From the IMG/VR virus record IMGVR_UViG_3300042261_002385, positions 310,001 to 374,000 of that record: a stretch of DNA of 64,000 nt. One strand, written 5' to 3'. Shown here piece after piece: positions 1-64,000 of this stretch. The DNA comes from a virus. Every line of letters starts with the position of its first letter. The stretch's first letter is position 1. The position numbers were made by a program, and so were the translations under genes. The notes beneath the pieces were generated by a model. It worked only from the letters and a program-made list of their open reading frames with translations. It did not search any database and was not told the origin of the DNA.

Positions 1-815
1 CTTCTTATTAGCTTTTCTTCCCAATCTACAACATTGTCCATAAAGTCTTCATACTGTTCTTCACTACAATATCCCATAGCTGGTTCTACTACTGCTCTAT
101 TATACCAACTTCTATCAAAGAAAACAATTTCGCCAGATTTCGGTAAATGTTTTTCATATCTTTTGAACCAATTATTTTTTTCTTCTTCAGTTGGAACCCC
201 AAGAGCGACAACTCTAAAACCATTTGGATTGAGATACTCAACAAACCTTTTTATTGTCGAACCTTTACCAGCAGCATCTCTACCCTCAAAAACTATCGCT
301 ACCTTTTGACCGGTTTTTTTAACCCATTCTTGTAGTTTTAGTAATTCAACTTGTAGCTGATATTTCTCTGACTCATATTGTCTTCTACCAATTATTGATC
401 CTTCACCTTCAAATTCATCAAAGTGGTCTTCTTTCTTACCCTGTTTGTGTATCTGGTCAATTCTCACACCAATAGAAACGTAGTAATCATCAAAAGCTTC
501 TCTAACTTTTCTTTTAGTATTTCTTTTCTTTAGTTCTAAAAGTTGATTAATTTTACGAAGAAAAGCTTCAATATTCAATTCAGAGACAACTTCTTCAGTA
601 AATTCATTAGTAAGTTCTCTAATAACAACTTTGACATCAATTGAGTCGAAATTCCTATACTCAACTTTGTTTGTTTCAAAATTATATATGATATTGGCTA
701 AGATGTATGTTCTATATTCACCGAGTCTAAATATCAGATTTTGTTTCAAAGTCTCTAATGACTTCTCATCCATATCTTCAATCCAAATCTCCTCTAAAAT
801 CTTTTTATAATTCAT
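1..815 (-). CDS. ppk2: Polyphosphate kinase 2 (PPK2), 3' end cut off by window edge
   Basis: The minus strand reads open from an ATG at 815 to the window edge (about 271 residues, incomplete). PPK2 enzymes transfer phosphate between polyphosphate and nucleotides. A Walker A loop, EGRDAAGKGSTIKR, lies near residues 174-187 and the Walker B/lid motif FFDRSWYNRA near 231-240; both are diagnostic of PPK2. Before the kinase core there are about 145 residues, longer than the N-terminal part of most PPK2 proteins, so an extra domain is likely. The start lies downstream of an AATAATATATAAATA motif on the same strand. Family assignment is confident; the subclass (NMP or NDP kinase) cannot be told without the C-terminus. 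Confidence 0.9.
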   Translation of the reverse strand, partial: MNYKKILEEIWIEDMDEKSLETLKQNLIFRLGEYRTYILANIIYNFETNKVEYRNFDSIDVKVVIRELTNEFTEEVVSELNIEAFLRKINQLLELKKRNTKRKVREAFDDYYVSIGVRIDQIHKQGKKEDHFDEFEGEGSIIGRRQYESEKYQLQVELLKLQEWVKKTGQKVAIVFEGRDAAGKGSTIKRFVEYLNPNGFRVVALGVPTEEEKNNWFKRYEKHLPKSGEIVFFDRSWYNRAVVEPAMGYCSEEQYEDFMDNVVDWEEKLIR

Positions 816-832
816 AAATAGATAAAAATGTT

Positions 833-847
833 TATTTATATATTATT
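833..847 (-). promoter_or_regulatory. Late-type promoter motif before ppk2
   Basis: Reads AATAATATATAAATA toward ppk2 and contains TATAAATA, identical to the T4 late-promoter consensus. It shares the stretch GAAAATAATATATA with the upstream region of the gene starting at 3003. Confidence 0.45.
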
Positions 848-984
848 TTCAACAGTTGAAAAATGATAATAAAGACATTGACTTATTAATTTTCTGCTAA
901 TTAAAAATTGACCTAAACAAATTATGTCATATCCGATAAAATATAAATGAAACTTTGCGTTTCAATACTAAATTAAACAACGTA

Positions 985-1407
985 ATGAACAAAGTAGATA
1001 AATTTCTAGAATTCTTCTTAGAACACATAGATGACCCAAGAATCTCAGTTTTCAAGAAAATGAAATATGGTCACAGATACTACTATATCAATTTTTATGT
1101 TGACGAAGACCCAACTTCTCAGAATAAACAAGCAGGAATTTTTCAATATAGAGACAATATGGAAATTGTCTTTGACAATAGAAATAATTGCATTGAGGTA
1201 TTCGGTGGTGAAGACAGTAACTCACTAATTATTGAGGATTTAGAATTACTTAAAAAGTGGTCTAATATATTAGAAGAAATAGTTTCTAAAAACCTGGAAG
1301 ATAGAGTAATAAATGTTTTTGAAAAAACTTTGAGCGAATGTTTTAATAAAAATCTACATAGAGAATTACAAATGAAAAAAATATTCAAACAAGATGAACG
1401 CTTATAA
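985..1407 (+). CDS. Unknown protein, 140 aa
   Basis: I do not recognise this protein. The ATG at 985 is preferred over a TTG at 955, which would add ten residues. It is an alpha/beta-looking protein with many charged residues (MNKVDKFLEFFLEHIDD at the start) and no obvious motif. Its end overlaps the next gene by 14 bases, so the two are probably co-transcribed and translationally coupled. Confidence 0.7.
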   Translation: MNKVDKFLEFFLEHIDDPRISVFKKMKYGHRYYYINFYVDEDPTSQNKQAGIFQYRDNMEIVFDNRNNCIEVFGGEDSNSLIIEDLELLKKWSNILEEIVSKNLEDRVINVFEKTLSECFNKNLHRELQMKKIFKQDERL

Positions 1408-1888
1408 TCAGGAAGAAATTGATAGAATCAATAAAGTTAAAGATACTAATGATAAATTAGAAGAGTTTTTCAACGATAAAAGAGCAGAGTGGAATAAAAA
1501 TGTTGAGCCACTTTTCAAAATTATTCGTGTAGACTTGACAAATCCAACTTCTGCTAAAGACATTATGGAAGCTCAATCTTTAGCACTTTCCTATAGACAA
1601 GGTATTAACGAACAAATTAATTTCTTCTTAAATAAAAGAAGTAAAGAAACTACTAAAATTAAAAAACTAAGACAAGATAAGTTTATTTTTTACGCAACAG
1701 GATTCGGAGTCAAAACTAATTTAGGGGAAAAAGGAATTCTAATTGACGGACATTTGGCCGAAAATGACAGAAGTTTAGAACTCATCGAATCTTATATTGA
1801 ATTTCTAAGAGACACCGTTAAGAATTTAGAAAGCTTAAGTTACTCAATCAAAAATATGATTGAACTAATGAACTACTTAGGTCGTTAA
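1394..1888 (+). CDS. Unknown helical protein, 164 aa
   Basis: A highly charged, mostly helical protein, predicted by eye to form coiled coil over much of its length (repeated E/K/N/L patterns at both ends). No family is recognised. It overlaps the preceding gene by 14 bases, which suggests an operon. Its 3' end overlaps the convergent gene on the other strand by 4 bases. Confidence 0.7.
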   Translation: MNAYNQEEIDRINKVKDTNDKLEEFFNDKRAEWNKNVEPLFKIIRVDLTNPTSAKDIMEAQSLALSYRQGINEQINFFLNKRSKETTKIKKLRQDKFIFYATGFGVKTNLGEKGILIDGHLAENDRSLELIESYIEFLRDTVKNLESLSYSIKNMIELMNYLGR

Positions 1889-3003
1889 TCAATCTTTTTA
1901 TTCCATTTAGTTTCGATTCCCATGTTTCTGAGAACTTGGTGACCACGAGAACAATCCATACATAACTGTTTATCACCATCGTAATCTTTAATAAGAATAT
2001 CACCATCACAGTCTTCACATCTTTCTCTATCACCATAAACACTATGTAAGTAGTAGCAATTTTTGTCAGATAAATTTGACAAACTATCTTTATCTTTACT
2101 TAAAAAACACATCGTATCTACATAAGGATAGTTTCTAAAATCGGCATCTAGTTTTAATTTTACTTCACCAGCGACCTCAGAACCTTTGTAAATAAAAATA
2201 ACATTTTCACCATCATGTGACGATGTTTTCTTTTTATAAAACCAACCTTCGTTATTAGCAAATTCCTTAAATCGATTTACATCTGAGTCACGATTGGTAT
2301 ATACTCTATCCATAAAATACTTAGACTCACAAGGAGACTTCTTTACTTTCCAAACCAAAGCCCTTCCGTGAATCTTATCATCACCATCTACATAAATAAG
2401 TAATTTAACTTTAGTTGGATTTTCTGTGTATATCTTAAATATTTTATTACTTTCTTCTCTCATACAAGAGCTTCCTAAAGTTCCAGTTTTACTGTAGTAT
2501 TTACCCTCATCATAATATTTTGCAATATCTTCTCCAGAAACTAGTTTAAATTGTATTGTAGAAATTTCTGAACTTGCTTTCCATGCATTTACAAAAGATT
2601 CTCTATCTGAATCAGAAATTGAAATATTTTTTAATTGACAAATGTAGTTTACAATTTTTCCGATTTTAACTTCTCCTCTTCCAGGCATAGTAAAAGGATA
2701 GTCTGGATTATCATAAACTTGATCTATTACAGTTTTGACCTTTGATTGATTAATAAAACTTACCATGTCTTCTGAATCAACTAAATCAAAGTAGTTTTGT
2801 TTTACTTTGCTATCTGAAAACCAATGTTGATTTTCAATGACATCTAAAATATGCTCAGCAATTTCAGAAACTTTACCAGATTGTTTAGTCAAAGATTTCA
2901 TCTTCATAATAAAATCAGTGGTAGCATAGATATGACCCTCTAAAAGAGAGAAGATTTCAAATTTTAATCTTTCAAGTAGAAAACCATCGTATCGAGTTAT
3001 CAT
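1885..3003 (-). CDS. Capsid-leader protein with GTLGSSCM domain and C-terminal Cys pairs
   Basis: The protein (372 aa) starts MITRYDGFLLERL, which fits the T4-like capsid-targeting leader with a potential L-L-E cleavage site at residues 9-11. The body is homologous to the gene at 60212: both share SKTGTLGSSCM / ERSGSLGSSCM, then an IYT.NP-like segment, GRALVW / GRALLW, and a following DR-x-Y. Near the C-terminus lie two Cys pairs (CEDC and CMDC), probably a zinc ribbon. Function is unknown. I infer an internal-head protein; the conserved Ser-Cys and Gly-Arg positions could be a catalytic site, but this is not shown. Confidence 0.8.
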   Translation of the reverse strand: MITRYDGFLLERLKFEIFSLLEGHIYATTDFIMKMKSLTKQSGKVSEIAEHILDVIENQHWFSDSKVKQNYFDLVDSEDMVSFINQSKVKTVIDQVYDNPDYPFTMPGRGEVKIGKIVNYICQLKNISISDSDRESFVNAWKASSEISTIQFKLVSGEDIAKYYDEGKYYSKTGTLGSSCMREESNKIFKIYTENPTKVKLLIYVDGDDKIHGRALVWKVKKSPCESKYFMDRVYTNRDSDVNRFKEFANNEGWFYKKKTSSHDGENVIFIYKGSEVAGEVKLKLDADFRNYPYVDTMCFLSKDKDSLSNLSDKNCYYLHSVYGDRERCEDCDGDILIKDYDGDKQLCMDCSRGHQVLRNMGIETKWNKKID

Positions 3004-3009
3004 ATAACC

Positions 3010-3024
3010 CTATATATTATTTTC
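3010..3024 (-). promoter_or_regulatory. Late-type promoter motif
   Basis: Reads GAAAATAATATATAG toward the gene starting at 3003 and ends about seven bases before its ATG. It nearly duplicates the block upstream of ppk2. Confidence 0.45.
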
Positions 3025-3031
3025 AACAAAT

Positions 3032-3391
3032 ATGAAATTCAAATTAAAAGAGGACTGGATACACGAATCAACTTTTTTAGGTAAAACCGTAACAAAAAAG
3101 TTATATGACAAGGGACACATCTTTGAGCCAGAAAATGGAATTTATAAAATCATAGACCATACTGGAGGGATAATAGAATTAGATGAAAATCAAATGAGAA
3201 CTTTACCATCTGATAATTTTGAAGAAGTCATCGAAAAACAAGATGATTTTGAAATTATTATAGAAGAAATCCCAGATGACGATGATATTTTAGTAAGAAA
3301 CTGGAGAATTCAACTAGATGTAAAAACAACTAGAAAGAAACTAAAAGAAGTGCAAAGAATAATAGAAGAATACGTAAAACCAATTTTATAA
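3032..3391 (+). CDS. Unknown acidic protein, 119 aa
   Basis: Not recognised. The N-terminal half looks beta-rich (short alternating segments, YKIIDHTGGIIELDE), the middle is acidic (EEIPDDDD), and the C-terminus is a basic helix. It lies two bases before the aminotransferase gene and is probably co-transcribed with it. It shares a short AT-rich region with the divergent gene at 3003. Confidence 0.7.
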   Translation: MKFKLKEDWIHESTFLGKTVTKKLYDKGHIFEPENGIYKIIDHTGGIIELDENQMRTLPSDNFEEVIEKQDDFEIIIEEIPDDDDILVRNWRIQLDVKTTRKKLKEVQRIIEEYVKPIL

Positions 3392-3393
3392 CA

Positions 3394-4473
3394 ATGAACA
3401 TAAATTTTTCAGAAGTGACATTTTCGTCAATAGTAGAAATCGGAGAACTAGCTCAAAAACTTGAAAAAGAATCAGGTGACAAATACTTGAAACTACATAG
3501 AGGGGTCATGGACGTCACTACAATCGACTTAAATTCTTTTACCAAAGATATAGACTTTAATAGTAAATCTATTCAACAATACGGAGGCAATGACGGGGAT
3601 AACTCATTAATTGAAACGATTAAAGAAAAATTCAACCTAAATGATCACTATGTTATGACTGTTCCAGGTGGAATGGCAACTTTAGATTTAGTAATTAATT
3701 CACTGAGTGATGATACTTTTTGGGTTCCGAAATATCATTGGGGATCTTGGAATAAAATTCTTCAAACTCACAGAAAACAGATTAAAACTTTTGATGACTT
3801 CAATATCAGACAAGCAGAATGTGATGGTGGGGTAGTTATGTTGTGTTACCCTTCAAATCCAACCGGATTCAGTCCTAATTTTGAAGATTTAAAATATTTT
3901 GCTGATAAATGTAAAGAAAAAGAACAAACTTTAATCTTAGATTTACCATACTATTATCTTTTCAATGAAATGTCTGATAAAATCTATCAACTCTATTCCG
4001 ATAATGTAATCATATTATCATCTTTTTCTAAATCAGTTGGTTTGTCTGGATTAAGAATCGGATATATTGCCACTAAAAATCAAGAACTTTATAAAACCAT
4101 GAGAGTTAGGTCACTTTACAAATATAACTCTATATCCACTGTTCCTCAACAAATAATTAGTCAATTGTTTACTTCAAATAAAGGAAGAACGGCTTTTGAA
4201 AACTACAGAAGAAAAACACAAGCTCATATTAGAAAAAACATTGACTACTTAGCAAAAAGAGGTTTCCTATTTAGTGAATACACTTCAATTCCAACGGGAC
4301 CTTTTGCTATTATCAACAAAAACTTTGACGAACTTCTAAAAAACAGAATTACTAGCGTTCCACTTAATAAATTCACTTATAAAGATAGTGATGAAAATCT
4401 TAAAAACTATTCTAGAATTTCAGTATCAGTTGATAGTGATTTATTTCAAGAATATTTCGATAAACTTAAGTGA
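3394..4473 (+). CDS. PLP-dependent aminotransferase, class I/II
   Basis: Full-length fold-type I aminotransferase (359 aa). Visible landmarks are the glycine-rich VPGGMATLDL segment that contacts PLP phosphate, CYPSNPTGFSP (the NPTG motif), the Asp of LILDLPYY that pairs with the PLP pyridine, SSFSKSVGLSGLRIGY with the Schiff-base lysine, and a C-terminal SRISVSV in the place of the substrate-carboxylate arginine. The substrate cannot be deduced; it is nearest in style to aspartate/aromatic or histidinol-phosphate aminotransferases. It is uncommon in phages. Possible roles are amino acid supply or modification of an amino-sugar or nucleotide. Confidence 0.9.
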   Translation: MNINFSEVTFSSIVEIGELAQKLEKESGDKYLKLHRGVMDVTTIDLNSFTKDIDFNSKSIQQYGGNDGDNSLIETIKEKFNLNDHYVMTVPGGMATLDLVINSLSDDTFWVPKYHWGSWNKILQTHRKQIKTFDDFNIRQAECDGGVVMLCYPSNPTGFSPNFEDLKYFADKCKEKEQTLILDLPYYYLFNEMSDKIYQLYSDNVIILSSFSKSVGLSGLRIGYIATKNQELYKTMRVRSLYKYNSISTVPQQIISQLFTSNKGRTAFENYRRKTQAHIRKNIDYLAKRGFLFSEYTSIPTGPFAIINKNFDELLKNRITSVPLNKFTYKDSDENLKNYSRISVSVDSDLFQEYFDKLK

Positions 4474-5178
4474 TTACTTTTTTCTCTTTTTCTTTCTAGC
4501 TTTAGCTTCTTTAGCTTTTGCCCATAGAGCAGCATCTGCTTTTCTAGCACCACCAGCACCAGTGATAAATGAATTTACTCGACCCATACCCCATTGGTGT
4601 TGAGCAACACCAGGTCTATGTCCCGCGTTCCAAGCCTGCATACCTTTAGCAAAAACTTTTCTTAGAATACCCATTGGAATTCCAGATGCTTTCGACTTTT
4701 TCTTTAATGACTTAGTTACTCCTGATTTTTTAGACTCCTCTAAAGAGTCAAGCTCAGTTGATGTAAACTGTTGATTCTTTCTAAGGCTATCTATAATTTG
4801 TCTTACCACAAAGATATCTAAATCCAACTCAATTGAAATTTGTTCTTCAGTTAGTCCCATTTCTAAAAGTTCAGATACATCTTCCATATCAGCATGTGTG
4901 AAGTCCTCAAAACTATAGTTTTCATAGTATTCATCACCTTCCTCTTCCTCTCTTGGATTATATGGACCACCTATAAAGTGCTCACCGGTTGATGATTCCC
5001 TATCTAATTCACCTTGCCATTCTTCAGTTTCTAAAGAATGATATAGTTCTTCTAACTCATCATCAGTCATTACTTCTAACTCATCTAATTCAAAAGTAGA
5101 AGTATTATAAAGAGTCTCAATCATCTCTTGTCTGTTTGATGGCTCTCTGAAGCTTTCGTATGTTCTAAGGTATTTCAT
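4474..5178 (-). CDS. Capsid-leader protein with conserved phage C-terminal domain (DUF5824-like)
   Basis: It starts MKYLRTYESFREPSN, a clear member of the leader family. An acidic middle region follows, then a C-terminal segment (about residues 160-234) with SGIPMGILRKVFAKGM, AWNAGHRPG, and QHQWGMGRVNSFITG, ending in a Lys/Arg-rich tail. That segment matches a domain I recall from many phage genomes (DUF5824-like), of unknown function. It follows the 5187-5738 gene by eight bases in the same operon. The basic tail would suit DNA contact inside the head (inference). Confidence 0.8.
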   Translation of the reverse strand: MKYLRTYESFREPSNRQEMIETLYNTSTFELDELEVMTDDELEELYHSLETEEWQGELDRESSTGEHFIGGPYNPREEEEGDEYYENYSFEDFTHADMEDVSELLEMGLTEEQISIELDLDIFVVRQIIDSLRKNQQFTSTELDSLEESKKSGVTKSLKKKSKASGIPMGILRKVFAKGMQAWNAGHRPGVAQHQWGMGRVNSFITGAGGARKADAALWAKAKEAKARKKKRKK

Positions 5179-5186
5179 GTTTTAAT

Positions 5187-5738
5187 TTATTTTTCTTTGT
5201 CTCCAAACATTCTTTGGTAGGCTTTAGTAGCGGCTGATTTTTTTGTTTTTACTCTTTTACCTTGACCACCTTTACCAGATGAGTAATCAGCATCCCAATC
5301 TTTTTTATATTCCTTTTTACCTCTAAAGGTATCAATCTCTTTTTTCATCTTACCAGGATTTTTAGTTAAGTATTTTCCAGGAATTTTACGACCCTTATAT
5401 CTTTGAGCTTTGACTCTTTCAGAAATTCCTAAAATTCCTAAAATATCCTTTTCAATCATATCTAAACCTTCATCTATAGATTCAACGTTAGCTTGAAAAT
5501 CAGGGGAGTCACCGGCAAACTTGGCAATTGACATATTATCGATATCAAATTCATATCGAATTGCTAAATCACCTCTTGTAAAATTTATTACAATCTCATG
5601 GTCTGATTTATTCTCCCACTCGTAAATTAAACTGTTATCAGACATTCCATCTATTAGGTCTTTCAATTCTTGCATCTTAGCATCAATCACATTATCGTGA
5701 TTTTCTATGAACTCTCTAAATAATTTGATAATTCTCAT
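5187..5738 (-). CDS. Capsid-leader protein, basic C-terminus
   Basis: The start at 5738 gives MRIIKLFREFIENHD, matching the shared leader; an upstream ATG at 5774 would add 12 residues and bury the leader, and would lie upstream of the promoter-like motif at 5743-5754. The C-terminal 70 residues are strongly basic (RVKAQRYKGRKIPGKYL, KMKKEIDTFRGKKEYKKDW, GKGGQGKRVKTKKSA), a type of tail seen in conserved phage hypotheticals. It is co-oriented with the 4474-5178 gene, eight bases apart. Function unknown; internal-head protein inferred. Confidence 0.78.
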   Translation of the reverse strand: MRIIKLFREFIENHDNVIDAKMQELKDLIDGMSDNSLIYEWENKSDHEIVINFTRGDLAIRYEFDIDNMSIAKFAGDSPDFQANVESIDEGLDMIEKDILGILGISERVKAQRYKGRKIPGKYLTKNPGKMKKEIDTFRGKKEYKKDWDADYSSGKGGQGKRVKTKKSAATKAYQRMFGDKEK

Positions 5739-5742
5739 ATGG

Positions 5743-5754
5743 CTATATATTAAA
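5743..5754 (-). promoter_or_regulatory. Late-type promoter motif
   Basis: TTTAATATATAG, ending four bases before the ATG at 5738. It supports that start and would give a leaderless or very short-leader transcript. Confidence 0.5.
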
Positions 5755-5779
5755 TCTAAATTGTGATAAAACAAAATTC

Positions 5780-5787
5780 TAATTTTG
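5780..5787 (+). promoter_or_regulatory. Bacteroidetes-type -7 box before the sliding clamp
   Basis: TAATTTTG matches TAnnTTTG. A TTG at 5761-5763 is 16 bases upstream, shorter than the usual spacing, so only the -7 element is firmly seen. The start codon is 15 bases downstream. Confidence 0.45.
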
Positions 5788-5802
5788 TAATATCATGAAA
5801 GT

Positions 5803-6576
5803 ATGGCTAATAAAATCAAATTTCAAATAAAACCTGATAAAATATCTCAATTTATTGAGACTTTAGAAGAATTGACCAGAATCGAAGATACAATTAAATT
5901 AAAAATTGACTCTGATAATATTCTTATGTATTCAATTTTAGGAGGAAACGTAATGTTAGCTTTCAAAAACTATCTAATCAACACCTCTGATTATTTTGTA
6001 GGCAATGAGTTCGACTTTACTCTTGATGTAATTATTGCAAATGCTAAAAAATTCGTAAAGAATTTAAACTTTTTAATGTCATCTGACAAAGTCACCATCG
6101 AATTCTCTTACAAAGAATCACCAGATGATGATGAAATTATGCATGCTCGTTCTATACAGGTTGTTGGTGGTAAACTTAAAGTCAATTGGTTAGCAGGTGA
6201 ACACTATCAACTTAGAGATATTAATAAAGTAGCACTAAAGAACAATTTGAATATTAAAAATAGAAAGTGGTCATTTAAAATTTCTCAATCAGATTTCTCA
6301 GATGTAAAAAAACTTTCAAATATTAATTCAGATAGAATTATAAATATCACTATAGATTCAGGAAAAGTCTTATTTTCTGAAAAGGCAGCTTGGGAATTGG
6401 AAATAGATTCCATAGAAGATGATAGAAATTCTAATCTAATGTTAAATAAGAAATTTTTAAGTTGTATAAGAGATGATAAAGATGTTGAATTTAGTATTTT
6501 TGACAATTTTATGTTAATTCAAGAAACTAACTCAAATTTAATGTTATCTTTTGAGCAAGATTTCTCCGATGATTAA
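5803..6576 (+). CDS. 45: Sliding clamp, T4 gp45 / PCNA-like
   Basis: The 257-residue length and the two-domain pattern fit T4-type processivity clamps: an N-terminal segment FQIKPDKISQFIETLEEL, a central hydrophobic SDYFVGNEFDFTL, an interdomain stretch, and a C-terminal LMLSFEQDF. It would encircle DNA and tether the polymerase; in T4 it is also the activator of late transcription. It sits upstream of IF-3 and the polymerase fragment, consistent with a replication cluster. It has a TAnnTTTG element rather than the TTAATATATA motif, so early/middle expression is inferred. Confidence 0.82.
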   Translation: MANKIKFQIKPDKISQFIETLEELTRIEDTIKLKIDSDNILMYSILGGNVMLAFKNYLINTSDYFVGNEFDFTLDVIIANAKKFVKNLNFLMSSDKVTIEFSYKESPDDDEIMHARSIQVVGGKLKVNWLAGEHYQLRDINKVALKNNLNIKNRKWSFKISQSDFSDVKKLSNINSDRIINITIDSGKVLFSEKAAWELEIDSIEDDRNSNLMLNKKFLSCIRDDKDVEFSIFDNFMLIQETNSNLMLSFEQDFSDD

Positions 6577-6587
6577 ATTTAAATCCA

Positions 6588-6595
6588 TAAATTTG
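6588..6595 (+). promoter_or_regulatory. Bacteroidetes-type -7 box
   Basis: TAAATTTG lies five bases before the ATG at 6600. No TTG is found at the right distance upstream, so this is a partial match. Confidence 0.35.
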
Positions 6596-6599
6596 ATGT

Positions 6600-6959
6600 A
6601 TGATAAAAAATAAAGAACGTATTCGTATTGCTAGACTTAGAAAAATGTTAGCATTTTCATTAGTGTGTTTGTTTTTTTCCCTTTATTGGGTTAGAATGAA
6701 ATATATGGATGAAGAATTTGCCGATTTTCAAGTAGAGAGTTATCATCAAGAAATAATTAATCTTGAAACAGAGAATAAGAGATTGCAATTTTTAGTAGAT
6801 TCAATCTCAAAATCAAAAGTCACAAATATTGAAAAAACAAAATCTAAAATTTTAATAAATACTAAACAAGTAGTAAAAACAACAGACACTACTTTGCCAA
6901 AAATAATTGAAGAACCTACAGATAATACTGAAGAGCCTACAGATACTCTAAATCGATAA
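6600..6959 (+). CDS. Single-pass membrane protein with coiled coil, 119 aa
   Basis: A basic N-terminus (KNKERIRIARLRK) precedes one hydrophobic segment at about residues 17-32 (LAFSLVCLFFSLYWV), then a likely coiled coil (residues 38-70) and a Thr/Pro/Glu-rich tail with a repeated EEPTDNT / EEPTDTL. The topology suggests an N-in single-pass inner membrane protein, in the style of spanin or FtsB/L proteins. It lies seven bases before infC. Function unknown. Confidence 0.72.
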   Translation: MIKNKERIRIARLRKMLAFSLVCLFFSLYWVRMKYMDEEFADFQVESYHQEIINLETENKRLQFLVDSISKSKVTNIEKTKSKILINTKQVVKTTDTTLPKIIEEPTDNTEEPTDTLNR

Positions 6960-6966
6960 CCATATA

Positions 6967-7506
6967 ATGAAGCAAAACAACTTTAGAAAAAGACCAGAAA
7001 TTAAAAGAAAACACAAAATTAATTCAGAACTTATTTTTCCAGAGGTAAGGTTAATCGGAAGAGGAGAGCCAATTGTTTTATCAATCAGAGAAGCTCAAAA
7101 AATTGCTAACGACGAAGAAAAGGATTTGATTCTTATAAACGAAAATCAAACACCACCTATTGTAAAAATAGAAAACTACAATAAGTTTTTATACGAATTA
7201 GAAAAGGCTGAAAAAGAAAAAAAGAGAAACTCTACTAAATCACAACTTAAAGAGATACAACTAAGTGTCAACATTTCTGACCATGATTTAGAAACTAAAT
7301 CAAAAAAAGGTAGAGAGTTTCTTAAAGATGGAGATAAAGTTAAAGTTGTAATATCACTCAAAGGTAGACAAAAAGCTAGTCCTGAAAGAGGAGAGCTTGT
7401 TATGTTAAAATTTGCACAATCAGTTGAAGAATTCGGAATACCAGAATCTTTACCAAAGTTAGAAAGTGGCAAATGGTTAATGATGATAAAGACTAAAAAG
7501 AAATAA
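6967..7506 (+). CDS. infC: Translation initiation factor IF-3
   Basis: Full-length IF-3 (179 aa). The N-domain shows INSELIFPEVRLIG, VLSIREAQKIANDEEKDL and PPIVKIENYNKFLYELEK. The basic linker follows, then the C-domain with LKEIQLSVNISDHDL, FLKDGDKVKVVISLKGRQ, and the closing LESGKWLMMIKTKKK. IF-3 binds the 30S subunit, prevents premature 50S joining and checks start-codon pairing. It is rare in phages; the sequence is close to bacteroidetal IF-3, so acquisition from a host is likely. It lies between a membrane protein and the polymerase fragment, in the same direction as the clamp. Confidence 0.95.
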   Translation: MKQNNFRKRPEIKRKHKINSELIFPEVRLIGRGEPIVLSIREAQKIANDEEKDLILINENQTPPIVKIENYNKFLYELEKAEKEKKRNSTKSQLKEIQLSVNISDHDLETKSKKGREFLKDGDKVKVVISLKGRQKASPERGELVMLKFAQSVEEFGIPESLPKLESGKWLMMIKTKKK

Positions 7507-7541
7507 CATAAACTTTTGTCATTAAAAGTCATAAAATCTTT

Positions 7542-8975
7542 ATGACTAAAGAAGAAAAAATCAAAAAAGTAGAACTTCTTAAAAGAAAGGCTTCTGATTT
7601 AAAAAAAGAAGTTGATTATTACAACGCTCTTCAATTAGCGCTCAAATTAGTTCTAAATGGATCTTATGGAGCATTCGCTACCTCTTACTTTATTCTATAT
7701 AACAATCACGTTGCTGGAACCATTACCGCACAGGGTAGAGACTTAACCAGAACAATGGATAAAGTAAATGAAGACTACTGGTATAATCAATGGCACTTAG
7801 ACCACGAATTACATTTCAAACTTGGTATAAAAGATGTAACGAAAATAGGTAAAGAAGAGCCTGTATCAATATATGCAGATACCGATTCACTCTTCGTTTC
7901 ATTCAAACCCGCTATTGATCATTGTGTTTGGAAAAATCTTATTTTTGAAAAAAGTTATCTAAATTCATTAGATAAAAAATTTATTATACTTTCATCAGAA
8001 GACATTATCTGTAAAAACGATAATTGTATTGGAATAGCAAACGATATACACACATTAAAAAATCTAATCACACAAGACTACGAACTACTACTGTTTGATG
8101 GAAATTTTGTAAAAGATAGGTCACTAAATAAACTAATTGATGAAGGATTTTTTTCATCCGAGATTAGATGGAACTGGTCTAATGAACAAGACTTTATTCA
8201 CGGAGCAGACCACTTTAGATATGGACAATATTTTAAAGATTGTTTAGAAGAATATGCTAATTCTTTTGGTGTAGAAAATAAAGAAGACTTCGAGTTAGAA
8301 AGGATTTCAGAATCCATTATTAACATTGCTAAAAAGAAGTATATCTGTCATATCACATATGAAGATGGAATTCCTTTTGAAAGACTAAGTTATCTTTATC
8401 CTAAAGGAGTGGAATTGGTAAGGTCATCAACTCCAGCCTTTGCTAGAGAAAAAATTGTAAATATTGTAAAATATCTTTTTACAAATCCAGATACTTTTAA
8501 CATCAAAGATTTACTTAAACTAGTAAAACAACTTAGAAAAGAGTTTGAATTAGCAGACATTGATGATATCGCAATGCAATCATCCTGTTCAAACTATGAC
8601 GTAAAAGTCTTAAATGATAAAACACTTCCACTTCAATTTGTTTCCGGAGCACATTTTGCTGTAAAATCAGCTGCTCATTATAACTACTTACTTTCTAAAG
8701 ACAGAGAGATGCAACAAAAGTATGAGTTCATTAAATCAGGAACAAAAATAAAATACTATGTTTGTAAAGACAAATCAATAACTGATATGTTTGCCTACAT
8801 TAGAGGTTCATTTCCACACGAATTTGCACCACAGATCGATTATGATACTCAATTCGAAAAGTCTATCTTGTCTCCGATAAATTCAATTATTGAACCACTT
8901 GGTATGCCTGAGATTACAAAGAGACTATCAGTGGTTATGGATATCTTTTCTGGATTTGGAAAAGGTGGATTTTAA
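7542..8975 (+). CDS. 43: DNA polymerase family B, C-terminal (palm/thumb) part only
   Basis: This 477-residue protein begins just before polymerase motif B. It has KLVLNGSYGAF (residues about 35-45, the Kx3NSxYG motif), motif C YADTDSLFVSF (111-121), a KKKY motif followed by YPKGVELVRSSTP, and a thumb-like C-terminus ending GFGKGGF. The 3'-5' exonuclease domain and motif A (DxxSLYPS) are absent, and the gene just upstream is infC, so the N-terminal half must be encoded elsewhere. Split T4-type polymerase genes are known. The region between motif C and KKKY looks expanded. Active only as a two-subunit enzyme, if the split is real. Confidence 0.88.
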   Translation: MTKEEKIKKVELLKRKASDLKKEVDYYNALQLALKLVLNGSYGAFATSYFILYNNHVAGTITAQGRDLTRTMDKVNEDYWYNQWHLDHELHFKLGIKDVTKIGKEEPVSIYADTDSLFVSFKPAIDHCVWKNLIFEKSYLNSLDKKFIILSSEDIICKNDNCIGIANDIHTLKNLITQDYELLLFDGNFVKDRSLNKLIDEGFFSSEIRWNWSNEQDFIHGADHFRYGQYFKDCLEEYANSFGVENKEDFELERISESIINIAKKKYICHITYEDGIPFERLSYLYPKGVELVRSSTPAFAREKIVNIVKYLFTNPDTFNIKDLLKLVKQLRKEFELADIDDIAMQSSCSNYDVKVLNDKTLPLQFVSGAHFAVKSAAHYNYLLSKDREMQQKYEFIKSGTKIKYYVCKDKSITDMFAYIRGSFPHEFAPQIDYDTQFEKSILSPINSIIEPLGMPEITKRLSVVMDIFSGFGKGGF

Positions 8976-9758
8976 TTACTCTGAATAAAGTAAGTTAGAA
9001 CTTGGAACTATGTAGTAAGATCTACCATCTTCGTCAAATCCTGTTTTGATACCAGAACCTTTAAACACATATGACTTATCAAACAAAGTTTTTTTACCCG
9101 TATCAGTAACTAAAACTAAATAATGAGTTTTAATTTTAGTAAAGTCACCACTTATAAACACATGATAAAAATTATCAACTAAATCTATTGAATCTAAAGT
9201 TTTAATTTGAATAGTGTATGGGGTTTCTCCGACTTTAAAGTAAGCATCTACTCCAGCTATATCTTGCTCAGAGCTATCCGGTGGTAAAATTTCAACATCA
9301 AATCCTTTACTTAAAGCATATCTTTTGAATAAATCAGAACCTTCTTGTTCTCTAAGTGCACCAGATTCAGTCACTCCTCTAAGTGCATTATAAATCATAT
9401 CAAAGTAGGTTCCATCAACATCGAATAAATCATAACTATTATTTCTAATAAAATTGATTATATCATCTGGGTGATTTACTGTCATATTTAAGTCTAACAT
9501 AATATCAGCTATAACATACAGGATTTTAATGTTCTTTTGAGACTTGTTAAGTAATTCACTTGATAGAGGTCTTCCGTTTCTATTAATTGTATCACCTTTT
9601 TTAATTTCCGGATAATATTCATTAATAATAGATCTCACTAGCTTCTCTTTTTCTTCGGTTTTATCAGGATCAAAATTTATTAAGTAATTATCTGTTTTGA
9701 ACAATCTGATTGGTCTATATTCTGGTTTGAATTTGTCAAATTCTAATATTAATCTCAT
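8976..9758 (-). CDS. Probable PD-(D/E)XK nuclease-like protein with leader-like N-terminus
   Basis: 260 aa. The C-terminal half shows EQEGSDLFKRYA (helix with Glu), a GVDAYFKVG strand with Asp, and YTIQIKTLDS, a Q-x-K form of the (D/E)-x-K strand; together these fit the restriction-endonuclease fold. The start MRLILEFDKFKPEYRP is a loose match to the capsid leader (hydrophobic positions and F-D-K-F-K-P-E). It is preceded by a TTTTAATATATACC motif three bases from the ATG, like other leader genes. I infer a virion-packaged nuclease-like protein; nuclease activity is not proven from motif alone. Confidence 0.6.
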   Translation of the reverse strand: MRLILEFDKFKPEYRPIRLFKTDNYLINFDPDKTEEKEKLVRSIINEYYPEIKKGDTINRNGRPLSSELLNKSQKNIKILYVIADIMLDLNMTVNHPDDIINFIRNNSYDLFDVDGTYFDMIYNALRGVTESGALREQEGSDLFKRYALSKGFDVEILPPDSSEQDIAGVDAYFKVGETPYTIQIKTLDSIDLVDNFYHVFISGDFTKIKTHYLVLVTDTGKKTLFDKSYVFKGSGIKTGFDEDGRSYYIVPSSNLLYSE

Positions 9759-9763
9759 GGTGG

Positions 9764-9775
9764 TATATATTAAAA
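9764..9775 (-). promoter_or_regulatory. Late-type promoter motif
   Basis: TTTTAATATATA on the minus strand, five bases from the ATG at 9758. The divergent gene at 9791 has its own ATATATAAT block just downstream. Confidence 0.45.
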
Positions 9776-9790
9776 GGTGATATATAATTT

Positions 9791-10021
9791 ATGAAATTAG
9801 ATGAACTATATCCATTTTATCTCATTTTTTTGGAAATGAGATTGGAAAAGAATATAATTAATAAAGGTAAGTATTCTCTTCTTAAAATTTCCGAATCATA
9901 CTTTGAGAATTTTAAAAAGAGATGGGACTTAGAAGAAACTTTAAGAAGTGAAGTTATAGAATACAATAAATCTGAAATAAGAGATAAAAAGATAGACGAT
10001 ATATTCGATGACATTGATTGA
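9791..10021 (+). CDS. Unknown small acidic protein, 76 aa
   Basis: A charged helical protein (MKLDELYPFYLIFLEMRLEK at the start, ending in an acidic IDDIFDDID). It is preceded by a GATATATAATTT block immediately before the ATG. Its last codons overlap the next gene by 14 bases, indicating coupling. Not recognised. Confidence 0.65.
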   Translation: MKLDELYPFYLIFLEMRLEKNIINKGKYSLLKISESYFENFKKRWDLEETLRSEVIEYNKSEIRDKKIDDIFDDID

Positions 10022-10400
10022 AAAAATACAAGTTGATGGAACTAATGTAAGTTTTTACAATGGTATCGATATTGATAGAGTCATAAGTCACCCTAAAGAT
10101 GGTTCATCTGGCTTTATTTTTTGTTTTATAGACAACTGGATTAAAGAAGTTAAAAAATGGGAAAGAGAGTCTAAAATAGACTCAGTATTAGTAGGAAAAA
10201 AATTCAGAAAGTTTGAAAGTAAAAATCTTGAAAACAATTACGTCGCTATTTATCAATTAGAAGGAACAGAACCAGGTAAGTTATTTGAAATTATTAAAGA
10301 CAAAGTTTTAAATAAAAATTTTCCCGAACACCCCTGGATACCGATATCAGGAATTGATAAAGGAGCTTGGAAAATAGTAAATTCAAAGGTTTCAAACTGA
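10008..10400 (+). CDS. Unknown protein, 130 aa
   Basis: Not recognised. Mixed alpha/beta composition, rich in Trp (VKKWERES, HPWIPISG, GAWKIV), no signal peptide or membrane segment. It starts inside the end of the preceding gene and is probably translated from the same transcript. Confidence 0.65.
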   Translation: MTLIEKIQVDGTNVSFYNGIDIDRVISHPKDGSSGFIFCFIDNWIKEVKKWERESKIDSVLVGKKFRKFESKNLENNYVAIYQLEGTEPGKLFEIIKDKVLNKNFPEHPWIPISGIDKGAWKIVNSKVSN

Positions 10401-10409
10401 ATATATAAT
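10399..10409 (+). promoter_or_regulatory. Late-type promoter motif
   Basis: GAATATATAAT, ending three bases before the ATG at 10413. Confidence 0.45.
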
Positions 10410-10412
10410 TTA

Positions 10413-10916
10413 ATGAAAGTTATGAAACATCTAATGAGATATGAAGGCTACACATCCAAAGAAAGAGTGGATGACATCTTAGACAAAATATCTAAGTATG
10501 GAATGCAATCGCTTACTACATTAGAAAAAGACTTTCTCGACGCACACAAATCCGGTCAAGAAGAAGAATATCACGACAAACTAGCTAAATCTGAAACAGA
10601 AAACACATTCGAAGATGATAATGGATATTTTAAGTTTGAATTTGATTCTTGTGAAGATTACGGTGATGAAGTTCACTATTTAGGAACACTTTATGTTCCT
10701 GACTTAGTTTGGCCAAACGGTAAAACAATAGAGGGTAGATTAGAAGGCAGAATTGTTGTCTATTCAAACGGACAAGTGTCTCCAGATTTTTATTCAATTG
10801 AGACTGATAAAACAACGGGAGACCACTATGATGTATTTGAATTTTGTAACGGATTGGAATATGAATTAGACTCATTCATTGATTATGTAGTCTCTGAGTT
10901 GGATCAAAAAGATTAA
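10413..10916 (+). CDS. Acidic protein with leader-like N-terminus, 167 aa
   Basis: It starts MKVMKHLMRYEGYTSKERV; an internal ATG would give MKHLMRYEGYTSKE. Either resembles the capsid leader, with Tyr in place of the second Phe and a Glu at the expected cut position. The rest is acidic and beta-rich (YFKFEFDSCEDYGDEVHY). It lies directly upstream of another leader gene with which it shares orientation and promoter type. Function unknown. Confidence 0.7.
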   Translation: MKVMKHLMRYEGYTSKERVDDILDKISKYGMQSLTTLEKDFLDAHKSGQEEEYHDKLAKSETENTFEDDNGYFKFEFDSCEDYGDEVHYLGTLYVPDLVWPNGKTIEGRLEGRIVVYSNGQVSPDFYSIETDKTTGDHYDVFEFCNGLEYELDSFIDYVVSELDQKD

Positions 10917-10923
10917 TTTCAAA

Positions 10924-10935
10924 TTTAATATATAA
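10924..10935 (+). promoter_or_regulatory. Late-type promoter motif
   Basis: TTTAATATATAA, ending 19 bases before the ATG at 10955; the gap is A-rich. Confidence 0.45.
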
Positions 10936-10954
10936 CAAAAAATAATATTTAAAA

Positions 10955-11452
10955 ATGATTAAAAGATATAATCAATTTGTTAAAGAAAATAAAACAAATG
11001 AAGAGTATGAATACTATACAGAAGTAGATACTCCAAGTTTACCAGCTTTAGGACAAAGAGCAGAGGCGACTCCAAGTGAAGCTCCTATAATGGATGAAAT
11101 GCCAGAAGAAATGACTGGAGAAGTTGAAGAAGTAGGTGTTGATAAATATACAGATGCGCTTCAAAAGTTAGCGGACGCCGCTGGTGTTGAATATGATTCA
11201 GTAGAAAAGTCTGTAGTTATTGATGGTAAAAAAATAACATTCCCGACTGAGACTGAAAAGTATCATGTAGAAGGTGTTAAAAAACCTTTTGCTACTTTAG
11301 AAGAAGTTTTAGCATATTTTGAAAATGGAGTTTCACCACAAGCTAGACAGGAAGTTAGAGATGAAATGTCATCAATTGCTGACGAGGAAGTTTTAGATAG
11401 ACAAGAACAATTTGAATCTAAAAGTTATAAATCTAAAAGATTTAAAAAATGA
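10955..11452 (+). CDS. Capsid-leader protein, acidic, 165 aa
   Basis: The start MIKRYNQFVKENKTNEE fits the leader, with V-K-E as a possible cleavage site. The body is acidic and Pro/Glu-rich (EAPIMDEMPEEMTGEVEE), with a small folded-looking segment around DAAGVEYDSVEKSVVIDGKK, and ends in a basic tail KSYKSKRFKK. It resembles internal or scaffold proteins of T4-type heads in composition. Its stop overlaps the lipoprotein start (ATGA). Confidence 0.78.
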   Translation: MIKRYNQFVKENKTNEEYEYYTEVDTPSLPALGQRAEATPSEAPIMDEMPEEMTGEVEEVGVDKYTDALQKLADAAGVEYDSVEKSVVIDGKKITFPTETEKYHVEGVKKPFATLEEVLAYFENGVSPQARQEVRDEMSSIADEEVLDRQEQFESKSYKSKRFKK

Positions 11453-11562
11453 GACTAATTTTAATTATTATTTTAGTAGCAATTATAAGCTCTTGTAAAA
11501 CAAGTAAAGAACACTGTGATGCTTATTCACAAAACGAAATAAAAAAAGACCATCAAATTTGA
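11449..11562 (+). CDS. Tiny lipoprotein, 37 aa
   Basis: An ORF too short for most gene callers: MRLILIIILVAIISSCKTSK, then EHCDAYSQNEIKKDHQI. Residues 2-13 form a hydrophobic signal and ISSC (residues 13-16) is a lipobox of the SSC type common in Bacteroidetes, so Cys16 would be lipidated after cleavage. The start overlaps the stop of the leader gene in an ATGA arrangement, and the end runs into a strong terminator. Phage lipoproteins of this size can block receptors or superinfection (T5 Llp is an example); that role here is inference. Confidence 0.75.
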   Translation: MRLILIIILVAIISSCKTSKEHCDAYSQNEIKKDHQI

Positions 11563-11574
11563 TGGTCTTTTTTG
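11541..11574. terminator. Bidirectional rho-independent terminator
   Basis: A perfect stem GACCATCAAA/TTTGATGGTC (11548-11567) is flanked by an A-run and a T-run, so it can end transcription from both the lipoprotein gene and the convergent gene at 11575. It overlaps the last codons of the lipoprotein gene. Confidence 0.88.
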
Positions 11575-11901
11575 TTATTCAGTTTCGTCTGTTGGAGCTT
11601 TCTCTTTTTGTATTTTATTGATGATATACCCTGACACTGCAAATTCAGCAGCTGCCCAAAGTATAAACTCACCCATTGATAAAGTCTCATACTTTTGAAG
11701 TAAGAAGAAAATCATACCCCATTGTGCGATAAGAAATGCAACTCCTGATTCAATTCTTTTCTTAGAAAAGTAAGAGGGTTTAGGAGAGTAAATTTTAATT
11801 AATTCTTTGATACCCCATTTGATATTTTCCCAACCAAAGAACCACTTTTTCTTAGTTTCTGCTTGAGTAGGAGCAGAACTTTTATTTTCTGTTTTTGACA
11901 T
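11575..11901 (-). CDS. Small membrane protein, two hydrophobic segments, 108 aa
   Basis: The start at 11901 (MSKTENKSSAPTQ) is preferred to a GTG/ATG 17 codons upstream because the latter would lie across the AAAATATATAAAAG promoter-like block. A charged N-terminus is followed by a short helix and hydrophobic segments at about residues 53-67 (VAFLIAQWGMIFFLL) and 75-93. The size and topology would fit a holin or holin-like protein, but no family is recognised. Confidence 0.7.
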   Translation of the reverse strand: MSKTENKSSAPTQAETKKKWFFGWENIKWGIKELIKIYSPKPSYFSKKRIESGVAFLIAQWGMIFFLLQKYETLSMGEFILWAAAEFAVSGYIINKIQKEKAPTDETE

Positions 11902-11914
11902 AGTGATTATTTTT

Positions 11915-11932
11915 CTTTTATATATTTTATTT
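11915..11932 (-). promoter_or_regulatory. Late-type promoter motif
   Basis: AAATAAAATATATAAAAG on the minus strand, 13 bases from the ATG at 11901. Confidence 0.4.
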
Positions 11933-11964
11933 AGGAAAACATATTTTACCAATATATAACATTG

Positions 11965-12429
11965 ATGAATATTTTCAAAGTTTTAAAATTTTTAATAACT
12001 TCTAAACATTCACATTTTATTTCAGTAGATAAACCAACTTATAAACGGTGGAAATTTTTAGTAATTTTAGCTGTTAAATTAAATAAAAACTACAAGTCAG
12101 TAGAGATTTTTAGAAAGAAATTTAAAATTTTAGAAGATTTCGTAGTTGTTGGTCTCAAATACAGTGGGAAAAATGTGAGAAGAAGAACCTCAGGTTTCGC
12201 AAAGGAATTTATTGAACAAAACAAAAATGCAAAGTGCATTTACTGTGATAGAAAACTCACTCTAGATAACGCGACTGCGGATCACATAATACCAATATCA
12301 GATGGTGGAAATAACTGCCAAGTAAATCTCGTAGTTTGTTGTAAGGATTGTAATAACGAGAGAGGAAATCTTGATTTCAGATACTATATGTCGAAAAAAA
12401 ATAGTAAAAAGTTAAAGTATTTTATTTAA
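11965..12429 (+). CDS. HNH endonuclease
   Basis: 154 aa. The C-terminal half has the HNH zinc-nuclease signature: CIYCDRKLT, then ATADHIIPISDGG (catalytic His pair region), NLVVCCKDCNNERG with the second Cys pair and the Asn. The N-terminal half is basic, probably DNA binding. Free-standing HNH genes of this type are common in T4-like phages as homing endonucleases. It lies next to the primase gene, overlapping it tail to tail by four bases, and carries a CAATATATAAC block six bases before its start. Confidence 0.88.
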   Translation: MNIFKVLKFLITSKHSHFISVDKPTYKRWKFLVILAVKLNKNYKSVEIFRKKFKILEDFVVVGLKYSGKNVRRRTSGFAKEFIEQNKNAKCIYCDRKLTLDNATADHIIPISDGGNNCQVNLVVCCKDCNNERGNLDFRYYMSKKNSKKLKYFI

Positions 12430-13619
12430 AGATATTTAAGACCGTCAAACTTTTTGTTATAATCAACCTCTTCAATTTTTTTCTTTTTTCTTTTAAATTT
12501 AGGTATCCATTTTATATCTAAAACGTCTTTACTAAAGAACATCGGTAATTCTAATTTTTTATACGGGTTCTCAACAAGAGTTGCTAATTTATTTATATCT
12601 TTTACTTTTGATACTCTATGTAAAAGCGCGTATGGATCACTAGAGTTTTTCTTATCCACAATAGACTCAAATAGTTTTTTCCATAGAAAAACCGACCAAC
12701 CATTTTTTAATTTCTCTTCAGATTTTTTATAACCCGCCTCATCATTATCAAAGAAATATTGTATTTGTAAATCATTGGCTTCTAAAAACCGATAGTCTGT
12801 ATTAACACCAACAAGACCAATTGAGTTGGGAAAAAATAGAGAATCTAAATAACCTTCAAATACAGTTATTGTATCTCCGAAGTCAACATTTAAAATATTA
12901 AAATAGTAAGACAATTTATTATAAATTACTAATTGATTTATATCTAACTCTTCTTCAACATCTTTACCAATACTTGTCCACTCAAGTAAGTTTTCATAAT
13001 TATAGATTTTAAACATCCGCCTTTTTCCTTCTTTTAGATTTCTAATTTGAAGACCGAGAACTTTTGTATCTCTTCTATTAAGCATAACTATAATCCATTC
13101 AGACTCATCTTCATTTTTCCAATACTTAGCTTGATAGATGTTTTTGTGAAATTCAGCAGGAATACCCCGACCAATAAGATATTTATATACACCTCCATTT
13201 ACTTGTATTGGTTTGAAATCAGATATCGGGGTTAAGTCTTGAGAAAAAACTCTTTCTAATTCAGAAAGGTCTATTAAGTCTTCAAATTTAGCATCTACAA
13301 AGTCTCCTTCATAATCAGAATAAGTCATAACACTATTTAAGTGTTCAATCATTTCTAACTTTTTATCAGGATCTATTTGTTCATTAAAGTCTTTACAGAA
13401 CTTGTCTAAAGTAGTTTTTTTATCACAGTTGAAACAAATGAAAATTAGACGATTCAAATAAAGATTACCTCTTTTTTTAAACTCTGATTTTCCATCACCA
13501 CAATATGGACAGCAAACGTTTAATCTATCAGTATATTCAATTAACTTTCTTCTTCCTTTGGAAGAAAATTCTTTATTTAACACTGATTGAATTATATTTT
13601 TTATATAGTTCTTGTCCAT
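12426..13619 (-). CDS. 61: DNA primase, T4 gp61 / DnaG type
   Basis: 397 aa. An N-terminal zinc ribbon has CCPYCGDG and ICFNCDKK (about residues 31-64). The TOPRIM core shows TVFEGYLDS (the catalytic Glu), and IQYFFDNDEAGYKKSE (the DxD-like element), about residues 245-305. In T4 the primase synthesises RNA primers with the gp41 helicase; no helicase is seen in this window. There is a TTG but no clear TAnnTTTG upstream, so regulation is unclear. Length and motif order fit gp61. Confidence 0.9.
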   Translation of the reverse strand: MDKNYIKNIIQSVLNKEFSSKGRRKLIEYTDRLNVCCPYCGDGKSEFKKRGNLYLNRLIFICFNCDKKTTLDKFCKDFNEQIDPDKKLEMIEHLNSVMTYSDYEGDFVDAKFEDLIDLSELERVFSQDLTPISDFKPIQVNGGVYKYLIGRGIPAEFHKNIYQAKYWKNEDESEWIIVMLNRRDTKVLGLQIRNLKEGKRRMFKIYNYENLLEWTSIGKDVEEELDINQLVIYNKLSYYFNILNVDFGDTITVFEGYLDSLFFPNSIGLVGVNTDYRFLEANDLQIQYFFDNDEAGYKKSEEKLKNGWSVFLWKKLFESIVDKKNSSDPYALLHRVSKVKDINKLATLVENPYKKLELPMFFSKDVLDIKWIPKFKRKKKKIEEVDYNKKFDGLKYL

Positions 13620-13646
13620 CTTTTATTACGCAATAAGGGCATTCAA

Positions 13647-13660
13647 TTTTAATATATATT
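13647..13660 (+). promoter_or_regulatory. Late-type promoter motif
   Basis: TTTTAATATATATT, about 20 bases before the ATG at 13680. Confidence 0.4.
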
Positions 13661-13679
13661 ATAAATTCTGATTTTGTTT

Positions 13680-14585
13680 ATGAATTACTTATCATTTGAG
13701 GAAGCTAGAGAATTTGTAAGAAATCTGAAACTGAAAAATCAGAGAGAATGGTCAAATTGGATAAAAGGTAAATCCATTGGTATACCTTCAAATCCACATG
13801 TTTACTACAAAGATAAGTGGGTATCACTTTCTGATTGGATAAATTCGAAAACAGAAAGTTTTAATAACCGAGAATATCATGATTATGATTACTGTAAAAA
13901 ATTGATTAAAGAGATGAAATTCAAAAATAGAAACGAGTTTTATCTTTTCGTAAAAAATGAAAATATAGATAAAAAAATACCAAATAGACCAGATCATGTA
14001 TACAAGAGATTGAATAAGTGGGAAAATTGGCAAATATTCTTATCTATTGAAAAAACACCACCACGACAAAAATCAAAACTATTTCTTAATTATGAGGAAG
14101 CTAAAGACTTTTTAAAAGAACTTAGACTTACACATGAATCAGATTATGTAGATTACATTGAATATAATAATGTCGAGTTTTTACCAAAAAGACCAGATTA
14201 TGTTTATAAAAAAAATTGGAATGGATATTTAGATTTTTTAGGATGTGAGACAAATAGAACCTCTTTTGGTGAAAGAAAAATAAAAGAATTATTAGACCTA
14301 AATAAAATAAACTATATTAAGGAAAAAAAATTTGAAGATTGTAGAAATATAAAAGAATTACCTTTTGATTTTTATTTACCTGATCATAATATCTGTATAG
14401 AATACGACGGTGAATTACATTATAGACAATCGCAAATTTTCGGAGGAGAAAAATCATTAGAGCGAATAAAAAAACACGATAAAATTAAAGACGATTGGTG
14501 CTTAAAAAATAACATAAAACTTATAAGAATTTCTTATAGGCAAAAAAGAAAAATCACAAAAATATTAAACGAATTGATTAATTAA
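13680..14585 (+). CDS. Putative homing endonuclease: three phage-integrase-type repeats plus Vsr/DUF559-like nuclease
   Basis: The ATG at 13680 gives 301 aa. Three N-terminal repeats (about residues 2-50, 65-120, 137-190) each show an F-x-E-A/C..., L-K, W/Y, IP-x-x-P-x-x-V-Y pattern; this is the INT_rpt (phage-integrase repeat) unit, thought to bind DNA. The C-terminal domain (195-301) has SFGERKIKELLD, LPFDFYLPDHNICIEYDGE and a final RISYR strand, as in Vsr/DUF559 PD-(D/E)XK nucleases. Vsr-like homing endonucleases are known. It lies between primase and small genes, and is probably a mobile free-standing element. Confidence 0.75.
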   Translation: MNYLSFEEAREFVRNLKLKNQREWSNWIKGKSIGIPSNPHVYYKDKWVSLSDWINSKTESFNNREYHDYDYCKKLIKEMKFKNRNEFYLFVKNENIDKKIPNRPDHVYKRLNKWENWQIFLSIEKTPPRQKSKLFLNYEEAKDFLKELRLTHESDYVDYIEYNNVEFLPKRPDYVYKKNWNGYLDFLGCETNRTSFGERKIKELLDLNKINYIKEKKFEDCRNIKELPFDFYLPDHNICIEYDGELHYRQSQIFGGEKSLERIKKHDKIKDDWCLKNNIKLIRISYRQKRKITKILNELIN

Positions 14586-14604
14586 TATAAAATAAGTATA
14601 TTTG
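14574..14604 (+). promoter_or_regulatory. Bacteroidetes-type promoter, TTG-N20-TATATTTG
   Basis: TTG at 14574-14576, 20 bases, then TATATTTG at 14597-14604. The ATG of the next gene is only six bases farther on, so a start at the usual distance would give a leaderless message. It starts within the end of the preceding gene. Confidence 0.65.
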
Positions 14605-14610
14605 TTTATT

Positions 14611-14847
14611 ATGACACTAAAAGAAATTTACGAAGCCAATATTGACATAAAAGAGTCTCAGATTCCAGAAGAGTGGAAGGAGAGTTTCTCTAAATTTATT
14701 ATGGGTTCAACTTGTTTAGCTGAGACCAATGAAGATGGAACTGTAAAAGAATTTATTTACTATGCTTGTGACTTTAGGGCTTGGTATTTTCAAAATCAAA
14801 AAGCTATTGAAAGAGATATAAAAATCAATCAAATATCTAATAAATAA
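14611..14847 (+). CDS. Unknown small protein, 78 aa
   Basis: The ATG at 14611 (MTLKEIYEANIDIKES) is chosen over a TTG three codons upstream, because the TTG lies inside the -7 box. It is an acidic protein with a conserved-looking SKFIMGSTCLAETNEDG and YACDFRAWY. Not recognised. Probably an early gene from its own host-type promoter, ended by the terminator at 14846-14877. Confidence 0.72.
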   Translation: MTLKEIYEANIDIKESQIPEEWKESFSKFIMGSTCLAETNEDGTVKEFIYYACDFRAWYFQNQKAIERDIKINQISNK

Positions 14848-14877
14848 AAAAGTCCTCTTATTTAGAGGACTTTTTTC
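14846..14877. terminator. Bidirectional rho-independent terminator
   Basis: Stem AGTCCTCT/AGAGGACT (14851-14858 and 14864-14871) with a five-base loop, A-run before and T-run after. It serves the gene at 14611 and the convergent gene ending at 14858, whose stop lies inside it. Confidence 0.88.
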
Positions 14878-15967
14878 TTTTTTTCATATCTTTACTGATT
14901 TCTTTAGAAGTCTTTGATAGATAATCAACTTGTCTTCTAAATTGGTTATAGAAATCATCTTGTCTATTCATAGCACTTGATGGATTCAATCTACCAGTCA
15001 TGTTACCAAATTGAGTAAAAGGTAACACTGAATTTTCCAAACCTGGTGTTTGATGTGAGGTCTCACTTAATATCTCAGGAAATTCTCTTTCAGTTGTGGT
15101 TATATTTTCCGCATCTTTCGTGCCTTTAACTACAATTTTAATTATATTTTGAAAAGTTTCATGACTTAAATTTTTAATTAAGTCTACTATGTGTTTTTCA
15201 TTTTTAACATCGTCATCTGAAAAACCAATCATAGCAACCCATTTCTCACCACTTAGATCTATCAATTCGCTAATATGCGAATCAACATCGTGAATGAATT
15301 CCATCAAAGCGTCTTCTTTTGCTTTTTCGGGATTTGAAGGAGAACCTCCGCGAGATGGTGCAGAAACTCCAACAAAATGACAACTATCTAAATATTTTTC
15401 AATTAATTTATTTTGACTAGGTGTCTCTTTTAAAAGTCTTGGAAAATCCTCTCCTAAGGTTCCATATAAGTAGCTAAATTTAGCTATGTGATTATACATA
15501 CTAAACAATTGTTGTTCTGTTAGAACGTTATCAATAATCCACTCGACACCTTTTCTCATTGTCTCAGACTCGTGGCCTCTAGCTGTAATAATTGCGAATA
15601 TTGCACCGTTTGAAAGACATTCAATAAAATCATTCCATGAAGGAGCAAAACTATTGTTGGCTATCGCTTTCTTTGTATCTTCTAAAAAAATTCCGGGACC
15701 AGACGGACCATTATCTCTAAAATCAGAGTAAGCAGCACCTGGGTCACCATTTAGTAGTCTATAATTTTCTTTATCATCTCTAATTAATGCAAATTCAGCA
15801 GTTGAGACATCAACTGGAATCCAACTATCACCATCTTTTTTTTCTAAATGAATCACAGTTGGCATACTAAGAATATTATCATCCCAGTCAAAAGCATAAT
15901 ATAGCAATACGTTAGTATCTTCAGATACAGAAGATTCTTTAATGAATCGACTAAATTTTTTAATCAT
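14858..15967 (-). CDS. Capsid-leader protein with HAD-like domain, 369 aa
   Basis: Starts MIKKFSRFIKESSVSED: an excellent leader with I-K-E at residues 9-11. A HAD-superfamily pattern follows: YYAFDWDDNIL (DxD nucleophile motif) and FAIITARGHES (motif II Thr/Ser), with a later MIGFSDDD that could be motif III-IV. About the last 90 residues are linker-like with a basic tail. It lies five bases after the acidic gene at 15972. HAD proteins are usually phosphatases; substrate unknown. Internal-head location is inferred from the leader. Confidence 0.78.
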   Translation of the reverse strand: MIKKFSRFIKESSVSEDTNVLLYYAFDWDDNILSMPTVIHLEKKDGDSWIPVDVSTAEFALIRDDKENYRLLNGDPGAAYSDFRDNGPSGPGIFLEDTKKAIANNSFAPSWNDFIECLSNGAIFAIITARGHESETMRKGVEWIIDNVLTEQQLFSMYNHIAKFSYLYGTLGEDFPRLLKETPSQNKLIEKYLDSCHFVGVSAPSRGGSPSNPEKAKEDALMEFIHDVDSHISELIDLSGEKWVAMIGFSDDDVKNEKHIVDLIKNLSHETFQNIIKIVVKGTKDAENITTTEREFPEILSETSHQTPGLENSVLPFTQFGNMTGRLNPSSAMNRQDDFYNQFRRQVDYLSKTSKEISKDMKKRKKSSK

Positions 15968-15971
15968 TAAT

Positions 15972-16373
15972 TTATTTTCTTTTTGAAGCCGGCTTCTTAT
16001 TAATAAATGCTTGAAAAGACTCTAATGAAAGTTCATCATCGTTGTCATTATCGTCATCATCATCGTCATCGTCATCGTCATCATCGTCATCACCTTGAAT
16101 TTCATCATTCTCTGGTTCTTCATCGATTTGGTCTTGAATATCATCTTCTTCATCTCCGAAATCTTCTTCTTCATCGTAGTCACCAAAAGGTTTTACATCA
16201 CCCATTTCACCAACTTCTTCACCACCTTCTTCTGCAAATTCATCATCAGACTCTTGAACACTGATTGTAAATTCCTCAACAACCTCGTCATCTTTTGCAG
16301 CGTTAACAGAAATTACCCCATCAACTTCTTCGATAGTGATTAAATATCCACTTATTTCAACACTAGTTTTCAT
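15972..16373 (-). CDS. Highly acidic protein with poly-Asp run, 133 aa
   Basis: The first 40 residues look folded (MKTSVEISGYLITIEEV, then a second beta strand), followed by a long Glu/Asp-rich region with an uninterrupted run of about 14 Asp, ending in a basic tail with LSLESFQAFINKKPASKRK. The composition recalls the acidic prohead-core protein gp67 of T4, but no homology is claimed. It is the first gene of a two-gene unit with the HAD-like leader protein. The GAT/GAC repeat tract is likely length-variable. Confidence 0.75.
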   Translation of the reverse strand: MKTSVEISGYLITIEEVDGVISVNAAKDDEVVEEFTISVQESDDEFAEEGGEEVGEMGDVKPFGDYDEEEDFGDEEDDIQDQIDEEPENDEIQGDDDDDDDDDDDDDDNDNDDELSLESFQAFINKKPASKRK

Positions 16374-16392
16374 ATTTTATAATATTTTTTTA

Positions 16393-16406
16393 GTTATATA
16401 TTAAAA
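16393..16406 (-). promoter_or_regulatory. Late-type promoter motif
   Basis: TTTTAATATATAAC on the minus strand, about 19 bases from the ATG at 16373; it would drive the acidic gene and the HAD-like leader gene. Confidence 0.45.
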
Positions 16407-16475
16407 TCTAAAATTGCTTTTAGTTGAAACTTTTACCACATTATCACATAAAAATTGAAATTAAAAATTTTTTTT

Positions 16476-17138
16476 ATGAATAAAGACCTCAGCAAATTCT
16501 TACTAAGTCAATCAATATCCAGTACTTTTCAGTATGACTACTTCAAAAAAACACAAAGAAAAAATACTACTTCACACCTTTTGGAATCAAACGGTCTACC
16601 TGTTGATATTTTTTCAAAATTATTAGACGAAAGAATAATTTTTTTATCAGATGAAATTGATTCAGATGTTTGTAACATCATCAAAGCACAACTTCTTTAC
16701 TTAGACAGTGAGTCAAACGATGACATTTCCATCTATATTGATAGCCCGGGTGGGTCAGTTTATTCAGGAATGGGATTGTTAGATGTGATTGACTTTGTTA
16801 ATTGTGATATATCAACAGTAAATACTGGATTAGCAGCATCTATGGCAGCAGTAATTCTTTGTTCAGGTGAAAAAGGAAAAAGAAAAGCTTTAAAAAGAAG
16901 TAGAACTATGATACATCAACCTCTTACCTATGGTGGTTGGATGCAACAAGCATCTGATGTAGAAATAGAAGCTAAAGAAATGAATCATCTAAAAAGAGAA
17001 TTATACGAAATTATTTCAGACAGAACTGGACAGTTGTATGATAAAGTTTATAAAGATGGTGATAGAGACTACTGGATGTCATCTAATGATGCGAAAAAGT
17101 ATGGTATGATTGATGAGATTATTGCCAAAAGAAAATAA
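16476..17138 (+). CDS. clpP: ClpP-family serine protease
   Basis: The ATG at 16476 is preferred to a TTG at 16455. 220 aa, usual ClpP length. The core shows IYIDSPGGSVYSGMGLLDVI (oxyanion-hole glycines), GLAASMAAVIL with the catalytic Ser, SRTMIHQPLTYGG with the catalytic His, and a DRDYWMSSNDAKKYGMIDEI ending with the catalytic-Asp region upstream of it. ClpP subunits form a barrel that degrades substrates fed by a Clp ATPase; none is seen here, so it would use a host ATPase or act as a phage head protease (inference). Confidence 0.92.
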   Translation: MNKDLSKFLLSQSISSTFQYDYFKKTQRKNTTSHLLESNGLPVDIFSKLLDERIIFLSDEIDSDVCNIIKAQLLYLDSESNDDISIYIDSPGGSVYSGMGLLDVIDFVNCDISTVNTGLAASMAAVILCSGEKGKRKALKRSRTMIHQPLTYGGWMQQASDVEIEAKEMNHLKRELYEIISDRTGQLYDKVYKDGDRDYWMSSNDAKKYGMIDEIIAKRK

Positions 17139-17168
17139 AAAAACCCACTCATTGAGTGGGTTTTTCTT
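17138..17168. terminator. Bidirectional rho-independent terminator
   Basis: An 11 bp stem AAAACCCACTC/GAGTGGGTTTT with a 3-base loop (17141-17165), followed by T-rich sequence on both sides. It separates clpP from the convergent gene at 17170. Confidence 0.9.
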
Positions 17169-17169
17169 T

Positions 17170-17475
17170 TTAGTTCGTTTTTGATTTTGGCTTACGAGGC
17201 TTAGATGCCTTTTCAACCTTAGGCTCTTCTTTCTTAACTTTAGCTTTAATATCCTTCGCTGTAACCTTAGCTTCAGATTTTTCAACTTGTTTAGTTTTTG
17301 GAGCTTTTGGTTTTTTTGGAGACTGAACCTTAGGAGCTTCAGTTTTTACCGGAGCTTCTACCTTAGTCTCAGCTTTAACTTCAGCTTTTACTGGTGCCTC
17401 AGTCTTTACTTCAACCACTTCTACAGTCTCTTCTTTTTTACCAAAACCAAAAAATTTCTTAATTGATTCCCACAT
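17170..17475 (-). CDS. Lys/Ala/Pro/Glu-rich low-complexity protein, 101 aa
   Basis: MWESIKKFFGFGKKEETVEV at the start, then a long, probably disordered region of repeated VKAE / APVKTEAP / KVEAP units and a Lys-rich end. The composition resembles Ala/Lys/Pro-rich histone-like or scaffold-associated phage proteins. It has an upstream GATATATAAAA block. Function unknown; nucleic acid or membrane association is possible. Confidence 0.7.
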   Translation of the reverse strand: MWESIKKFFGFGKKEETVEVVEVKTEAPVKAEVKAETKVEAPVKTEAPKVQSPKKPKAPKTKQVEKSEAKVTAKDIKAKVKKEEPKVEKASKPRKPKSKTN

Positions 17476-17513
17476 AATTTGAGTTTATTTTTTTTTATAT
17501 ATCAATAAGTTTT

Positions 17514-19202
17514 ATGTCCCTTATAAAAAACCTCAAAAAAATCAAGATATTAAACCAGAACATTGATTTTATATATAAATATGAGATGAAATTCCGTTAT
17601 GATAAATCAACTGAGGAAATTGTTGTCACATCTGCGACAAGAATCGAATACCACCAATTAAATTTGTGGTTGACTCGTCATGTGAAAGGTTACAGATATA
17701 TGCCAGCTTTTAAGATGGGTGTTTGGAATGGACAACAATCTTATTTTAAAAATGGCAGAATTAGTTTAGGTCTTTGGAGAGAAGCCATGAAAGGTTGTAA
17801 AGAGATAGACGCATCTTTCATTTTAGAAAATAAAGAAGATTTTCCACTCAACAGAGAAGTTACTTTAGAAAGTGTTCAAGATTTTTGCAAAGAATATTTC
17901 AAATTTCACAAGGTAAAAACTAAATCAGGAGAATGGATACCATTTATGCCTTATGACCATCAAATTGAATCAGCCTATAGAATTTTAAAAAACAGATACT
18001 GTATGGCAGAGGTTGCTACGTCAGGTGGTAAATCACTTATCATCTCAATAGTAATGTTTTATACACTCAAGCATATTCAACCCGAAGCTAAATTTCTAAT
18101 AATAGTTCCATCAATAACTCTTGTGACTCAATTCTATGATAATATAATGGAGTATAACTGGGGAATAAACAGCTTAGCCGAAATGAGGGAAAAGAAGTTA
18201 GATTCTATTCTTAATCCAGAAGCAAAATACACACCTTGTGATGTTAGGGTTGAAGAAGTTATGTCAGAAAGACCTCGTAAATATTCTGGAACACAGGACG
18301 CAAATGTCTTTATTGGAACTTATCAGTCTTTAGAAAAGTGGCCTAAGGAGTTCTTTCAACAGTTTCATACTGTAATTACAGATGAGGCTCACGGAGCTAA
18401 AGCAAAAACCATCACTACAATATTACACAAAACATTCAAACATGCTTATTCTAGATTTGGAGTATCAGGAACTTTTCCAGAAGATGATACTTGTGAAATT
18501 TTGACAATACAGGCGGTATTAGGTCCAAAGATTACGGAAGTATCAGCTAATGAATTAAAGGAAAAAGGCATTATTACACCTATGGAAATAAAAGCTGTAA
18601 TAATGAATCACAATGATAAAGAATTCGACGAAAGGATACAAATAATTAAAAAAGGTGGAAATGGGAAAGATGCTTTTGAATTAGAAAAAGCCTACATTCA
18701 TATTTCAGAGAAGAGATTGGATTTTATAAAAAAGATAGTTGAAAAGTGCAATTCGAACACACTTTTACTTTTTCACACAATTGACTATGGACAACAAATA
18801 TTTAGTAAATTACAAAAAGATTTACCAGGTAGAGACTACTATTACATAGATGGTGAAATTTCTGGAAAAAAACGAGAAGAAATAAAAAAACAAATGGAAG
18901 TGACCGATGGTAACATAAAAGTCTTAGTAGCATCATATGGAACACTTTCAACTGGAGTTTCTATTAATGCCATCTTTAATGTGATTTTTGCTGACTCTTT
19001 TAAATCAGAACAAATTATTATACAATCTATAGGTAGAGCACTTCGACTACACTCTGAAAAAGACAAGGCCACAATATTTGATTTAGTTGATGTTTTTGAT
19101 ATTGGCAACATGTCAAACATTCTATTTAGACATTTTAGAGAAAGAGAAAAGTTCTATCAAAAAAGACAATACCCATACAAAGTTATTAAGATTAATCTTT
19201 GA
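17514..19202 (+). CDS. uvsW: UvsW-type DNA/RNA helicase
   Basis: 562 aa superfamily 2 helicase. The N-terminal part (YHQLNLWLTRHVKGYRYMP, MGVWNGQ) matches the DNA-binding head of T4 UvsW. The helicase core has ATSGGKSLII (Walker A, about 168-177), ITDEAHGAKA (DEAH-type box, about 288), SGTFPED (motif III), and IIIQSIGRALRLH (motif VI, about 503-515). UvsW processes branched replication intermediates and helps switch off origin replication in T4. A second ATG at 17586 preceded by TATATATAAAT is an alternative start, giving a protein 24 residues shorter. Confidence 0.92.
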   Translation: MSLIKNLKKIKILNQNIDFIYKYEMKFRYDKSTEEIVVTSATRIEYHQLNLWLTRHVKGYRYMPAFKMGVWNGQQSYFKNGRISLGLWREAMKGCKEIDASFILENKEDFPLNREVTLESVQDFCKEYFKFHKVKTKSGEWIPFMPYDHQIESAYRILKNRYCMAEVATSGGKSLIISIVMFYTLKHIQPEAKFLIIVPSITLVTQFYDNIMEYNWGINSLAEMREKKLDSILNPEAKYTPCDVRVEEVMSERPRKYSGTQDANVFIGTYQSLEKWPKEFFQQFHTVITDEAHGAKAKTITTILHKTFKHAYSRFGVSGTFPEDDTCEILTIQAVLGPKITEVSANELKEKGIITPMEIKAVIMNHNDKEFDERIQIIKKGGNGKDAFELEKAYIHISEKRLDFIKKIVEKCNSNTLLLFHTIDYGQQIFSKLQKDLPGRDYYYIDGEISGKKREEIKKQMEVTDGNIKVLVASYGTLSTGVSINAIFNVIFADSFKSEQIIIQSIGRALRLHSEKDKATIFDLVDVFDIGNMSNILFRHFREREKFYQKRQYPYKVIKINL

Positions 19203-19217
19203 TGTAAAAGACACCCA

Positions 19218-19231
19218 TTAATATATAAATT
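19218..19231 (+). promoter_or_regulatory. Late-type promoter motif before tail module
   Basis: TTAATATATAAATT abuts the ATG at 19232. Likely the main late promoter of the plus-strand tail cluster. Confidence 0.55.
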
Positions 19232-21862
19232 ATGGGCAAATTAGAGGCTAAAGGAACTTACATCAGTAAAATGAACTCCACTCAGAAAAAAAACATGGAT
19301 ATCATTATTCAAGTTTTTAAGGATGGAGGCGTAACTAATCCAATTTTTATTGCAGCTGTGCTTGGTATTGTAAGTAAAGAAAGTGCTTTTACAATTCAAA
19401 GAGAAAACATGAACTATACTACTGTAGCTCGATTACAGGAGGTCTTTGGATTAGACAAAACAAAAGCTTCTGAAATTGTCGGTAATGAAAAAGCTATCGC
19501 CAACTGGGTTTATGGGGCCAAACCACATGGTCGAAACAAATCACCACACATAGGTAATACAGGTGCGAATGATGGTTATAATTATAGAGGAGGTGGATTT
19601 AATGGAATTACTTTTAAGGCAGGTTATGAAAAATACTCGGATATAGCTGGATTTGATATGGTGAAAGATCCAGACAAAATTAATAACGCGGTAGTCTCCG
19701 CCAAAATTCTTTTAAAATATTATAGAAATACAGTTCCTCAAGTTGGAAAATCATATGGTAGTGCAACTATGAATGACTTTAAAAATTTAGAAGATGCAGT
19801 TTTGTGTGCATACCACTGCACTGCTGGAACAGGTAAAAAAGTTTCTAAAATTAAAGCCCTTCTTCTCAATGATTCATTAGGTGGAATGACAAAAGCACAA
19901 CATCGAAAAGAGGAATTCTATGAATATGTAAAAAAATTCGCAGGTCTTAAAGAACCATTGGGTGCTGTTTTATCCTCTGGCTCAAGTGGAAATGCTACTC
20001 CTGAAGTTCAAGGGGTCACAGCTTCGGAACAAACTCAACAACCAGCTTCTTTACCAGCACCTCCACCACCACCACCTGATCCACGAGCAGATGGTTATGT
20101 CAAACTTGAGAAAGTTTCAGGTCCAGGTGAGATGATGGGTGAGGTTGAAGCAGAAGTTATTTTTGGTGAAACCATTTTTAAAGGACTTCAATTTGATAAA
20201 GAAGGTGATTACGTTGTAAAGGCATATCACACATTTGAAGGAGTTGAACCATTAGAATTTTTAGTGAAAGTCCAACTTAATGAAAATCCACCCTCAACTG
20301 AAAAACCAACTCAAGAAGAAGAAACTGGAAAAAGACCAATTATTACGCAAATAGACCCACCAACAATTGCTTTAGCTCCAATTCAGATGCCTGTGCCCCA
20401 AGATTCAAACAAACAAGCAAACGCTGAAACACTAAAACAGATAGGTTTGACACCATTTATCTGGTACAATGGTTATCAAATAAAAGAGAATGATATTTAC
20501 TATTTAGTTTTATATTATAAAGGAATAGTTCCGGCAGTAGAAGTGAATTTTATAGACTCAGCAGCCATTCTTAAAAAGGTAGGTTTTCCAGGTTCTGATT
20601 CAACTTTTGATGTATTCATGAATTCTGGAAGTGCAGTTCTTAAGTCTATACACTTAAGAATGAAGATAGATAACTTTCAAGAAAACCCAAACAAAACATA
20701 TACGATGACAGGAACTCTTGATTTGAGAGACTTTTATAAAGTTAACTATAGATCTTGGACCGGAACGTCTTTTGAAGTTTTAAGACAAATGTGTAGTGAA
20801 CTTAAAATTGGATACAACTCTAACATTGATAAAACCGATGATAGTATGAAATGGACCAATACAGGTATGACCTGGAGAGAATTTATGGGTGATGTGATAA
20901 GACATTCTTATATCGCAGATGACTCTTTTACTCTAGCATACATCGATTTTTATTACTGTTTAAACTATGTAGATTTAGAGAAAGAGTGGAGAAGAGATGT
21001 TAGTGCTGACGTTGGTATATCATCAACAGGAACTTCACAAATTGATACTAAAACACCGGATGCTGATAAACTACTACCACTTGTTTTAATGAATGAGAAG
21101 TCTCAGAATAGTGCGAACACTTATTTCTTGAACTACTCTGTTCAAAATAACGCTACTAATAAAGCTATTTCAAATGGTCAATTTACTATAAGTAAATATT
21201 ATGATACTGCGACTAAACAGTTTTTGATTTTCAATGTAGACTCTCTTACGACTCAGGATGATTCCAAAATAATTCTTAAAGGAAAACCAGCAGATTCGAC
21301 GGAATTAGAAACAAACTATACGACTGTATTTGGAGGTAGAGTAGATTTATCTAATGTTCATAAAAACTATCTTTATGCGGATGTTTTAAACAGTAGAAAC
21401 TTGACCGATTTGAGTAAAATTGTAGTCACTTTAGAACTACCTCAATTAAATTTCAACTTGTACAAATTTCAAAAAATTAGAATTCAATTTATCAATGAAG
21501 CTCCAACAATCGCTGAAGAAGATTTAAACCAAAAGAGAATCAGTGGGGAGTGGATGATAGTTGATATAAAATTTTCATGGCAGGCATCCGGAACAAAAGG
21601 AGAAACAGTTCAAACCGTAACCGCAGTTAGAAAAGAATTAGAGAAAATTCCAGAAGACGGTGCCACAACCACTACACAAGAACAAGCAATTCTTAAAGAA
21701 GAAAATGTTAATGAGCTGGCTGTTGAGACACCACCAAATAGCAAATATAAAGTAGATGAAATCTACATTGTTCAAGACAAAGAAGGTAAAACATATGAAT
21801 TTACTGTGACTGAAATTTTAGAAAATGGAGTGGAAGTTAAAGGTTGGTTATATGAAGATTAA
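19232..21862 (+). CDS. Baseplate hub protein with N-terminal GH19-like muramidase/chitinase domain
   Basis: 876 aa. Residues about 10-225 form a GH19-like lysozyme: FIAAVLGIVSKESAF (catalytic Glu) and YNYRGGGFNGITFKAGYEKY, the counterpart of GRGxxQLTGxxNY. A Pro-rich linker (PAPPPPPPDPRADG) and an Ig-like stretch follow, then a hub-like region (about 400-800; VPAVEVNFIDSA, MTWREFMGDVIRHSY) that I place with gp27/gpD-type baseplate hub proteins. The fused hydrolase would open the cell wall during injection. It begins the tail cluster, and is followed closely by two related proteins. Confidence 0.78.
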   Translation: MGKLEAKGTYISKMNSTQKKNMDIIIQVFKDGGVTNPIFIAAVLGIVSKESAFTIQRENMNYTTVARLQEVFGLDKTKASEIVGNEKAIANWVYGAKPHGRNKSPHIGNTGANDGYNYRGGGFNGITFKAGYEKYSDIAGFDMVKDPDKINNAVVSAKILLKYYRNTVPQVGKSYGSATMNDFKNLEDAVLCAYHCTAGTGKKVSKIKALLLNDSLGGMTKAQHRKEEFYEYVKKFAGLKEPLGAVLSSGSSGNATPEVQGVTASEQTQQPASLPAPPPPPPDPRADGYVKLEKVSGPGEMMGEVEAEVIFGETIFKGLQFDKEGDYVVKAYHTFEGVEPLEFLVKVQLNENPPSTEKPTQEEETGKRPIITQIDPPTIALAPIQMPVPQDSNKQANAETLKQIGLTPFIWYNGYQIKENDIYYLVLYYKGIVPAVEVNFIDSAAILKKVGFPGSDSTFDVFMNSGSAVLKSIHLRMKIDNFQENPNKTYTMTGTLDLRDFYKVNYRSWTGTSFEVLRQMCSELKIGYNSNIDKTDDSMKWTNTGMTWREFMGDVIRHSYIADDSFTLAYIDFYYCLNYVDLEKEWRRDVSADVGISSTGTSQIDTKTPDADKLLPLVLMNEKSQNSANTYFLNYSVQNNATNKAISNGQFTISKYYDTATKQFLIFNVDSLTTQDDSKIILKGKPADSTELETNYTTVFGGRVDLSNVHKNYLYADVLNSRNLTDLSKIVVTLELPQLNFNLYKFQKIRIQFINEAPTIAEEDLNQKRISGEWMIVDIKFSWQASGTKGETVQTVTAVRKELEKIPEDGATTTTQEQAILKEENVNELAVETPPNSKYKVDEIYIVQDKEGKTYEFTVTEILENGVEVKGWLYED

Positions 21863-21876
21863 AAATAAAATGTAGT

Positions 21877-22509
21877 ATGAAAAAGATAATTTCAAATTCG
21901 TTTAAGTGTGAAATAGGTGACTATAACTGTTTGCAAAATTTAGACCAAACAAATATAGATTCAAATGCTAATATGATTTCAAAAATAAACTCAGAATTGA
22001 AAAATTATTACAAAGAGTTGAAAAAAAATCCATACGTTTCTTCACTCAGAATAACAATAGATGATTTAAATTTTATTGTTAATTGGGAAGCTACAATTGA
22101 CGAAAGTCCAGACGGAAGGGCGTATATAGGATTGGCCTGTAGAGGAGCATCTGGTAAATCAGATGGAGTGGATGGATCCATACATAGAGCATTTATTAAA
22201 ACTGATTCTAAGAAAAAAAAATTACTTAGAGAAGTTTCAAAGAAAACAGAAATTGCAGACATAGCTGATTTCAATTTTCAAACCAAAACATCAGGTTTTA
22301 GTATACGACAAATATTTGTTATTTACACTAATCCAGAAATGTATCCTTACTTACCTAAATCACAAAATAAAAATTTTGTCGTTGGTAAAGTAATTGAAGC
22401 AGATCCAGATAAAATTGACAACAACGGTGAACTAATCTCTTCTCTTCATTCAGGAGAAGCTTATTCTCAGATAATGAATTCATTATTTAGAAGAAACAAA
22501 ACACAATAA
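21877..22509 (+). CDS. Tail-cluster protein, paralogue of next gene's N-terminus, 210 aa
   Basis: The middle (WEATIDESPDGRAYIGLACRG) aligns by eye with WEVTIEESPDGNAYVGLNSWG in the next protein, and both continue to an FRQIF/IRQIF-VxYTNP/FQHTDP segment. It is therefore a stand-alone copy of that domain. No enzyme motif is seen. Together they probably form part of the baseplate; exact role unknown. Confidence 0.72.
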   Translation: MKKIISNSFKCEIGDYNCLQNLDQTNIDSNANMISKINSELKNYYKELKKNPYVSSLRITIDDLNFIVNWEATIDESPDGRAYIGLACRGASGKSDGVDGSIHRAFIKTDSKKKKLLREVSKKTEIADIADFNFQTKTSGFSIRQIFVIYTNPEMYPYLPKSQNKNFVVGKVIEADPDKIDNNGELISSLHSGEAYSQIMNSLFRRNKTQ

Positions 22510-22516
22510 TATATAA
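22505..22516 (+). promoter_or_regulatory. Late-type promoter motif
   Basis: AATAATATATAA, four bases before the ATG at 22521, overlapping the end of the preceding gene. Confidence 0.45.
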
Positions 22517-22520
22517 TTCG

Positions 22521-25500
22521 ATGTCAGTTAAAGTAATTAGTGATAAATTTGGTGGTTTAGGAACAGCTTGTCAGGGTAGTTGGGATGCAATGCACACCTT
22601 TTCTACAAGAAAAATTGGTGGAAATTTTGGTAAAGATAAGTCAGGTGCAAGTCTTGACAAAGGAGGCCGAATGCACTCAAAAGTATCAGAAGCTCTTAAA
22701 GCCTTTTATAAAGACTATGGTCTCAATCCTTGTATAACCGCCATAAAACTTAATGTTATTGCTTCAACTTGGACAGTAGAGTGGGAGGTGACGATAGAGG
22801 AATCCCCTGACGGAAATGCATATGTTGGTTTAAATTCTTGGGGAGGAGCCAGTGGTGGTTACCCGTCAAAAAAACCACCGTCAGGACACGCTTATAGTAA
22901 TTATAAAACAAAAAGAAAAGAAATAGGAGCAACACCAGGTGTTGTTATTGCAGATGTTTTAGACTTTCATTTTCCAGGAGGTTTCCGTCAAATATTCTTT
23001 CAACATACGGATCCGAAATATCCAAATAAACCAAAATCTGCTAATGCTAAGATAGGAACTGTAGGTGTTCAAGTTGGACCAAGTGGTTCACCTAAAAACT
23101 TACCAGAATATAATAATACTGTAGTATACACAACTTCAATAACACCAGGAGCTGCTACATCTACAACGGCTACGACAACAGAAACTCAGGGTTCTACACA
23201 AAGTGCTGGTGCTACAGCAAAAGTAGGAACAGTAGATGGAACGTCTGTGAACACTGGTGGTAGTTTTGACTTTGTCACTTTAAAAGAGTGTTTTATAAGT
23301 GTTCCACCGAGACGAGGAGGAAGTGTTCCTATTTTTATCTATTATCCTAAAAATGAAATTTTTGAAACAGATTTTGAAAAAACAGAAAACATTTTTAAAT
23401 TTAGTATAGGTGAGGATAATGTAAAAGGAACACACTCCGGTATTAAGATGGCAAACCGAGTAATCGGTTTTGATAATAAATTTTTTAAATTAAACGATAA
23501 TAAAGTTGATGAACAGATTCTGGCTCAAACAGAGTCTCCAGTTAAAGACTGGTTTAATAAATATGTTAATGTTTTTGCAAATAATCCATACTCTGATTTT
23601 AATAAACTTGTTCAAGAGGTAGTTCAAGAGATTGAATCAAGAGCTCTTTTGCCATCATCTCTTAACTTATTTCTTTATGGTGAGTCAACTAACTCCGATA
23701 CTCCTGTAATGCAGGAGATTCCTAATCTTACAGCTAATATTAAAACAATAACTTTAATGGAGGCGGTTCCAACAGTAGAGTTAGTTGATATTGCGACAAA
23801 AATTAAAGCAGCTGGTGGTAAAGTTTATTACACCTATAATCCAAAGTTATTCAATATTGATTTAACCGACATCACATTAGTGACTTCAAATCCAACAGCG
23901 GCCACATACTCATTTAAAAATGGAACAATTGGTCAAAGTTCGGCTATGTTTCCTAACTCATCTCTTATTGGTTTCACACCGTCAGTTGTGTCTAATCCAG
24001 TCGCGTCAAACTCTGGGTTAACAACAAGTTTCTGGGATTTGACACTTCCAATCTCAGTAAATAAAAATGGAGCAAACTGGGAACTAAACTTTGGAGGAAC
24101 AATTGAATCAAAAGCAGTTTTAGCCACTGGACCGACTGGATCAGAAAATTATTTGGTTCCATTTCTACCTGGTGGACTTTATAATGGATTTTCACCACGA
24201 GGATTAGTATGGTTAGATGGCAAAGTAATTCACAAAGGGCCTAAAGTGACAAATGACTTGTCGGTTTATAGAAATTTCTTCAGTAGTATATCATATGAAG
24301 ATAAAGAATGGATTTTCACAACAACAGCGACAGCTTCAGGAACTGGTTCAACAGCAACACCTGCCATTGAAGAGCTTGGAGTAACTTTTTCATTTAGACA
24401 TAGAGGTCTAAAAGATACCTTAGTTCCATTTACTTACACAAAATTATCTGACGATTTAATAAAAGCAGGTGCTTACGTTTACGATTTATCTAAAGATGCT
24501 GCGTATAATAGAACAAGAGCGGGTGGAACAGGATCTGGCTGGCCAGAATTAATTCAACAACCACCTACACTACAAAGTGCAACTGGATCCAGTCAATCAG
24601 GATCTACTGCGTCAGGTGCTACAGTCTCTGCTACTGCAAGTTTTTCAATAAGATATTTAAATTTACAAAGCACCGAAGCTGAACTTAATATAGAAATAAC
24701 TCCACAATTAGCTTTACAAATATTTTCTTACGATATTGAAAGCATTGTTGGAAAAAGTGCCAATCCAAGCCAAACACCTGCTCAAATACCAAAAATAAGG
24801 GGACAATTCGTGTTTGATGTGAGGTATAAAGATAAACTAATAAACGATCAACTAGGTGAGTTTACGATAATAGAAAAAGTCGAAATAGATCCGTTCATAG
24901 TCACCACATCAGATGATATATCTGGACTAGATCCATCATTTTTAGAAGAAGCGTTCTCTGGAGAAGAGGAGTCACTAGATGATGATGTTCCATCAGATGA
25001 CCTTAAAACTTTTTTAGGTGAGTTATACAATGAAGAAGAAGCACAATTAGAACAAGAGGCTACTCAACAAGTATCTGCATCAACAAGTGGTTCTTCAACC
25101 CTGAGTGCAAGCGGACCTGAACAAGACATAAATTTACCTGGTAAAATCAAAGTGAATAGAAGTGATGCTGAAATTTTCTGGAGTCAATTAGCTGGATATA
25201 ATGGTAAAACTGAAATACCATCTGGTAGTAACGCAGGTGATCCGGTAGCAAGATTCTTAAAGGATGTTGGTTTAGGTGTTGGAAATCCGTGGTGTATGGC
25301 ATTTGTTTACTCACAGTTTAAAGAATTCTGTAATAAAAAAGGTCTTAAAAATCCATTACCTAAAACAGGTGGTTGTAAATATTTCTGGTCACAAGCACCG
25401 AAAGACTTTAAAATTTTAGCATCAGCTGCAGCCGCTAATCCAAAACTAATAAAAGGAGGGCAAATTTTTATTAAGTCGAGAGACGGTGGAGGACACACTG

Positions 25501-25712
25501 GTATAGTTCTTAAAGCTGATGGACCAAGCCACTTCTTATCAATAGACGGTAACTCATCAGATAAAGTTAGACTTAATAGATATCAAACATCTAGTATGAT
25601 GGGATTCATAGACTTTTTCTCAAATCCATACTTTCAAGATGCTGTAGAAGAATTAGCCACACCTCTTTTGAAATCAAGTAAAATTGAAAAAGGTGGAGGT
25701 AAAGAAACTTAA
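22521..25712 (+). CDS. Large baseplate/tail protein with C-terminal CHAP-like amidase domain, 1063 aa
   Basis: The first about 180 residues duplicate the fold of the previous gene. The long middle is beta-rich and Ser/Thr/Gly-rich, as in tail proteins. The C-terminal domain (about 880-1035) is CHAP/TIGR02594-like: NPWCMAFVYSQF with the nucleophile Cys near residue 925 and GGHTGIVLKA with the His near 991. It would cut peptide crosslinks of peptidoglycan. Before it lies SGLDPSFLEEAFSGE, which recurs in the minus-strand tail protein at 31786. It is followed by a promoter motif and the next structural gene. Confidence 0.8.
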   Translation: MSVKVISDKFGGLGTACQGSWDAMHTFSTRKIGGNFGKDKSGASLDKGGRMHSKVSEALKAFYKDYGLNPCITAIKLNVIASTWTVEWEVTIEESPDGNAYVGLNSWGGASGGYPSKKPPSGHAYSNYKTKRKEIGATPGVVIADVLDFHFPGGFRQIFFQHTDPKYPNKPKSANAKIGTVGVQVGPSGSPKNLPEYNNTVVYTTSITPGAATSTTATTTETQGSTQSAGATAKVGTVDGTSVNTGGSFDFVTLKECFISVPPRRGGSVPIFIYYPKNEIFETDFEKTENIFKFSIGEDNVKGTHSGIKMANRVIGFDNKFFKLNDNKVDEQILAQTESPVKDWFNKYVNVFANNPYSDFNKLVQEVVQEIESRALLPSSLNLFLYGESTNSDTPVMQEIPNLTANIKTITLMEAVPTVELVDIATKIKAAGGKVYYTYNPKLFNIDLTDITLVTSNPTAATYSFKNGTIGQSSAMFPNSSLIGFTPSVVSNPVASNSGLTTSFWDLTLPISVNKNGANWELNFGGTIESKAVLATGPTGSENYLVPFLPGGLYNGFSPRGLVWLDGKVIHKGPKVTNDLSVYRNFFSSISYEDKEWIFTTTATASGTGSTATPAIEELGVTFSFRHRGLKDTLVPFTYTKLSDDLIKAGAYVYDLSKDAAYNRTRAGGTGSGWPELIQQPPTLQSATGSSQSGSTASGATVSATASFSIRYLNLQSTEAELNIEITPQLALQIFSYDIESIVGKSANPSQTPAQIPKIRGQFVFDVRYKDKLINDQLGEFTIIEKVEIDPFIVTTSDDISGLDPSFLEEAFSGEEESLDDDVPSDDLKTFLGELYNEEEAQLEQEATQQVSASTSGSSTLSASGPEQDINLPGKIKVNRSDAEIFWSQLAGYNGKTEIPSGSNAGDPVARFLKDVGLGVGNPWCMAFVYSQFKEFCNKKGLKNPLPKTGGCKYFWSQAPKDFKILASAAAANPKLIKGGQIFIKSRDGGGHTGIVLKADGPSHFLSIDGNSSDKVRLNRYQTSSMMGFIDFFSNPYFQDAVEELATPLLKSSKIEKGGGKET

Positions 25713-25740
25713 TAAAAGTTGAATCACAAGCAAGTTTTAT

Positions 25741-25752
25741 TTAATATATAAA
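25741..25752 (+). promoter_or_regulatory. Late-type promoter motif
   Basis: TTAATATATAAA, two bases before the ATG at 25755. Confidence 0.5.
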
Positions 25753-25754
25753 TC

Positions 25755-28700
25755 ATGGCAAATGGACTTTCGGCTGAAGATATAGAAAACTTACGTAAAG
25801 AGGGAATTTCAATCACGGATGTTAATGTTAATACAAACGGATTATCATTAACAGGAACTGCATTTAGTTCTCCTTTGGAGAAACAAAAATATGCAATATA
25901 CTCTGCCAGGTTAACACAACAGCAACTACAAAAGATTATTTCTTTGAATTCCGGTTCACCTTGGCCACAAACTCAATTGAACCCGGAGTTTAGTAGCACA
26001 ACTGGATTTCTACCATCTGTACTACTTCAACCAACTTTACAATCTAACCCAGTAAGCTCGCAATTTTCAGCTGGTAGAGATGCAACAGGTGATGTTAAAG
26101 TTACACAAACATATGCTAATTATAAATTTGTAGATTGGAGAGGTCAGCAACTAAGTTTTCCACCAAAATCTTTGACAACAGAAGATAGATTTTATGCAGG
26201 TAAAGATCTACCAAGAAATAGTCCAATTCTAGTAGACAAACCATACTCTATGAGAGATGTTCCTTTGATATTTGGAGATGGTAGAATGGATTACTTTAGA
26301 CATGGCTTACAAGTAATAGGTGACGGAAAGGCTGTAAGTAATTTGACTCCGATTGACAACAACGCTCTTGGAGCATCGAACCAAAGGTTAGCAAACTTTA
26401 AAGAAACTCCATGGGAAAATGAAGATCCACCGATGTTTGGATTTGATATAATCTTTGATTCTTTTTCTTCTCCATTATTAAATGGATCTTTGACCGACTT
26501 CATAGCAAACTATTCAAATGTAAGTGAGATTGCATCAAAAAGACAAGTCTATGAGGAATTTAAAAATCAGTTTCAGAAATTCTTTAGAATAAATGGTGAA
26601 ATGAAAGTTGACTCTACTCAGATTGCTATGACTTCTTTATATAGTACAGTAGCTGGTGCTGATTCAGCATCATCTATACATAATCCACATAAAAAAAATT
26701 ATTTAGGTCATTATGTGAAAAAAATCTCTGGTCTGGATTTTTTAATTGAACAGAATAAAGGAGATACAATCAAATACACACCAGACTACAAAAAAGACTT
26801 TATAACACTTCAATTACGAGAGGATGTCTCTATGAATATGGGTGTTTTAGCACATCTTTATAAAACACTATATTGGTCAAAGCCAAATGGAAAGATGTTA
26901 ATACCTGAAAATCTACTTAGATTTAACTGTATAATTATCATTTCAGAATGTAGAAACTTTCAAAGAGTAAAGAAAGGTATCAAAAACCCAGAAAATATAA
27001 ACATCATAAAAGACAATCTCTCAAGATATGTTTACACACTCAGAGAGTGTCAATTTTATTTTGACAAATTGCCTCTAAACAATGAGGTCGATTTAGGAGA
27101 CCAAGGACCTACTATGTATGAAAGTTATGATGTAAATTTTGACTTTAAGTATTCGAGTGTAAAACTCGAAAGATTTGTTCCAAATGGGGATTGGGGAAAT
27201 TATGTCGGTATAGATGGTGGTTCAATTTGGAAAGTTGGTAATAAAGGAACAAGAAATTCTAGAGGAACAACAGGATCTCAAGAATTATCAACTCCGAGAT
27301 TTTTCACCGTAGGTCCTGATAACGAAACTTACACATATTATCCAAACTTAAAAATAAATGGTGAAGAAAAACCATACATAATGGCTGTTTATGGACCTAA
27401 AGCCGACCAACAAGATGAATTTAATTTTGCACAAAAGAAAAGCTCTGAGGGAACTATTGGTGGTAATAACGAAGGATCAGGAGGTCAAAACGTGGGACAA
27501 TTAGGAGCTGGAAATGATGGAACTAATAATCAGACTTCTTCATCAACAACTGGAACTGAAGCTTCGGGTGGAGGAACACCAGGTAGTGGATTAACAAGTC
27601 CAAATGGATCTAAGGCAAGCACTAATGAGGGTTCCGCAGCCGGTGGTTCTTTAGACGCACTTAAAAGTCAATCTCAACAAGCATCCGAAAGCTCTAAACA
27701 ACAAGCTGAAATTACAGCGGTCCAAGATGCTACAAATTCACAGAAAAAAATGGCTTTTGGTTCGGTTAATGCCGCACTAGGTGATGTATCATTAAGTAAA
27801 ATCACAAAAACTGTTGCTACACCTTTAAATCAAGTAGTTGCCAATAAAAGCATATCTTCTGATATTGTTTCAGGTAAGTTTTTTGACAAAATGGGTAGTC
27901 TAAAATTAGAGGATAGTCTTAAAGGAATAAAAACTGGAGGACTTGCCAATTTAAGTAGTTTAGGTGAAAGTCTTAGCGGTTCTCTAAGTGGTTCTCTAAG
28001 TGGTGGTCTATCCGGACTTAAAAGCGCTATTCCTTCATTAGATTCAGTAAAAACTAAATTTTCAGAGGCTAAAAGTAAGGCTACTAGTGGATTTTTTGAT
28101 ATAAGAGGAAATCTTAAATCTAGCTTAACTGATGGTGTAAACAAAGCCGGTTCACTATTTAAGGGACTAAGCTCACAAGCTGACGGTTTATTAGGTGGTC
28201 TCGGAGGCCAAGCTAGTGGTTTACTAGGTGGCTTGTCAACACAATTAAAAGGAGGGCTTCCGTCTTTAGACTCCGTCAAAACTAAGTTTTCTTTAGCTAA
28301 AACTCAAGCTACTAGTGGTTTCTTTGATATCAGGGGAAATCTCAAATCTAGTCTTACTGAAGGAGCAGCCGGTTTAAAAACAAAAGCTGGTGGATTATTT
28401 GGAAATTTAGGCGGTCAAGCAGAGGGTCTGCTTGGTGGTCTGACCGACAAGGTAAAATCCGCTGTTCCATCTTTAGATTCAGTTAAAACTAAATTCTCAG
28501 CAGCTAAATCACAAGCTACTAGTGGATTCTTTGATATCAGGGGAAATCTCAAATCAAGTCTTACTGAAGGATCTGAAAAGTTGACAGGTGGTGGATTATT
28601 CTCAGGACTTAGTAAACAAACAGACGGTCTGTTATCTGGATTGACTGACAAAGTAAAATCATCCGTTCCATCCTTAGATTCAGTTAAGACTAAATTCTCT

Positions 28701-29213
28701 GCTGCAATTTCACAACCGACATCTAGTTTCTTTGATATAAGAGGAAATCTTAAGTCAACATTAACAGAAGGGGCCAATAAAATAATGACATCATTTGATC
28801 AGGCAGTCGATGATGCAAATTCTTTAACTGATCAAGTGAGTAAAAAGAAAAATGATACAATTAATTTAGTCAAAGGTTTACTAAACCAGGAAGTAGAGGA
28901 ATCAAAGTCAAATATTGGTAAATTCATAAGTGTTGATAGTCTAAAGGAAAAGTTCACAAATGCATCTGAAATTCCAAACAGTTCATTTTTTGATATCAGA
29001 AGTCAAATATCTGGAGAAAAAGGTAATGACACAAGTTCTTTGAACTTAAGAAAGAACCTTTTAAACAACACAATAGATAAAATATATAATACTAAAAATT
29101 CTTCAACCTCACCTATAAAATCAAATACACCACCAGCGACATCATTTTTTGACTTAAAAAATCAACTTAAAGATTTCCTCGGAGGAACCTTAGGTGACAA
29201 ACTAACTGAGTAA
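25755..29213 (+). CDS. Structural (tail/baseplate) protein with C-terminal FFDIRGNLKS repeats, 1152 aa
   Basis: The N-terminal about 500 residues look folded, with ISECRNFQRVKKGI and FYFDKLPLNNEVDLGDQGP; a Gly/Ser/Thr linker follows. The C-terminal 400 residues hold repeats with PSLDSVKTKFS, ATSGFFDIRGNLKSSLT and a Gly-Leu-rich spacer (four close copies, two diverged copies ending SFFDLKNQLKDF). No family is recognised. The neighbours (hub and spike genes) place it in the baseplate; the repeats could measure length or bind a partner repeatedly. It ends one base into the next gene. Confidence 0.72.
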   Translation: MANGLSAEDIENLRKEGISITDVNVNTNGLSLTGTAFSSPLEKQKYAIYSARLTQQQLQKIISLNSGSPWPQTQLNPEFSSTTGFLPSVLLQPTLQSNPVSSQFSAGRDATGDVKVTQTYANYKFVDWRGQQLSFPPKSLTTEDRFYAGKDLPRNSPILVDKPYSMRDVPLIFGDGRMDYFRHGLQVIGDGKAVSNLTPIDNNALGASNQRLANFKETPWENEDPPMFGFDIIFDSFSSPLLNGSLTDFIANYSNVSEIASKRQVYEEFKNQFQKFFRINGEMKVDSTQIAMTSLYSTVAGADSASSIHNPHKKNYLGHYVKKISGLDFLIEQNKGDTIKYTPDYKKDFITLQLREDVSMNMGVLAHLYKTLYWSKPNGKMLIPENLLRFNCIIIISECRNFQRVKKGIKNPENINIIKDNLSRYVYTLRECQFYFDKLPLNNEVDLGDQGPTMYESYDVNFDFKYSSVKLERFVPNGDWGNYVGIDGGSIWKVGNKGTRNSRGTTGSQELSTPRFFTVGPDNETYTYYPNLKINGEEKPYIMAVYGPKADQQDEFNFAQKKSSEGTIGGNNEGSGGQNVGQLGAGNDGTNNQTSSSTTGTEASGGGTPGSGLTSPNGSKASTNEGSAAGGSLDALKSQSQQASESSKQQAEITAVQDATNSQKKMAFGSVNAALGDVSLSKITKTVATPLNQVVANKSISSDIVSGKFFDKMGSLKLEDSLKGIKTGGLANLSSLGESLSGSLSGSLSGGLSGLKSAIPSLDSVKTKFSEAKSKATSGFFDIRGNLKSSLTDGVNKAGSLFKGLSSQADGLLGGLGGQASGLLGGLSTQLKGGLPSLDSVKTKFSLAKTQATSGFFDIRGNLKSSLTEGAAGLKTKAGGLFGNLGGQAEGLLGGLTDKVKSAVPSLDSVKTKFSAAKSQATSGFFDIRGNLKSSLTEGSEKLTGGGLFSGLSKQTDGLLSGLTDKVKSSVPSLDSVKTKFSAAISQPTSSFFDIRGNLKSTLTEGANKIMTSFDQAVDDANSLTDQVSKKKNDTINLVKGLLNQEVEESKSNIGKFISVDSLKEKFTNASEIPNSSFFDIRSQISGEKGNDTSSLNLRKNLLNNTIDKIYNTKNSSTSPIKSNTPPATSFFDLKNQLKDFLGGTLGDKLTE
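28020..29170 (+). repeat. Tandem coding repeats (FFDIRGNLKS units)
   Basis: Four near-identical units begin near 28020, 28257, 28463 and 28667, each coding PSLDSVKTKFS-x-ATSGFFDIRGNLKS, at spacings of about 205-235 bases; two more diverged units lie near 28931 and 29131. The units share DNA-level identity, so recent duplication is likely. Confidence 0.88.
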
Positions 29214-31486
29214 TGAAAGATAGGAAAGTTGAACAGGGTAAAACCTATGTAGGAGTAGTTGAGGACAATCTAGACCCTGATAAGTTAGGTAGACTCAAAA
29301 TAAGAGTAGTGGATGTTTTTGATGAAGCAAAAGTTGAAGACTTACCATGGGCTTCACCTTGGAAAGATTTAGCTGGTGGTCAAATTGGTATACCAGAAAA
29401 AGGTAAAGTCGTTATATGTGTGTTTGAACAGGGTGATGCTTACAAACCAGAATACATATCAACAGAACACTGGAATATAAATCTTGAAAACAAACTAAAA
29501 GGTCTTTCAGATACAGATTACATTTCCATGAAGTCAGTTATATTTGACCACAAAACTCAAATATATTCTAATGATAGTGAAGGTCTAAAACTAGACTACA
29601 AGTTTAATAATGTAAATATCAAAAATAACGGCATAAATTTAAACTTAAAAGATAACTCAGGTTTAGTAAACATAGGAGATTCAACAGCTAATCAACAAGC
29701 TATTTTAGGAAATCACTTTCTAAATTGGTTTGATTCTTTTGTTGATGCTCTTATGAATAATACAGCATTTTTAGGAAACGCCGGAGCTCCAGTGTTGTCA
29801 AATCCAGCATTAGTAAGAATACTCAGCCAGTATAAATCACAAAAAGATTCTACATTTTTATCACATCATGTAAATTTTGTAGACAATAACAAAGTATCAA
29901 CCGTTAAATTAGAATCCAGAGAAGAAACACCCCAATCAGGTGACACTTGGCAATCTACAAAATCTGAAAACACACTCACTACAACTTCCACTGAAACGAA
30001 TAAACCAACTGACGGAGAAAAACCACCATACGATGAAAAGCATGTCGAGCCAGCAACCGATAAACCCGGTGTGCTACCAACTGAAGTTCCACCTGCTAAA
30101 GTTGTTGAACCACTTCCAGATAAAAGCCTACCAGAATCAAATAAAAAAGTCGAAAAACTCATCTGGTTTCTGAAAAGTAAAAATTATCAGATTTATGAAG
30201 TCAATTCACAAATCAATATGGTAGCCTTTAGATCGAAGAACAAAGTCAAAGATGATGAAAATACAAATATAACTAACTTATTCGATGAAGAACTTTGTGT
30301 TTTTTTCAAAAATGAAAATAATATTTGGGAACTATTTGAATATGCGATTACTACAGTTCCTGGTTATGTCCCGGCTAAAACAGAATTACCAGATAAAGTT
30401 GGAATACTAGCTCTGGGTCAGTATATAGAAAGGTTAAAAATGATTAATTATTTAGGAAATGCCTCATATCCCGCATTATCATTTGATGAGTGCTCGTTAC
30501 ATAGAAATGATAAATTAGATAGATACAATTTTGATGCACCAATCGAAACAGGAAACTTTGCAATGACAATTCATAGGTCCTCAGATGTAAATAGTAGTGA
30601 GTTTGTGTTCAATTATTCCGAAGGAGCTCAAGTTTTCAAAAACTTGAATCAATATGAACAATTCATTAAGATATGTCAAAAACAAATCGACAAAGGTGCA
30701 AAATCTACTTTTACATACACACTCTGCTCTAAAAAAGAATTTGAAGAATATGCTAGTCCGGATGAACAAAGAGAACTAGCTAAAACTTTACCCGCTACAC
30801 TGGAAACAACAACGGTTGCACCAACTGCTTCAACAGCCGTAGCAGCCACTCAAAGTCCACCAGCGAACGAATATAAAAAAGAAATGGAGTCTTTAATAAA
30901 GAGAAGGTTTGCTTCAGAGTCAGGTAAACCTGGAATAAAAAGTTTTATAGATAGATTTACCAAAGATGGTTCTAACTCGTTTGAGGTTAGTAAGTCAATC
31001 TCTTTTGCAGAGGGCATAGGTCGCAAAAATATTGAAGAATTAAATAAAAGTATGTTAGGTTTATCTAAATCAGAAATAGGAGATAATACTATTAAATATT
31101 TGGTTTTAAAAAGAATCTATCCAAAACTGAAAAAAGAACTTCAAAATCACATCAATTATTTAATCAAAAAAGGTAAACTCGATGAAAAAGATTATTACTA
31201 TGTTACTGATGGAAAAAGGTCTATTGAGAAAGGATTATATGTCTGGAGAGTTTCATTCAAAAAAAATCCGGATCCTAAAGCTCCACCAACAACCAATCCG
31301 TTTATCTTACCAAATCTATTATCTGAAACGACTTTTATAGGATTGACTAAGACTTATACTAATTTAAGACTACCAAGTGGTCAATTGCAACCTGATAAAC
31401 CGTCAAAGAATAATAGTTGGGTTCTAGAAGACACAGATCCACCGTTATATTTTGTTGAAATAAAATTTGTTCCATTTACAAAATAA
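29213..31486 (+). CDS. Baseplate central spike, gp5/VgrG-type OB-fold
   Basis: 757 aa. The N-terminal about 95 residues form the gp5 OB-fold: TYVGVVEDNLDPDKLGRLK, LPWASPWKDLAGGQIGIPE and VVICVFEQGDAYKPEYIS. After a short beta segment with repeat-like NVNIKNNGINLNLKD (spike or needle base) comes a Thr/Pro-rich linker and two unrecognised domains (about 320-520 and 560-757). The fusion of an OB-fold with extra C-terminal domains is longer than T4 gp5. It sits at the centre of the tail module with the hub gene at 19232. No lysozyme domain is seen in it, unlike T4 gp5. Confidence 0.82.
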   Translation: MKDRKVEQGKTYVGVVEDNLDPDKLGRLKIRVVDVFDEAKVEDLPWASPWKDLAGGQIGIPEKGKVVICVFEQGDAYKPEYISTEHWNINLENKLKGLSDTDYISMKSVIFDHKTQIYSNDSEGLKLDYKFNNVNIKNNGINLNLKDNSGLVNIGDSTANQQAILGNHFLNWFDSFVDALMNNTAFLGNAGAPVLSNPALVRILSQYKSQKDSTFLSHHVNFVDNNKVSTVKLESREETPQSGDTWQSTKSENTLTTTSTETNKPTDGEKPPYDEKHVEPATDKPGVLPTEVPPAKVVEPLPDKSLPESNKKVEKLIWFLKSKNYQIYEVNSQINMVAFRSKNKVKDDENTNITNLFDEELCVFFKNENNIWELFEYAITTVPGYVPAKTELPDKVGILALGQYIERLKMINYLGNASYPALSFDECSLHRNDKLDRYNFDAPIETGNFAMTIHRSSDVNSSEFVFNYSEGAQVFKNLNQYEQFIKICQKQIDKGAKSTFTYTLCSKKEFEEYASPDEQRELAKTLPATLETTTVAPTASTAVAATQSPPANEYKKEMESLIKRRFASESGKPGIKSFIDRFTKDGSNSFEVSKSISFAEGIGRKNIEELNKSMLGLSKSEIGDNTIKYLVLKRIYPKLKKELQNHINYLIKKGKLDEKDYYYVTDGKRSIEKGLYVWRVSFKKNPDPKAPPTTNPFILPNLLSETTFIGLTKTYTNLRLPSGQLQPDKPSKNNSWVLEDTDPPLYFVEIKFVPFTK

Positions 31487-31498
31487 TCATTTTCACCA

Positions 31499-31510
31499 TT
31501 TAATATATAA
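31499..31510 (+). promoter_or_regulatory. Late-type promoter motif
   Basis: TTTAATATATAA, 18 bases before the ATG at 31529. Confidence 0.45.
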
Positions 31511-31528
31511 AAATAAAAACTAATAAAA

Positions 31529-31783
31529 ATGGATAATCCTAGATATTTAGTAAATATAGTTTATGTTCCTGCTAGACATACTGGTCAGCAGAAAATCACA
31601 GTTAATGGAGTAACTCAATCGATGCCTACCTACTCTACAGAGATGTTTGTGGCTTCTATGCCAGAGATTAGAATTGCTGCTTCTGGTTCAACTTATCAAA
31701 CAGCGTTGAGTAATTTATTATTGATAGCTACTTCTTCCACCACACCATCTAATGGTTATGGGCCTCTTGGTGGTTATAGATAA
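31529..31783 (+). CDS. Unknown small tail-cluster protein, 84 aa
   Basis: Small protein of MDNPRYLVNIVYVPARHTG type, beta-rich with Ser/Thr/Ala-rich C-terminus and a final GYGPLGGYR. It has its own late-type motif and lies between plus and minus arms of the tail cluster. A small virion decoration or tail protein is likely; not recognised. Confidence 0.68.
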   Translation: MDNPRYLVNIVYVPARHTGQQKITVNGVTQSMPTYSTEMFVASMPEIRIAASGSTYQTALSNLLLIATSSTTPSNGYGPLGGYR

Positions 31784-31785
31784 TT

Positions 31786-34008
31786 TTATGGCTTAAATAA
31801 ATCAGTTCCATTGTATTCCCAATGCCAAGGTTCATATCCAGCACCGGCTTTTTTAGCCCAGTTTGGATTAATCCAGCCATATTTTTTTGCATTAGCTTCC
31901 ATCCAGTCGAAATATTGATTGCCTGGACCATTTCCAAAACCACCAATATCTACTGCTTGACCCCAACCATGTTTTGATGTTCCTGGAGGAGCAGCCGCTA
32001 CACCTGTTGGTTTTTTAGCATTAAACGATCCGACTTTTCTACCTTTATTTTTAGGATCGACTTTTTTGGTATATGGATTTAATCCAGTATCATAATAGTC
32101 CCAATCAAAAATTTTGTTCTGAACGTTAAATGTTCTGTATCCATCAGTTATTTTCATGTCTTTACCAAACTGGGCTTTATAAGCTTTGTTTAGTTCATTA
32201 AGTTTCTTTACAGCATTTTTTTCTATCTTGTGACCACAGAAGTCTAATTTTGTTAACAAATTACTTGGTAAATCACCATTAAAAACTGTTCTACCTTGGA
32301 CAGTAAGTTTTTGTTGAAACCTCTTTTGTCCAGAACCACCTCCCTTAGAGGCACTGTCCGTAGCTGTTTTTGCCGACACCTCAACTTCTGGAGTTCCCGT
32401 AGACGCAGTTTCTGCTGCGACAGTAGAAGTTCCTTCAGTTGTTGTAGAACCTTCAGTCTCTTCTTCTAATCCACCAGATTCTCCGAAGGCACTTTGCTCA
32501 GCGTCATTTAAATTAAAGTCAATCTGTTCATCCTCACCGACGAAAGCTTCCTCTAAAAACTCAGGAGATAATCCAGATAAGTCATCAGCTTCATCACTGA
32601 ATATAAATCCTTCTACCGGAACGTCGGCTTCTATATCACCAACCCATATTTGAAATTGAGGAGCAGGCTCATCAGTTTTTACGATCCAATTCTCAGGAAA
32701 CACTGGATTCATTTTTATCAAAACTACCGGTTCACTTTGTGTAGCTGCAATTGCCGCTGATCCACTTCCACCAGTAGCAGGATTTGGAGTAAGAACGTTC
32801 GGATTATCTCCAACTGTTTCCCACTTGAAAGCCTTCCCAGAATCTGTAAAGGACTTTTTAGGTGAATAATCATTTATCAAATCGGTCTCTGGATATGTGT
32901 AACTAGGAACTGCTAACCTTAAGTTATAACTTTTAGCTGAAGGATATGAGGTCGCTAATGACTTAACCCAATTTTCTATTACATTATTTACTATAAATTC
33001 ATCTTTCACTTCATAGCTAAATGTGATAGACAATGGTATTGTAGAATTTGTTATACCACCGGCAAACTCTAAAACATATCTCGGATTGTATTTATCATCA
33101 AATGACCAAAATCTTTCAAACTCCTCATCACCTTCATCATCAGCAGATGGTTGCACCACTGGATTAGGAACAACATAAAAACTTTTGAAAATATAATTTG
33201 GAGTATTCACTTCTTTTAAAGATTCATCTGAATATTCGTAACCTGAAATATTTCTGGTAAAACTCGACGGCCCAGTTTTCGGTAGAGTTAAATCTACAGA
33301 CACACCGGAAACAGAAATCACATAGTCTCCTGTGCCTTGTTCAAAGCCATCATTTAGTGCACTATTTTGAGCGTGCGCTAATGCACTACTAAGTGTATAG
33401 GTATTTGAAAGTGTTACTCCATAAAACTCATCGATACTACCTGTTCCGGTAGATGTTTTATAGTTTAATTCAAAAAAATTAGGAAGTTCTACATCTATAT
33501 CAGCTGGTGATAATCCATCAAGTAAAATCGCTGTGTCAACCAGAATCTTAGTCGGATCAGAAGCTGTTCCATTTCCATAAACTTCATATGCTTCAAATTG
33601 ATAAGTTATTTCTAGATTTTTTCTCCAAGAAATATTAATATAAGCTCCATTATTTAAGTAATATGGATCCTCTCCGAATTTTCTCAACTGAGGAACGTCA
33701 TCAGCCCAAGGATTCTGAACTATTTTAAATAAGTTCGGTCCTAATTTTGAACCTATTTTATTAGCCTCGAATTCCGAATTACTACTAATATACTCTTGTA
33801 TAATTTCGTCATTAGTTTTGGTTTGATATCTCTCACCGTCGTAAATTACTTCTTGCCAATACAACTGACCACTCAGTGAAACTTTACCAACAGCTATTCT
33901 TTGTGAGTTTGACGCTGTTCCTTGTAATAGCATTACTCTTAAATCCAGAGCACCGGTGTTTGCACCTTCTACTATTTTTCTAACTCTTACTTGTTTTAAT
34001 GTATCCAT
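31786..34008 (-). CDS. Baseplate/tail protein with C-terminal M15 (VanY-type) D-Ala-D-Ala peptidase, 740 aa
   Basis: The first about 450 residues are beta-rich tail-like domains; an acidic linker with SGLSPEFLEEAFVGEDE (about 490) and a Thr/Ser/Glu-rich stretch follow. The C-terminal domain (about 590-735) is a zinc M15 peptidase: ITDGYRT, SKHGWGQAVDIG (His and Asp ligands, about 676-687) and EPWHWEY (catalytic Glu, third His ligand, about 724-730). It would cleave peptidoglycan stem peptides. It starts two bases after the 34011 gene ends, so the minus arm is an operon of three. Confidence 0.85.
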   Translation of the reverse strand: MDTLKQVRVRKIVEGANTGALDLRVMLLQGTASNSQRIAVGKVSLSGQLYWQEVIYDGERYQTKTNDEIIQEYISSNSEFEANKIGSKLGPNLFKIVQNPWADDVPQLRKFGEDPYYLNNGAYINISWRKNLEITYQFEAYEVYGNGTASDPTKILVDTAILLDGLSPADIDVELPNFFELNYKTSTGTGSIDEFYGVTLSNTYTLSSALAHAQNSALNDGFEQGTGDYVISVSGVSVDLTLPKTGPSSFTRNISGYEYSDESLKEVNTPNYIFKSFYVVPNPVVQPSADDEGDEEFERFWSFDDKYNPRYVLEFAGGITNSTIPLSITFSYEVKDEFIVNNVIENWVKSLATSYPSAKSYNLRLAVPSYTYPETDLINDYSPKKSFTDSGKAFKWETVGDNPNVLTPNPATGGSGSAAIAATQSEPVVLIKMNPVFPENWIVKTDEPAPQFQIWVGDIEADVPVEGFIFSDEADDLSGLSPEFLEEAFVGEDEQIDFNLNDAEQSAFGESGGLEEETEGSTTTEGTSTVAAETASTGTPEVEVSAKTATDSASKGGGSGQKRFQQKLTVQGRTVFNGDLPSNLLTKLDFCGHKIEKNAVKKLNELNKAYKAQFGKDMKITDGYRTFNVQNKIFDWDYYDTGLNPYTKKVDPKNKGRKVGSFNAKKPTGVAAAPPGTSKHGWGQAVDIGGFGNGPGNQYFDWMEANAKKYGWINPNWAKKAGAGYEPWHWEYNGTDLFKP

Positions 34009-34010
34009 TT

Positions 34011-34541
34011 TTAAACTCCACCTATATTGAAATTATCATTATTTATTCTTACAGAATCTTTAGGATTACCTTTAGCCACTGGTGGTAATGCCAAACCAGT
34101 TTTGTTGTATTTAGATCTTGAACCATCGACTCTTGTCTTTTTAGATGGAACTGAGATTGCAGTAAGTGCCTTGTTTGCCTGAGATGATAAATCAGCTTCC
34201 TCTGTTATTCTATGAGCTGATAAGTCTATTATTGATGGATATTTAATAACTTGTCCTCTTTTGATATTCAACGGATTATCAATATTATTTATTGTAAGCA
34301 ACACATCAATCTCTCCATAATAGTCTTCAATACTGACATAATCAAGTTCATAAATACTTTTCAGAATTAAATCAATTCTCATTTCTTCCTCAATAGGGAC
34401 TATGTACTCGGCTAATTTTATTGTAGGAACAGAATTTAGTATGGTTGATTTAAACAAATCAACTAAAGACTCTGAATTTCCATTACGAGATAGTTGTTCA
34501 TATAACGATTTTATGTTGAAACCTTCACCTAATGACGACAT
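34011..34541 (-). CDS. Baseplate wedge-like protein, possibly gp53-like, 176 aa
   Basis: The N-terminal half shows IVPIEEEMRIDLILKSIYE and a later IDVLLTINNIDNPLNIKRGQ, which I compare with T4 gp53-type (LysM-like) baseplate wedge proteins; the match is by pattern only. The C-terminus is a Pro/Asn-rich tail. It lies between two tail genes with two-base gaps on each side. Confidence 0.6.
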   Translation of the reverse strand: MSSLGEGFNIKSLYEQLSRNGNSESLVDLFKSTILNSVPTIKLAEYIVPIEEEMRIDLILKSIYELDYVSIEDYYGEIDVLLTINNIDNPLNIKRGQVIKYPSIIDLSAHRITEEADLSSQANKALTAISVPSKKTRVDGSRSKYNKTGLALPPVAKGNPKDSVRINNDNFNIGGV

Positions 34542-34543
34542 TT

Positions 34544-36577
34544 TTATTTGTAATTTTTGATAGCATTTTGCTTAGATAACTCAGCAGCAGCTTGTTTCTG
34601 AACCTCTTTTGTAGTTCCGTTAGCAGCTGCTTCACCAACTCCAGATATTTCTTTTTTACCATTTACTAGATATGTAGCTGTTGCTCTAACTCCACCACCT
34701 TGTAAGTCTAAATAAGTTATAGAACCAACCAGCTGAGCAGTTACATTATTAGTATTTGTTTCTTCAACTACAGGGTCCGCCGAATTTGGATTAGAATTCA
34801 CACTTTGGTCACTTAGTCCTTCTTTTGATACCGCGTCATTTGTAGCACCACTTGGATTTGTTGCTGGTGTGCCACCACCTGGAGGAGTTGTGACTCCATC
34901 TGATGTTGCACCAGACTGTGTAGCATAATGATAAGCGTTTTCTGATAGAACTTCTTGAGGATTTAACATAGGACTATCTTTGACTAAATTCACTGTTCTA
35001 ATATTTCCGGTATTGAACTTTGCCATAATTTCCTGTAGACCCCAAGGTCTCGCATTTTCTAAAGTAAAGTCAATTTTTATATTAGCTGGTAAATCATTGA
35101 AAGCCAAAGTCGAACCCATCGTCAACTGAACTGATGTCGTATACATGTCACCTGAACAAAAAATTGGTCGAAGTGGATTTCCAATAGTTACGTGCCAAGG
35201 AGTTGATGGCATACCTGTAAGTGCATATACAATACCTTTTACAGCCTCTTCATATTTATTAACTGTTTTTGATAGTGCGGTGCCAATCGTTTCAAAGAAT
35301 TTTGTAAATGCATTTTGTCCCTCTGTGGCATCCTTTAAAGCTTTATCTTTTTCTTTTGCCTCTTTTTCTAACTCTGCTTTATCTGGTTCTCCTGCTTCTT
35401 CTGGATCTTCCTCACCTCCTGCAGCGAGAGCTGCGTCTGCTTCAGCTTTTGCTTTTGTGGCTTCGTCTACAAATTCCTTGAAGAAATTTATAACAGTATC
35501 TTTTACTGTTTTTATAGCCTCTTCAAGTATACTAACTACTTTTGATATGATGAGTTTAGGATTCTTAACAGCAGCAATAATTGTGGCTCCAAATCCACCG
35601 GATAAACCATAATTGTCACTCGGTGAAGTTCCAAATCTTAAAGCATTTTGTAAAATGTCCATATAAACAATTGTAGGGTCAATACCTGAAATAAACTTTT
35701 GTTCATATTCTACAGTAACTTTTATTGAAACTTTACAATCTAAACCAGAACCAGGTTCACCTTGGGCCACTGTTTTTCTTCTCTTAGCTTCTTTAATCAA
35801 GTTAGGATTTCCAGCTGGTAATCTATCACCACCAGCTGTTTGCTCATACACTCCAATTTTAGCTAAGACAATTCTAGTCAGAGTTTCTGACCAACCAGGT
35901 AAAGGAATTGCGTTAAACAATTCTCCACCAGCACCTCCTAGAGGTGACATTTTAAGAATATCTTGTCCAATACCATTAATTACATCTGTAAAGTCAGCCG
36001 CTGCTGCTTCCCATTGTTCACCAAAAGTAATATCTAAGAAGTCTTCTCCTGGTGGTCTCCAAGTTATTAAAACAACTCTTGGAGATGATTTTATACCAAA
36101 AATATTATCTATCTGTGGTCCACTAAATCTTCTACATATAATTAGCCTGTTATTTGGATAAACCCCCAAGTTTTTAAGGTAAGCAAAATCAGACGGTCTT
36201 AAAGCAGCCGCGCTGTTTGCCGTTTTTTCAACAATGTTCAAAATTGATGTGTCGTAAACGTCATTATTGTGTAGTGTTTTTCTTGTGATACCATTGTAGT
36301 TGTTATCAGTTCCTAAACCAGCGTTTTCTTCTTTACCGGTGGTTGAAATATTACCCCAAGCTTTTACAGCAGCTCCTCCTGAAAAAACAGAAAAAGCACC
36401 ATCTTTTCTACTTAGACCAGCTTTCTTCAATTTAGCTTTATCCGCTTCACGTCCAGAGTTGTAAAGGTTAACATTCAAGTTTCTGCTTTTACCACCATTA
36501 AACGTCGACATACCATCTCTTGTAGGTCCACTAGTAACACCAATTAGACCTAACGGGGAACCACCTAATATAGGCAT
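34544..36577 (-). CDS. Baseplate/tail-tube associated structural protein, 677 aa
   Basis: The protein begins MPILGGSPLGLIGVTSGPT; a folded region (about 110-330) is followed by a helical segment with alternating Lys/Glu/Ala (about 370-430, a likely coiled coil), then a region with GMPSTPWHVTIGNPLRPIF, DLPANIKIDFTLENARPWG and EIMAKFNTGNIR. That last part is what I would expect of a tail-tube-cap or tube-baseplate connector (T4 gp48/gp54 role), inferred from style and context. The Ser/Thr/Asn-rich C-terminus looks flexible. First gene of the minus-strand tail operon. Confidence 0.65.
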   Translation of the reverse strand: MPILGGSPLGLIGVTSGPTRDGMSTFNGGKSRNLNVNLYNSGREADKAKLKKAGLSRKDGAFSVFSGGAAVKAWGNISTTGKEENAGLGTDNNYNGITRKTLHNNDVYDTSILNIVEKTANSAAALRPSDFAYLKNLGVYPNNRLIICRRFSGPQIDNIFGIKSSPRVVLITWRPPGEDFLDITFGEQWEAAAADFTDVINGIGQDILKMSPLGGAGGELFNAIPLPGWSETLTRIVLAKIGVYEQTAGGDRLPAGNPNLIKEAKRRKTVAQGEPGSGLDCKVSIKVTVEYEQKFISGIDPTIVYMDILQNALRFGTSPSDNYGLSGGFGATIIAAVKNPKLIISKVVSILEEAIKTVKDTVINFFKEFVDEATKAKAEADAALAAGGEEDPEEAGEPDKAELEKEAKEKDKALKDATEGQNAFTKFFETIGTALSKTVNKYEEAVKGIVYALTGMPSTPWHVTIGNPLRPIFCSGDMYTTSVQLTMGSTLAFNDLPANIKIDFTLENARPWGLQEIMAKFNTGNIRTVNLVKDSPMLNPQEVLSENAYHYATQSGATSDGVTTPPGGGTPATNPSGATNDAVSKEGLSDQSVNSNPNSADPVVEETNTNNVTAQLVGSITYLDLQGGGVRATATYLVNGKKEISGVGEAAANGTTKEVQKQAAAELSKQNAIKNYK

Positions 36578-36599
36578 ATTTCAAATAAATTATTTTAGA

Positions 36600-36611
36600 T
36601 TATATATTAAA
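36600..36611 (-). promoter_or_regulatory. Late-type promoter motif
   Basis: TTTAATATATAA on the minus strand, 22 bases from the ATG at 36577; it would drive the minus-strand tail operon. Confidence 0.5.
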
Positions 36612-37001
36612 TTAATAGTCTCTTATGATTTGAGAATTTGAAAATTTTGACAAATTTCCTAAGACGTCGTCCATAACGTCTGGACTTTTTCTAAACTCAT
36701 TGTAGAATATCAGAACGTTAAAATTATTTTCACCAAGTATTTTTTTGAGATTTAATAGTTTTTCAATCGAAAACTCCTGGTCAAAGTCAGGAATGTAATA
36801 AATATCTTTCTTTTTGTCTATTGCTTGTTGTATTTTGTTAAAGATAATTATTTTGAGATAAGTTTTATCATTTCTAAAATCGACCTCTTCTTCGTCTATA
36901 ATCTTTTTAATATCAATTATATACTTATTCTTTATTCGATTAACTTTGATGAATTTATCAAATTTCTTCCTCGTTTTACAATAGACACAAAAGAATTCCA
37001 T
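36612..37001 (-). CDS. Unknown protein with N-terminal Cys pair, 129 aa
   Basis: Starts MEFFCVYCKTRKKFDKF; the single CxxC could be half of a zinc site. The middle is Lys/Ile/Asp-rich (IIDIKKIIDEEEVDF, YYIPDFDQEFSIEKLL) and looks alpha/beta. Not recognised. It ends next to the promoter motif of the tail operon and has a TTTATATATATTT block upstream. Confidence 0.65.
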   Translation of the reverse strand: MEFFCVYCKTRKKFDKFIKVNRIKNKYIIDIKKIIDEEEVDFRNDKTYLKIIIFNKIQQAIDKKKDIYYIPDFDQEFSIEKLLNLKKILGENNFNVLIFYNEFRKSPDVMDDVLGNLSKFSNSQIIRDY

Positions 37002-37075
37002 TCATATTTTTTAATTTATGGAAATATATATAAACTAAAATATCTTTCCCTATCAAATAATAAATAGGTTTGACA

Positions 37076-37089
37076 TTTTAATATATACC
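37076..37089 (+). promoter_or_regulatory. Late-type promoter motif
   Basis: TTTTAATATATACC, two bases before the ATG at 37092. Confidence 0.5.
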
Positions 37090-37091
37090 TT

Positions 37092-38465
37092 ATGAAGAAA
37101 TACTCTGATAAATTTCTAAACCAGTCTCAAAAACTTAAGAACGCAGTAGTTGGTTTTGAGTTCGAGTTCTATATGAGAGACCTTTCTTATTATAAGACTT
37201 TAGAGTTACTGAATCAAGAACTTAAACCAATAAAAGTATGGGGATTTAGACAATACCACTCAGACTTTATGCCTGATGCCGAAAACTTCAAAATAGAACC
37301 TGACCTTTCTGGTGGATCAAACATGGTAGAATTAGTTACTGGTCCGATGGATTTTTATGATGCCAAATATTTTCTAATCAAAATCATCAATTTCATACAA
37401 ACTCATGGATATACTAATGAAAAGTCATCTATTCACTTCAATATATCTTTCAAAGATAAAGATTTAAATGACCTAAATCCACTAAAACTAATCTTAAACA
37501 TTGATGAAGATGAAATTTATAGAACTTATCCATCAAGAAAGGGTAATATTTATGCAAAAACTGTAAAAAAAATAATACCTTTCAAAGAATATGATTTCTT
37601 CAATATACCAATTATGGTTGTAAAAAACAATATGAGACTACCAGCTGATAAATATTACGGTATAAACTTTCTACATGTTAACGATAATAAGGAGTCTCAA
37701 AGACTTGAGTTTAGATATATTGGAGGTAAAGACTATGAAAAAAACTCAGGTCAACTAATTTACTTCTTAGAAAGATTTATTATCGATTCTTATGATTCAA
37801 TTGACGCAGATTTTGATCACGAAGATGCTAATAAATTAGAAGAGTATCTTACCAACAACATTAAAAACTACAAAAACCTTTCAAAATATGACAATTTTAT
37901 TGTCGATTTTCCTACTATTCAAATACAAATCGACCAAAACTCACAATATGATGTAGTATCAACATACTATAGTAAAATTTACACAAGAATATTCAATTTA
38001 ATTGACTCAACACAATATTTAAAAGAGTGTATTATAAACTATGTAACTTCGACTCAGACTTTAGAAGTTGTGGATGGTTATGTAAAAACAACAACAACGA
38101 TAAAAAACTTAGACTTTGTAAATTCTAAAATCGAAGGAATATTCGAAGATTGTTTGTTCTTAGGTTGTGAAATAATCAGATCACAGTGTATTAAATCTAA
38201 ACTATTACAGTCAGATGCCGATGACTCAAAAATTCTTAATTGTAGAGTAGACCAGTCAACTTTGAGTAATTGTTACTTTATGGATGGTTATCTAAACGGT
38301 GATATGTATGGTGGTGTATTCCGTTCAGGAAAACTTGGACCATACGCAACTATGGACTCAGAAGTTAAAATTGTCACTGATAACAATAACTTCTTTGATA
38401 CTAAATACGAAGATGAAACTAAAGGAGATAAGAAAGGAGTTATCACTGGTTTTGGTAAGAAATAA
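37092..38465 (+). CDS. Amidoligase-like (glutamine-synthetase-fold) protein with C-terminal pentapeptide-like repeats
   Basis: 457 aa. The N-terminal 250 residues show VGFEFEFYMRD, IEPDLSGGSNMVELVTGPMD, SSIHFNISF, YGINFLHV and RLEFRYIGG. These acidic strand motifs and the E..H..R layout match the amidoligase / COOH-NH2 ligase group. Those enzymes join amino acids or amines to carboxylates with ATP. From about 345 to 415 a pentapeptide-like beta-helix follows (NSKIEGIFEDCLFLGCEIIR and onward). The combination is unusual. It is paired with the DHH protein (14-base gap). A role in head-protein modification is a guess. Confidence 0.62.
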   Translation: MKKYSDKFLNQSQKLKNAVVGFEFEFYMRDLSYYKTLELLNQELKPIKVWGFRQYHSDFMPDAENFKIEPDLSGGSNMVELVTGPMDFYDAKYFLIKIINFIQTHGYTNEKSSIHFNISFKDKDLNDLNPLKLILNIDEDEIYRTYPSRKGNIYAKTVKKIIPFKEYDFFNIPIMVVKNNMRLPADKYYGINFLHVNDNKESQRLEFRYIGGKDYEKNSGQLIYFLERFIIDSYDSIDADFDHEDANKLEEYLTNNIKNYKNLSKYDNFIVDFPTIQIQIDQNSQYDVVSTYYSKIYTRIFNLIDSTQYLKECIINYVTSTQTLEVVDGYVKTTTTIKNLDFVNSKIEGIFEDCLFLGCEIIRSQCIKSKLLQSDADDSKILNCRVDQSTLSNCYFMDGYLNGDMYGGVFRSGKLGPYATMDSEVKIVTDNNNFFDTKYEDETKGDKKGVITGFGKK

Positions 38466-38479
38466 ATAATATATAAATT
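38465..38479 (+). promoter_or_regulatory. Late-type promoter motif
   Basis: AATAATATATAAATT abuts the ATG at 38480. Confidence 0.5.
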
Positions 38480-40705
38480 ATGAATATAATAGATTATAAA
38501 CTGTTTTCAGAACTCCAAAGAGATGAACCAATTAATGAAGAAGTTGGTTTAAGAAACCTTAAGAAGATTGCCAAAAGTTTAGATACAATCGACCAAGCAC
38601 TTGTCGGAACTAAAAGATTAGAGATAAATCCATCTTCAAAAGCGAGTATGAATGATATATCAAATGTTGTAAGTGGAAATAGAAAGTGCGAAATTTATTT
38701 TCACAAAGACTTAGACGGAGTTACATCAGCTCTTGCTATGAAGCAAGTTCTTATGAGTCAATATCAAATTGAATGTGTTGATTGTCATATAATTCAGTAT
38801 GGTGGCTTAGAATTTGCAGTTCAAAAACCTAAACCAGGAAACTTGGCAGTGTTAGTAGATTTTGCCCATTCAAAACCAATGTTTACAATTGCCACAGATC
38901 ATCACCAAGAACAAGTTGGCGCAGAAGACACATCATCAACATACTATAAACACTCAAGATCAAACGTTGAAACTATTTCTGGAGAAATTGCTAAACAAGA
39001 AATTTTTCCACAAAGAGACATTGAATTTATCCAAACAATAGATTCAGCTAACTTTTTTAAATACGGTGTTACACCAGATGAAGTTCAAAACTCAATTTTT
39101 AAATTAGATAAATCGATGCCTATCGATAAATTGAAGTTTATGATGGGATTCGTTACTAATAGATTATTATTAGCATATAAGAACAAACCAATTACTGTAA
39201 AGTCTAAAGATGGAAAAAGAAATCACATTAATAAAAATATTTTAGAATGTTTAGTTTTAGATAGTAATCCAAATCTTTACTCAATGTATAATAACCTACT
39301 TCATTATATGAATACGGCAGTGACCAGTGATAAATTAGGTAGATTAGCTACACCTGAAGAAGTCGCTCAAAACTTAGCCGATTATATTCAAACAATGAAG
39401 TCATATGATAAAAAAGAGTGGGATGATGACTATAAAATATTGAGACAATATGGTGGTGGATCGATGTTTAAACCAGGTTCATATGACAGATATGTTGTAT
39501 TCAAGAATAATCCAGAGACTGAATTTTTCGCCATCACCTGGCCTATGGGTCTAATACAAGTATCGTGTAATCCATTTGAACAGAAAAGACTACCTGATGT
39601 CAATTTAGGAGAAATAGCTAAAGAAGTTTTATCTAAATTTGAGCCAAAATTCAATAAATACTTTATCTCATTAAAGGCTATAAAAGAAGTATATGAAACT
39701 TCACAAGATTGGAAAAATCAACAAAAGATAAAAGGTGAAGAATTTTCAGGAATCGGATTCAAATTTTCAGATTTAGCGGCCTTTTACATTGATTGTATTT
39801 ATCAAAAAGATAATGTTAAGGTATCAAATATTTTGACAAAAGTGCTTGAAATAGATTTCAGAGCGAATTCTGACAATTATGAAGATATTGACGTAATTAT
39901 CGATTTTAATGGAACTAAATATCAATTTAAAACTACTGATATTGATTTAATTAAAGAATTTATTAGTATTTGTGGAGAATTCGGTTTAAATGCTGAAAAT
40001 AAACTTTTGGATTTTAAACAAAACAATCAATTTGAAGAAACTGAACCATTTATAAGTGACATTTCAAAAAAACAAATCGAAGGAGCAAAAAATAACATTA
40101 CAAACTTACTCAAATCAGATGGATTCTTAGGAAATGGAATTGTATCAAAAAGAGATAAAATTACAGTATTTGAAGGTCTACCTGATAGTAGATTAAAAGA
40201 AGCAATGGACGCAAACTATGAAGATTTAGATGAGGAACAACTTAAATATCTAAGCGGACTTAAAATTCCAGTTTGGGAACTTATTATAAGAAACTCAGGC
40301 GGTCACCCTTCTATAACAAATATATCTGGTCTTAACTTTTTAGCTTATAATAGAGCTGCTATGGAAGTTGGATACAAAACCACTAAATATACAGACATTA
40401 TGAAAATGATTGTTGATGAGTTTATTGTATCACTAAAACAAAAAATTGATTTAGCTAGAGAAGGAAAGTCAGTTACCTATGACACAAAAGGAGTTGAATT
40501 ATTAGGTCAAGATATTAATGAAAATTTTACTTACCAATTAGTTGATAAAGCTACTGGTCAAGCTAAACAAGTCACAAAAGACGAGTTTTTAAAAGCCGGT
40601 TCTGAAACAGGAATGAGAAGATCTAAAAAGAGTTCAATAGTTTATGATAATAAAAATAAAAAAGTTATTGCAAAATTTGAATCTTTTAATAATTCAAAAC
40701 TGTAA
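38480..40705 (+). CDS. DHH-family phosphoesterase-like protein with leader-like N-terminus, 741 aa
   Basis: Starts MNIIDYKLFSELQRDE, a looser match to the capsid leader. The DHH signature follows: YFHKDLDGVTSALA (about 74-86, metal-binding HxDxD), AVLVDFAHSK (motif II), and ATDHHQEQ (DHH motif, about 138-144). The DHH family includes RecJ and nanoRNases/pAp phosphatases. The large C-terminal half (about 350-741) is not recognised, but contains GGHPSITNISGLNFLAYNRA, a GG-H segment like the DHHA1 substrate-binding domain. It overlaps the convergent gene by 20 bases. Confidence 0.75.
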   Translation: MNIIDYKLFSELQRDEPINEEVGLRNLKKIAKSLDTIDQALVGTKRLEINPSSKASMNDISNVVSGNRKCEIYFHKDLDGVTSALAMKQVLMSQYQIECVDCHIIQYGGLEFAVQKPKPGNLAVLVDFAHSKPMFTIATDHHQEQVGAEDTSSTYYKHSRSNVETISGEIAKQEIFPQRDIEFIQTIDSANFFKYGVTPDEVQNSIFKLDKSMPIDKLKFMMGFVTNRLLLAYKNKPITVKSKDGKRNHINKNILECLVLDSNPNLYSMYNNLLHYMNTAVTSDKLGRLATPEEVAQNLADYIQTMKSYDKKEWDDDYKILRQYGGGSMFKPGSYDRYVVFKNNPETEFFAITWPMGLIQVSCNPFEQKRLPDVNLGEIAKEVLSKFEPKFNKYFISLKAIKEVYETSQDWKNQQKIKGEEFSGIGFKFSDLAAFYIDCIYQKDNVKVSNILTKVLEIDFRANSDNYEDIDVIIDFNGTKYQFKTTDIDLIKEFISICGEFGLNAENKLLDFKQNNQFEETEPFISDISKKQIEGAKNNITNLLKSDGFLGNGIVSKRDKITVFEGLPDSRLKEAMDANYEDLDEEQLKYLSGLKIPVWELIIRNSGGHPSITNISGLNFLAYNRAAMEVGYKTTKYTDIMKMIVDEFIVSLKQKIDLAREGKSVTYDTKGVELLGQDINENFTYQLVDKATGQAKQVTKDEFLKAGSETGMRRSKKSSIVYDNKNKKVIAKFESFNNSKL

Positions 40706-41078
40706 TTTCGATTTCTTGTTTTAATTCATCACCATTTAAAACAGCTTCTATTCTATTATCTCTTGTAATAGACTTGTCATACTTAAGAATTATGGTATCA
40801 GACGGTGCAAATAAATCAAGATAAACTTCAATGTCATTTATTGAGCCCATATGTCTTAAAAGATTTTCTTTCATTAAATTTTCAATTTTAGAAAACTTAA
40901 AAGAATCATTTGATTCTAACAAATTATAAATAGACATAGGAACAATCATAAAGTTCTGACCTGTCTTAATTCTTTGCAAATTAATTTCTTTCATCAACTT
41001 GTTTGATTTTATTTTCAACATCTCGTAAGTAGTCTCAACAAAACCTAATCTCTCATCTTTATGTAAATCAATTATCAT
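40686..41078 (-). CDS. Unknown protein, 130 aa
   Basis: Not recognised. It shows a helical N-terminus (MIIDLHKDERLGFVETTYEM), a middle MIVPMSIYNLLESND, and a beta-rich C-terminus. It starts 11 bases inside the upstream gene's end, so it is coupled. Its last codons overlap the DHH gene's end. Confidence 0.65.
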   Translation of the reverse strand: MIIDLHKDERLGFVETTYEMLKIKSNKLMKEINLQRIKTGQNFMIVPMSIYNLLESNDSFKFSKIENLMKENLLRHMGSINDIEVYLDLFAPSDTIILKYDKSITRDNRIEAVLNGDELKQEIEITVLNY

Positions 41079-41745
41079 TTAGTATAGAATTTATTTTGTC
41101 TTCTCTTAGCTTCTGGGTATTTACCACTCTCACTTTATAAACGTTATAGTCACAATCGTATACAGGAATTTTGATTTGATGTTCATTCATTGAAAAAGAT
41201 TTATTGATGCTATAATCAATATTCTGTAGTGACCAGACCATACTTTGAATTGGTTTATCAACAATATAAAAATGGCAATCATCTACGGTATCCTCAATAA
41301 CTGGACAGAAAAAACATGACACGTCAACTCCGAATGACATCATTTTGAATTGTCTTGTGAAGTATGTAGGTAAAAATGTGTGACCGTCTTCCGGTTCTTT
41401 GAAAATATTATTACCACCAAGATTTAAATTACTATTTGAATTATTTGAAAAGAAAAGTATTTTAGGATTAAATCCATTCACATATAATTTGTCTATAACT
41501 TGATAAGCATCTACAAAGTTATTTCTATGTATTATAATATCTTTTGATTTTTCAAACATTTTTTTTATTGACAAATTGTAAATCTCTATCATCAATTTAC
41601 TAAACAAATCAGCTGAAAAAGATGAGTGTTGTTTTTTTTCAGATAATCTTAAATTTGTTGAACTAATAATATCACCAGAGTAGATAAACTCTACCGACTG
41701 TAGATAATCTTCTAAAGATTTCTTATAATTTTCAAACTGATTCAT
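41068..41745 (-). CDS. Unknown protein, 225 aa
   Basis: Alpha/beta protein with Asn-rich SNNSNSNLNLGGNNIF and a Cys-containing SCFFCPVIEDTVDDC segment. No family is recognised. First gene of a two-gene unit with 40686-41078. It is divergent from the Nudix-like gene across a 46-base region with a TTTATATATA block. Confidence 0.65.
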   Translation of the reverse strand: MNQFENYKKSLEDYLQSVEFIYSGDIISSTNLRLSEKKQHSSFSADLFSKLMIEIYNLSIKKMFEKSKDIIIHRNNFVDAYQVIDKLYVNGFNPKILFFSNNSNSNLNLGGNNIFKEPEDGHTFLPTYFTRQFKMMSFGVDVSCFFCPVIEDTVDDCHFYIVDKPIQSMVWSLQNIDYSINKSFSMNEHQIKIPVYDCDYNVYKVRVVNTQKLREDKINSILNDN

Positions 41746-41776
41746 TTGTGTTTTTTATCTTTTTATTTTAGAGAAG

Positions 41777-41790
41777 TTTATATATAGAAC
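41777..41790 (+). promoter_or_regulatory. Late-type promoter motif
   Basis: TTTATATATAGAAC, one base before the ATG at 41792. Confidence 0.45.
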
Positions 41791-41791
41791 T

Positions 41792-42370
41792 ATGAAATGG
41801 ATTAAATTATATGAAGAATTTGACCAGGAGTTAACAGATTTAATAAATCTTTTAAAGAATCATGATATACCTTGTGATTTGTGGGGAACCGGAAAATCAA
41901 AAACCATAAACCACTTACTAGATGAGATAAAAAATAATGAATGTGAGCTTACAGAAATACATGGAACTCTCACAAGATTAATTGAATTTGTAGGTATAAA
42001 AATATTTTATACAGATAAAAAAGGAGAAAAGTGGTTTCTAAAGGAAGATAGACAAGAATTCAAAGACGGTAGAATTCGTAGAAGAAATATGCCTAACTCA
42101 GTATCTGAAAAAATGGTATCAGGAGAAGATCCACTTATCGCAGCGATTAGAGGTATTAGAGAAGAACTTGGTGTAAAAGTTTACGGACATCAACTAAGAA
42201 AAAGAAGAGATTTACACTACGATGGAGGTTCTTTATCTTATCCAGGTTTAGATACAAAATACAAAGGTCATAAGTTTATATGTGAAATTGACGACACTCA
42301 ATTTGAACCAAACGGATATGTTGAAGTTCAACCAGATAAAAAAACCTTTTTTATTTGGAATAAGATATAA
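41792..42370 (+). CDS. Capsid-leader protein with Nudix-like domain, 192 aa
   Basis: Starts MKWIKLYEEFDQELTDL, a clear leader. The second half has GEDPLIAAIRGIREELGVKV, a near-Nudix box (expected G-x5-E-x7-R-E-U-x-E-E-x-G-U; the first Gly and one Glu are replaced), followed by a typical Nudix C-terminal strand pattern. It could hydrolyse a nucleoside diphosphate derivative, or only keep the fold. The leader suggests it is packaged in the head. Confidence 0.72.
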   Translation: MKWIKLYEEFDQELTDLINLLKNHDIPCDLWGTGKSKTINHLLDEIKNNECELTEIHGTLTRLIEFVGIKIFYTDKKGEKWFLKEDRQEFKDGRIRRRNMPNSVSEKMVSGEDPLIAAIRGIREELGVKVYGHQLRKRRDLHYDGGSLSYPGLDTKYKGHKFICEIDDTQFEPNGYVEVQPDKKTFFIWNKI

Positions 42371-42423
42371 AAAATCAAAACAAAATTTAATCATATCACT
42401 ATAATAAAAAAATATTTATTATT

Positions 42424-42840
42424 ATGATTGAAAATGGCACAATAGTCAATGTGCATTACACTGGTAAACTGACCGACGGTAGTGTTTTTGACTCATCAGA
42501 AGGTAGAGGAACTCTACGTTTTGAAATCGGATCTGGTCAAATTATCCCAGGATTTGAAAACGCTCTTATGGGTAAAAAAGTAGGAGATAAAGTTACTGTA
42601 AATATTCAACCAGAACAAGCATACGGTCCTATTATTGAAGAACTTGTCGTTAATGTTCCTCTTGATAGACTACCTGAAAATCTTGAAATGGGTCAGGTCT
42701 TAGAAGCAACTTTAGAGAACGGACAATCTACCAATGTGACCGTAGTTAATATTTCTGAAGAACACGCAACTATCGACGGTAATCATCCACTAGCTGGTCA
42801 AGAGTTAGTGTTTGATATCGAAGTAGTTTCTTTAGGATAA
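42424..42840 (+). CDS. FKBP-type peptidyl-prolyl isomerase, SlyD-like
   Basis: 138 aa. The FKBP part shows NVHYTGKLTDGSVFDSSEG, GSGQIIPGFENALMGKKVGD and AYGP; the inserted flap (about residues 70-120: VVNVPLDRLPENLEMG, then VNISEEHATIDGNHPLAG) is the chaperone IF domain of SlyD. No His-rich C-terminal tail. It would help fold phage or host proteins; it sits alone between leader genes. Confidence 0.93.
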   Translation: MIENGTIVNVHYTGKLTDGSVFDSSEGRGTLRFEIGSGQIIPGFENALMGKKVGDKVTVNIQPEQAYGPIIEELVVNVPLDRLPENLEMGQVLEATLENGQSTNVTVVNISEEHATIDGNHPLAGQELVFDIEVVSLG

Positions 42841-42987
42841 TTATCTACCCTGTCCTCTGTAAGCTTTTTTATAATTTTTAGAAAACTTACTTTTGGAGTT
42901 TTTCTTTTTAGAGTGAACACCTGGTCTTTTTTTATGAGGCCTTGCAATGTGAACTCTGACGCTTGAAGTAGTGGATTTTTTAGCCAT
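42841..42987 (-). CDS. Small very basic protein, 48 aa
   Basis: Found by reading the minus strand; too short for the usual size cutoff. Starts MAKKSTTSSVRVHIARPHKK, continues RPGVHSKKKNSKSKFSKNYK and ends KAYRGQGR. It has 15 or more Lys/Arg and no acidic residues, so nucleic-acid binding is likely. The closing GVHSKKKxSKxxxSKNYKKAYRGQGR pattern looks like one I have seen in uncharacterised phage proteins. It shares a TTTATATATAAAA region with the divergent gene at 43035. Confidence 0.72.
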   Translation of the reverse strand: MAKKSTTSSVRVHIARPHKKRPGVHSKKKNSKSKFSKNYKKAYRGQGR

Positions 42988-43005
42988 ATTTTATTTTAAT
43001 TTTTG

Positions 43006-43018
43006 TTTATATATAAAA
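43006..43018. promoter_or_regulatory. Late-type motif between divergent genes
   Basis: TTTATATATAAAA is nearly palindromic and lies 17-20 bases from both the minus-strand start at 42987 and the plus-strand start at 43035. Confidence 0.4.
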
Positions 43019-43034
43019 TAAAAATTGAAAAAAT

Positions 43035-43742
43035 ATGATTAAGAATTCACTACTTTTTTTTGTGCTTATAAGTAATGTAGTGTTTTCTCAACAAATAAAA
43101 ACCGATAATAGTCTGACTGGATTAATCTCAAATTCTACTTCATCACAATTAGGTTTAACATTTGTAGGTGAAAACTCATTTATAAGAAAAAATTGGGATA
43201 TAGCTTCAGTTACTAATTATACTTTGACTTTCTCACCTAACATTTCTGAAAATGAATTATTACAAAGGTTTAGTTACGATTTAAAAAAGGAAAATTGGGC
43301 AAATTTTACAAACTACCAATTTAATTACTCATATGTGAGAAAAATACAAGATAACTTAATTGGAATAGGAACAGGTTATAAAAAAGAGTTTAAATACATA
43401 AAGACCTCACTATCTTATGCTTTGATATTTCACCAGTCTAATTATTTCAATGGTGAATCAGATTATCTGTTTAGACACTCAATTAGATTAAAGTTTAGAT
43501 TAGAAAAAAAGAATTGGGAAATGATTTCGGAATATTATTTTCAACCAGATGTAGTAAACATAAGTGATAATATTATCTACGGAACAACTAAAATAAGTTT
43601 TTTCCCACAAAATAAATTAAATTTTACAGTTGGTGATATTTTTAACTGGAGAAGTCAAAGTAATGTTAAGATAATTCATAATTTGACGATAGGAGTTGGT
43701 TATAAGTTTCAAACTAATTTAAACAAAAAAAGAGAGAAATAA
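43035..43742 (+). CDS. Exported outer-membrane beta-barrel-like protein, 235 aa
   Basis: A signal peptide (MIKNSLLFFVLISNVVFSQ) is followed by about ten alternating amphipathic strands rich in Tyr, Phe, Asn and Ser (FSYDLKKENWANFTNYQFNY, then KYIKTSLSYALIF, IRLKFRLEKKNWEMISEYYF), ending in GVGYKFQTNL. This is the look of a DUF481-type small outer membrane barrel. Such genes are common in Bacteroidetes, rare in phages. It could change the host surface, for instance to exclude other phages; that is inference. It ends at a terminator. Confidence 0.72.
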   Translation: MIKNSLLFFVLISNVVFSQQIKTDNSLTGLISNSTSSQLGLTFVGENSFIRKNWDIASVTNYTLTFSPNISENELLQRFSYDLKKENWANFTNYQFNYSYVRKIQDNLIGIGTGYKKEFKYIKTSLSYALIFHQSNYFNGESDYLFRHSIRLKFRLEKKNWEMISEYYFQPDVVNISDNIIYGTTKISFFPQNKLNFTVGDIFNWRSQSNVKIIHNLTIGVGYKFQTNLNKKREK

Positions 43743-43754
43743 TTCTCTCTCTTT
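43727..43754. terminator. Bidirectional rho-independent terminator
   Basis: Stem AGAGAGAA/TTCTCTCT (43731-43738 and 43743-43750) with an ATAA loop, A-run before and T-rich tail after. It separates the barrel gene from the convergent gene at 43756. Confidence 0.85.
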
Positions 43755-43755
43755 A

Positions 43756-44103
43756 TTAGTATCCTGTATCGGTAGTATGAGTAGCTTCAAACCCTCCATA
43801 TCTAGTCCAAGTCTCATCAACTCTTCCGGATTCATGCCAACTATCTTCAAACTTCCAAGCTGAATTTGAGAATTCTGTCCACTCTGGTGACCAAATTTTA
43901 TCTAATTCACTCTGAGTTTCTTCGTCGATTTCTTCATAAATTTCTTCTAATTCATATTGATTTTGAGAAATATAATTAAGAAAATCCTCTTCAGTTTCTC
44001 CTTCAAAAGGAACTGATAGTGTTCTAAATTTTTCTGGGTCTAAGTTAGCTACCTCTGATGCCATACAAGAAGTATACCTTTCACATTTTCTAATCTGATA
44101 CAT
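43756..44103 (-). CDS. Unknown acidic protein, 115 aa
   Basis: Acidic, Trp/Glu-rich protein (MYQIRKCERYTSCMASEV, then a Glu-rich YELEEIYEEIDEETQSELD and a Trp-rich PEWTEFSNSAWKFEDSWHES). Not recognised. It lies ten bases after the small acidic gene 44114-44320 in the same operon. Confidence 0.68.
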   Translation of the reverse strand: MYQIRKCERYTSCMASEVANLDPEKFRTLSVPFEGETEEDFLNYISQNQYELEEIYEEIDEETQSELDKIWSPEWTEFSNSAWKFEDSWHESGRVDETWTRYGGFEATHTTDTGY

Positions 44104-44113
44104 AACTCTTTAT

Positions 44114-44320
44114 TTATTCTTCGGTTTCTTCAATATCAAAATCATACATATCTTCATCAGTGATTTTATCCCACTCAAGATCTTGATTTCCCTGATAGTC
44201 TACTTCTTCGAAGAATCTTTCTTCATCGTTTTCAAAAAGCTCTGCTTCTTCATCTGTCAATTCTGCTGAGTATTTACAAATCGTTGTGTAAGACTCAAAC
44301 CATACTAATTTTTTTGCCAT
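44114..44320 (-). CDS. Unknown small acidic protein, 68 aa
   Basis: Starts MAKKLVWFESYTTICKYSAE and then is almost all acidic (DEEAELFENDEERFFEEVD), ending DFDIEETEE. The very low pI is like DNA-mimic or regulator proteins of phages, but no match is known. It is followed by the 43756-44103 gene in the same operon. Confidence 0.7.
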   Translation of the reverse strand: MAKKLVWFESYTTICKYSAELTDEEAELFENDEERFFEEVDYQGNQDLEWDKITDEDMYDFDIEETEE

Positions 44321-44374
44321 TGTGTTTAAATTTTAAAGTTAATAACTATAATATAATAGAAAATAAAAAAGTTT

Positions 44375-44938
44375 TTATTTTCCAATAAATTTCATCGGAT
44401 AATCATGATATACATCACCTTTACTAATCTTTTCTAATTTTGATTGAAGTAGTTTTTTTCTTAGTGAAGATGCTCTATCTATCCACATTCGACCTTCTAA
44501 ATGGTCATATTCATGTTGTAGAATTCTAGCTTTTATTCCTGTGAATTCTTTTTCCTGTAAATTCCAATCTTTGTCAAAGTAAGACATAATTATTTTAGAT
44601 GGTCTTCTAATCTCCTCAGAAATTCTTGGAAGTGATAAACACGCTTCGCGAAAAGACAGTTCTTCACCAAATTCTTCTTCGATTATAGGATTGATAAAAA
44701 CCTCTCTAAATTCTTCGAGATTTTGTTCTGGAAAATCCTCAGACATTAATTTAGTATCGACAACTATAATTCTTATATTTTTTCCTATTTGCGGAGCAGC
44801 TAATCCTACTCCTTTGGCTTTATCCATAGTCTCAAACATATCAGCAATAAGTTGTTCAAGACCGGAATAGTCTTTATCTATTTCTTCAGATTCTTTTCTA
44901 AGAACCGGTGTTCCGTAAGCATAAATTGGTAAAATCAT
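44375..44938 (-). CDS. def: Peptide deformylase
   Basis: 187 aa. The three signature motifs are present: GVGLAAPQIG (about 43-52), REACLSLP (the EGCLS motif with Ala for Gly, about 97-104), and LQHEYDHLEGRM with the HExxH-type metal site (about 139-150). The enzyme removes formyl from new proteins. Phage deformylases are known, e.g. in marine myoviruses. Here it is on the minus strand near IF-3-independent small genes. It probably serves phage protein maturation. Confidence 0.93.
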   Translation of the reverse strand: MILPIYAYGTPVLRKESEEIDKDYSGLEQLIADMFETMDKAKGVGLAAPQIGKNIRIIVVDTKLMSEDFPEQNLEEFREVFINPIIEEEFGEELSFREACLSLPRISEEIRRPSKIIMSYFDKDWNLQEKEFTGIKARILQHEYDHLEGRMWIDRASSLRKKLLQSKLEKISKGDVYHDYPMKFIGK

Positions 44939-44976
44939 ACAATTATATGTATGATGTATCTAAAAGTTAGAAAATA

Positions 44977-45306
44977 TTACTTATTTCTTTCTTTTTTTAT
45001 ATCATTTAAGACTTGAATCGTCAATTCAAGTTCATACTTCTCTTTAGAAGTAAGCTTTTGTGAATATTCTTTAAGGTAAAATTCCCAAGAACAAAGATGA
45101 AATAATAAAGTAATCAAATAAGCGATTAAGGTATTATTAATAAAGAAAGGAACAATCAAGAATGCTCCCATACTGAAAGACCAAAAAAAGGCATTTGATG
45201 TAAAAAAAAGTAGAAACTTATGCAATGAAATATAAACAGACAGTTTAAAATCAGAGTAGTTCTGAGTAGTCTTTGATTCTAATTCTTTAATCTTGTGATA
45301 ATTCAT
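44977..45306 (-). CDS. Membrane protein with two or three hydrophobic segments, 109 aa
   Basis: After a charged 25-residue start, hydrophobic stretches lie at about residues 29-55 (FLLFFTSNAFFWSFSMGAFL) and 57-75 (FINNTLIAYLITLLFHL), then a Lys/Glu-rich cytoplasmic tail (KEYSQKLTSKEKYELELTI). Not recognised. It has a host-type promoter directly upstream. Confidence 0.7.
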   Translation of the reverse strand: MNYHKIKELESKTTQNYSDFKLSVYISLHKFLLFFTSNAFFWSFSMGAFLIVPFFINNTLIAYLITLLFHLCSWEFYLKEYSQKLTSKEKYELELTIQVLNDIKKERNK

Positions 45307-45335
45307 AGTGCTTGTTTTAAAGATTTTTATATTTA

Positions 45336-45365
45336 CAAATATAATAAACTTTTTTAAAATATCAA
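45336..45365 (-). promoter_or_regulatory. Bacteroidetes-type promoter, TTG-N19-TATATTTG
   Basis: On the minus strand, TTG (complement of 45363-45365), 19 bases, then TATATTTG (complement of 45336-45343). The gene at 45306 starts about 30 bases downstream. Confidence 0.65.
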
Positions 45366-45380
45366 AAAAGGAATTTTTTA

Positions 45381-45393
45381 TTTAATATATAAG
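45381..45393 (+). promoter_or_regulatory. Late-type promoter motif
   Basis: TTTAATATATAAG, 21 bases before the ATG at 45415. Confidence 0.45.
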
Positions 45394-45414
45394 TTATAAA
45401 AAATAAAACAATTT

Positions 45415-46005
45415 ATGAAGTATATTGCTACTTATGAAAATTTTAATTATCAGCCAACTAACGAAGAGTTTATTGGTCTATTCAGCGCAAAAACTAGAAA
45501 TCAATACATCAAACAAGGTTTTGATAACGCAACTAAACTAATTGAGAGTGATAAAAATCTTCAAGATAAAATCATGAAAGCCTATGAATCACAATCTGCA
45601 AAACCTTCAGTTGAAGAAATGAAAGATGCGGTAGACATCGTAAGTGGAAGTGACGAAGCTCAAGTTCAAAGTTTAGAAAAAGAATTAAAAGCTGATCCTG
45701 TTACAAGTGGAGAAGCCCAGAATGAATCAACTGCCGAACCAAAGACTTTCATTCAGAAAGCTTTAGGAATTGTAAGTAAAATCTGGAAATTCGGAGTTAA
45801 TGTGGTTCATTTCATGGGAGCTTTAGCAATGATTCTTTTACCATTCACTTCGAAATTAGGAGCAACTGTAATTACATCAGGTGAAGCATCTGGAAATACA
45901 TCACTTTCTTGGTATGGTGGATTATTATTAGTTGGTGGTATTCTTTCAATGATGTATTTCATCTATAGAAGAGTAGCAGCTGCAGAAGATAAAAGAAATG
46001 CGTAA
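45415..46005 (+). CDS. Capsid-leader membrane protein, 196 aa
   Basis: Starts MKYIATYENFNYQPTNEEFI; the leader is followed by a helical, charged region (KAYESQSAKPSVEEMKDAVD), and then two strong hydrophobic segments (about 134-150, VVHFMGALAMILLPF; 166-184, WYGGLLLVGGILSMMYFIY) with a basic C-terminus. If packaged in the head, it could enter the membrane on injection (inference). It ends at a terminator. Confidence 0.75.
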   Translation: MKYIATYENFNYQPTNEEFIGLFSAKTRNQYIKQGFDNATKLIESDKNLQDKIMKAYESQSAKPSVEEMKDAVDIVSGSDEAQVQSLEKELKADPVTSGEAQNESTAEPKTFIQKALGIVSKIWKFGVNVVHFMGALAMILLPFTSKLGATVITSGEASGNTSLSWYGGLLLVGGILSMMYFIYRRVAAAEDKRNA

Positions 46006-46027
46006 AAAGTAAAAAAATTATATTCTT

Positions 46028-46059
46028 AAGGAGAGACTTTTGTTTCTCCTTTTTTTTTG
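46028..46059 (+). terminator. Rho-independent terminator
   Basis: Stem AAGGAGA/TCTCCTT with a ten-base loop, then a run of nine T. It follows the leader gene ending at 46005. Confidence 0.85.
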
Positions 46060-46167
46060 AAAAAAAATTCAAAAAAAGACAAAACAAAGTTATTTTTTCC
46101 GATATATACATACAGTGTGAAATTATTTTTGAACAGATTCATTTCTGTATCAAAAAAAAAATTTCTA

Positions 46168-47004
46168 ATGAGAAACACAAAAACTTACAATGAGCTCGTT
46201 CAAAAGATGCGAGCATTTTTTTTGCAAAAAGGATTTATTGAAGTCCCAACACAATCAAGATTATCAATCTTAGCAGCATGTGAAAATCCACATTCAATTA
46301 CAACATTTAACTATTCGGGTGAAGTTTGGCCACTTCCACAAACCGGTCAAATGTGGTTAGAACACGAACTATTAAAAAATCCAGAATGGCCTGGTTGTTT
46401 CTGTATATCAACTTCTTACAGACAAGAGAAAACTCCAATTCCAGGACGACATGAGTTAATTTTTCCTATGTTTGAGTTTGAATCAAAAGGTGGTATGAAA
46501 GAACTACTTAAGTTAGAATCTGAACTATTAGAACATTTAGGATTTGACCAACCAGTTGAAGTCAACTATAATGATGTTTGTGAAGAATACGGTGGTGTAT
46601 CTATTTTAGAAGATGAACACGAAAGTAGAATGTGGAAAGAAAAAGGTTCTGTAGTGTCACTTCAAAATTTTCCAAGAAGAACAAATCCTTTCTGGAATAT
46701 GCAACACAATAATGGTGAAATCTTTAACAAAGTAGATGTTATTCTTTATGGTCAAGAAACAATCGGTTCGGCTGAAAGAAGCTGTGATGTTGATAAAATG
46801 AAAGAAATGTTTTATACAATTGAAGAAGGCAGATATTCACAAAAACTTTTTGAATTATTCGGAAAAGAAAGAGTTGAATCTGAACTAGAAGTGTTTTTAC
46901 AATATGAATTCTTTCCACGTTTTGGAGGAGGAATTGGTATGACAAGATTAGCAAGAGCTTATGAAATGATGTTACAAGAAAAGAAAGTAGAGGAGTTAGT
47001 ATAA
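46168..47004 (+). CDS. Class II aminoacyl-tRNA-synthetase-like catalytic core, 278 aa
   Basis: The ATG at 46168 is used; a TTG at 46057 would add 37 Lys/Phe-rich residues. Motif 2 is seen in STSYRQEKTPIPGRHELIFP (about 80-99; Arg-x-Glu and RH-x-E) and motif 3 in GGGIGMTRLARAYEMM (about 253-268). It has no anticodon-binding domain, and resembles Asp/Asn/Lys-type class II cores. Alternatives are an asparagine-synthetase-like AsnRS paralogue (AS-AR), or a protein-modifying ligase like EpmA/GenX. It is flanked by terminators on both sides, so it is a single-gene unit. Confidence 0.75.
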   Translation: MRNTKTYNELVQKMRAFFLQKGFIEVPTQSRLSILAACENPHSITTFNYSGEVWPLPQTGQMWLEHELLKNPEWPGCFCISTSYRQEKTPIPGRHELIFPMFEFESKGGMKELLKLESELLEHLGFDQPVEVNYNDVCEEYGGVSILEDEHESRMWKEKGSVVSLQNFPRRTNPFWNMQHNNGEIFNKVDVILYGQETIGSAERSCDVDKMKEMFYTIEEGRYSQKLFELFGKERVESELEVFLQYEFFPRFGGGIGMTRLARAYEMMLQEKKVEELV

Positions 47005-47027
47005 TTGTAGATAATATAATTGTAGTT

Positions 47028-47057
47028 AAGGGAAGTTAAAAGCTTCCCTTTTTTTAT
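47028..47057 (+). terminator. Rho-independent terminator
   Basis: Stem AAGGGAAG/CTTCCCTT with a seven-base loop and a T-run. It follows the aaRS-like gene. Confidence 0.88.
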
Positions 47058-47103
47058 TAAACATTTTTTTTATTTTAACATAAAATAATTAAATTAATTT
47101 AAA

Positions 47104-47706
47104 GTGGTGATTATAGTCGATGGTGTAGTTGGTGCTGGAAAAAGCACTCTTTCTGAAAAAATAAGTAAAACTCTTAACATTCCTGTTTTTTATGAGTTAC
47201 AAAATCAAACTACGATGAATCTTTTAGAAGATTTCTATAGAGATAAAAGTAGATGGTCATTTGCACTTCAGATACATTTTCTAAACGAAAGATTTAGAAT
47301 GATAAAAGAAATACATAAAAACGGTAGTGGTATATTAGACCGTTCTATTTTCGGAGACAGAATTTTTGCACAAATGCTAAATGAAGATGGTTGGATGACA
47401 GACGATGAATTTGACACTTATTCAACTCTACTTAACAATATGTTGGAACACGCTAAAAAACCAGATTTACTTGTTTATATAGACTGTGATTTAGAGACCG
47501 CAATGTCCAGAATAAATAAAAGAGGTCGAGAAATGGAACAAAGAGTCGATGAAATTTACTGGAAAAGACTCAACGATAAATATACAAGTTGGTATAATTC
47601 ATATGATATATCAGACAAAATTTCTATTGATGCCACATCATACCATCCTGATGATGAATCTGAAATACAAAAAATCTGTAACAAAATTCTAGAATTCACT
47701 ACTTAA
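47104..47706 (+). CDS. Deoxynucleoside kinase
   Basis: GTG start; 200 aa. The P-loop GVVGAGKSTLS (about 7-17), the ERF/DRS motif LDRSIFGDRIF (about 79-89), and the lid with MSRINKRGREME define the dNK/dGK family. It phosphorylates deoxynucleosides for dNTP supply during replication. Followed ten bases later by a leader gene with its own late motif. Confidence 0.88.
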   Translation: MVIIVDGVVGAGKSTLSEKISKTLNIPVFYELQNQTTMNLLEDFYRDKSRWSFALQIHFLNERFRMIKEIHKNGSGILDRSIFGDRIFAQMLNEDGWMTDDEFDTYSTLLNNMLEHAKKPDLLVYIDCDLETAMSRINKRGREMEQRVDEIYWKRLNDKYTSWYNSYDISDKISIDATSYHPDDESEIQKICNKILEFTT

Positions 47707-47716
47707 TATATAATAA
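47703..47716 (+). promoter_or_regulatory. Late-type promoter motif
   Basis: TTAATATATAATAA abuts the GTG at 47717 and overlaps the stop of the kinase gene. Confidence 0.45.
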
Positions 47717-48370
47717 GTGAAACATCTTAGAAAATTTTTTGAATCAATAGACTACACTAAAGAAGAGATTTTAGAAAATTTTCTGTTTATATCTGATAAA
47801 TTTGGAGAACCAGAAATCCACTCCTCTAAATACGGACAATCTCAAAAATGGATAATCAATTGGGACATAAGATTAGACCTTTCTGTTTTACAAGAAGCTG
47901 AAAATTTAATAAACAAATTAAAAGATTTAGTTGAAGATATTGATGATGTTTTAGCAGCTACATCGAGATTGGAGGACTTTAATATCAATATGAGTCTAAC
48001 CAATAAACTTAGACTCGAGCTAGTTCCTAAAGACACAGGAGATACTAATTACAAATTTATTGATAGATTTGAATCAAGAGCTCTTTATGTGAGAATAAAT
48101 GAGATTGAGAGATTCTTCAACGCTAAAGGATTAAGAATAGAAAAGTGGGATAATGAAAGCTCCTATAATGAATATAATCAAACTAATGAGTTAGAGATTG
48201 TATTGAATAAAAGAGACAACGAGGTCACGCATGAATTCTATAGATTAATTATGGCAGAACTAAATGAGTTTAGAGACGACAGAGATTATCAAGTAAGGTC
48301 TCAAGGTCATAGCACCATAGTGATATATCCTGATGAAGAAAAATCTTGGATCGAAGTAACAAGTAATTAA
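47717..48370 (+). CDS. Capsid-leader protein, unknown body, 217 aa
   Basis: GTG start, then MKHLRKFFESIDYTKEEI, a clear leader with F-F-E. The rest is alpha/beta (WIINWDIRLDLSVLQEAEN, LRLELVPKDTGDTNYKF, then EFRDDRDYQVRSQGHSTIV) and unrecognised. It ends one base from the convergent small gene. Confidence 0.72.
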   Translation: MKHLRKFFESIDYTKEEILENFLFISDKFGEPEIHSSKYGQSQKWIINWDIRLDLSVLQEAENLINKLKDLVEDIDDVLAATSRLEDFNINMSLTNKLRLELVPKDTGDTNYKFIDRFESRALYVRINEIERFFNAKGLRIEKWDNESSYNEYNQTNELEIVLNKRDNEVTHEFYRLIMAELNEFRDDRDYQVRSQGHSTIVIYPDEEKSWIEVTSN

Positions 48371-48565
48371 TTATCTTACTTGACTTTTTATTATTTCAAC
48401 CGTCTCATTCTGAAATCCCTCAAATAAATTTTTACGGTCTAAAGTAAATCTTGAAACACCTAAAGTATTTGCGTTGTGAAAAGAATATAACTTTCCTAAA
48501 TTGACAAAGTGTTCAATTCTTCCAGTTAATTTCCATCTTACACAAATAACAGTTTGACTTCTCAT
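48371..48565 (-). CDS. Unknown small protein, 64 aa
   Basis: A basic protein, MRSQTVICVRWKLTGRIEHF, with no recognised motif. Coding is likely from its clean start and position between real genes but is not certain. It is tail to tail with the leader gene at 47717. Confidence 0.5.
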   Translation of the reverse strand: MRSQTVICVRWKLTGRIEHFVNLGKLYSFHNANTLGVSRFTLDRKNLFEGFQNETVEIIKSQVR

Positions 48566-48577
48566 TTCTTATTTTTT

Positions 48578-48607
48578 AAAAAGAAGAGAGAGTTAATCTC
48601 TCTCTTC
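48578..48607 (-). terminator. Rho-independent terminator (minus strand)
   Basis: A ten-base-pair stem GAAGAGAGAG/CTCTCTCTTC with a TTAAT loop (48583-48607); on the minus strand it is followed by TTTTT. It overlaps the last codons of the phosphoesterase gene. Confidence 0.85.
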
Positions 48608-49354
48608 CCATAACTCATTTACGTTCAGTAACCGATGTTTGATACCATCATAATTCATTTCATAACTTTTATGAAAATGTCCATAATAATTATGAGTGAT
48701 ATTATTGTTCATTTTTAGAATAGTAAAAGCATCAGTAACTTGCTGTCTCTCTACAAGTAAATCTGTTTTAAGTTTGGTATCACCACTTTCTCTAACAATT
48801 TTTTCAACGAAAGGACCAAAACCAAAAGTGTTATCGGGTTCGCAGTAGTGAGGAGCAGTATGAGTGACAACTATATCAATATTTCTCATTTCACCTAACT
48901 TGTCTCTATCTAAAATAAATGCTTCGTCTGGCCACCAACTTTCACGACCCAAAGTTTGATTTTCAAAAATTCCTAATTTTTGTTCTTTAGTATAACGCCA
49001 AGTTCTATCAACACTGACAGCACCTCCGATACATAGAATTCTTTTATCACAGAGTTCTAAAACTGTGTAATCAGGTATTAGGTGAATGTTACTAAAACCA
49101 AAAGGATCGTTGTCAAAGTGAGGCTTATAATCATGATTTCCACGAATAGCCCAAATATGAACATTGTTCTTTACTAATTGAGTATGATACATTTCAAGAA
49201 GTCTCTTTTCTTTTTCTAAAGTTTGAAATCCAACTCCGAAGTCACCAACTTGAATTATATGAGCATTTTCAATACCATACAACTTAAGATATTGATGTAT
49301 GATAGCAAAATGACCGTGAATATCACCGAGAAACATTAATCTCATATTTTTCAT
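48593..49354 (-). CDS. Calcineurin-like metallophosphoesterase, 253 aa
   Basis: The metal ligands of the family are visible in order: LGDIHGHFA, QVGDFGVGF, IRGNHDYKP, and VTHTAPHY, with a late YYGHFHK. Substrate unknown; such enzymes act as RNA, nucleotide or protein phosphatases. It is preceded by a strong host-type promoter five bases from its ATG, so early expression of a leaderless mRNA is inferred. Confidence 0.9.
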   Translation of the reverse strand: MKNMRLMFLGDIHGHFAIIHQYLKLYGIENAHIIQVGDFGVGFQTLEKEKRLLEMYHTQLVKNNVHIWAIRGNHDYKPHFDNDPFGFSNIHLIPDYTVLELCDKRILCIGGAVSVDRTWRYTKEQKLGIFENQTLGRESWWPDEAFILDRDKLGEMRNIDIVVTHTAPHYCEPDNTFGFGPFVEKIVRESGDTKLKTDLLVERQQVTDAFTILKMNNNITHNYYGHFHKSYEMNYDGIKHRLLNVNELWEERD

Positions 49355-49359
49355 AATTA

Positions 49360-49390
49360 CAAATTTAGTAAAAAAAATTCAGATTCGCAA
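49360..49390 (-). promoter_or_regulatory. Bacteroidetes-type promoter, TTG-N20-TAAATTTG
   Basis: Complement of 49388-49390 is TTG; after 20 bases comes TAAATTTG (complement of 49360-49367). The ATG at 49354 is five bases farther. Confidence 0.68.
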
Positions 49391-49464
49391 AATTATTATA
49401 GTTATATCATGATGTTACATGAATTTTTGTGTTATTTCAACAATTTTGGTAAATATTATATAAT

Positions 49465-49478
49465 TTTTTATATATAAG
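49465..49478 (+). promoter_or_regulatory. Late-type promoter motif
   Basis: TTTTTATATATAAG, four bases before the ATG at 49483. Confidence 0.45.
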
Positions 49479-49482
49479 TTAT

Positions 49483-50049
49483 ATGAAAACCATGAAAAAC
49501 TTCCAATCCTTCAATGAAGGATTTGGCAAAATCACCAATTACCTTAAGGGATTAATTAAACGAGGAGGAGACTTTGCATCAGAAGTTTGGTTAGTTACTA
49601 AAAGAGAAAGTCAGGAAACAAAAATTGCTGTTGAAATACTCGGAAGAATGCTAAAAGGAGAAGAAGTTTCAGATTCTGAAAAAAAATTTGTAAAAAAACA
49701 ATCAGGTGACATTGTTAGAATTCTTCCATTAGTTGCTATATCTGGTCTTCCGATACCTCTTCCGATTACACCATTATTAATAATACTGGGTAAAAAATAT
49801 GGTTTTGATTTCTTACCGAGAGACCATAGAGGTATGCTAAAAAATTATGTAGAATTACCTGAAGACTTAAAATCTCAATTATTGAACTCACCAGAATCTG
49901 GCATGGGATTTCATATTGTAGATATACTTTTAAAAAACGGAAGATTTTTAAAAGAAAGGACTGTAATAAATTCAAGTCAGTTATTATTAAACGTTGATGA
50001 AGAAATCACAACTGAAGATATAGATGAAATTTTTACATCTGAGTTTTAG
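49483..50049 (+). CDS. Capsid-leader protein with LETM1-like domain, 188 aa
   Basis: Starts MKTMKNFQSFNEGFGKITN (leader). The next region, KRESQETKIAVEILGRMLKG, SEKKFVKKQSGDIVRILPLV, then SGLPIPLPITPLLIILGKKY, looks like the LETM1 (ribosome-binding-like) domain, with one hydrophobic segment. Such proteins sit at membranes and may touch ribosomes. A packaged, membrane-active protein is possible; not proven. Confidence 0.7.
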   Translation: MKTMKNFQSFNEGFGKITNYLKGLIKRGGDFASEVWLVTKRESQETKIAVEILGRMLKGEEVSDSEKKFVKKQSGDIVRILPLVAISGLPIPLPITPLLIILGKKYGFDFLPRDHRGMLKNYVELPEDLKSQLLNSPESGMGFHIVDILLKNGRFLKERTVINSSQLLLNVDEEITTEDIDEIFTSEF

Positions 50050-50057
50050 AATAGAAA

Positions 50058-50597
50058 TCAGATGTTAAGTATTTTTTGAATAACTTTCGGAAAGTATTCT
50101 TTTTCCAGTTCTTTAATTTTAATTTGAAGGCTCTCCGGTGTGTCTGAGTCACTAACATCACATTTAAACTGACTAATTATTTCACCTTTGTCGTATTCGG
50201 AATTAACCCAATGTATCGTTATACCACTTTCTGATTCTCTGGATTCAATCACCGATTTGTGAACATTTAATCCCCACATACCTTTACCACCAAATTTTGG
50301 AAGTAGTGATGGGTGTATGTTTATAGTTTTAAATTCAAGTAAGAATTCATTTGGAACTTGCTTAAGAAATCCGGCAAGAACTACTAAATCTGGTTTATAC
50401 TCTTTTACAATATTGATTAGACTTTTCCAACTAACAAAAATTGTATGGTCTATTTCATTTTCAAAAGCGACTTGACAAGCGCCACACTCTTTATCAGTAA
50501 CAATAAAACTTACTTTTACATCAGTGTCTTTAAAATAATTGATTATGTTTTGAGCATTAGTTCCTTGACCGGATGCCATTATACAGATACTAGCCAT
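50058..50597 (-). CDS. purN: Phosphoribosylglycinamide formyltransferase (PurN)
   Basis: The ATG at 50597 (MASICIMASGQGTNAQNIIN) overlaps the upstream gene's stop by eight bases, which supports this start over one at 50624. 179 aa. Signatures are ASGQGTN at the N-terminus, INIHPSLLPKFGGKGM (catalytic Asn and His), and SEYDKGEII (catalytic Asp). PurN adds formyl from 10-formyl-THF to GAR in purine synthesis. It closes a nucleotide operon with the dNT and PurA genes. Confidence 0.93.
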   Translation of the reverse strand: MASICIMASGQGTNAQNIINYFKDTDVKVSFIVTDKECGACQVAFENEIDHTIFVSWKSLINIVKEYKPDLVVLAGFLKQVPNEFLLEFKTINIHPSLLPKFGGKGMWGLNVHKSVIESRESESGITIHWVNSEYDKGEIISQFKCDVSDSDTPESLQIKIKELEKEYFPKVIQKILNI

Positions 50598-50808
50598 TAT
50601 AGACTTCAAATCGTTTTTTACCATCTACTTCTTCATTCCAAGATGTAAGTGGTCTTGCATAATAAGAACCAAAAAGAACAGACTTATAAATCACAAGAAG
50701 TTCACCACTCTCGCTATGAGGTGCCATAAATAAAAATTCATAAATACCGCCTTTATAATGTTTATAAAGGCGACCAGGTGCTGGATAATTTATCATACTT
50801 GGTTCCAT
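50590..50808 (-). CDS. DUF1653-family protein, 72 aa
   Basis: MEPSMINYPAPGRLYKHYKG at the start; GGIYEFLFMAPHSESGELLV and YYARPLTSWNEEV are typical of DUF1653 (a small family with Y-x-H-Y-K-G and W/R-P-L). Function is unknown; it appears near nucleotide metabolism and phage genes. It overlaps purN by eight bases. Confidence 0.8.
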   Translation of the reverse strand: MEPSMINYPAPGRLYKHYKGGIYEFLFMAPHSESGELLVIYKSVLFGSYYARPLTSWNEEVDGKKRFEVYNG

Positions 50809-50823
50809 ATTATTTTATTTTAA

Positions 50824-51255
50824 TTATTTACTCATTAAGTATTCAACGACTTGTGACCAAGTCATAAATTTTTCATCCTTACCAAAAAAGATATGCTCTC
50901 CTTCAAATTCAGTTTGACCGTGACGGTAGTCATCATCAATAAGATAATCACCTTTAACTAAAGACTTGTCTGGACAAAGTATAAGTTTAAATAACATATC
51001 TTCACCAAAATATTTTTTAATCCATTCAGCTTTTTCAGTATAACAATGTGTGTTTTTAATTGAAGGTCTTGTAAGAATCCAAACATCATATTTTGTCATA
51101 AGAGTATTCATTCCTTCAATAGCACCTTCTATTGGTTCTAAATCTAAGAAGAAACCTACTTTAGAATGCGGATATTTTAATTTATATTCACCGGTTTTGA
51201 ATGGAGTGATAAAATCACATAGTGTATCATCCATATCTACATATACTCTTTTCAT
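50824..51255 (-). CDS. 5'(3')-deoxyribonucleotidase-like HAD protein
   Basis: The ATG at 51255 gives 143 aa: MKRVYVDMDDTLCDFITPF. The DMDDTLCDF motif (DxDxT) with the later WILTRPSIKN and DYLIDDDYRHG matches the NT5C family (HAD fold), which dephosphorylates deoxynucleoside monophosphates. It lies in the minus-strand nucleotide operon. A longer start at 51321 would add 22 residues. Confidence 0.87.
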   Translation of the reverse strand: MKRVYVDMDDTLCDFITPFKTGEYKLKYPHSKVGFFLDLEPIEGAIEGMNTLMTKYDVWILTRPSIKNTHCYTEKAEWIKKYFGEDMLFKLILCPDKSLVKGDYLIDDDYRHGQTEFEGEHIFFGKDEKFMTWSQVVEYLMSK

Positions 51256-51272
51256 AGTATAAATATACAAAA

Positions 51273-51476
51273 TTATTTTAAAAGTTGAGATATTTTTTCT
51301 CGTCTTTTCCCATTTATCCAATTATGAAATCTATCAACACTTACAACTTCACCTTTACCACTATCGAATTGTAAATCTATCCAGTTACTAACAATTTTAT
51401 AAGATATAACTTTTATTGATGACTTATATCTTAAATCTTCTTGTGTGAATTCGGTGAGTTTTTCTAAAGTAATCAC
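51273..51476 (-). CDS. Unknown small protein, 67 aa
   Basis: GTG start overlapping the upstream stop (GTGA). MITLEKLTEFTQEDLRYKSS at the N-terminus, then a beta-rich stretch and a basic end. Not recognised. Confidence 0.65.
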   Translation of the reverse strand: MITLEKLTEFTQEDLRYKSSIKVISYKIVSNWIDLQFDSGKGEVVSVDRFHNWINGKRREKISQLLK

Positions 51477-51811
51477 TTGATTATATTTTGTATTTTTTCC
51501 TCTCTATTTCTTGAAATCAATTCAGCATTAAAAGGTATCAAATTTTCATCAAAATTATACTTATAAATTTTTCCATTGTCTTGCCAAACAACATAAGAAG
51601 AAAAAGATACCTTATTTCCGAGATAATCTACTCCGGTAAATGCTTCTTTGTGAAGACTTTTTCCAAGCCCATCTCTTTTAAGTTCGATTTCCGATATTAT
51701 ACCTAAAAGTTGATCAAAATCAACATTAATTTCTATAATCTCTTCCCCTGTGGTTGATATATAATCACCCGATTTTAGAAATTTAACCTTTAATATTTTT
51801 TCTATTTCCAT
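51473..51811 (-). CDS. Unknown protein, 112 aa
   Basis: Lys/Glu-rich protein with a KIYKYNFDENLIPFNAEL segment. Not recognised. It starts two bases after the end of purA and overlaps the next gene by four bases, so it belongs to the nucleotide operon. Confidence 0.68.
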   Translation of the reverse strand: MEIEKILKVKFLKSGDYISTTGEEIIEINVDFDQLLGIISEIELKRDGLGKSLHKEAFTGVDYLGNKVSFSSYVVWQDNGKIYKYNFDENLIPFNAELISRNREEKIQNIIK

Positions 51812-51812
51812 A

Positions 51813-53099
<1,287 letters not shown>

Positions 53100-53111
53100 T
53101 TATTTAAATTT

Positions 53112-53612
53112 TTATTGATTGAAAAGTTGTTCTAGATTGTTATCTCTAATAATTCCGGATTCTTGTAAGACAGTTGATAATATATCAGTAAAATTTTCTC
53201 TGTTTATTTCAATTAGTCTTTGTTTAATAGTGTCAATTAATTCATCGAACATCTGAGTGTCTTGGTAATAAGACCTTTTATGGTAAGCATAATTAAATGA
53301 AAAACCTTCTTTATTAACAGTAATCTCTAAGTAATTATCATCGTTATAAAGAGTATTTTTCTGTCGTTTTTTAATATTTGTTATATCTGGTATAGAAATA
53401 GAAAATTCATCGTCTGTAAAAGTAATTCTCAATCCTTCATTATAACAAATTAGACTCAAAATCAACTGTTTAGTTTTTTCTGAGACTTCAGAATCATAAA
53501 GTGAGTATTCTGGTTTTTCTCTCATAACTACTTCAGATTTCTGAAGCATACTCACCTCGTTATAAATTATTTGAGCTATTTTCTGAAGTTTTTTAGTTTT
53601 CTTCTTTTTCAT
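53112..53612 (-). CDS. Unknown protein, 166 aa
   Basis: Basic N-terminus (MKKKKTKKLQKIAQIIYNEV), then alpha/beta segments with FTDDEFSISIPDI and YLEITVNKEGFSFNYAYHKR. Not recognised. It lies 12 bases upstream of purA and is probably the first gene of that operon. Confidence 0.68.
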   Translation of the reverse strand: MKKKKTKKLQKIAQIIYNEVSMLQKSEVVMREKPEYSLYDSEVSEKTKQLILSLICYNEGLRITFTDDEFSISIPDITNIKKRQKNTLYNDDNYLEITVNKEGFSFNYAYHKRSYYQDTQMFDELIDTIKQRLIEINRENFTDILSTVLQESGIIRDNNLEQLFNQ

Positions 53613-53666
53613 ACAAATTATTGTATAGATTATAAATTAATTTGTTTAATTAATTTTGACAACAGA

Positions 53667-53679
53667 TTTTTATATATAC
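53667..53679 (+). promoter_or_regulatory. Late-type promoter motif
   Basis: TTTTTATATATAC, four bases before the ATG at 53684. Confidence 0.45.
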
Positions 53680-53683
53680 TATT

Positions 53684-54694
53684 ATGATTAGTAGATATAA
53701 TGAATTCCTTTTAGAAAAAGAGTTTAATCTTATAGTAGATGATATTTTTCGTTTAGTTGAATCTGAAGGTGTTTGGACAAGTCCAAATACTATTGAATGG
53801 GATATGACTAAAAAAGAAGAACCTCAAACAAGTAAGGATTGGGTTGATAGAACAATTGAAAGGCTTTCAAAATTTGTTAAGAGTTTGAGTAAAGAAAAAG
53901 CTAGAGAGTATTTTGTAAAATTACTCAACAAACTTAAACCACTTCCTGAATTAACCAGAAGATATTTAATTACACATTATACAAGTGTCTTCTTGACAGT
54001 GGCTTCTTTAGCTTTTCTATTCAGTTATCAAGATGACACTAGTGTGTCTCAAGATCCGACTCAAACGGTTAAAGTAGAAAAGGTTGAGAAAATAGATCCT
54101 CAAATTGAACAAGAAGTAGTTGAGTTAACTAAGAAATCATCTTTTGAAGAAGCCCAGAATTCTGTTAAAGAAGTAGAGGCTGGTTTTTCAGATGACAGAG
54201 GAGATAGCGGTAACTATATTGAAGTAACTGGTGGAAAAAGATTTTTAGGAACAAATCATGGAATTTCCGCTCCGGTTTTACAAAAATGGATGCAAGACCA
54301 AGGTATAAAGAGACTTCCAACAAAAGAAGATATGATGAATCTTTCTTATAAAACAGCACTTGAAATCTATAAAAAAGACTACTGGGATGCGCAAAAACTT
54401 ACCGATTTGTGTAATCAAAATGTAGCTAATATTGTTTATGATGGGTGTGTCAACCAAGGTATTGATGCTATGAATGAAATAATCACAAATGCTCTTTCTG
54501 AACAAGGTGTCAAAGTAAAAGGGTGGTGTTTTACTAATAAAGGAATTTCTAAAATGAATTCTTGTAATCAACAACAACTTTTTGATTCTATTAAAAAGGG
54601 AAGAGAATCAAGGTATAAACAAGCTCCTACCTGGTCAAGACATGGTGAAGGTTGGATGAATAGATTAAATTCAATAGAATTTGTTCAAGCATGA
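53684..54694 (+). CDS. Capsid-leader protein with GH108-like muramidase domain, 336 aa
   Basis: Starts MISRYNEFLLEKEFNLIVDD with an L-L-E site. A hydrophobic segment (about 98-120, TSVFLTVASLAFLFSY) follows, then a GH108-type N-acetylmuramidase domain (about 185-330): GGKRFLGTNHGISAPVLQKW, AYKIYKKDYWDAQKL-like YKTALEIYKKDYWDAQ, and VYDGCVNQGIDAMN. If packaged and injected, it could aid cell-wall passage; the membrane segment could anchor it. It overlaps the next leader gene by four bases. Confidence 0.8.
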   Translation: MISRYNEFLLEKEFNLIVDDIFRLVESEGVWTSPNTIEWDMTKKEEPQTSKDWVDRTIERLSKFVKSLSKEKAREYFVKLLNKLKPLPELTRRYLITHYTSVFLTVASLAFLFSYQDDTSVSQDPTQTVKVEKVEKIDPQIEQEVVELTKKSSFEEAQNSVKEVEAGFSDDRGDSGNYIEVTGGKRFLGTNHGISAPVLQKWMQDQGIKRLPTKEDMMNLSYKTALEIYKKDYWDAQKLTDLCNQNVANIVYDGCVNQGIDAMNEIITNALSEQGVKVKGWCFTNKGISKMNSCNQQQLFDSIKKGRESRYKQAPTWSRHGEGWMNRLNSIEFVQA

Positions 54695-55662
54695 AACACT
54701 TAAACTCATATAAAGTATTTGAATCAGTTGAAGAAATCAGTTCGATAGTTGATGATTATATAAAAGACTGTAAATGGGATATACAAAACTCACTCGGTAA
54801 TTGTGCATTTTTTGCTAAAGATTTTTATGAATGGTGTCAATCAAAAGAGTATGATTGCAAACTTATCTATTTAAAACAAGATGAAGATTTTATAGTAGGC
54901 GATGAAATAGAAGACCACATTGCTCCTATGATTGATGAACAACTAATAGACTTTGTTTATACTCCAATTGGTGTTTCTAAGAGAGTGAGACAAAACTCAG
55001 CAAATGCTATCAAAAGACAGTTATATCCAGAAATAACTCAAAAAAACAATATTGTTGAAAAATATGGACACTGGGGATATAACACAATTGAAGAAGTTAG
55101 TTATGAAGAAGCGTACCAGGGAAACAATCCAAAATGCACAACAATTGATTATCCAAATAGGTTAAATGAAACTATAAAAGTCCCAATTGAAGTCGGTGAT
55201 ACCGTTTTAGGTGGGAGATTTAAAAATAAAAAGATGATTGTGAAGAAAATCGGAAAGAACAAAAAAGGAGATATTACCATAAATGATAAACCACTTCTTA
55301 AATTTAGATTAGTTAAAGAAAATTTACAAGAAGAGGTTGATTACTATTTCAGACATCTAGAGGATGATAATTTTTTATTTCAAGTAGAAGTTGATTATTT
55401 TAGAATATTTAAACCAATAAATGAATCGGTATATTCATATTCAAATTGTAAACCATTTCAATGGTCCGAAATTTCTGGTGAAATATCAAGATATGTGATT
55501 GAATTGGATGATAGTGAAACCAGCGAAAAGTCGATTGATTATTCTTATGTTGTAAGAAAAATAGGCGATGTAGCTAGTAGAACACAAATACCGACACAGA
55601 TGTTATTAGATGAAAATTTTGATTGTGGTGAAATTTTGAGTTTTACAATTGGTTTTAGATAA
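54691..55662 (+). CDS. Capsid-leader protein with cysteine-peptidase-like domain, 323 aa
   Basis: Starts MKHLNSYKVFESVEEISS with V-F-E. The N-terminal half has NSLGNCAFFAKDFYEWC (a Cys at a helix start, about 36-48), then DHIAPMIDEQLIDFVY (a His followed by Asp, about 75-90), as in papain/transglutaminase-like folds. The rest, with a beta-rich SH3-like KVPIEVGDTVLGGRFKNKK, is unrecognised. It follows the muramidase gene with an ATGA overlap, so they are expressed together. Confidence 0.68.
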   Translation: MKHLNSYKVFESVEEISSIVDDYIKDCKWDIQNSLGNCAFFAKDFYEWCQSKEYDCKLIYLKQDEDFIVGDEIEDHIAPMIDEQLIDFVYTPIGVSKRVRQNSANAIKRQLYPEITQKNNIVEKYGHWGYNTIEEVSYEEAYQGNNPKCTTIDYPNRLNETIKVPIEVGDTVLGGRFKNKKMIVKKIGKNKKGDITINDKPLLKFRLVKENLQEEVDYYFRHLEDDNFLFQVEVDYFRIFKPINESVYSYSNCKPFQWSEISGEISRYVIELDDSETSEKSIDYSYVVRKIGDVASRTQIPTQMLLDENFDCGEILSFTIGFR

Positions 55663-55706
55663 ACTTTTTTTTTATAAGTAAATATAATATCCAAATAAAT
55701 CAGAAT

Positions 55707-55934
55707 ATGGAAAATAGTAAACCAGTAAAAAAATCAAACAGAAGAAAAAAAAAGAAAACTGTTAAAAGAGATTGGAAGACACTTCGTTTTATGTGTTTAA
55801 ATCAAGAAGGTAAATTTGAAATTATTGAATTTCCATCAATACTTGGACAAAATTATATTGACACTTTTGGCCTTCTTAAAGTTAGAACAAAAGAAGAAGT
55901 AAAAACCTGGTTGGCTTATAACAATGTATTTTAG
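55707..55934 (+). CDS. Small basic protein, 75 aa
   Basis: Strongly basic N-terminus (KKSNRRKKKKTVKRDWK), then a folded-looking FMCLNQEGKFEIIEFPSI. Nucleic-acid binding is possible. It overlaps rpiB by 11 bases. Confidence 0.65.
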   Translation: MENSKPVKKSNRRKKKKTVKRDWKTLRFMCLNQEGKFEIIEFPSILGQNYIDTFGLLKVRTKEEVKTWLAYNNVF

Positions 55935-56373
55935 AATTTCCATAGGATCCGACCACGCAGGTTTTGAGATTAAAGAAATCATCAAATCCTATTTACAAAA
56001 TCAAACTGAACATAAAATCGATTTAAATGATTTTGGTTGCTACTCTGAAGACAGAGTTGATTATCCAGACTTCGCACATTTAGTCGCGGGTCAAATTTCT
56101 GAAAATAAAGCTGATTTAGGAATATTAGTATGTGGTTCAGGAAACGGAATCTCAATGGCTGCTAATAAATGGTCTGGTATCAGATGTGCACTTTGTTGGA
56201 ATCCGGAAATTTCTAAAATGGCACGTTTACACAACGATGCTAATATACTTTCTCTTCCTGGTAGATATATATCTGAAGAAGATGCAATTGAATGTGTCAA
56301 AGAATTCTTAAACACAAGTTTTGAAGGTGGTAGACACTCGGATAGAATACAAAAAATTTCAAAAAATTTTTAA
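55924..56373 (+). CDS. rpiB: Ribose-5-phosphate isomerase B
   Basis: 149 aa, full length. GSDHAGFEIKEIIKSYL, DYPDFAHLVAG, LVCGSGNGISMAANKWSG (catalytic Cys in CGSGNG), and ARLHNDANILSLPGRYI, with the late Arg/His pairs, all match RpiB. It interconverts ribulose-5-P and ribose-5-P and so feeds PRPP synthesis. With PurN and PurA nearby it suggests extra purine supply. Confidence 0.93.
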   Translation: MYFRISIGSDHAGFEIKEIIKSYLQNQTEHKIDLNDFGCYSEDRVDYPDFAHLVAGQISENKADLGILVCGSGNGISMAANKWSGIRCALCWNPEISKMARLHNDANILSLPGRYISEEDAIECVKEFLNTSFEGGRHSDRIQKISKNF

Positions 56374-56414
56374 ATTTTTTTTTCTCTGAAACGCCTTTAT
56401 TTAAAAGAATTTAT

Positions 56415-56422
56415 TAATTTTG
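56415..56422 (+). promoter_or_regulatory. Bacteroidetes-type -7 box
   Basis: TAATTTTG; no TTG at the expected distance. The following gene starts about 70 bases downstream. Confidence 0.35.
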
Positions 56423-56490
56423 TATAATAATTTGATAACTTTAACATAATTTTTACTTAATAAATAATCTACAAAAAAGAATCCGTGACT

Positions 56491-56715
56491 ATGAAAACTT
56501 GCCCTACTCTGATTAGAGAAAACGCTATTAAAAAGCTTAGAGGAAATGAACCTTGTGAAAAATCAAAACCAGTAGTAGATAAGTTTTTTTGGTATTTAGA
56601 TTGCTATTGCGCTGAGTTAAAACACACAGAAGATGATGTCCTTCTCAATGATGATCACTATGCATCAGTTTGGAGTCTTTTCTCAAATATTGTTCTTAAA
56701 GAAAAAGTTGATTAA
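56491..56715 (+). CDS. Unknown Cys-containing small protein, 74 aa
   Basis: Starts MKTCPTLIRENAIKKLRGNE (ATG at 56491; a GTG two codons before is possible). It has three more Cys (EPCEK, LDCYC) and an acidic middle. Not recognised. Confidence 0.65.
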   Translation: MKTCPTLIRENAIKKLRGNEPCEKSKPVVDKFFWYLDCYCAELKHTEDDVLLNDDHYASVWSLFSNIVLKEKVD

Positions 56716-56738
56716 TTACTCTTCTTAAATTTGTATTT

Positions 56739-57365
56739 ATGTCTTACTTAAAAATGGGGTTCAACTTTCTGAAATACCTCTTAATTTCTAATCCGATTAA
56801 GTTATTGATGTTGATTACTGCTATTATTCTATTTAGTAACGCAGGAACAATACCCAGTGAATACGTTTACTATGATTTAGTATCACAATCAAAAGACGGA
56901 AATACTAATGTTTATGTTATCAGGTCTCATGAATCAAATGACGACAGCTCTTATGATATTTACTCTTCAAATAAACCTCAGAAAGTTATCAACAATCAGC
57001 TAGTACTTTGGGATTATCATGATGGAAATGTAGTGCTTTATGTGTTTTCAGCTATTCTATCTTTAGTTTTACTAATTTTGACAATTTTTGGTATTGTAAA
57101 TGATGATGATGAGATCGGATGGGACATAAAGAGTTGTTATACAAAGGCAATAACGACTCTTATTTATTGTGAATTAGAAGGAGAAATTTATTATTATATG
57201 ATTATGGGTAGATTAATTGAGAAAAGAAAAGACCAAATAAGATTTACTTCAAATTTAGCAAGAGAAATGAGAATATTTAATATGTCTGATGTATATAGAC
57301 TTCCAAAATTTTCAACAAAAACTCAAAAAAGAAACAACATTTTAAATAAATTAGGTATAAATTAA
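56739..57365 (+). CDS. Membrane protein with two hydrophobic segments, 208 aa
   Basis: Segments at about residues 18-34 (PIKLLMLITAIILFSN) and 101-119 (VVLYVFSAILSLVLLILTIF) flank a polar loop with Ser/Tyr-rich VIRSHESNDDSSYDIYSS. The C-terminal part is charged. Not recognised. It is followed one base later by another membrane-protein gene. Confidence 0.7.
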   Translation: MSYLKMGFNFLKYLLISNPIKLLMLITAIILFSNAGTIPSEYVYYDLVSQSKDGNTNVYVIRSHESNDDSSYDIYSSNKPQKVINNQLVLWDYHDGNVVLYVFSAILSLVLLILTIFGIVNDDDEIGWDIKSCYTKAITTLIYCELEGEIYYYMIMGRLIEKRKDQIRFTSNLAREMRIFNMSDVYRLPKFSTKTQKRNNILNKLGIN

Positions 57366-57366
57366 T

Positions 57367-57612
57367 ATGTCAAGTTCAAAAAATTCAAGTTCAGGTCTAA
57401 GTTTAGCAGGTGTGTTATTCATAGTATTTTTAGTTCTTAAACTAACTGGAAACATTGATTGGTCGTGGTGGTGGGTTACTTCACCTCTTTGGATACCACT
57501 TGGACTAGCAGTTTGTTTTTTCTTTATAATTCTTTTTGTAGTAATGTTACTTCTGATATTTGGCTTTAGTCCAGATGATTTAAAGAATAAGTTTGAAAGA
57601 TATAGAAAATAA
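57367..57612 (+). CDS. Small membrane protein with two segments, 81 aa
   Basis: Segments at about 12-26 (LAGVLFIVFLVLKLT) and 38-66 (SPLWIPLGLAVCFFFIILFV) with a Trp-rich turn (WSWWWVTS) between them and a charged C-terminus. Size and topology fit a holin or lysis-associated protein, but no match is known. Ends at a terminator. Confidence 0.7.
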   Translation: MSSSKNSSSGLSLAGVLFIVFLVLKLTGNIDWSWWWVTSPLWIPLGLAVCFFFIILFVVMLLLIFGFSPDDLKNKFERYRK

Positions 57613-57640
57613 AAAAACCAGTCTTAATGACTGGTTTTTT
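57612..57640. terminator. Bidirectional rho-independent terminator
   Basis: Stem AACCAGTC/GACTGGTT (57616-57623 and 57629-57636) with a five-base loop, A-run and T-run on the two sides. It separates the membrane genes from the convergent leader gene. Confidence 0.9.
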
Positions 57641-58080
57641 TATATTTTTTCAAACTTTATAGTATTAAATATACATTTCACATTGCCTATCATTGATAGT
57701 CCTTTACCACCAACTTGAATTACCTCACCAACATTTATATCAGTAACTAAATCCATTGAATTGTCAGTACTTACAACTAACCAATTGTTTGTATTATCGT
57801 TTAATACTTTTACAGCACTTGGTGTATTTCTATGAGATTGACTTAAATCAATTTCCTTATCTTTGATTAACTTAAATGAACTAGAACTCTGGAATATTTT
57901 AACCTTTGCTAAGGGTTTTAACATCAATTCATTGTTTTCATTTCTTGCTAATAAACATTCAACTTCTAATACATCTGGTGTTCCTGGATTTATAGTAACT
58001 AAAAATCTATCTATGATTTGAACACCGTCTTGTTTATGTTGTTCGTAATTGAATTCCTCAAATATTTTTATATATCTCAT
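57640..58080 (-). CDS. Capsid-leader protein, beta-rich, 146 aa
   Basis: Starts MRYIKIFEEFNYEQHKQDGV (leader). The body is beta-rich, with DLVTDINVGEVIQVGGKG and a late GNVKCIFNTIKFEKI. Not recognised. It has a AATAAATATATAATG block upstream. Confidence 0.72.
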   Translation of the reverse strand: MRYIKIFEEFNYEQHKQDGVQIIDRFLVTINPGTPDVLEVECLLARNENNELMLKPLAKVKIFQSSSSFKLIKDKEIDLSQSHRNTPSAVKVLNDNTNNWLVVSTDNSMDLVTDINVGEVIQVGGKGLSMIGNVKCIFNTIKFEKI

Positions 58081-58101
58081 AATCTATTATTATTTATATT
58101 T

Positions 58102-58117
58102 CATTATATATTTATTC
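58102..58117 (-). promoter_or_regulatory. Late-type promoter motif
   Basis: GAATAAATATATAATG on the minus strand, 21 bases from the ATG at 58080. Confidence 0.4.
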
Positions 58118-58168
58118 AGAAAATTGAATTTTTAATTCTTTTTTTCCAACACCACTTTAAAAAATTTT

Positions 58169-58546
58169 CTAATCTCTTGGAAAATCCTTACCTCTTTCAA
58201 CAACTTTCACTTCCCAATCTTTAGGTTGAAAAATCTCTTTAGTAAGTCTAACAGCTTTATCATAATCAAAAGGCTTACAAGAAAAAATATCTATAAAACA
58301 ATATCCTTTTTCTTCAAAAGAATGAACAGAAATATGAGATTCCGCAATTATAACAATTCCAGTAATTCCCCTATCTTCAGGAACTAAACCTTCATAAGGA
58401 AAAACATATGGTTGTGTGATTGGAGTCATTTGGATTAACTCAGGTATATTTTTTAAATAATCAAAGTGTAATTGATAATTAGATAATATATCTTTAGGAC
58501 ACCCTTTTAAGTCAAGGGTGATGTGAGGTCCAAATGCGTCTTCCAT
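58169..58546 (-). CDS. speD: S-adenosylmethionine decarboxylase proenzyme (SpeD)
   Basis: 125 aa, prokaryotic class 1b type. The self-cleavage site is IIAESHISVHSFEE (Ser70 becomes the pyruvoyl group), and YCFIDIFSC has the proton-donor Cys near residue 90. It makes decarboxylated AdoMet for spermidine, which could help pack DNA. It stands next to the ncRNA on the opposite strand. Confidence 0.92.
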   Translation of the reverse strand: MEDAFGPHITLDLKGCPKDILSNYQLHFDYLKNIPELIQMTPITQPYVFPYEGLVPEDRGITGIVIIAESHISVHSFEEKGYCFIDIFSCKPFDYDKAVRLTKEIFQPKDWEVKVVERGKDFPRD

Positions 58547-58595
58547 CGTTCATAAATTTTATTTTTTTAATTGAAGATTTATATAGTAAAAAAAT

Positions 58596-58626
58596 TTGTT
58601 TCTTTTCTCGGAAATCCTTAAATTTG
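58596..58626 (+). promoter_or_regulatory. Bacteroidetes-type promoter of the candidate ncRNA, TTG-N20-TAAATTTG
   Basis: TTG 58596-58598, 20 bases, TAAATTTG 58619-58626. The transcript would begin at about 58631-58633, just where the first hairpin begins. Confidence 0.62.
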
Positions 58627-58630
58627 TTAC

Positions 58631-58880
58631 AAGGTATTTAAGTTATACCGAAACCTAAATTAACAAATATCCTGTAATAAGCCAAGACGGCAATCTATGG
58701 TAAATAACAGGCTAACTTTTGCCGAGGTTAGGGGATAATAAATCTGTTGGTCCCGCAGTAGATGTCAGTATCAGTCATACCGATACGGTCGAACTAAAAG
58801 GTGTATGACAGGTGGATGAAATGTGAATTCTGAAACCATTTTGAAACCGATTAGTGTTTGATTCACACAGACACAATCGG
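58631..58880 (+). ncRNA. Candidate structured non-coding RNA, about 245-250 nt
   Basis: A 345-base gap between speD and the next gene has no ORF but looks like an RNA gene: a host-type promoter (58596-58626), several hairpins and an end terminator. Hairpins seen: GGTAT/ATACC (58633-58649), CCTGT/ACAGG (58671-58711) enclosing GCC/GGC, CTAAC/GTTAG (58712-58731), and GTCATACC/GGTGTATGAC around 58773-58809. ACAGG recurs (58808-58812), so CCTGT has two possible partners. By count about 46 % G+C in 58721-58800, well above the AT-rich surroundings. It is not a tRNA, tmRNA or RNase P as far as I can see. Confidence 0.62.
58845..58880 (+). terminator. Rho-independent terminator of the ncRNA
   Basis: AAACCGATT/AATCGGTTT stem around an inner GTGT/ACAC, followed by seven T. 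TGTGAAT (about 58822) could pair with ATTCACA in the loop, an alternative fold. Confidence 0.82.
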
Positions 58881-58890
58881 TTTTTTTATT

Positions 58891-59640
58891 TTAGTGTTTT
58901 AAGTTATTTTCTAAGGTGAAATGAACATTAACACTTATATTTCTTGACCACGCATAAGGCATTGCTGAACCAGCAACTTCAAAAGAAATTCTAAAACTAC
59001 CTCTTTCGTAATCTAAATTACCTAATAATTTTTGAGAAATTTCTTCAACTAAATCAAATAAACTTTGTTCAAATTTATTTAGTGATTTACCACTTCCTCT
59101 TAGTGTGGAAATATCAGTCGATATAATACCATTATCATCAAATTTACTAGTAATAGTCATATTTCCATGCCAGATATCTTGAATATTTTTATTTAAAGAA
59201 ATCCTTAATTCTTCTTGACTAAAATATCCTACTTCTTCATCATCTAAATCAACAGAATGTTTTTGTATATCATAATCCATAAAATTTAATTCAAAGTCTT
59301 GGTCATACAACTCAACTAGACAATTGTTAATCATATTTAGCGTCTCAGGATTATAAGCTGGATCACGATGTCTTAGTTCTCCTGTCTCATCAGACTCTTT
59401 AACATGAGTTACTCCTTTAGCTGGCGCTAAATCTCTTAAATCAGTTACCTCAGATGGTTTTCCTTTTTTTCTCTTACTTTTAGTTCTTAAATAAAAAGAT
59501 GGATCTCCTGAACCATCCATAGCTCCGACACCTGGTAAACTTCCAACTGTTGCTGATACTACAGGTCCAGCTCCAGCAGTTGAGGAAGCAGTTGCTACCG
59601 CATTTTCTTGAAACTTTTTATATGATTTGATATATCTCAT
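58891..59640 (-). CDS. Capsid-leader protein with Ala/Gly/Pro linker, 249 aa
   Basis: Starts MRYIKSYKKFQENAVATASS with F-Q-E. A Ser/Ala/Gly/Thr-rich segment (about residues 15-50, ending PSFYLRTKSKRKKGKP) and an alpha/beta body with SFRISFEVAGSAMPYAWSRN follow. Not recognised. A divergent Smr gene shares its promoter region. Confidence 0.72.
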   Translation of the reverse strand: MRYIKSYKKFQENAVATASSTAGAGPVVSATVGSLPGVGAMDGSGDPSFYLRTKSKRKKGKPSEVTDLRDLAPAKGVTHVKESDETGELRHRDPAYNPETLNMINNCLVELYDQDFELNFMDYDIQKHSVDLDDEEVGYFSQEELRISLNKNIQDIWHGNMTITSKFDDNGIISTDISTLRGSGKSLNKFEQSLFDLVEEISQKLLGNLDYERGSFRISFEVAGSAMPYAWSRNISVNVHFTLENNLKH

Positions 59641-59642
59641 TT

Positions 59643-59658
59643 AGATATATATTAAATT
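59643..59658. promoter_or_regulatory. Late-type motif shared by divergent genes
   Basis: AGATATATATTAAATT; read on the minus strand AATTTAATATATATCT. It is the only sequence between the starts at 59640 (minus) and 59659 (plus), so both messages would have very short leaders. Confidence 0.5.
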
Positions 59659-59883
59659 ATGAAAAATAGAATTGACCTACATGGTATAAAACATGAAAAT
59701 GTCCAAAGAGAGTTAGACCAATTTTATTGGGAAATGATGCAAAAAGGTCACTCTGAAGTTGAAGTTGTAACTGGTATATCTAATAGAATGAAAGAGATAG
59801 TCAAACAGGTTTCTGAAGATTATAACTTTACGGTTTTAGAAACTACAATAAATCCTGGAGCTTTAATAGTAAGAATAAAATAA
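59659..59883 (+). CDS. Smr-domain protein, 74 aa
   Basis: MKNRIDLHGIKHENVQRELD gives the DLHG motif; EVEVVTGISNRMKEIV and TTINPGALIVRIK complete the small MutS-related (Smr) domain. Smr domains are nucleases or RNA/DNA-binding. Stand-alone and close to the minimum size for the fold. Shares a promoter region with the divergent leader gene. Confidence 0.85.
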   Translation: MKNRIDLHGIKHENVQRELDQFYWEMMQKGHSEVEVVTGISNRMKEIVKQVSEDYNFTVLETTINPGALIVRIK

Positions 59884-60165
59884 TTAAAGATATTTTATTT
59901 CAGAATAAAGAGGTCTATTTACTCTATGTGACATATAACCTTCTATACCTCTTGAGTCTAAACCTAATTCCTTAATCAACTCTTGAGAGTATTGAACAGG
60001 ATTTTTACCCATTTCTATTTCTGACTCAATGTCTAAACGATTTATTAACTCTCTTACTTCAACCGCGCTCATATTTAACTTACCTAATTGTCTTCTTAAT
60101 TCATCAACAAATTCTTCCGGTGTGTAGTTTGATTCAAATAATTTAAAAGACTTTAAGTGCTTCAT
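59884..60165 (-). CDS. Capsid-leader protein, 93 aa
   Basis: Starts MKHLKSFKLFESNYTPEEFV, a clear leader with L-F-E at residues 9-11. The remaining 80 residues are helical and charged, ending GLDSRGIEGYMSHRVN. Not recognised. It is convergent with the Smr gene, with no gap. Confidence 0.75.
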   Translation of the reverse strand: MKHLKSFKLFESNYTPEEFVDELRRQLGKLNMSAVEVRELINRLDIESEIEMGKNPVQYSQELIKELGLDSRGIEGYMSHRVNRPLYSEIKYL

Positions 60166-60166
60166 A

Positions 60167-60180
60167 GTTTATATATTAAA
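60167..60180 (-). promoter_or_regulatory. Late-type promoter motif
   Basis: TTTAATATATAAAC on the minus strand, one base before the ATG at 60165. A further ATATATAAT lies in the same 46-base divergent region. Confidence 0.5.
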
Positions 60181-60196
60181 TATATAATTTGTAAGA

Positions 60197-60207
60197 TTAA
60201 TATATAC
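60197..60207 (+). promoter_or_regulatory. Late-type promoter motif
   Basis: TTAATATATAC, four bases before the ATG at 60212. Confidence 0.5.
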
Positions 60208-60211
60208 TTTT

Positions 60212-61669
60212 ATGATAAGCAAATATTTAGAATTTATTAACGAGTCAAAAGAACTCATTTTAGAATCTGACGTTGTCTATTCTAAAATGTTTAGAACAGC
60301 ATTAACAAAGATTGATAGCCCAATATCAAAAATACTTTTGGATGTAGAAAATAAAGACCTACCAGTAGCTTCAAACTATTTTGATTTAGCTAGAGGAAAA
60401 AACGACACACTTTCTGTTATTCCAGATAGAAAAGCTAAAGAGATTTTAGAAGATACAAAAGAAATGGTTAGATTTACTGGCTCAGGTGGTGGTTGGTTAA
60501 AACACTCAGATGCTAACACATCTATATTCCAACAATTAGGATATGAACCAGAAGGTGAAGTTTATCAACCTAATTCAACTGCAATAGGTGAGGTAGTTTC
60601 AAAAGTAACATCACAAACATCAGGAAAAGTTTGGTGTTATGTGAAATTTCCAGACGGTAAAGGTGTTTATAATCAAGAGAAACTTAGAGTAGTTGATGAG
60701 AGACTAAAAGAAGTTTGGTCAAAAAATAGACAAGAAGTTAGAATAGGAAGAGCTATAAGAGCACTATTAACAGTAGCAGGTGAGAATGTTTTGGATAAAG
60801 ATTTAGAGGTTTTTGTAAATCTTTGGAAAGCAACAATTGATAAAATGAATGATAGATTCCAATATTTTGATGTAGTTGAAGGCCAAGATATCGGTCACTG
60901 GTATCACTACTCTAACTACAAAGAAAGAAGTGGAAGTCTTGGTTCTAGTTGTATGTCAAATGTAAATTCTAATTATTTCGATATCTATATGACAAATACA
61001 GATGTTTGTAAATTAATAATACTTAGATCTGTTGAAGATGATTCTCTAATTGTTGGAAGAGCTTTACTTTGGACACTTACCGATGGTAAAAAATTTGTTG
61101 ATAGAATTTACACAATTCAAGATTCAGATGTTCAACTTTTTAGAGACTATGCAAGAGAGAATGGTTGGTATACAAAACAATATAATTCATCTTCAGATTC
61201 TGGTAGAGCAAATGCTCCTGATGGAACACAAGTTGATTTAGGAAAAATTACCGTAGATATTAAAGCAGGAATGTATGAAGCTTATCCTTATTTAGATACT
61301 CTTAAATATTTTAAACCAAGAGAAGGAACACTTTCTAATGTGAGAACTGGTCGAGGTGATGAATATACATTAGAGGACACTTCTGGTGAACTTTGGAGAT
61401 GTGAATACTGTGGTGGATCAGGAATGCAAACTTGTGGTAACTGTGATGGGGACGGTTATTGGGATTGTCACAGATGTAGTGGATCTGGAGAAAGAGAGTG
61501 TGGTGAATGCGATGGTTCTGGAAAGGTAGAGGGAGACGAAGGTGAAGAGGAGTGTCCAGAATGTGGTGGGTCAGGAAACAATGAATGTTCATATTGTGAT
61601 GGTTCAGGAAGAGAAGATTGTGATGATTGCAACGGAAGAGGAGAACACTCTTGTTATGAATGTCAATAA
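60212..61669 (+). CDS. Capsid-leader protein with GSLGSSCM domain and DnaJ-like zinc finger, 485 aa
   Basis: Starts MISKYLEFINESKELILESD with I-N-E at 9-11. The middle (about 150-380) aligns with the gene at 1885: ERSGSLGSSCM, YFDIYMTNTD, GRALLWTL, DRIYTIQDSDV. From about 400 to the end lie eight or more Cys pairs in CxxCxGxG-like units (CEYCGGSG, CGNCDGDG, CHRCSGSG, CGECDGSG, CPECGGSG, CSYCDGSG, CDDCNGRG, CYEC), more than the four of DnaJ. Unknown function; inferred internal-head protein with a zinc-binding arm. The next leader gene starts three bases later. Confidence 0.8.
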   Translation: MISKYLEFINESKELILESDVVYSKMFRTALTKIDSPISKILLDVENKDLPVASNYFDLARGKNDTLSVIPDRKAKEILEDTKEMVRFTGSGGGWLKHSDANTSIFQQLGYEPEGEVYQPNSTAIGEVVSKVTSQTSGKVWCYVKFPDGKGVYNQEKLRVVDERLKEVWSKNRQEVRIGRAIRALLTVAGENVLDKDLEVFVNLWKATIDKMNDRFQYFDVVEGQDIGHWYHYSNYKERSGSLGSSCMSNVNSNYFDIYMTNTDVCKLIILRSVEDDSLIVGRALLWTLTDGKKFVDRIYTIQDSDVQLFRDYARENGWYTKQYNSSSDSGRANAPDGTQVDLGKITVDIKAGMYEAYPYLDTLKYFKPREGTLSNVRTGRGDEYTLEDTSGELWRCEYCGGSGMQTCGNCDGDGYWDCHRCSGSGERECGECDGSGKVEGDEGEEECPECGGSGNNECSYCDGSGREDCDDCNGRGEHSCYECQ

Positions 61670-61672
61670 TTT

Positions 61673-62386
61673 ATGAAGAATATAATAACCAATTTTAGGA
61701 TTTTTGAAAAAAAAGAAATTGAAAAAGAGCAAAAATTTCAGCCTTCTAGTGAAGTGCAAAAAGAAGTTGACCGATTCGAAACAAGGTGGGAAATTAAGTT
61801 AGATCCACGTTTCACTATGAAAGAGATAGAAATCATTTCAGAAGGATTAGAATATTATAATACTAAATTTATTAAAAGTAGAATTGATAGAATAATTAGA
61901 AAAGATTTAGGTGGAGTTCATGGTCGTTGGAAAAATACCGAGACAAAAAAATGGATGACACTAAATCCTAGAATCTTTAATTTTAAACGTAGATGGAAAG
62001 ATGAAGACACTGATATACCATATGCACTTTTCACAGTAGTTCATGAGATAGCACATTGTGTTGACTACTTAGAAAAAATATCGTTCTCAAAAAAGTGGCA
62101 AGCAATCTCTGGTTGGAAAAAATGTGATATCAATGATAGAATACCAGAAGGATACAAAAGATATATTGAAAAAAGACCAGGTAGAAAATTAACCGGTCAT
62201 AAAAAATCAGGATGGATTTATAAAGAAGGTTCTGACTTTTGTAGAAAATATACGTCTCGAAATCCAAGAGAAGATTTCGCTGACTGTTTGGCATTTGTAA
62301 TTTTAGGATTTGAAGAAAAACTAAAAGGAGAAGGAGGCTTGAAAAAGCTTGAAATCATTAAGCAATTACTCAAAAAGATAGATTAA
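61673..62386 (+). CDS. Capsid-leader zinc metallopeptidase-like protein, 237 aa
   Basis: Starts MKNIITNFRIFEKKEIEKE (leader with I-F-E). The metal site is FTVVHEIAHCVDYLEK (HExxH, about 121-135), with NPREDFADCLAFVI (about 197-210) as the likely third-ligand helix of a zincin. It comes right after the zinc-finger protein with a three-base gap. The substrate is unknown. A packaged protease that could act on the host after injection is inference. Confidence 0.78.
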   Translation: MKNIITNFRIFEKKEIEKEQKFQPSSEVQKEVDRFETRWEIKLDPRFTMKEIEIISEGLEYYNTKFIKSRIDRIIRKDLGGVHGRWKNTETKKWMTLNPRIFNFKRRWKDEDTDIPYALFTVVHEIAHCVDYLEKISFSKKWQAISGWKKCDINDRIPEGYKRYIEKRPGRKLTGHKKSGWIYKEGSDFCRKYTSRNPREDFADCLAFVILGFEEKLKGEGGLKKLEIIKQLLKKID

Positions 62387-62410
62387 TTTGAAATTTTAAG
62401 TGTTTTTTAC

Positions 62411-62422
62411 TTTATATATAAC
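62411..62422 (+). promoter_or_regulatory. Late-type promoter motif
   Basis: TTTATATATAAC, 19 bases before the ATG at 62442. Confidence 0.45.
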
Positions 62423-62441
62423 TTAAAAATAAATTTAAGAT

Positions 62442-63272
62442 ATGTTATTAAAAGTAGGAAGTAAGGGAGATGATGTAAAAAAACTCCAAACAAAATTAGG
62501 ATTGACATCAGATGGTTCTTTCGGACCTGGAACTGAAAAAGCAGTTAAGGCTTGGCAAACAGCAAATGGACTAAAAGCGGATGGTATAGTAGGTGATGGA
62601 ACCTGGTCTAAACTATTCGGAGAATCAGCTCCAGTAGCTGCAGCAAAACCAGCAGTTGTAATACCACCATCCGATTTCAAATTGGAAGCACTAAAAGGAC
62701 ATATTCCAGATGCGGTTATAGCTCAAATACCGGATACAGCAGCAAAATTTAATATCACAAATCCATTGAGATTGGCTCATTTTTTAGCACAATGTGGTCA
62801 CGAAAGTGGTGGATTTAAAGCAGTTTCAGAAAATCTAAACTATTCAGCCAAAGGATTACTTGGAACTTTTCCAAAATACTTTAACGCTACAACAGCTGCT
62901 CAATATGAAAGAAAACCAGAAATGATTGCTTCAAGAGTTTATGGTGGAAGAATGGGCAACGGAGATGAATCTACAAAAGAAGGATTTAAGTTTAGAGGAA
63001 GAGGATATATTCAATTAACTGGAAAATCAAACTACACTAATTTTACGAAATTTATTGGAGAAGATTGTATTGCAAATCCAGATTTAATTGCTACAAAATA
63101 TCCTTTAGCTTCAGCAGCTTTCTTCTTTGATTCAAATAAACTTTGGTCAATATGTGATTTAGGTTCATCTGATGATGTTGTAACTAAAGTTACTAAGAGA
63201 GTTAATGGGGGAACTATTGGATTAGCTGATAGAATTAAACACTTTAAAGAATATTATGCTCTATTAAAATAA
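62442..63272 (+). CDS. Endolysin: peptidoglycan-binding domain plus GH19 chitinase-like domain
   Basis: 276 aa. Residues about 2-62 form a PG_binding_1 domain (VGSKGDDVKKLQTKLGLTSD, then GSFGPGTEKAVKAWQ and DGIVGDGTWSKLF). Residues about 75-275 form a GH19 domain: AHFLAQCGHESGGFKAVSEN with the catalytic Glu, and GFKFRGRGYIQLTGKSNYTN. It would hydrolyse peptidoglycan for release. No signal peptide, so a holin is needed; the small membrane proteins at 11575 and 57367 are candidates. Confidence 0.93.
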   Translation: MLLKVGSKGDDVKKLQTKLGLTSDGSFGPGTEKAVKAWQTANGLKADGIVGDGTWSKLFGESAPVAAAKPAVVIPPSDFKLEALKGHIPDAVIAQIPDTAAKFNITNPLRLAHFLAQCGHESGGFKAVSENLNYSAKGLLGTFPKYFNATTAAQYERKPEMIASRVYGGRMGNGDESTKEGFKFRGRGYIQLTGKSNYTNFTKFIGEDCIANPDLIATKYPLASAAFFFDSNKLWSICDLGSSDDVVTKVTKRVNGGTIGLADRIKHFKEYYALLK

Positions 63273-63295
63273 AAATCAAAAAAATGATTTTAGAA

Positions 63296-63307
63296 AATAA
63301 TATATAA
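63296..63307 (+). promoter_or_regulatory. Late-type promoter motif
   Basis: AATAATATATAA, 19 bases before the ATG at 63327. Confidence 0.45.
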
Positions 63308-63326
63308 AAAAAATAATTTTACTAAA

Positions 63327-63665
63327 ATGAAACATGTTAAAACTTTTGAAGGTTTCTTTTCAAGATTATTCGGAGGAGACAAAATCGGAGACTGTGACAA
63401 AATGACTACTAATAGAGATGGTGATGGTATTGAAGGTATGGGTACTGATTATGTAATATTTGGTGGTAGAAAATTCGAAGAAGATGATATCGTTTATGCT
63501 GATGCAAAAGACCCAAAAAACAACGGATTTGAGAATAAATCAGGTATCTTACCAAGAATTGGTTACAGAGAGAAAGATTCAAAAAACGACGGAAAACTTA
63601 TTATCCCAGGTGGTGATATGTTGAAAAAATGGTTGAAATCTAGAGGACTCGGAAGTAGAATATAA
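63327..63665 (+). CDS. Capsid-leader protein, 112 aa
   Basis: Starts MKHVKTFEGFFSRLFGGDKI; F-x-x-F-F leader without a clear Glu cleavage site. The remainder is polar with Gly/Asp-rich loops (TTNRDGDGIEGMGTDYVIFG) and a basic C-terminus. Not recognised. Ends at a strong terminator. Confidence 0.72.
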   Translation: MKHVKTFEGFFSRLFGGDKIGDCDKMTTNRDGDGIEGMGTDYVIFGGRKFEEDDIVYADAKDPKNNGFENKSGILPRIGYREKDSKNDGKLIIPGGDMLKKWLKSRGLGSRI

Positions 63666-63670
63666 CTATT

Positions 63671-63700
63671 AAAAACCACTCAATATTGAGTGGTTTTTTT
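63671..63700. terminator. Bidirectional rho-independent terminator
   Basis: An almost perfect palindrome, AAAAACCACTCAAT/ATTGAGTGGTTTTT, ending in a T-run; convergent genes on both sides. Confidence 0.92.
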
Positions 63701-64000
63701 AATTTAATACTTCTTCTAATTTTATTTCTCTAATTACAGATTTATAAATATCAGGACTAGTTGAATTTAATATTTCTAAAACTTTTTTTCTATTAAAAAA
63801 ACCTTTATAATATGTTTTTTTATTTTCAATGAAATCACCATACTCAGCAGTTAAGTTTATGAAAAGATTAGGTTTGATTCTTAGTATACATTTATAAAGT
63901 ATACCACCAGTCTCATCATCATAAACACTTAATGTAAATGATTGCTCAAATTCAGAACCAACGTTAGAAAGCCCTGGTTTAAATCCTAATTTTTGAAACC
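63699..64000 (-). CDS. Unknown protein, C-terminal 100 residues (start beyond window)
   Basis: The minus strand is open from the window edge to a TAA at 63699-63701. The readable part includes SVYDDETGGILYKCILRIKP, INLTAEYGDFIENKKTYYKG and a helical end REIKLEEVLN. No family is recognised. Confidence 0.68.
   Translation of the reverse strand, partial: FQKLGFKPGLSNVGSEFEQSFTLSVYDDETGGILYKCILRIKPNLFINLTAEYGDFIENKKTYYKGFFNRKKVLEILNSTSPDIYKSVIREIKLEEVLN

Follow-up and report, generated by a model that had tools for sequence, protein, structure and literature searches.

Anatomy of the locus

The window analyzed here is a 64,000-nucleotide stretch of a 436,265-base IMG/VR contig (G000), in which speD (58169-58546, minus strand, PF02675) and an open reading frame (ORF) starting at 58891 are separated by 344 bases that contain no ORF of at least 40 amino acids, as the initial annotation had noted. 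Judged by its sequence, the segment from 58619 to 58887 (G000:368619-368887) is a free-standing noncoding RNA gene, comprising a Bacteroidota-type promoter, a structured body of ~255 nt, and a terminator (Table 1). speD points away from the predicted RNA, and the ORF at 58891 is convergent with it. The 5' end of the RNA is placed by promoter spacing and the 3' end by the terminator; the extent proposed at the outset, 58596 to 58880, fits the promoter at its start and should reach about 58887 at its end.

The promoter had been read as a TTG-N20 arrangement and is indeed exact; TTG-N20-TAAATTTG is the form of a Bacteroidota housekeeping promoter. The pattern alone is weak evidence, since the window has 19 such sites compared with 11.9 ± 3.7 expected. 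The raised G+C content reported for 58721 to 58800 is measured at 46.3%, versus about 25% around it. In comparison with shuffled sequence, folding is better for the plus strand (z = -2.63) but not for the minus strand (z = -1.20). The rho-independent terminator called initially is the sole terminator-like hairpin in 58500 to 58950 and is the one closing the RNA, with the prediction covering the inner part of the stem. No tRNA or tmRNA is detected in the window, either with ARAGORN or through Rfam. By themselves, these features of the window are weak evidence, and the case therefore rests on relatives of the RNA.

Table 1. Positions (window coordinates) and pairing of the elements of the predicted RNA gene
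Feature	Positions	Strand	Details
Promoter, TTG-N20-TAAATTTG	58596-58626	+	Exact match; -33 TTG at 58596-58598, -7 TAAATTTG at 58619-58626
Predicted noncoding RNA, ~255 nt	58631-58884	+	10 homologs, 66-98% core identity; covariance-model scores of 143-208 bits
P1, 5' hairpin GGTAT/ATACC	58633-58649	+	58633-58637 with 58645-58649; paired in 10/10, with compensatory GC-AU and UA-AU changes
P2, CCTGT/ACAGG	58671-58711	+	58671-58675 with 58707-58711; 48/50 cells paired in hand alignment, 4 pairs with two-sided changes
P3, GCC/GGT (lower) and AGA/TCT (upper) stems around loop CGGCAA	58681-58701	+	Sequence strongly variable, pairing kept; 96.7% and 90% of cells
KL, 6-bp loop-loop kiss CGGCAA x TTGCCG	58688-58724	+	58688-58693 with 58719-58724; 60/60 cells paired
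PB, hairpin CTAACTT/AGGTTAG	58712-58731	+	All 6 nt of the loop engaged in KL; 97% of cells paired, two compensatory pairs
PC/QC, H-type pseudoknot	58732-58758	+	PC GGGAT/GTCCC, 58732-58736 with 58750-58754; QC CTG/CAG, 58744-58746 with 58756-58758
PD, hairpin GTATC/GATAC	58768-58786	+	58768-58772 with 58782-58786; 100% paired, 5/5 pairs with compensatory changes
KD, pseudoknot of PD loop, GTCATAC x GTATGAC	58774-58809	+	58774-58780 with 58803-58809; 9/9 complete copies
Unpaired segment, invariant GAA-Y/A-TAAAAG	58789-58802	+	GAA-TAAAAG constant in all copies
KE, TGTGAAT x terminator loop ATTCACA	58822-58867	+	58822-58828 with 58861-58867; 36/36 cells of 4-bp core paired
Intrinsic terminator, AACCGATT-GTGT/ACAC-AATCGGTT stem and T7 tract	58845-58887	+	Stem 58845-58857 with 58871-58882

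Relatives and conserved fold

Nine further copies of the RNA are present in two huge phages (634 to 642 kb), six IMG/VR contigs, and one contig of a Bacteroidota genome bin. LR745206.1 (634,780 bp) and LR756502.1 (642,428 bp) were found by blastn in a phage collection, the six contigs (L004, L005, L006, L007, L008, and L014) by core-pattern scans of IMG/VR, and the last (L011) by a scan of bacterial genomes. The ten copies have a mean core identity of 77%, are all recovered by covariance model R1 with one strong match per record, and amount to nine effectively distinct sequences, L005 and L007 being nearly identical; nine copies are complete. There is no credible model match in two other huge phages, the 735-kb LR756501 and the 636-kb LR756504, or in the Lak phage Lak-B1, and a search with stricter filters did not find the RNA among 394 further genomes from the bacterial class that includes the L011 bin. 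Four further loci (L009, L010, L012, and L013) were rejected as chance pattern matches. A second model match in the record of L014 was set aside as weak and A+T-rich. In L011 (positions 1 to 330), the sole bacterial-genome contig with the RNA, the RNA is joined to the middle of the rpsE gene (ribosomal protein S5) at the contig end, and this contig is probably an assembly chimera; curiously, at the junction the S5 frame translates the conserved RNA stretch ATCGAATTAAAAGAT as IELKD.

All ten copies have the promoter half TAnnTTTG at constant spacing to P1, and an upstream TTG or TTTG is seen in about seven of them. By reading, an equivalent terminator hairpin closes each of the nine complete copies, and these share no reading frame; the core often has insertions and deletions of 1, 2, 4, or 5 nt.

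The alignments support seven helices (P1, P2, P3, PB, PC, QC, and PD) together with four long-range pairings: the loop-loop kiss KL, an H-type pseudoknot, the hairpin-loop pseudoknot KD, and KE, between TGTGAAT and the terminator loop. KL joins the complete 6-nt loops of two adjoining hairpins, as CGGCAA with UUGCCG in six copies and CGGUAA with UUACCG in the other four, with no exceptions. Nine copies have PC as GGGAU/GUCCC, whereas L014 has GGAUU/AAUCC, which requires two simultaneous compensations, and KD changes in the same copy from GUCAUAC/GUAUGAC to GCUAUAC/GUGUAGU. QC (CUG/CAG), which makes PC an H-type pseudoknot, is invariant in all ten copies and is thus without covariation support. 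P2 looks weak in automatic alignments because a 1-nt shift is needed between two groups of copies, which leaves those alignments one base off-register for part of the set. The unpaired segment that contains the invariant GAA and TAAAAG is, from its conservation, a candidate binding or seed site.

Two possible switching folds had been proposed for this region, a suggestion that is only partly borne out. The CCTGT at 58671 was thought to pair with either of two ACAGG copies; the first (58707) is its conserved and compensated partner, and the second (~58807) was rejected as a conserved partner, the window and L006 being, by inspection, the only copies in which the match is complete. The pairing proposed between TGTGAAT and the terminator loop is both conserved and supported by covariation, with GUGA/UCAC replaced by GCGA/UCGC (UA to CG) in LR756502, L005, and L007 (the latter two near-identical), although the varying pairs in KE are few. 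KE nonetheless looks like the closure of a pseudoknot that is compatible with the terminator stem, and it need not switch anything.

Compensatory changes are well above controls, as expected of a conserved structured noncoding RNA. In a model-fitted alignment, 96.2% of cells are paired and 40 are compensatory, compared with 12.0 after shuffling and with none of 500 shuffles reaching the observed value; the model behind this alignment omitted P2, KL, QC, and KD. A structure-free MAFFT alignment gives 93.7% of cells paired (88.2% when shuffled) and 32 two-sided compensatory cells (12.4 when shuffled, again with 0/500 shuffles reaching it). When the partners are slid by 1 to 3 columns, only 30 to 46% of cells are paired, and 30 to 45% in the model-fitted alignment. 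RNAalifold recovers KD and KE unprompted. In the hand alignment, 494 of 499 cells are paired, with registers set by eye in a way that favors P3 in particular. From these comparisons it is nearly certain that the locus encodes a multiply pseudoknotted noncoding RNA of ~255 nt with an evolutionarily conserved fold, and the original proposal of a structured RNA with a host-type promoter and terminator is thus backed by comparative data.

Genomic setting and known RNA families

The RNA occurs once per record in shuffled gene contexts, and no neighboring gene is constant. The 3' gene is convergent in most loci, speD adjoins the RNA in the window, L007, and L008, and the flanking genes are reshuffled in LR756502, L005, L007, and L008. 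By its anatomy the RNA is a predicted independent transcription unit, since the genes on either side differ in identity and orientation from locus to locus while the RNA persists, speD points away from it, and LR756501 has speD without the RNA (none is seen upstream of that gene). The relatives LR745206 and LR756502 come from freshwater and subsurface samples (PMC9723777), and phages over 634 kb belong to the Mahaphage clade with predicted Bacteroidetes hosts (PMC7162821). The RNA belongs to a lineage of huge phages that probably infect Bacteroidota.

Genes near the RNA include those for SpeD (AdoMet decarboxylase), an RpiB-type isomerase (55924-56373, plus strand), and a small Smr-domain protein (59659-59883, plus strand), relatives of which recur at other huge-phage loci. 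The ORFs at 57640-58080, 58891-59640, and 59884-60165 share with many ORFs in the relatives, otherwise unrelated, an N-terminal motif, M-(R/K)-x-(I/L)-K-x-(F/Y)-x-x-F-x-E, which is possibly a common targeting or processing sequence. A 485-amino-acid ORF (60212-61669) ends in repeated CxxCxGxG-like (DnaJ-type) zinc-finger motifs, with a Pfam match that is weak and below threshold.

The Rfam search that had been suggested as a check on novelty gives no match: Rfam 15 has none at curated gathering thresholds in the 64-kb window or in the RNA regions of seven relatives, and at relaxed thresholds the best subthreshold matches have E values of 3.5 to 9.9. We found no description of this RNA in the searchable literature, a scope that does not extend to large supplementary RNA catalogues. 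By Rfam 15 and the searchable papers, those catalogues aside, it is a new RNA class, and its general kind, the orphan structured phage RNA, is known. Phage T4 RNAs C and D are likewise stable phage-encoded small RNAs of unclear function. ROOL (Rumen-Originating, Ornate, Large) is similarly a free-standing structured phage or prophage RNA, the fold of which includes pseudoknots and a covarying kissing loop (PMC12286853), but is ~659 nt in the solved example and often near tRNA islands, unlike the ~255-nt RNA here, which has no tRNAs in the window and no match to the Rfam model. GOLLD is also a free-standing phage or prophage RNA with many tertiary contacts (PMC12286853), although many of its members are longer than 800 nt and are found near tRNA islands, and its Rfam model has no match here either. 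A term search of the huge-phage reference paper returns a single mention of noncoding RNA, in the context of what phage CRISPR spacers may target in bacteria (PMC7162821).

Possible modes of action

Taken as a whole, the explanation we prefer is a free-standing, multi-pseudoknot RNA gene of huge phages that acts in trans as a scaffold or decoy, to which we give an even chance. Because the host-type promoter is conserved, host RNA polymerase could transcribe the RNA from its own promoter, and the transcript would end at its own terminator. The RNA would then most likely act in trans as a compact scaffold or decoy, binding the ribosome or a protein of host or phage origin via conserved unpaired and pseudoknot elements (GAAYTAAAAG and the CTGTT...CCGCAGTAG core). 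For this mechanism taken alone we would put the chance somewhat short of even. That a single-copy RNA gene keeps an intricate fold amid gene shuffling implies a selected function during infection, and little work seems to have been done on functional RNAs in huge phages. It is conceivable, although less likely than not, that the multi-pseudoknot fold of this new RNA class of huge Bacteroidota phages has a function new for a phage RNA, such as a decoy binding ribosome or polymerase or an RNA-only assembly held by hexamer kisses. The exact helices and the natural orthogonal kissing-loop swap (C-G to U-A) make the structure testable in vitro with RNA alone and no cultured phage.

Alternatively, GAAYTAAAAG, which is conserved and single-stranded, might serve as an antisense seed, so that the RNA would be a trans-acting antisense small RNA pairing with host or phage mRNAs through this segment or through the A-rich stretch after P1. 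The invariance of the unpaired GAA-TAAAAG in all copies and the stand-alone promoter and terminator, as in typical small RNAs, agree with such a role. Most of the conserved bases, however, are locked in helices and the four long-range pairings, with few left free, which is unusual for a simple antisense RNA; on this ground we favor the scaffold or decoy and regard antisense action as rather unlikely.

The perfect complementarity and covariation of two entire 6-nt loops would also suit an RNA-only homo-oligomer in which these hexamer loops kiss between molecules, as in the phage RNAs ROOL and GOLLD, where covarying intermolecular kissing loops keep the assembly together (PMC12286853). Neighboring hairpins can form the same kiss in cis, however, and the sequence fits cis and trans alike; at ~255 nt the RNA is also far from ~660 nt (ROOL) and over 800 nt (GOLLD) and has no detectable homology with them. 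An oligomer of this kind is distinctly unlikely.

Y RNAs bound by Ro60 offer another parallel, in that this noncoding RNA occurs in phages of which two also encode a TROVE protein, although the RNA is not adjacent to the TROVE gene and matches no Y-RNA family. Full-length Ro60-like (TROVE plus vWA) proteins, 81% identical, are encoded by the phage of the window (G000:186844-188295) and by LR745206 (241087-242535), and no TROVE gene is detected in LR756502, LR756501, LR756504, or Lak-B1. The gene is present in two of the three largest RNA-bearing records (the remaining records are fragments). Its presence in those two phages and its absence from two huge phages without the RNA would fit a client of the phage Ro60-like protein acting like a Y RNA. 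Against this, LR756502 has the RNA and no detectable TROVE gene, the RNA and the TROVE gene of G000 are ~180 kb apart, and the site directly upstream of the TROVE gene, the usual one for a Y RNA, is occupied by a different conserved structured RNA. We consider it very unlikely that the RNA at 58631-58884 is a Ro60 client, and the TROVE-upstream RNA, by its position, is the better candidate.

This second, larger structured noncoding region (G000:188296-188876; L095:5297-5877, minus strand) is outside the window, folds with a z of -4.96, and is conserved in LR745206 (L096:3513-4087, plus strand), with its own terminator. It has no Rfam match and is a candidate for either a Y-like RNA or a new class.

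A self-cleaving ribozyme, intron remnant, or other catalytic RNA might be read from the compact multi-pseudoknot fold and invariant core, but is extremely improbable, as no Rfam ribozyme or intron family matches and the RNA has its own promoter and terminator and no flanking exon or mobile-element context. Least probable is a cis-acting riboswitch or leader of speD or another adjoining gene: for all that speD is a neighbor at three loci, the RNA is not 5' of and codirectional with it, other loci have other and often convergent neighbors, LR756501 has the gene alone, and a terminator closes the RNA, so that orientation and differing context rule out a speD riboswitch.

The second model match in LR756502 was rejected as a copy of the RNA, because the part in common is only the promoter and P1. 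At this site (LR756502.1:10933-11070, minus strand; L064:1501-1636), the same 5' module, consisting of the TATCTTTG promoter half, the spacing, the exact GGTATTTAAGTTATACC hairpin, and GAAACC, is followed by unlike sequence that has potential hairpins of its own, an arrangement suggestive of a reusable cassette of promoter and 5' hairpin.
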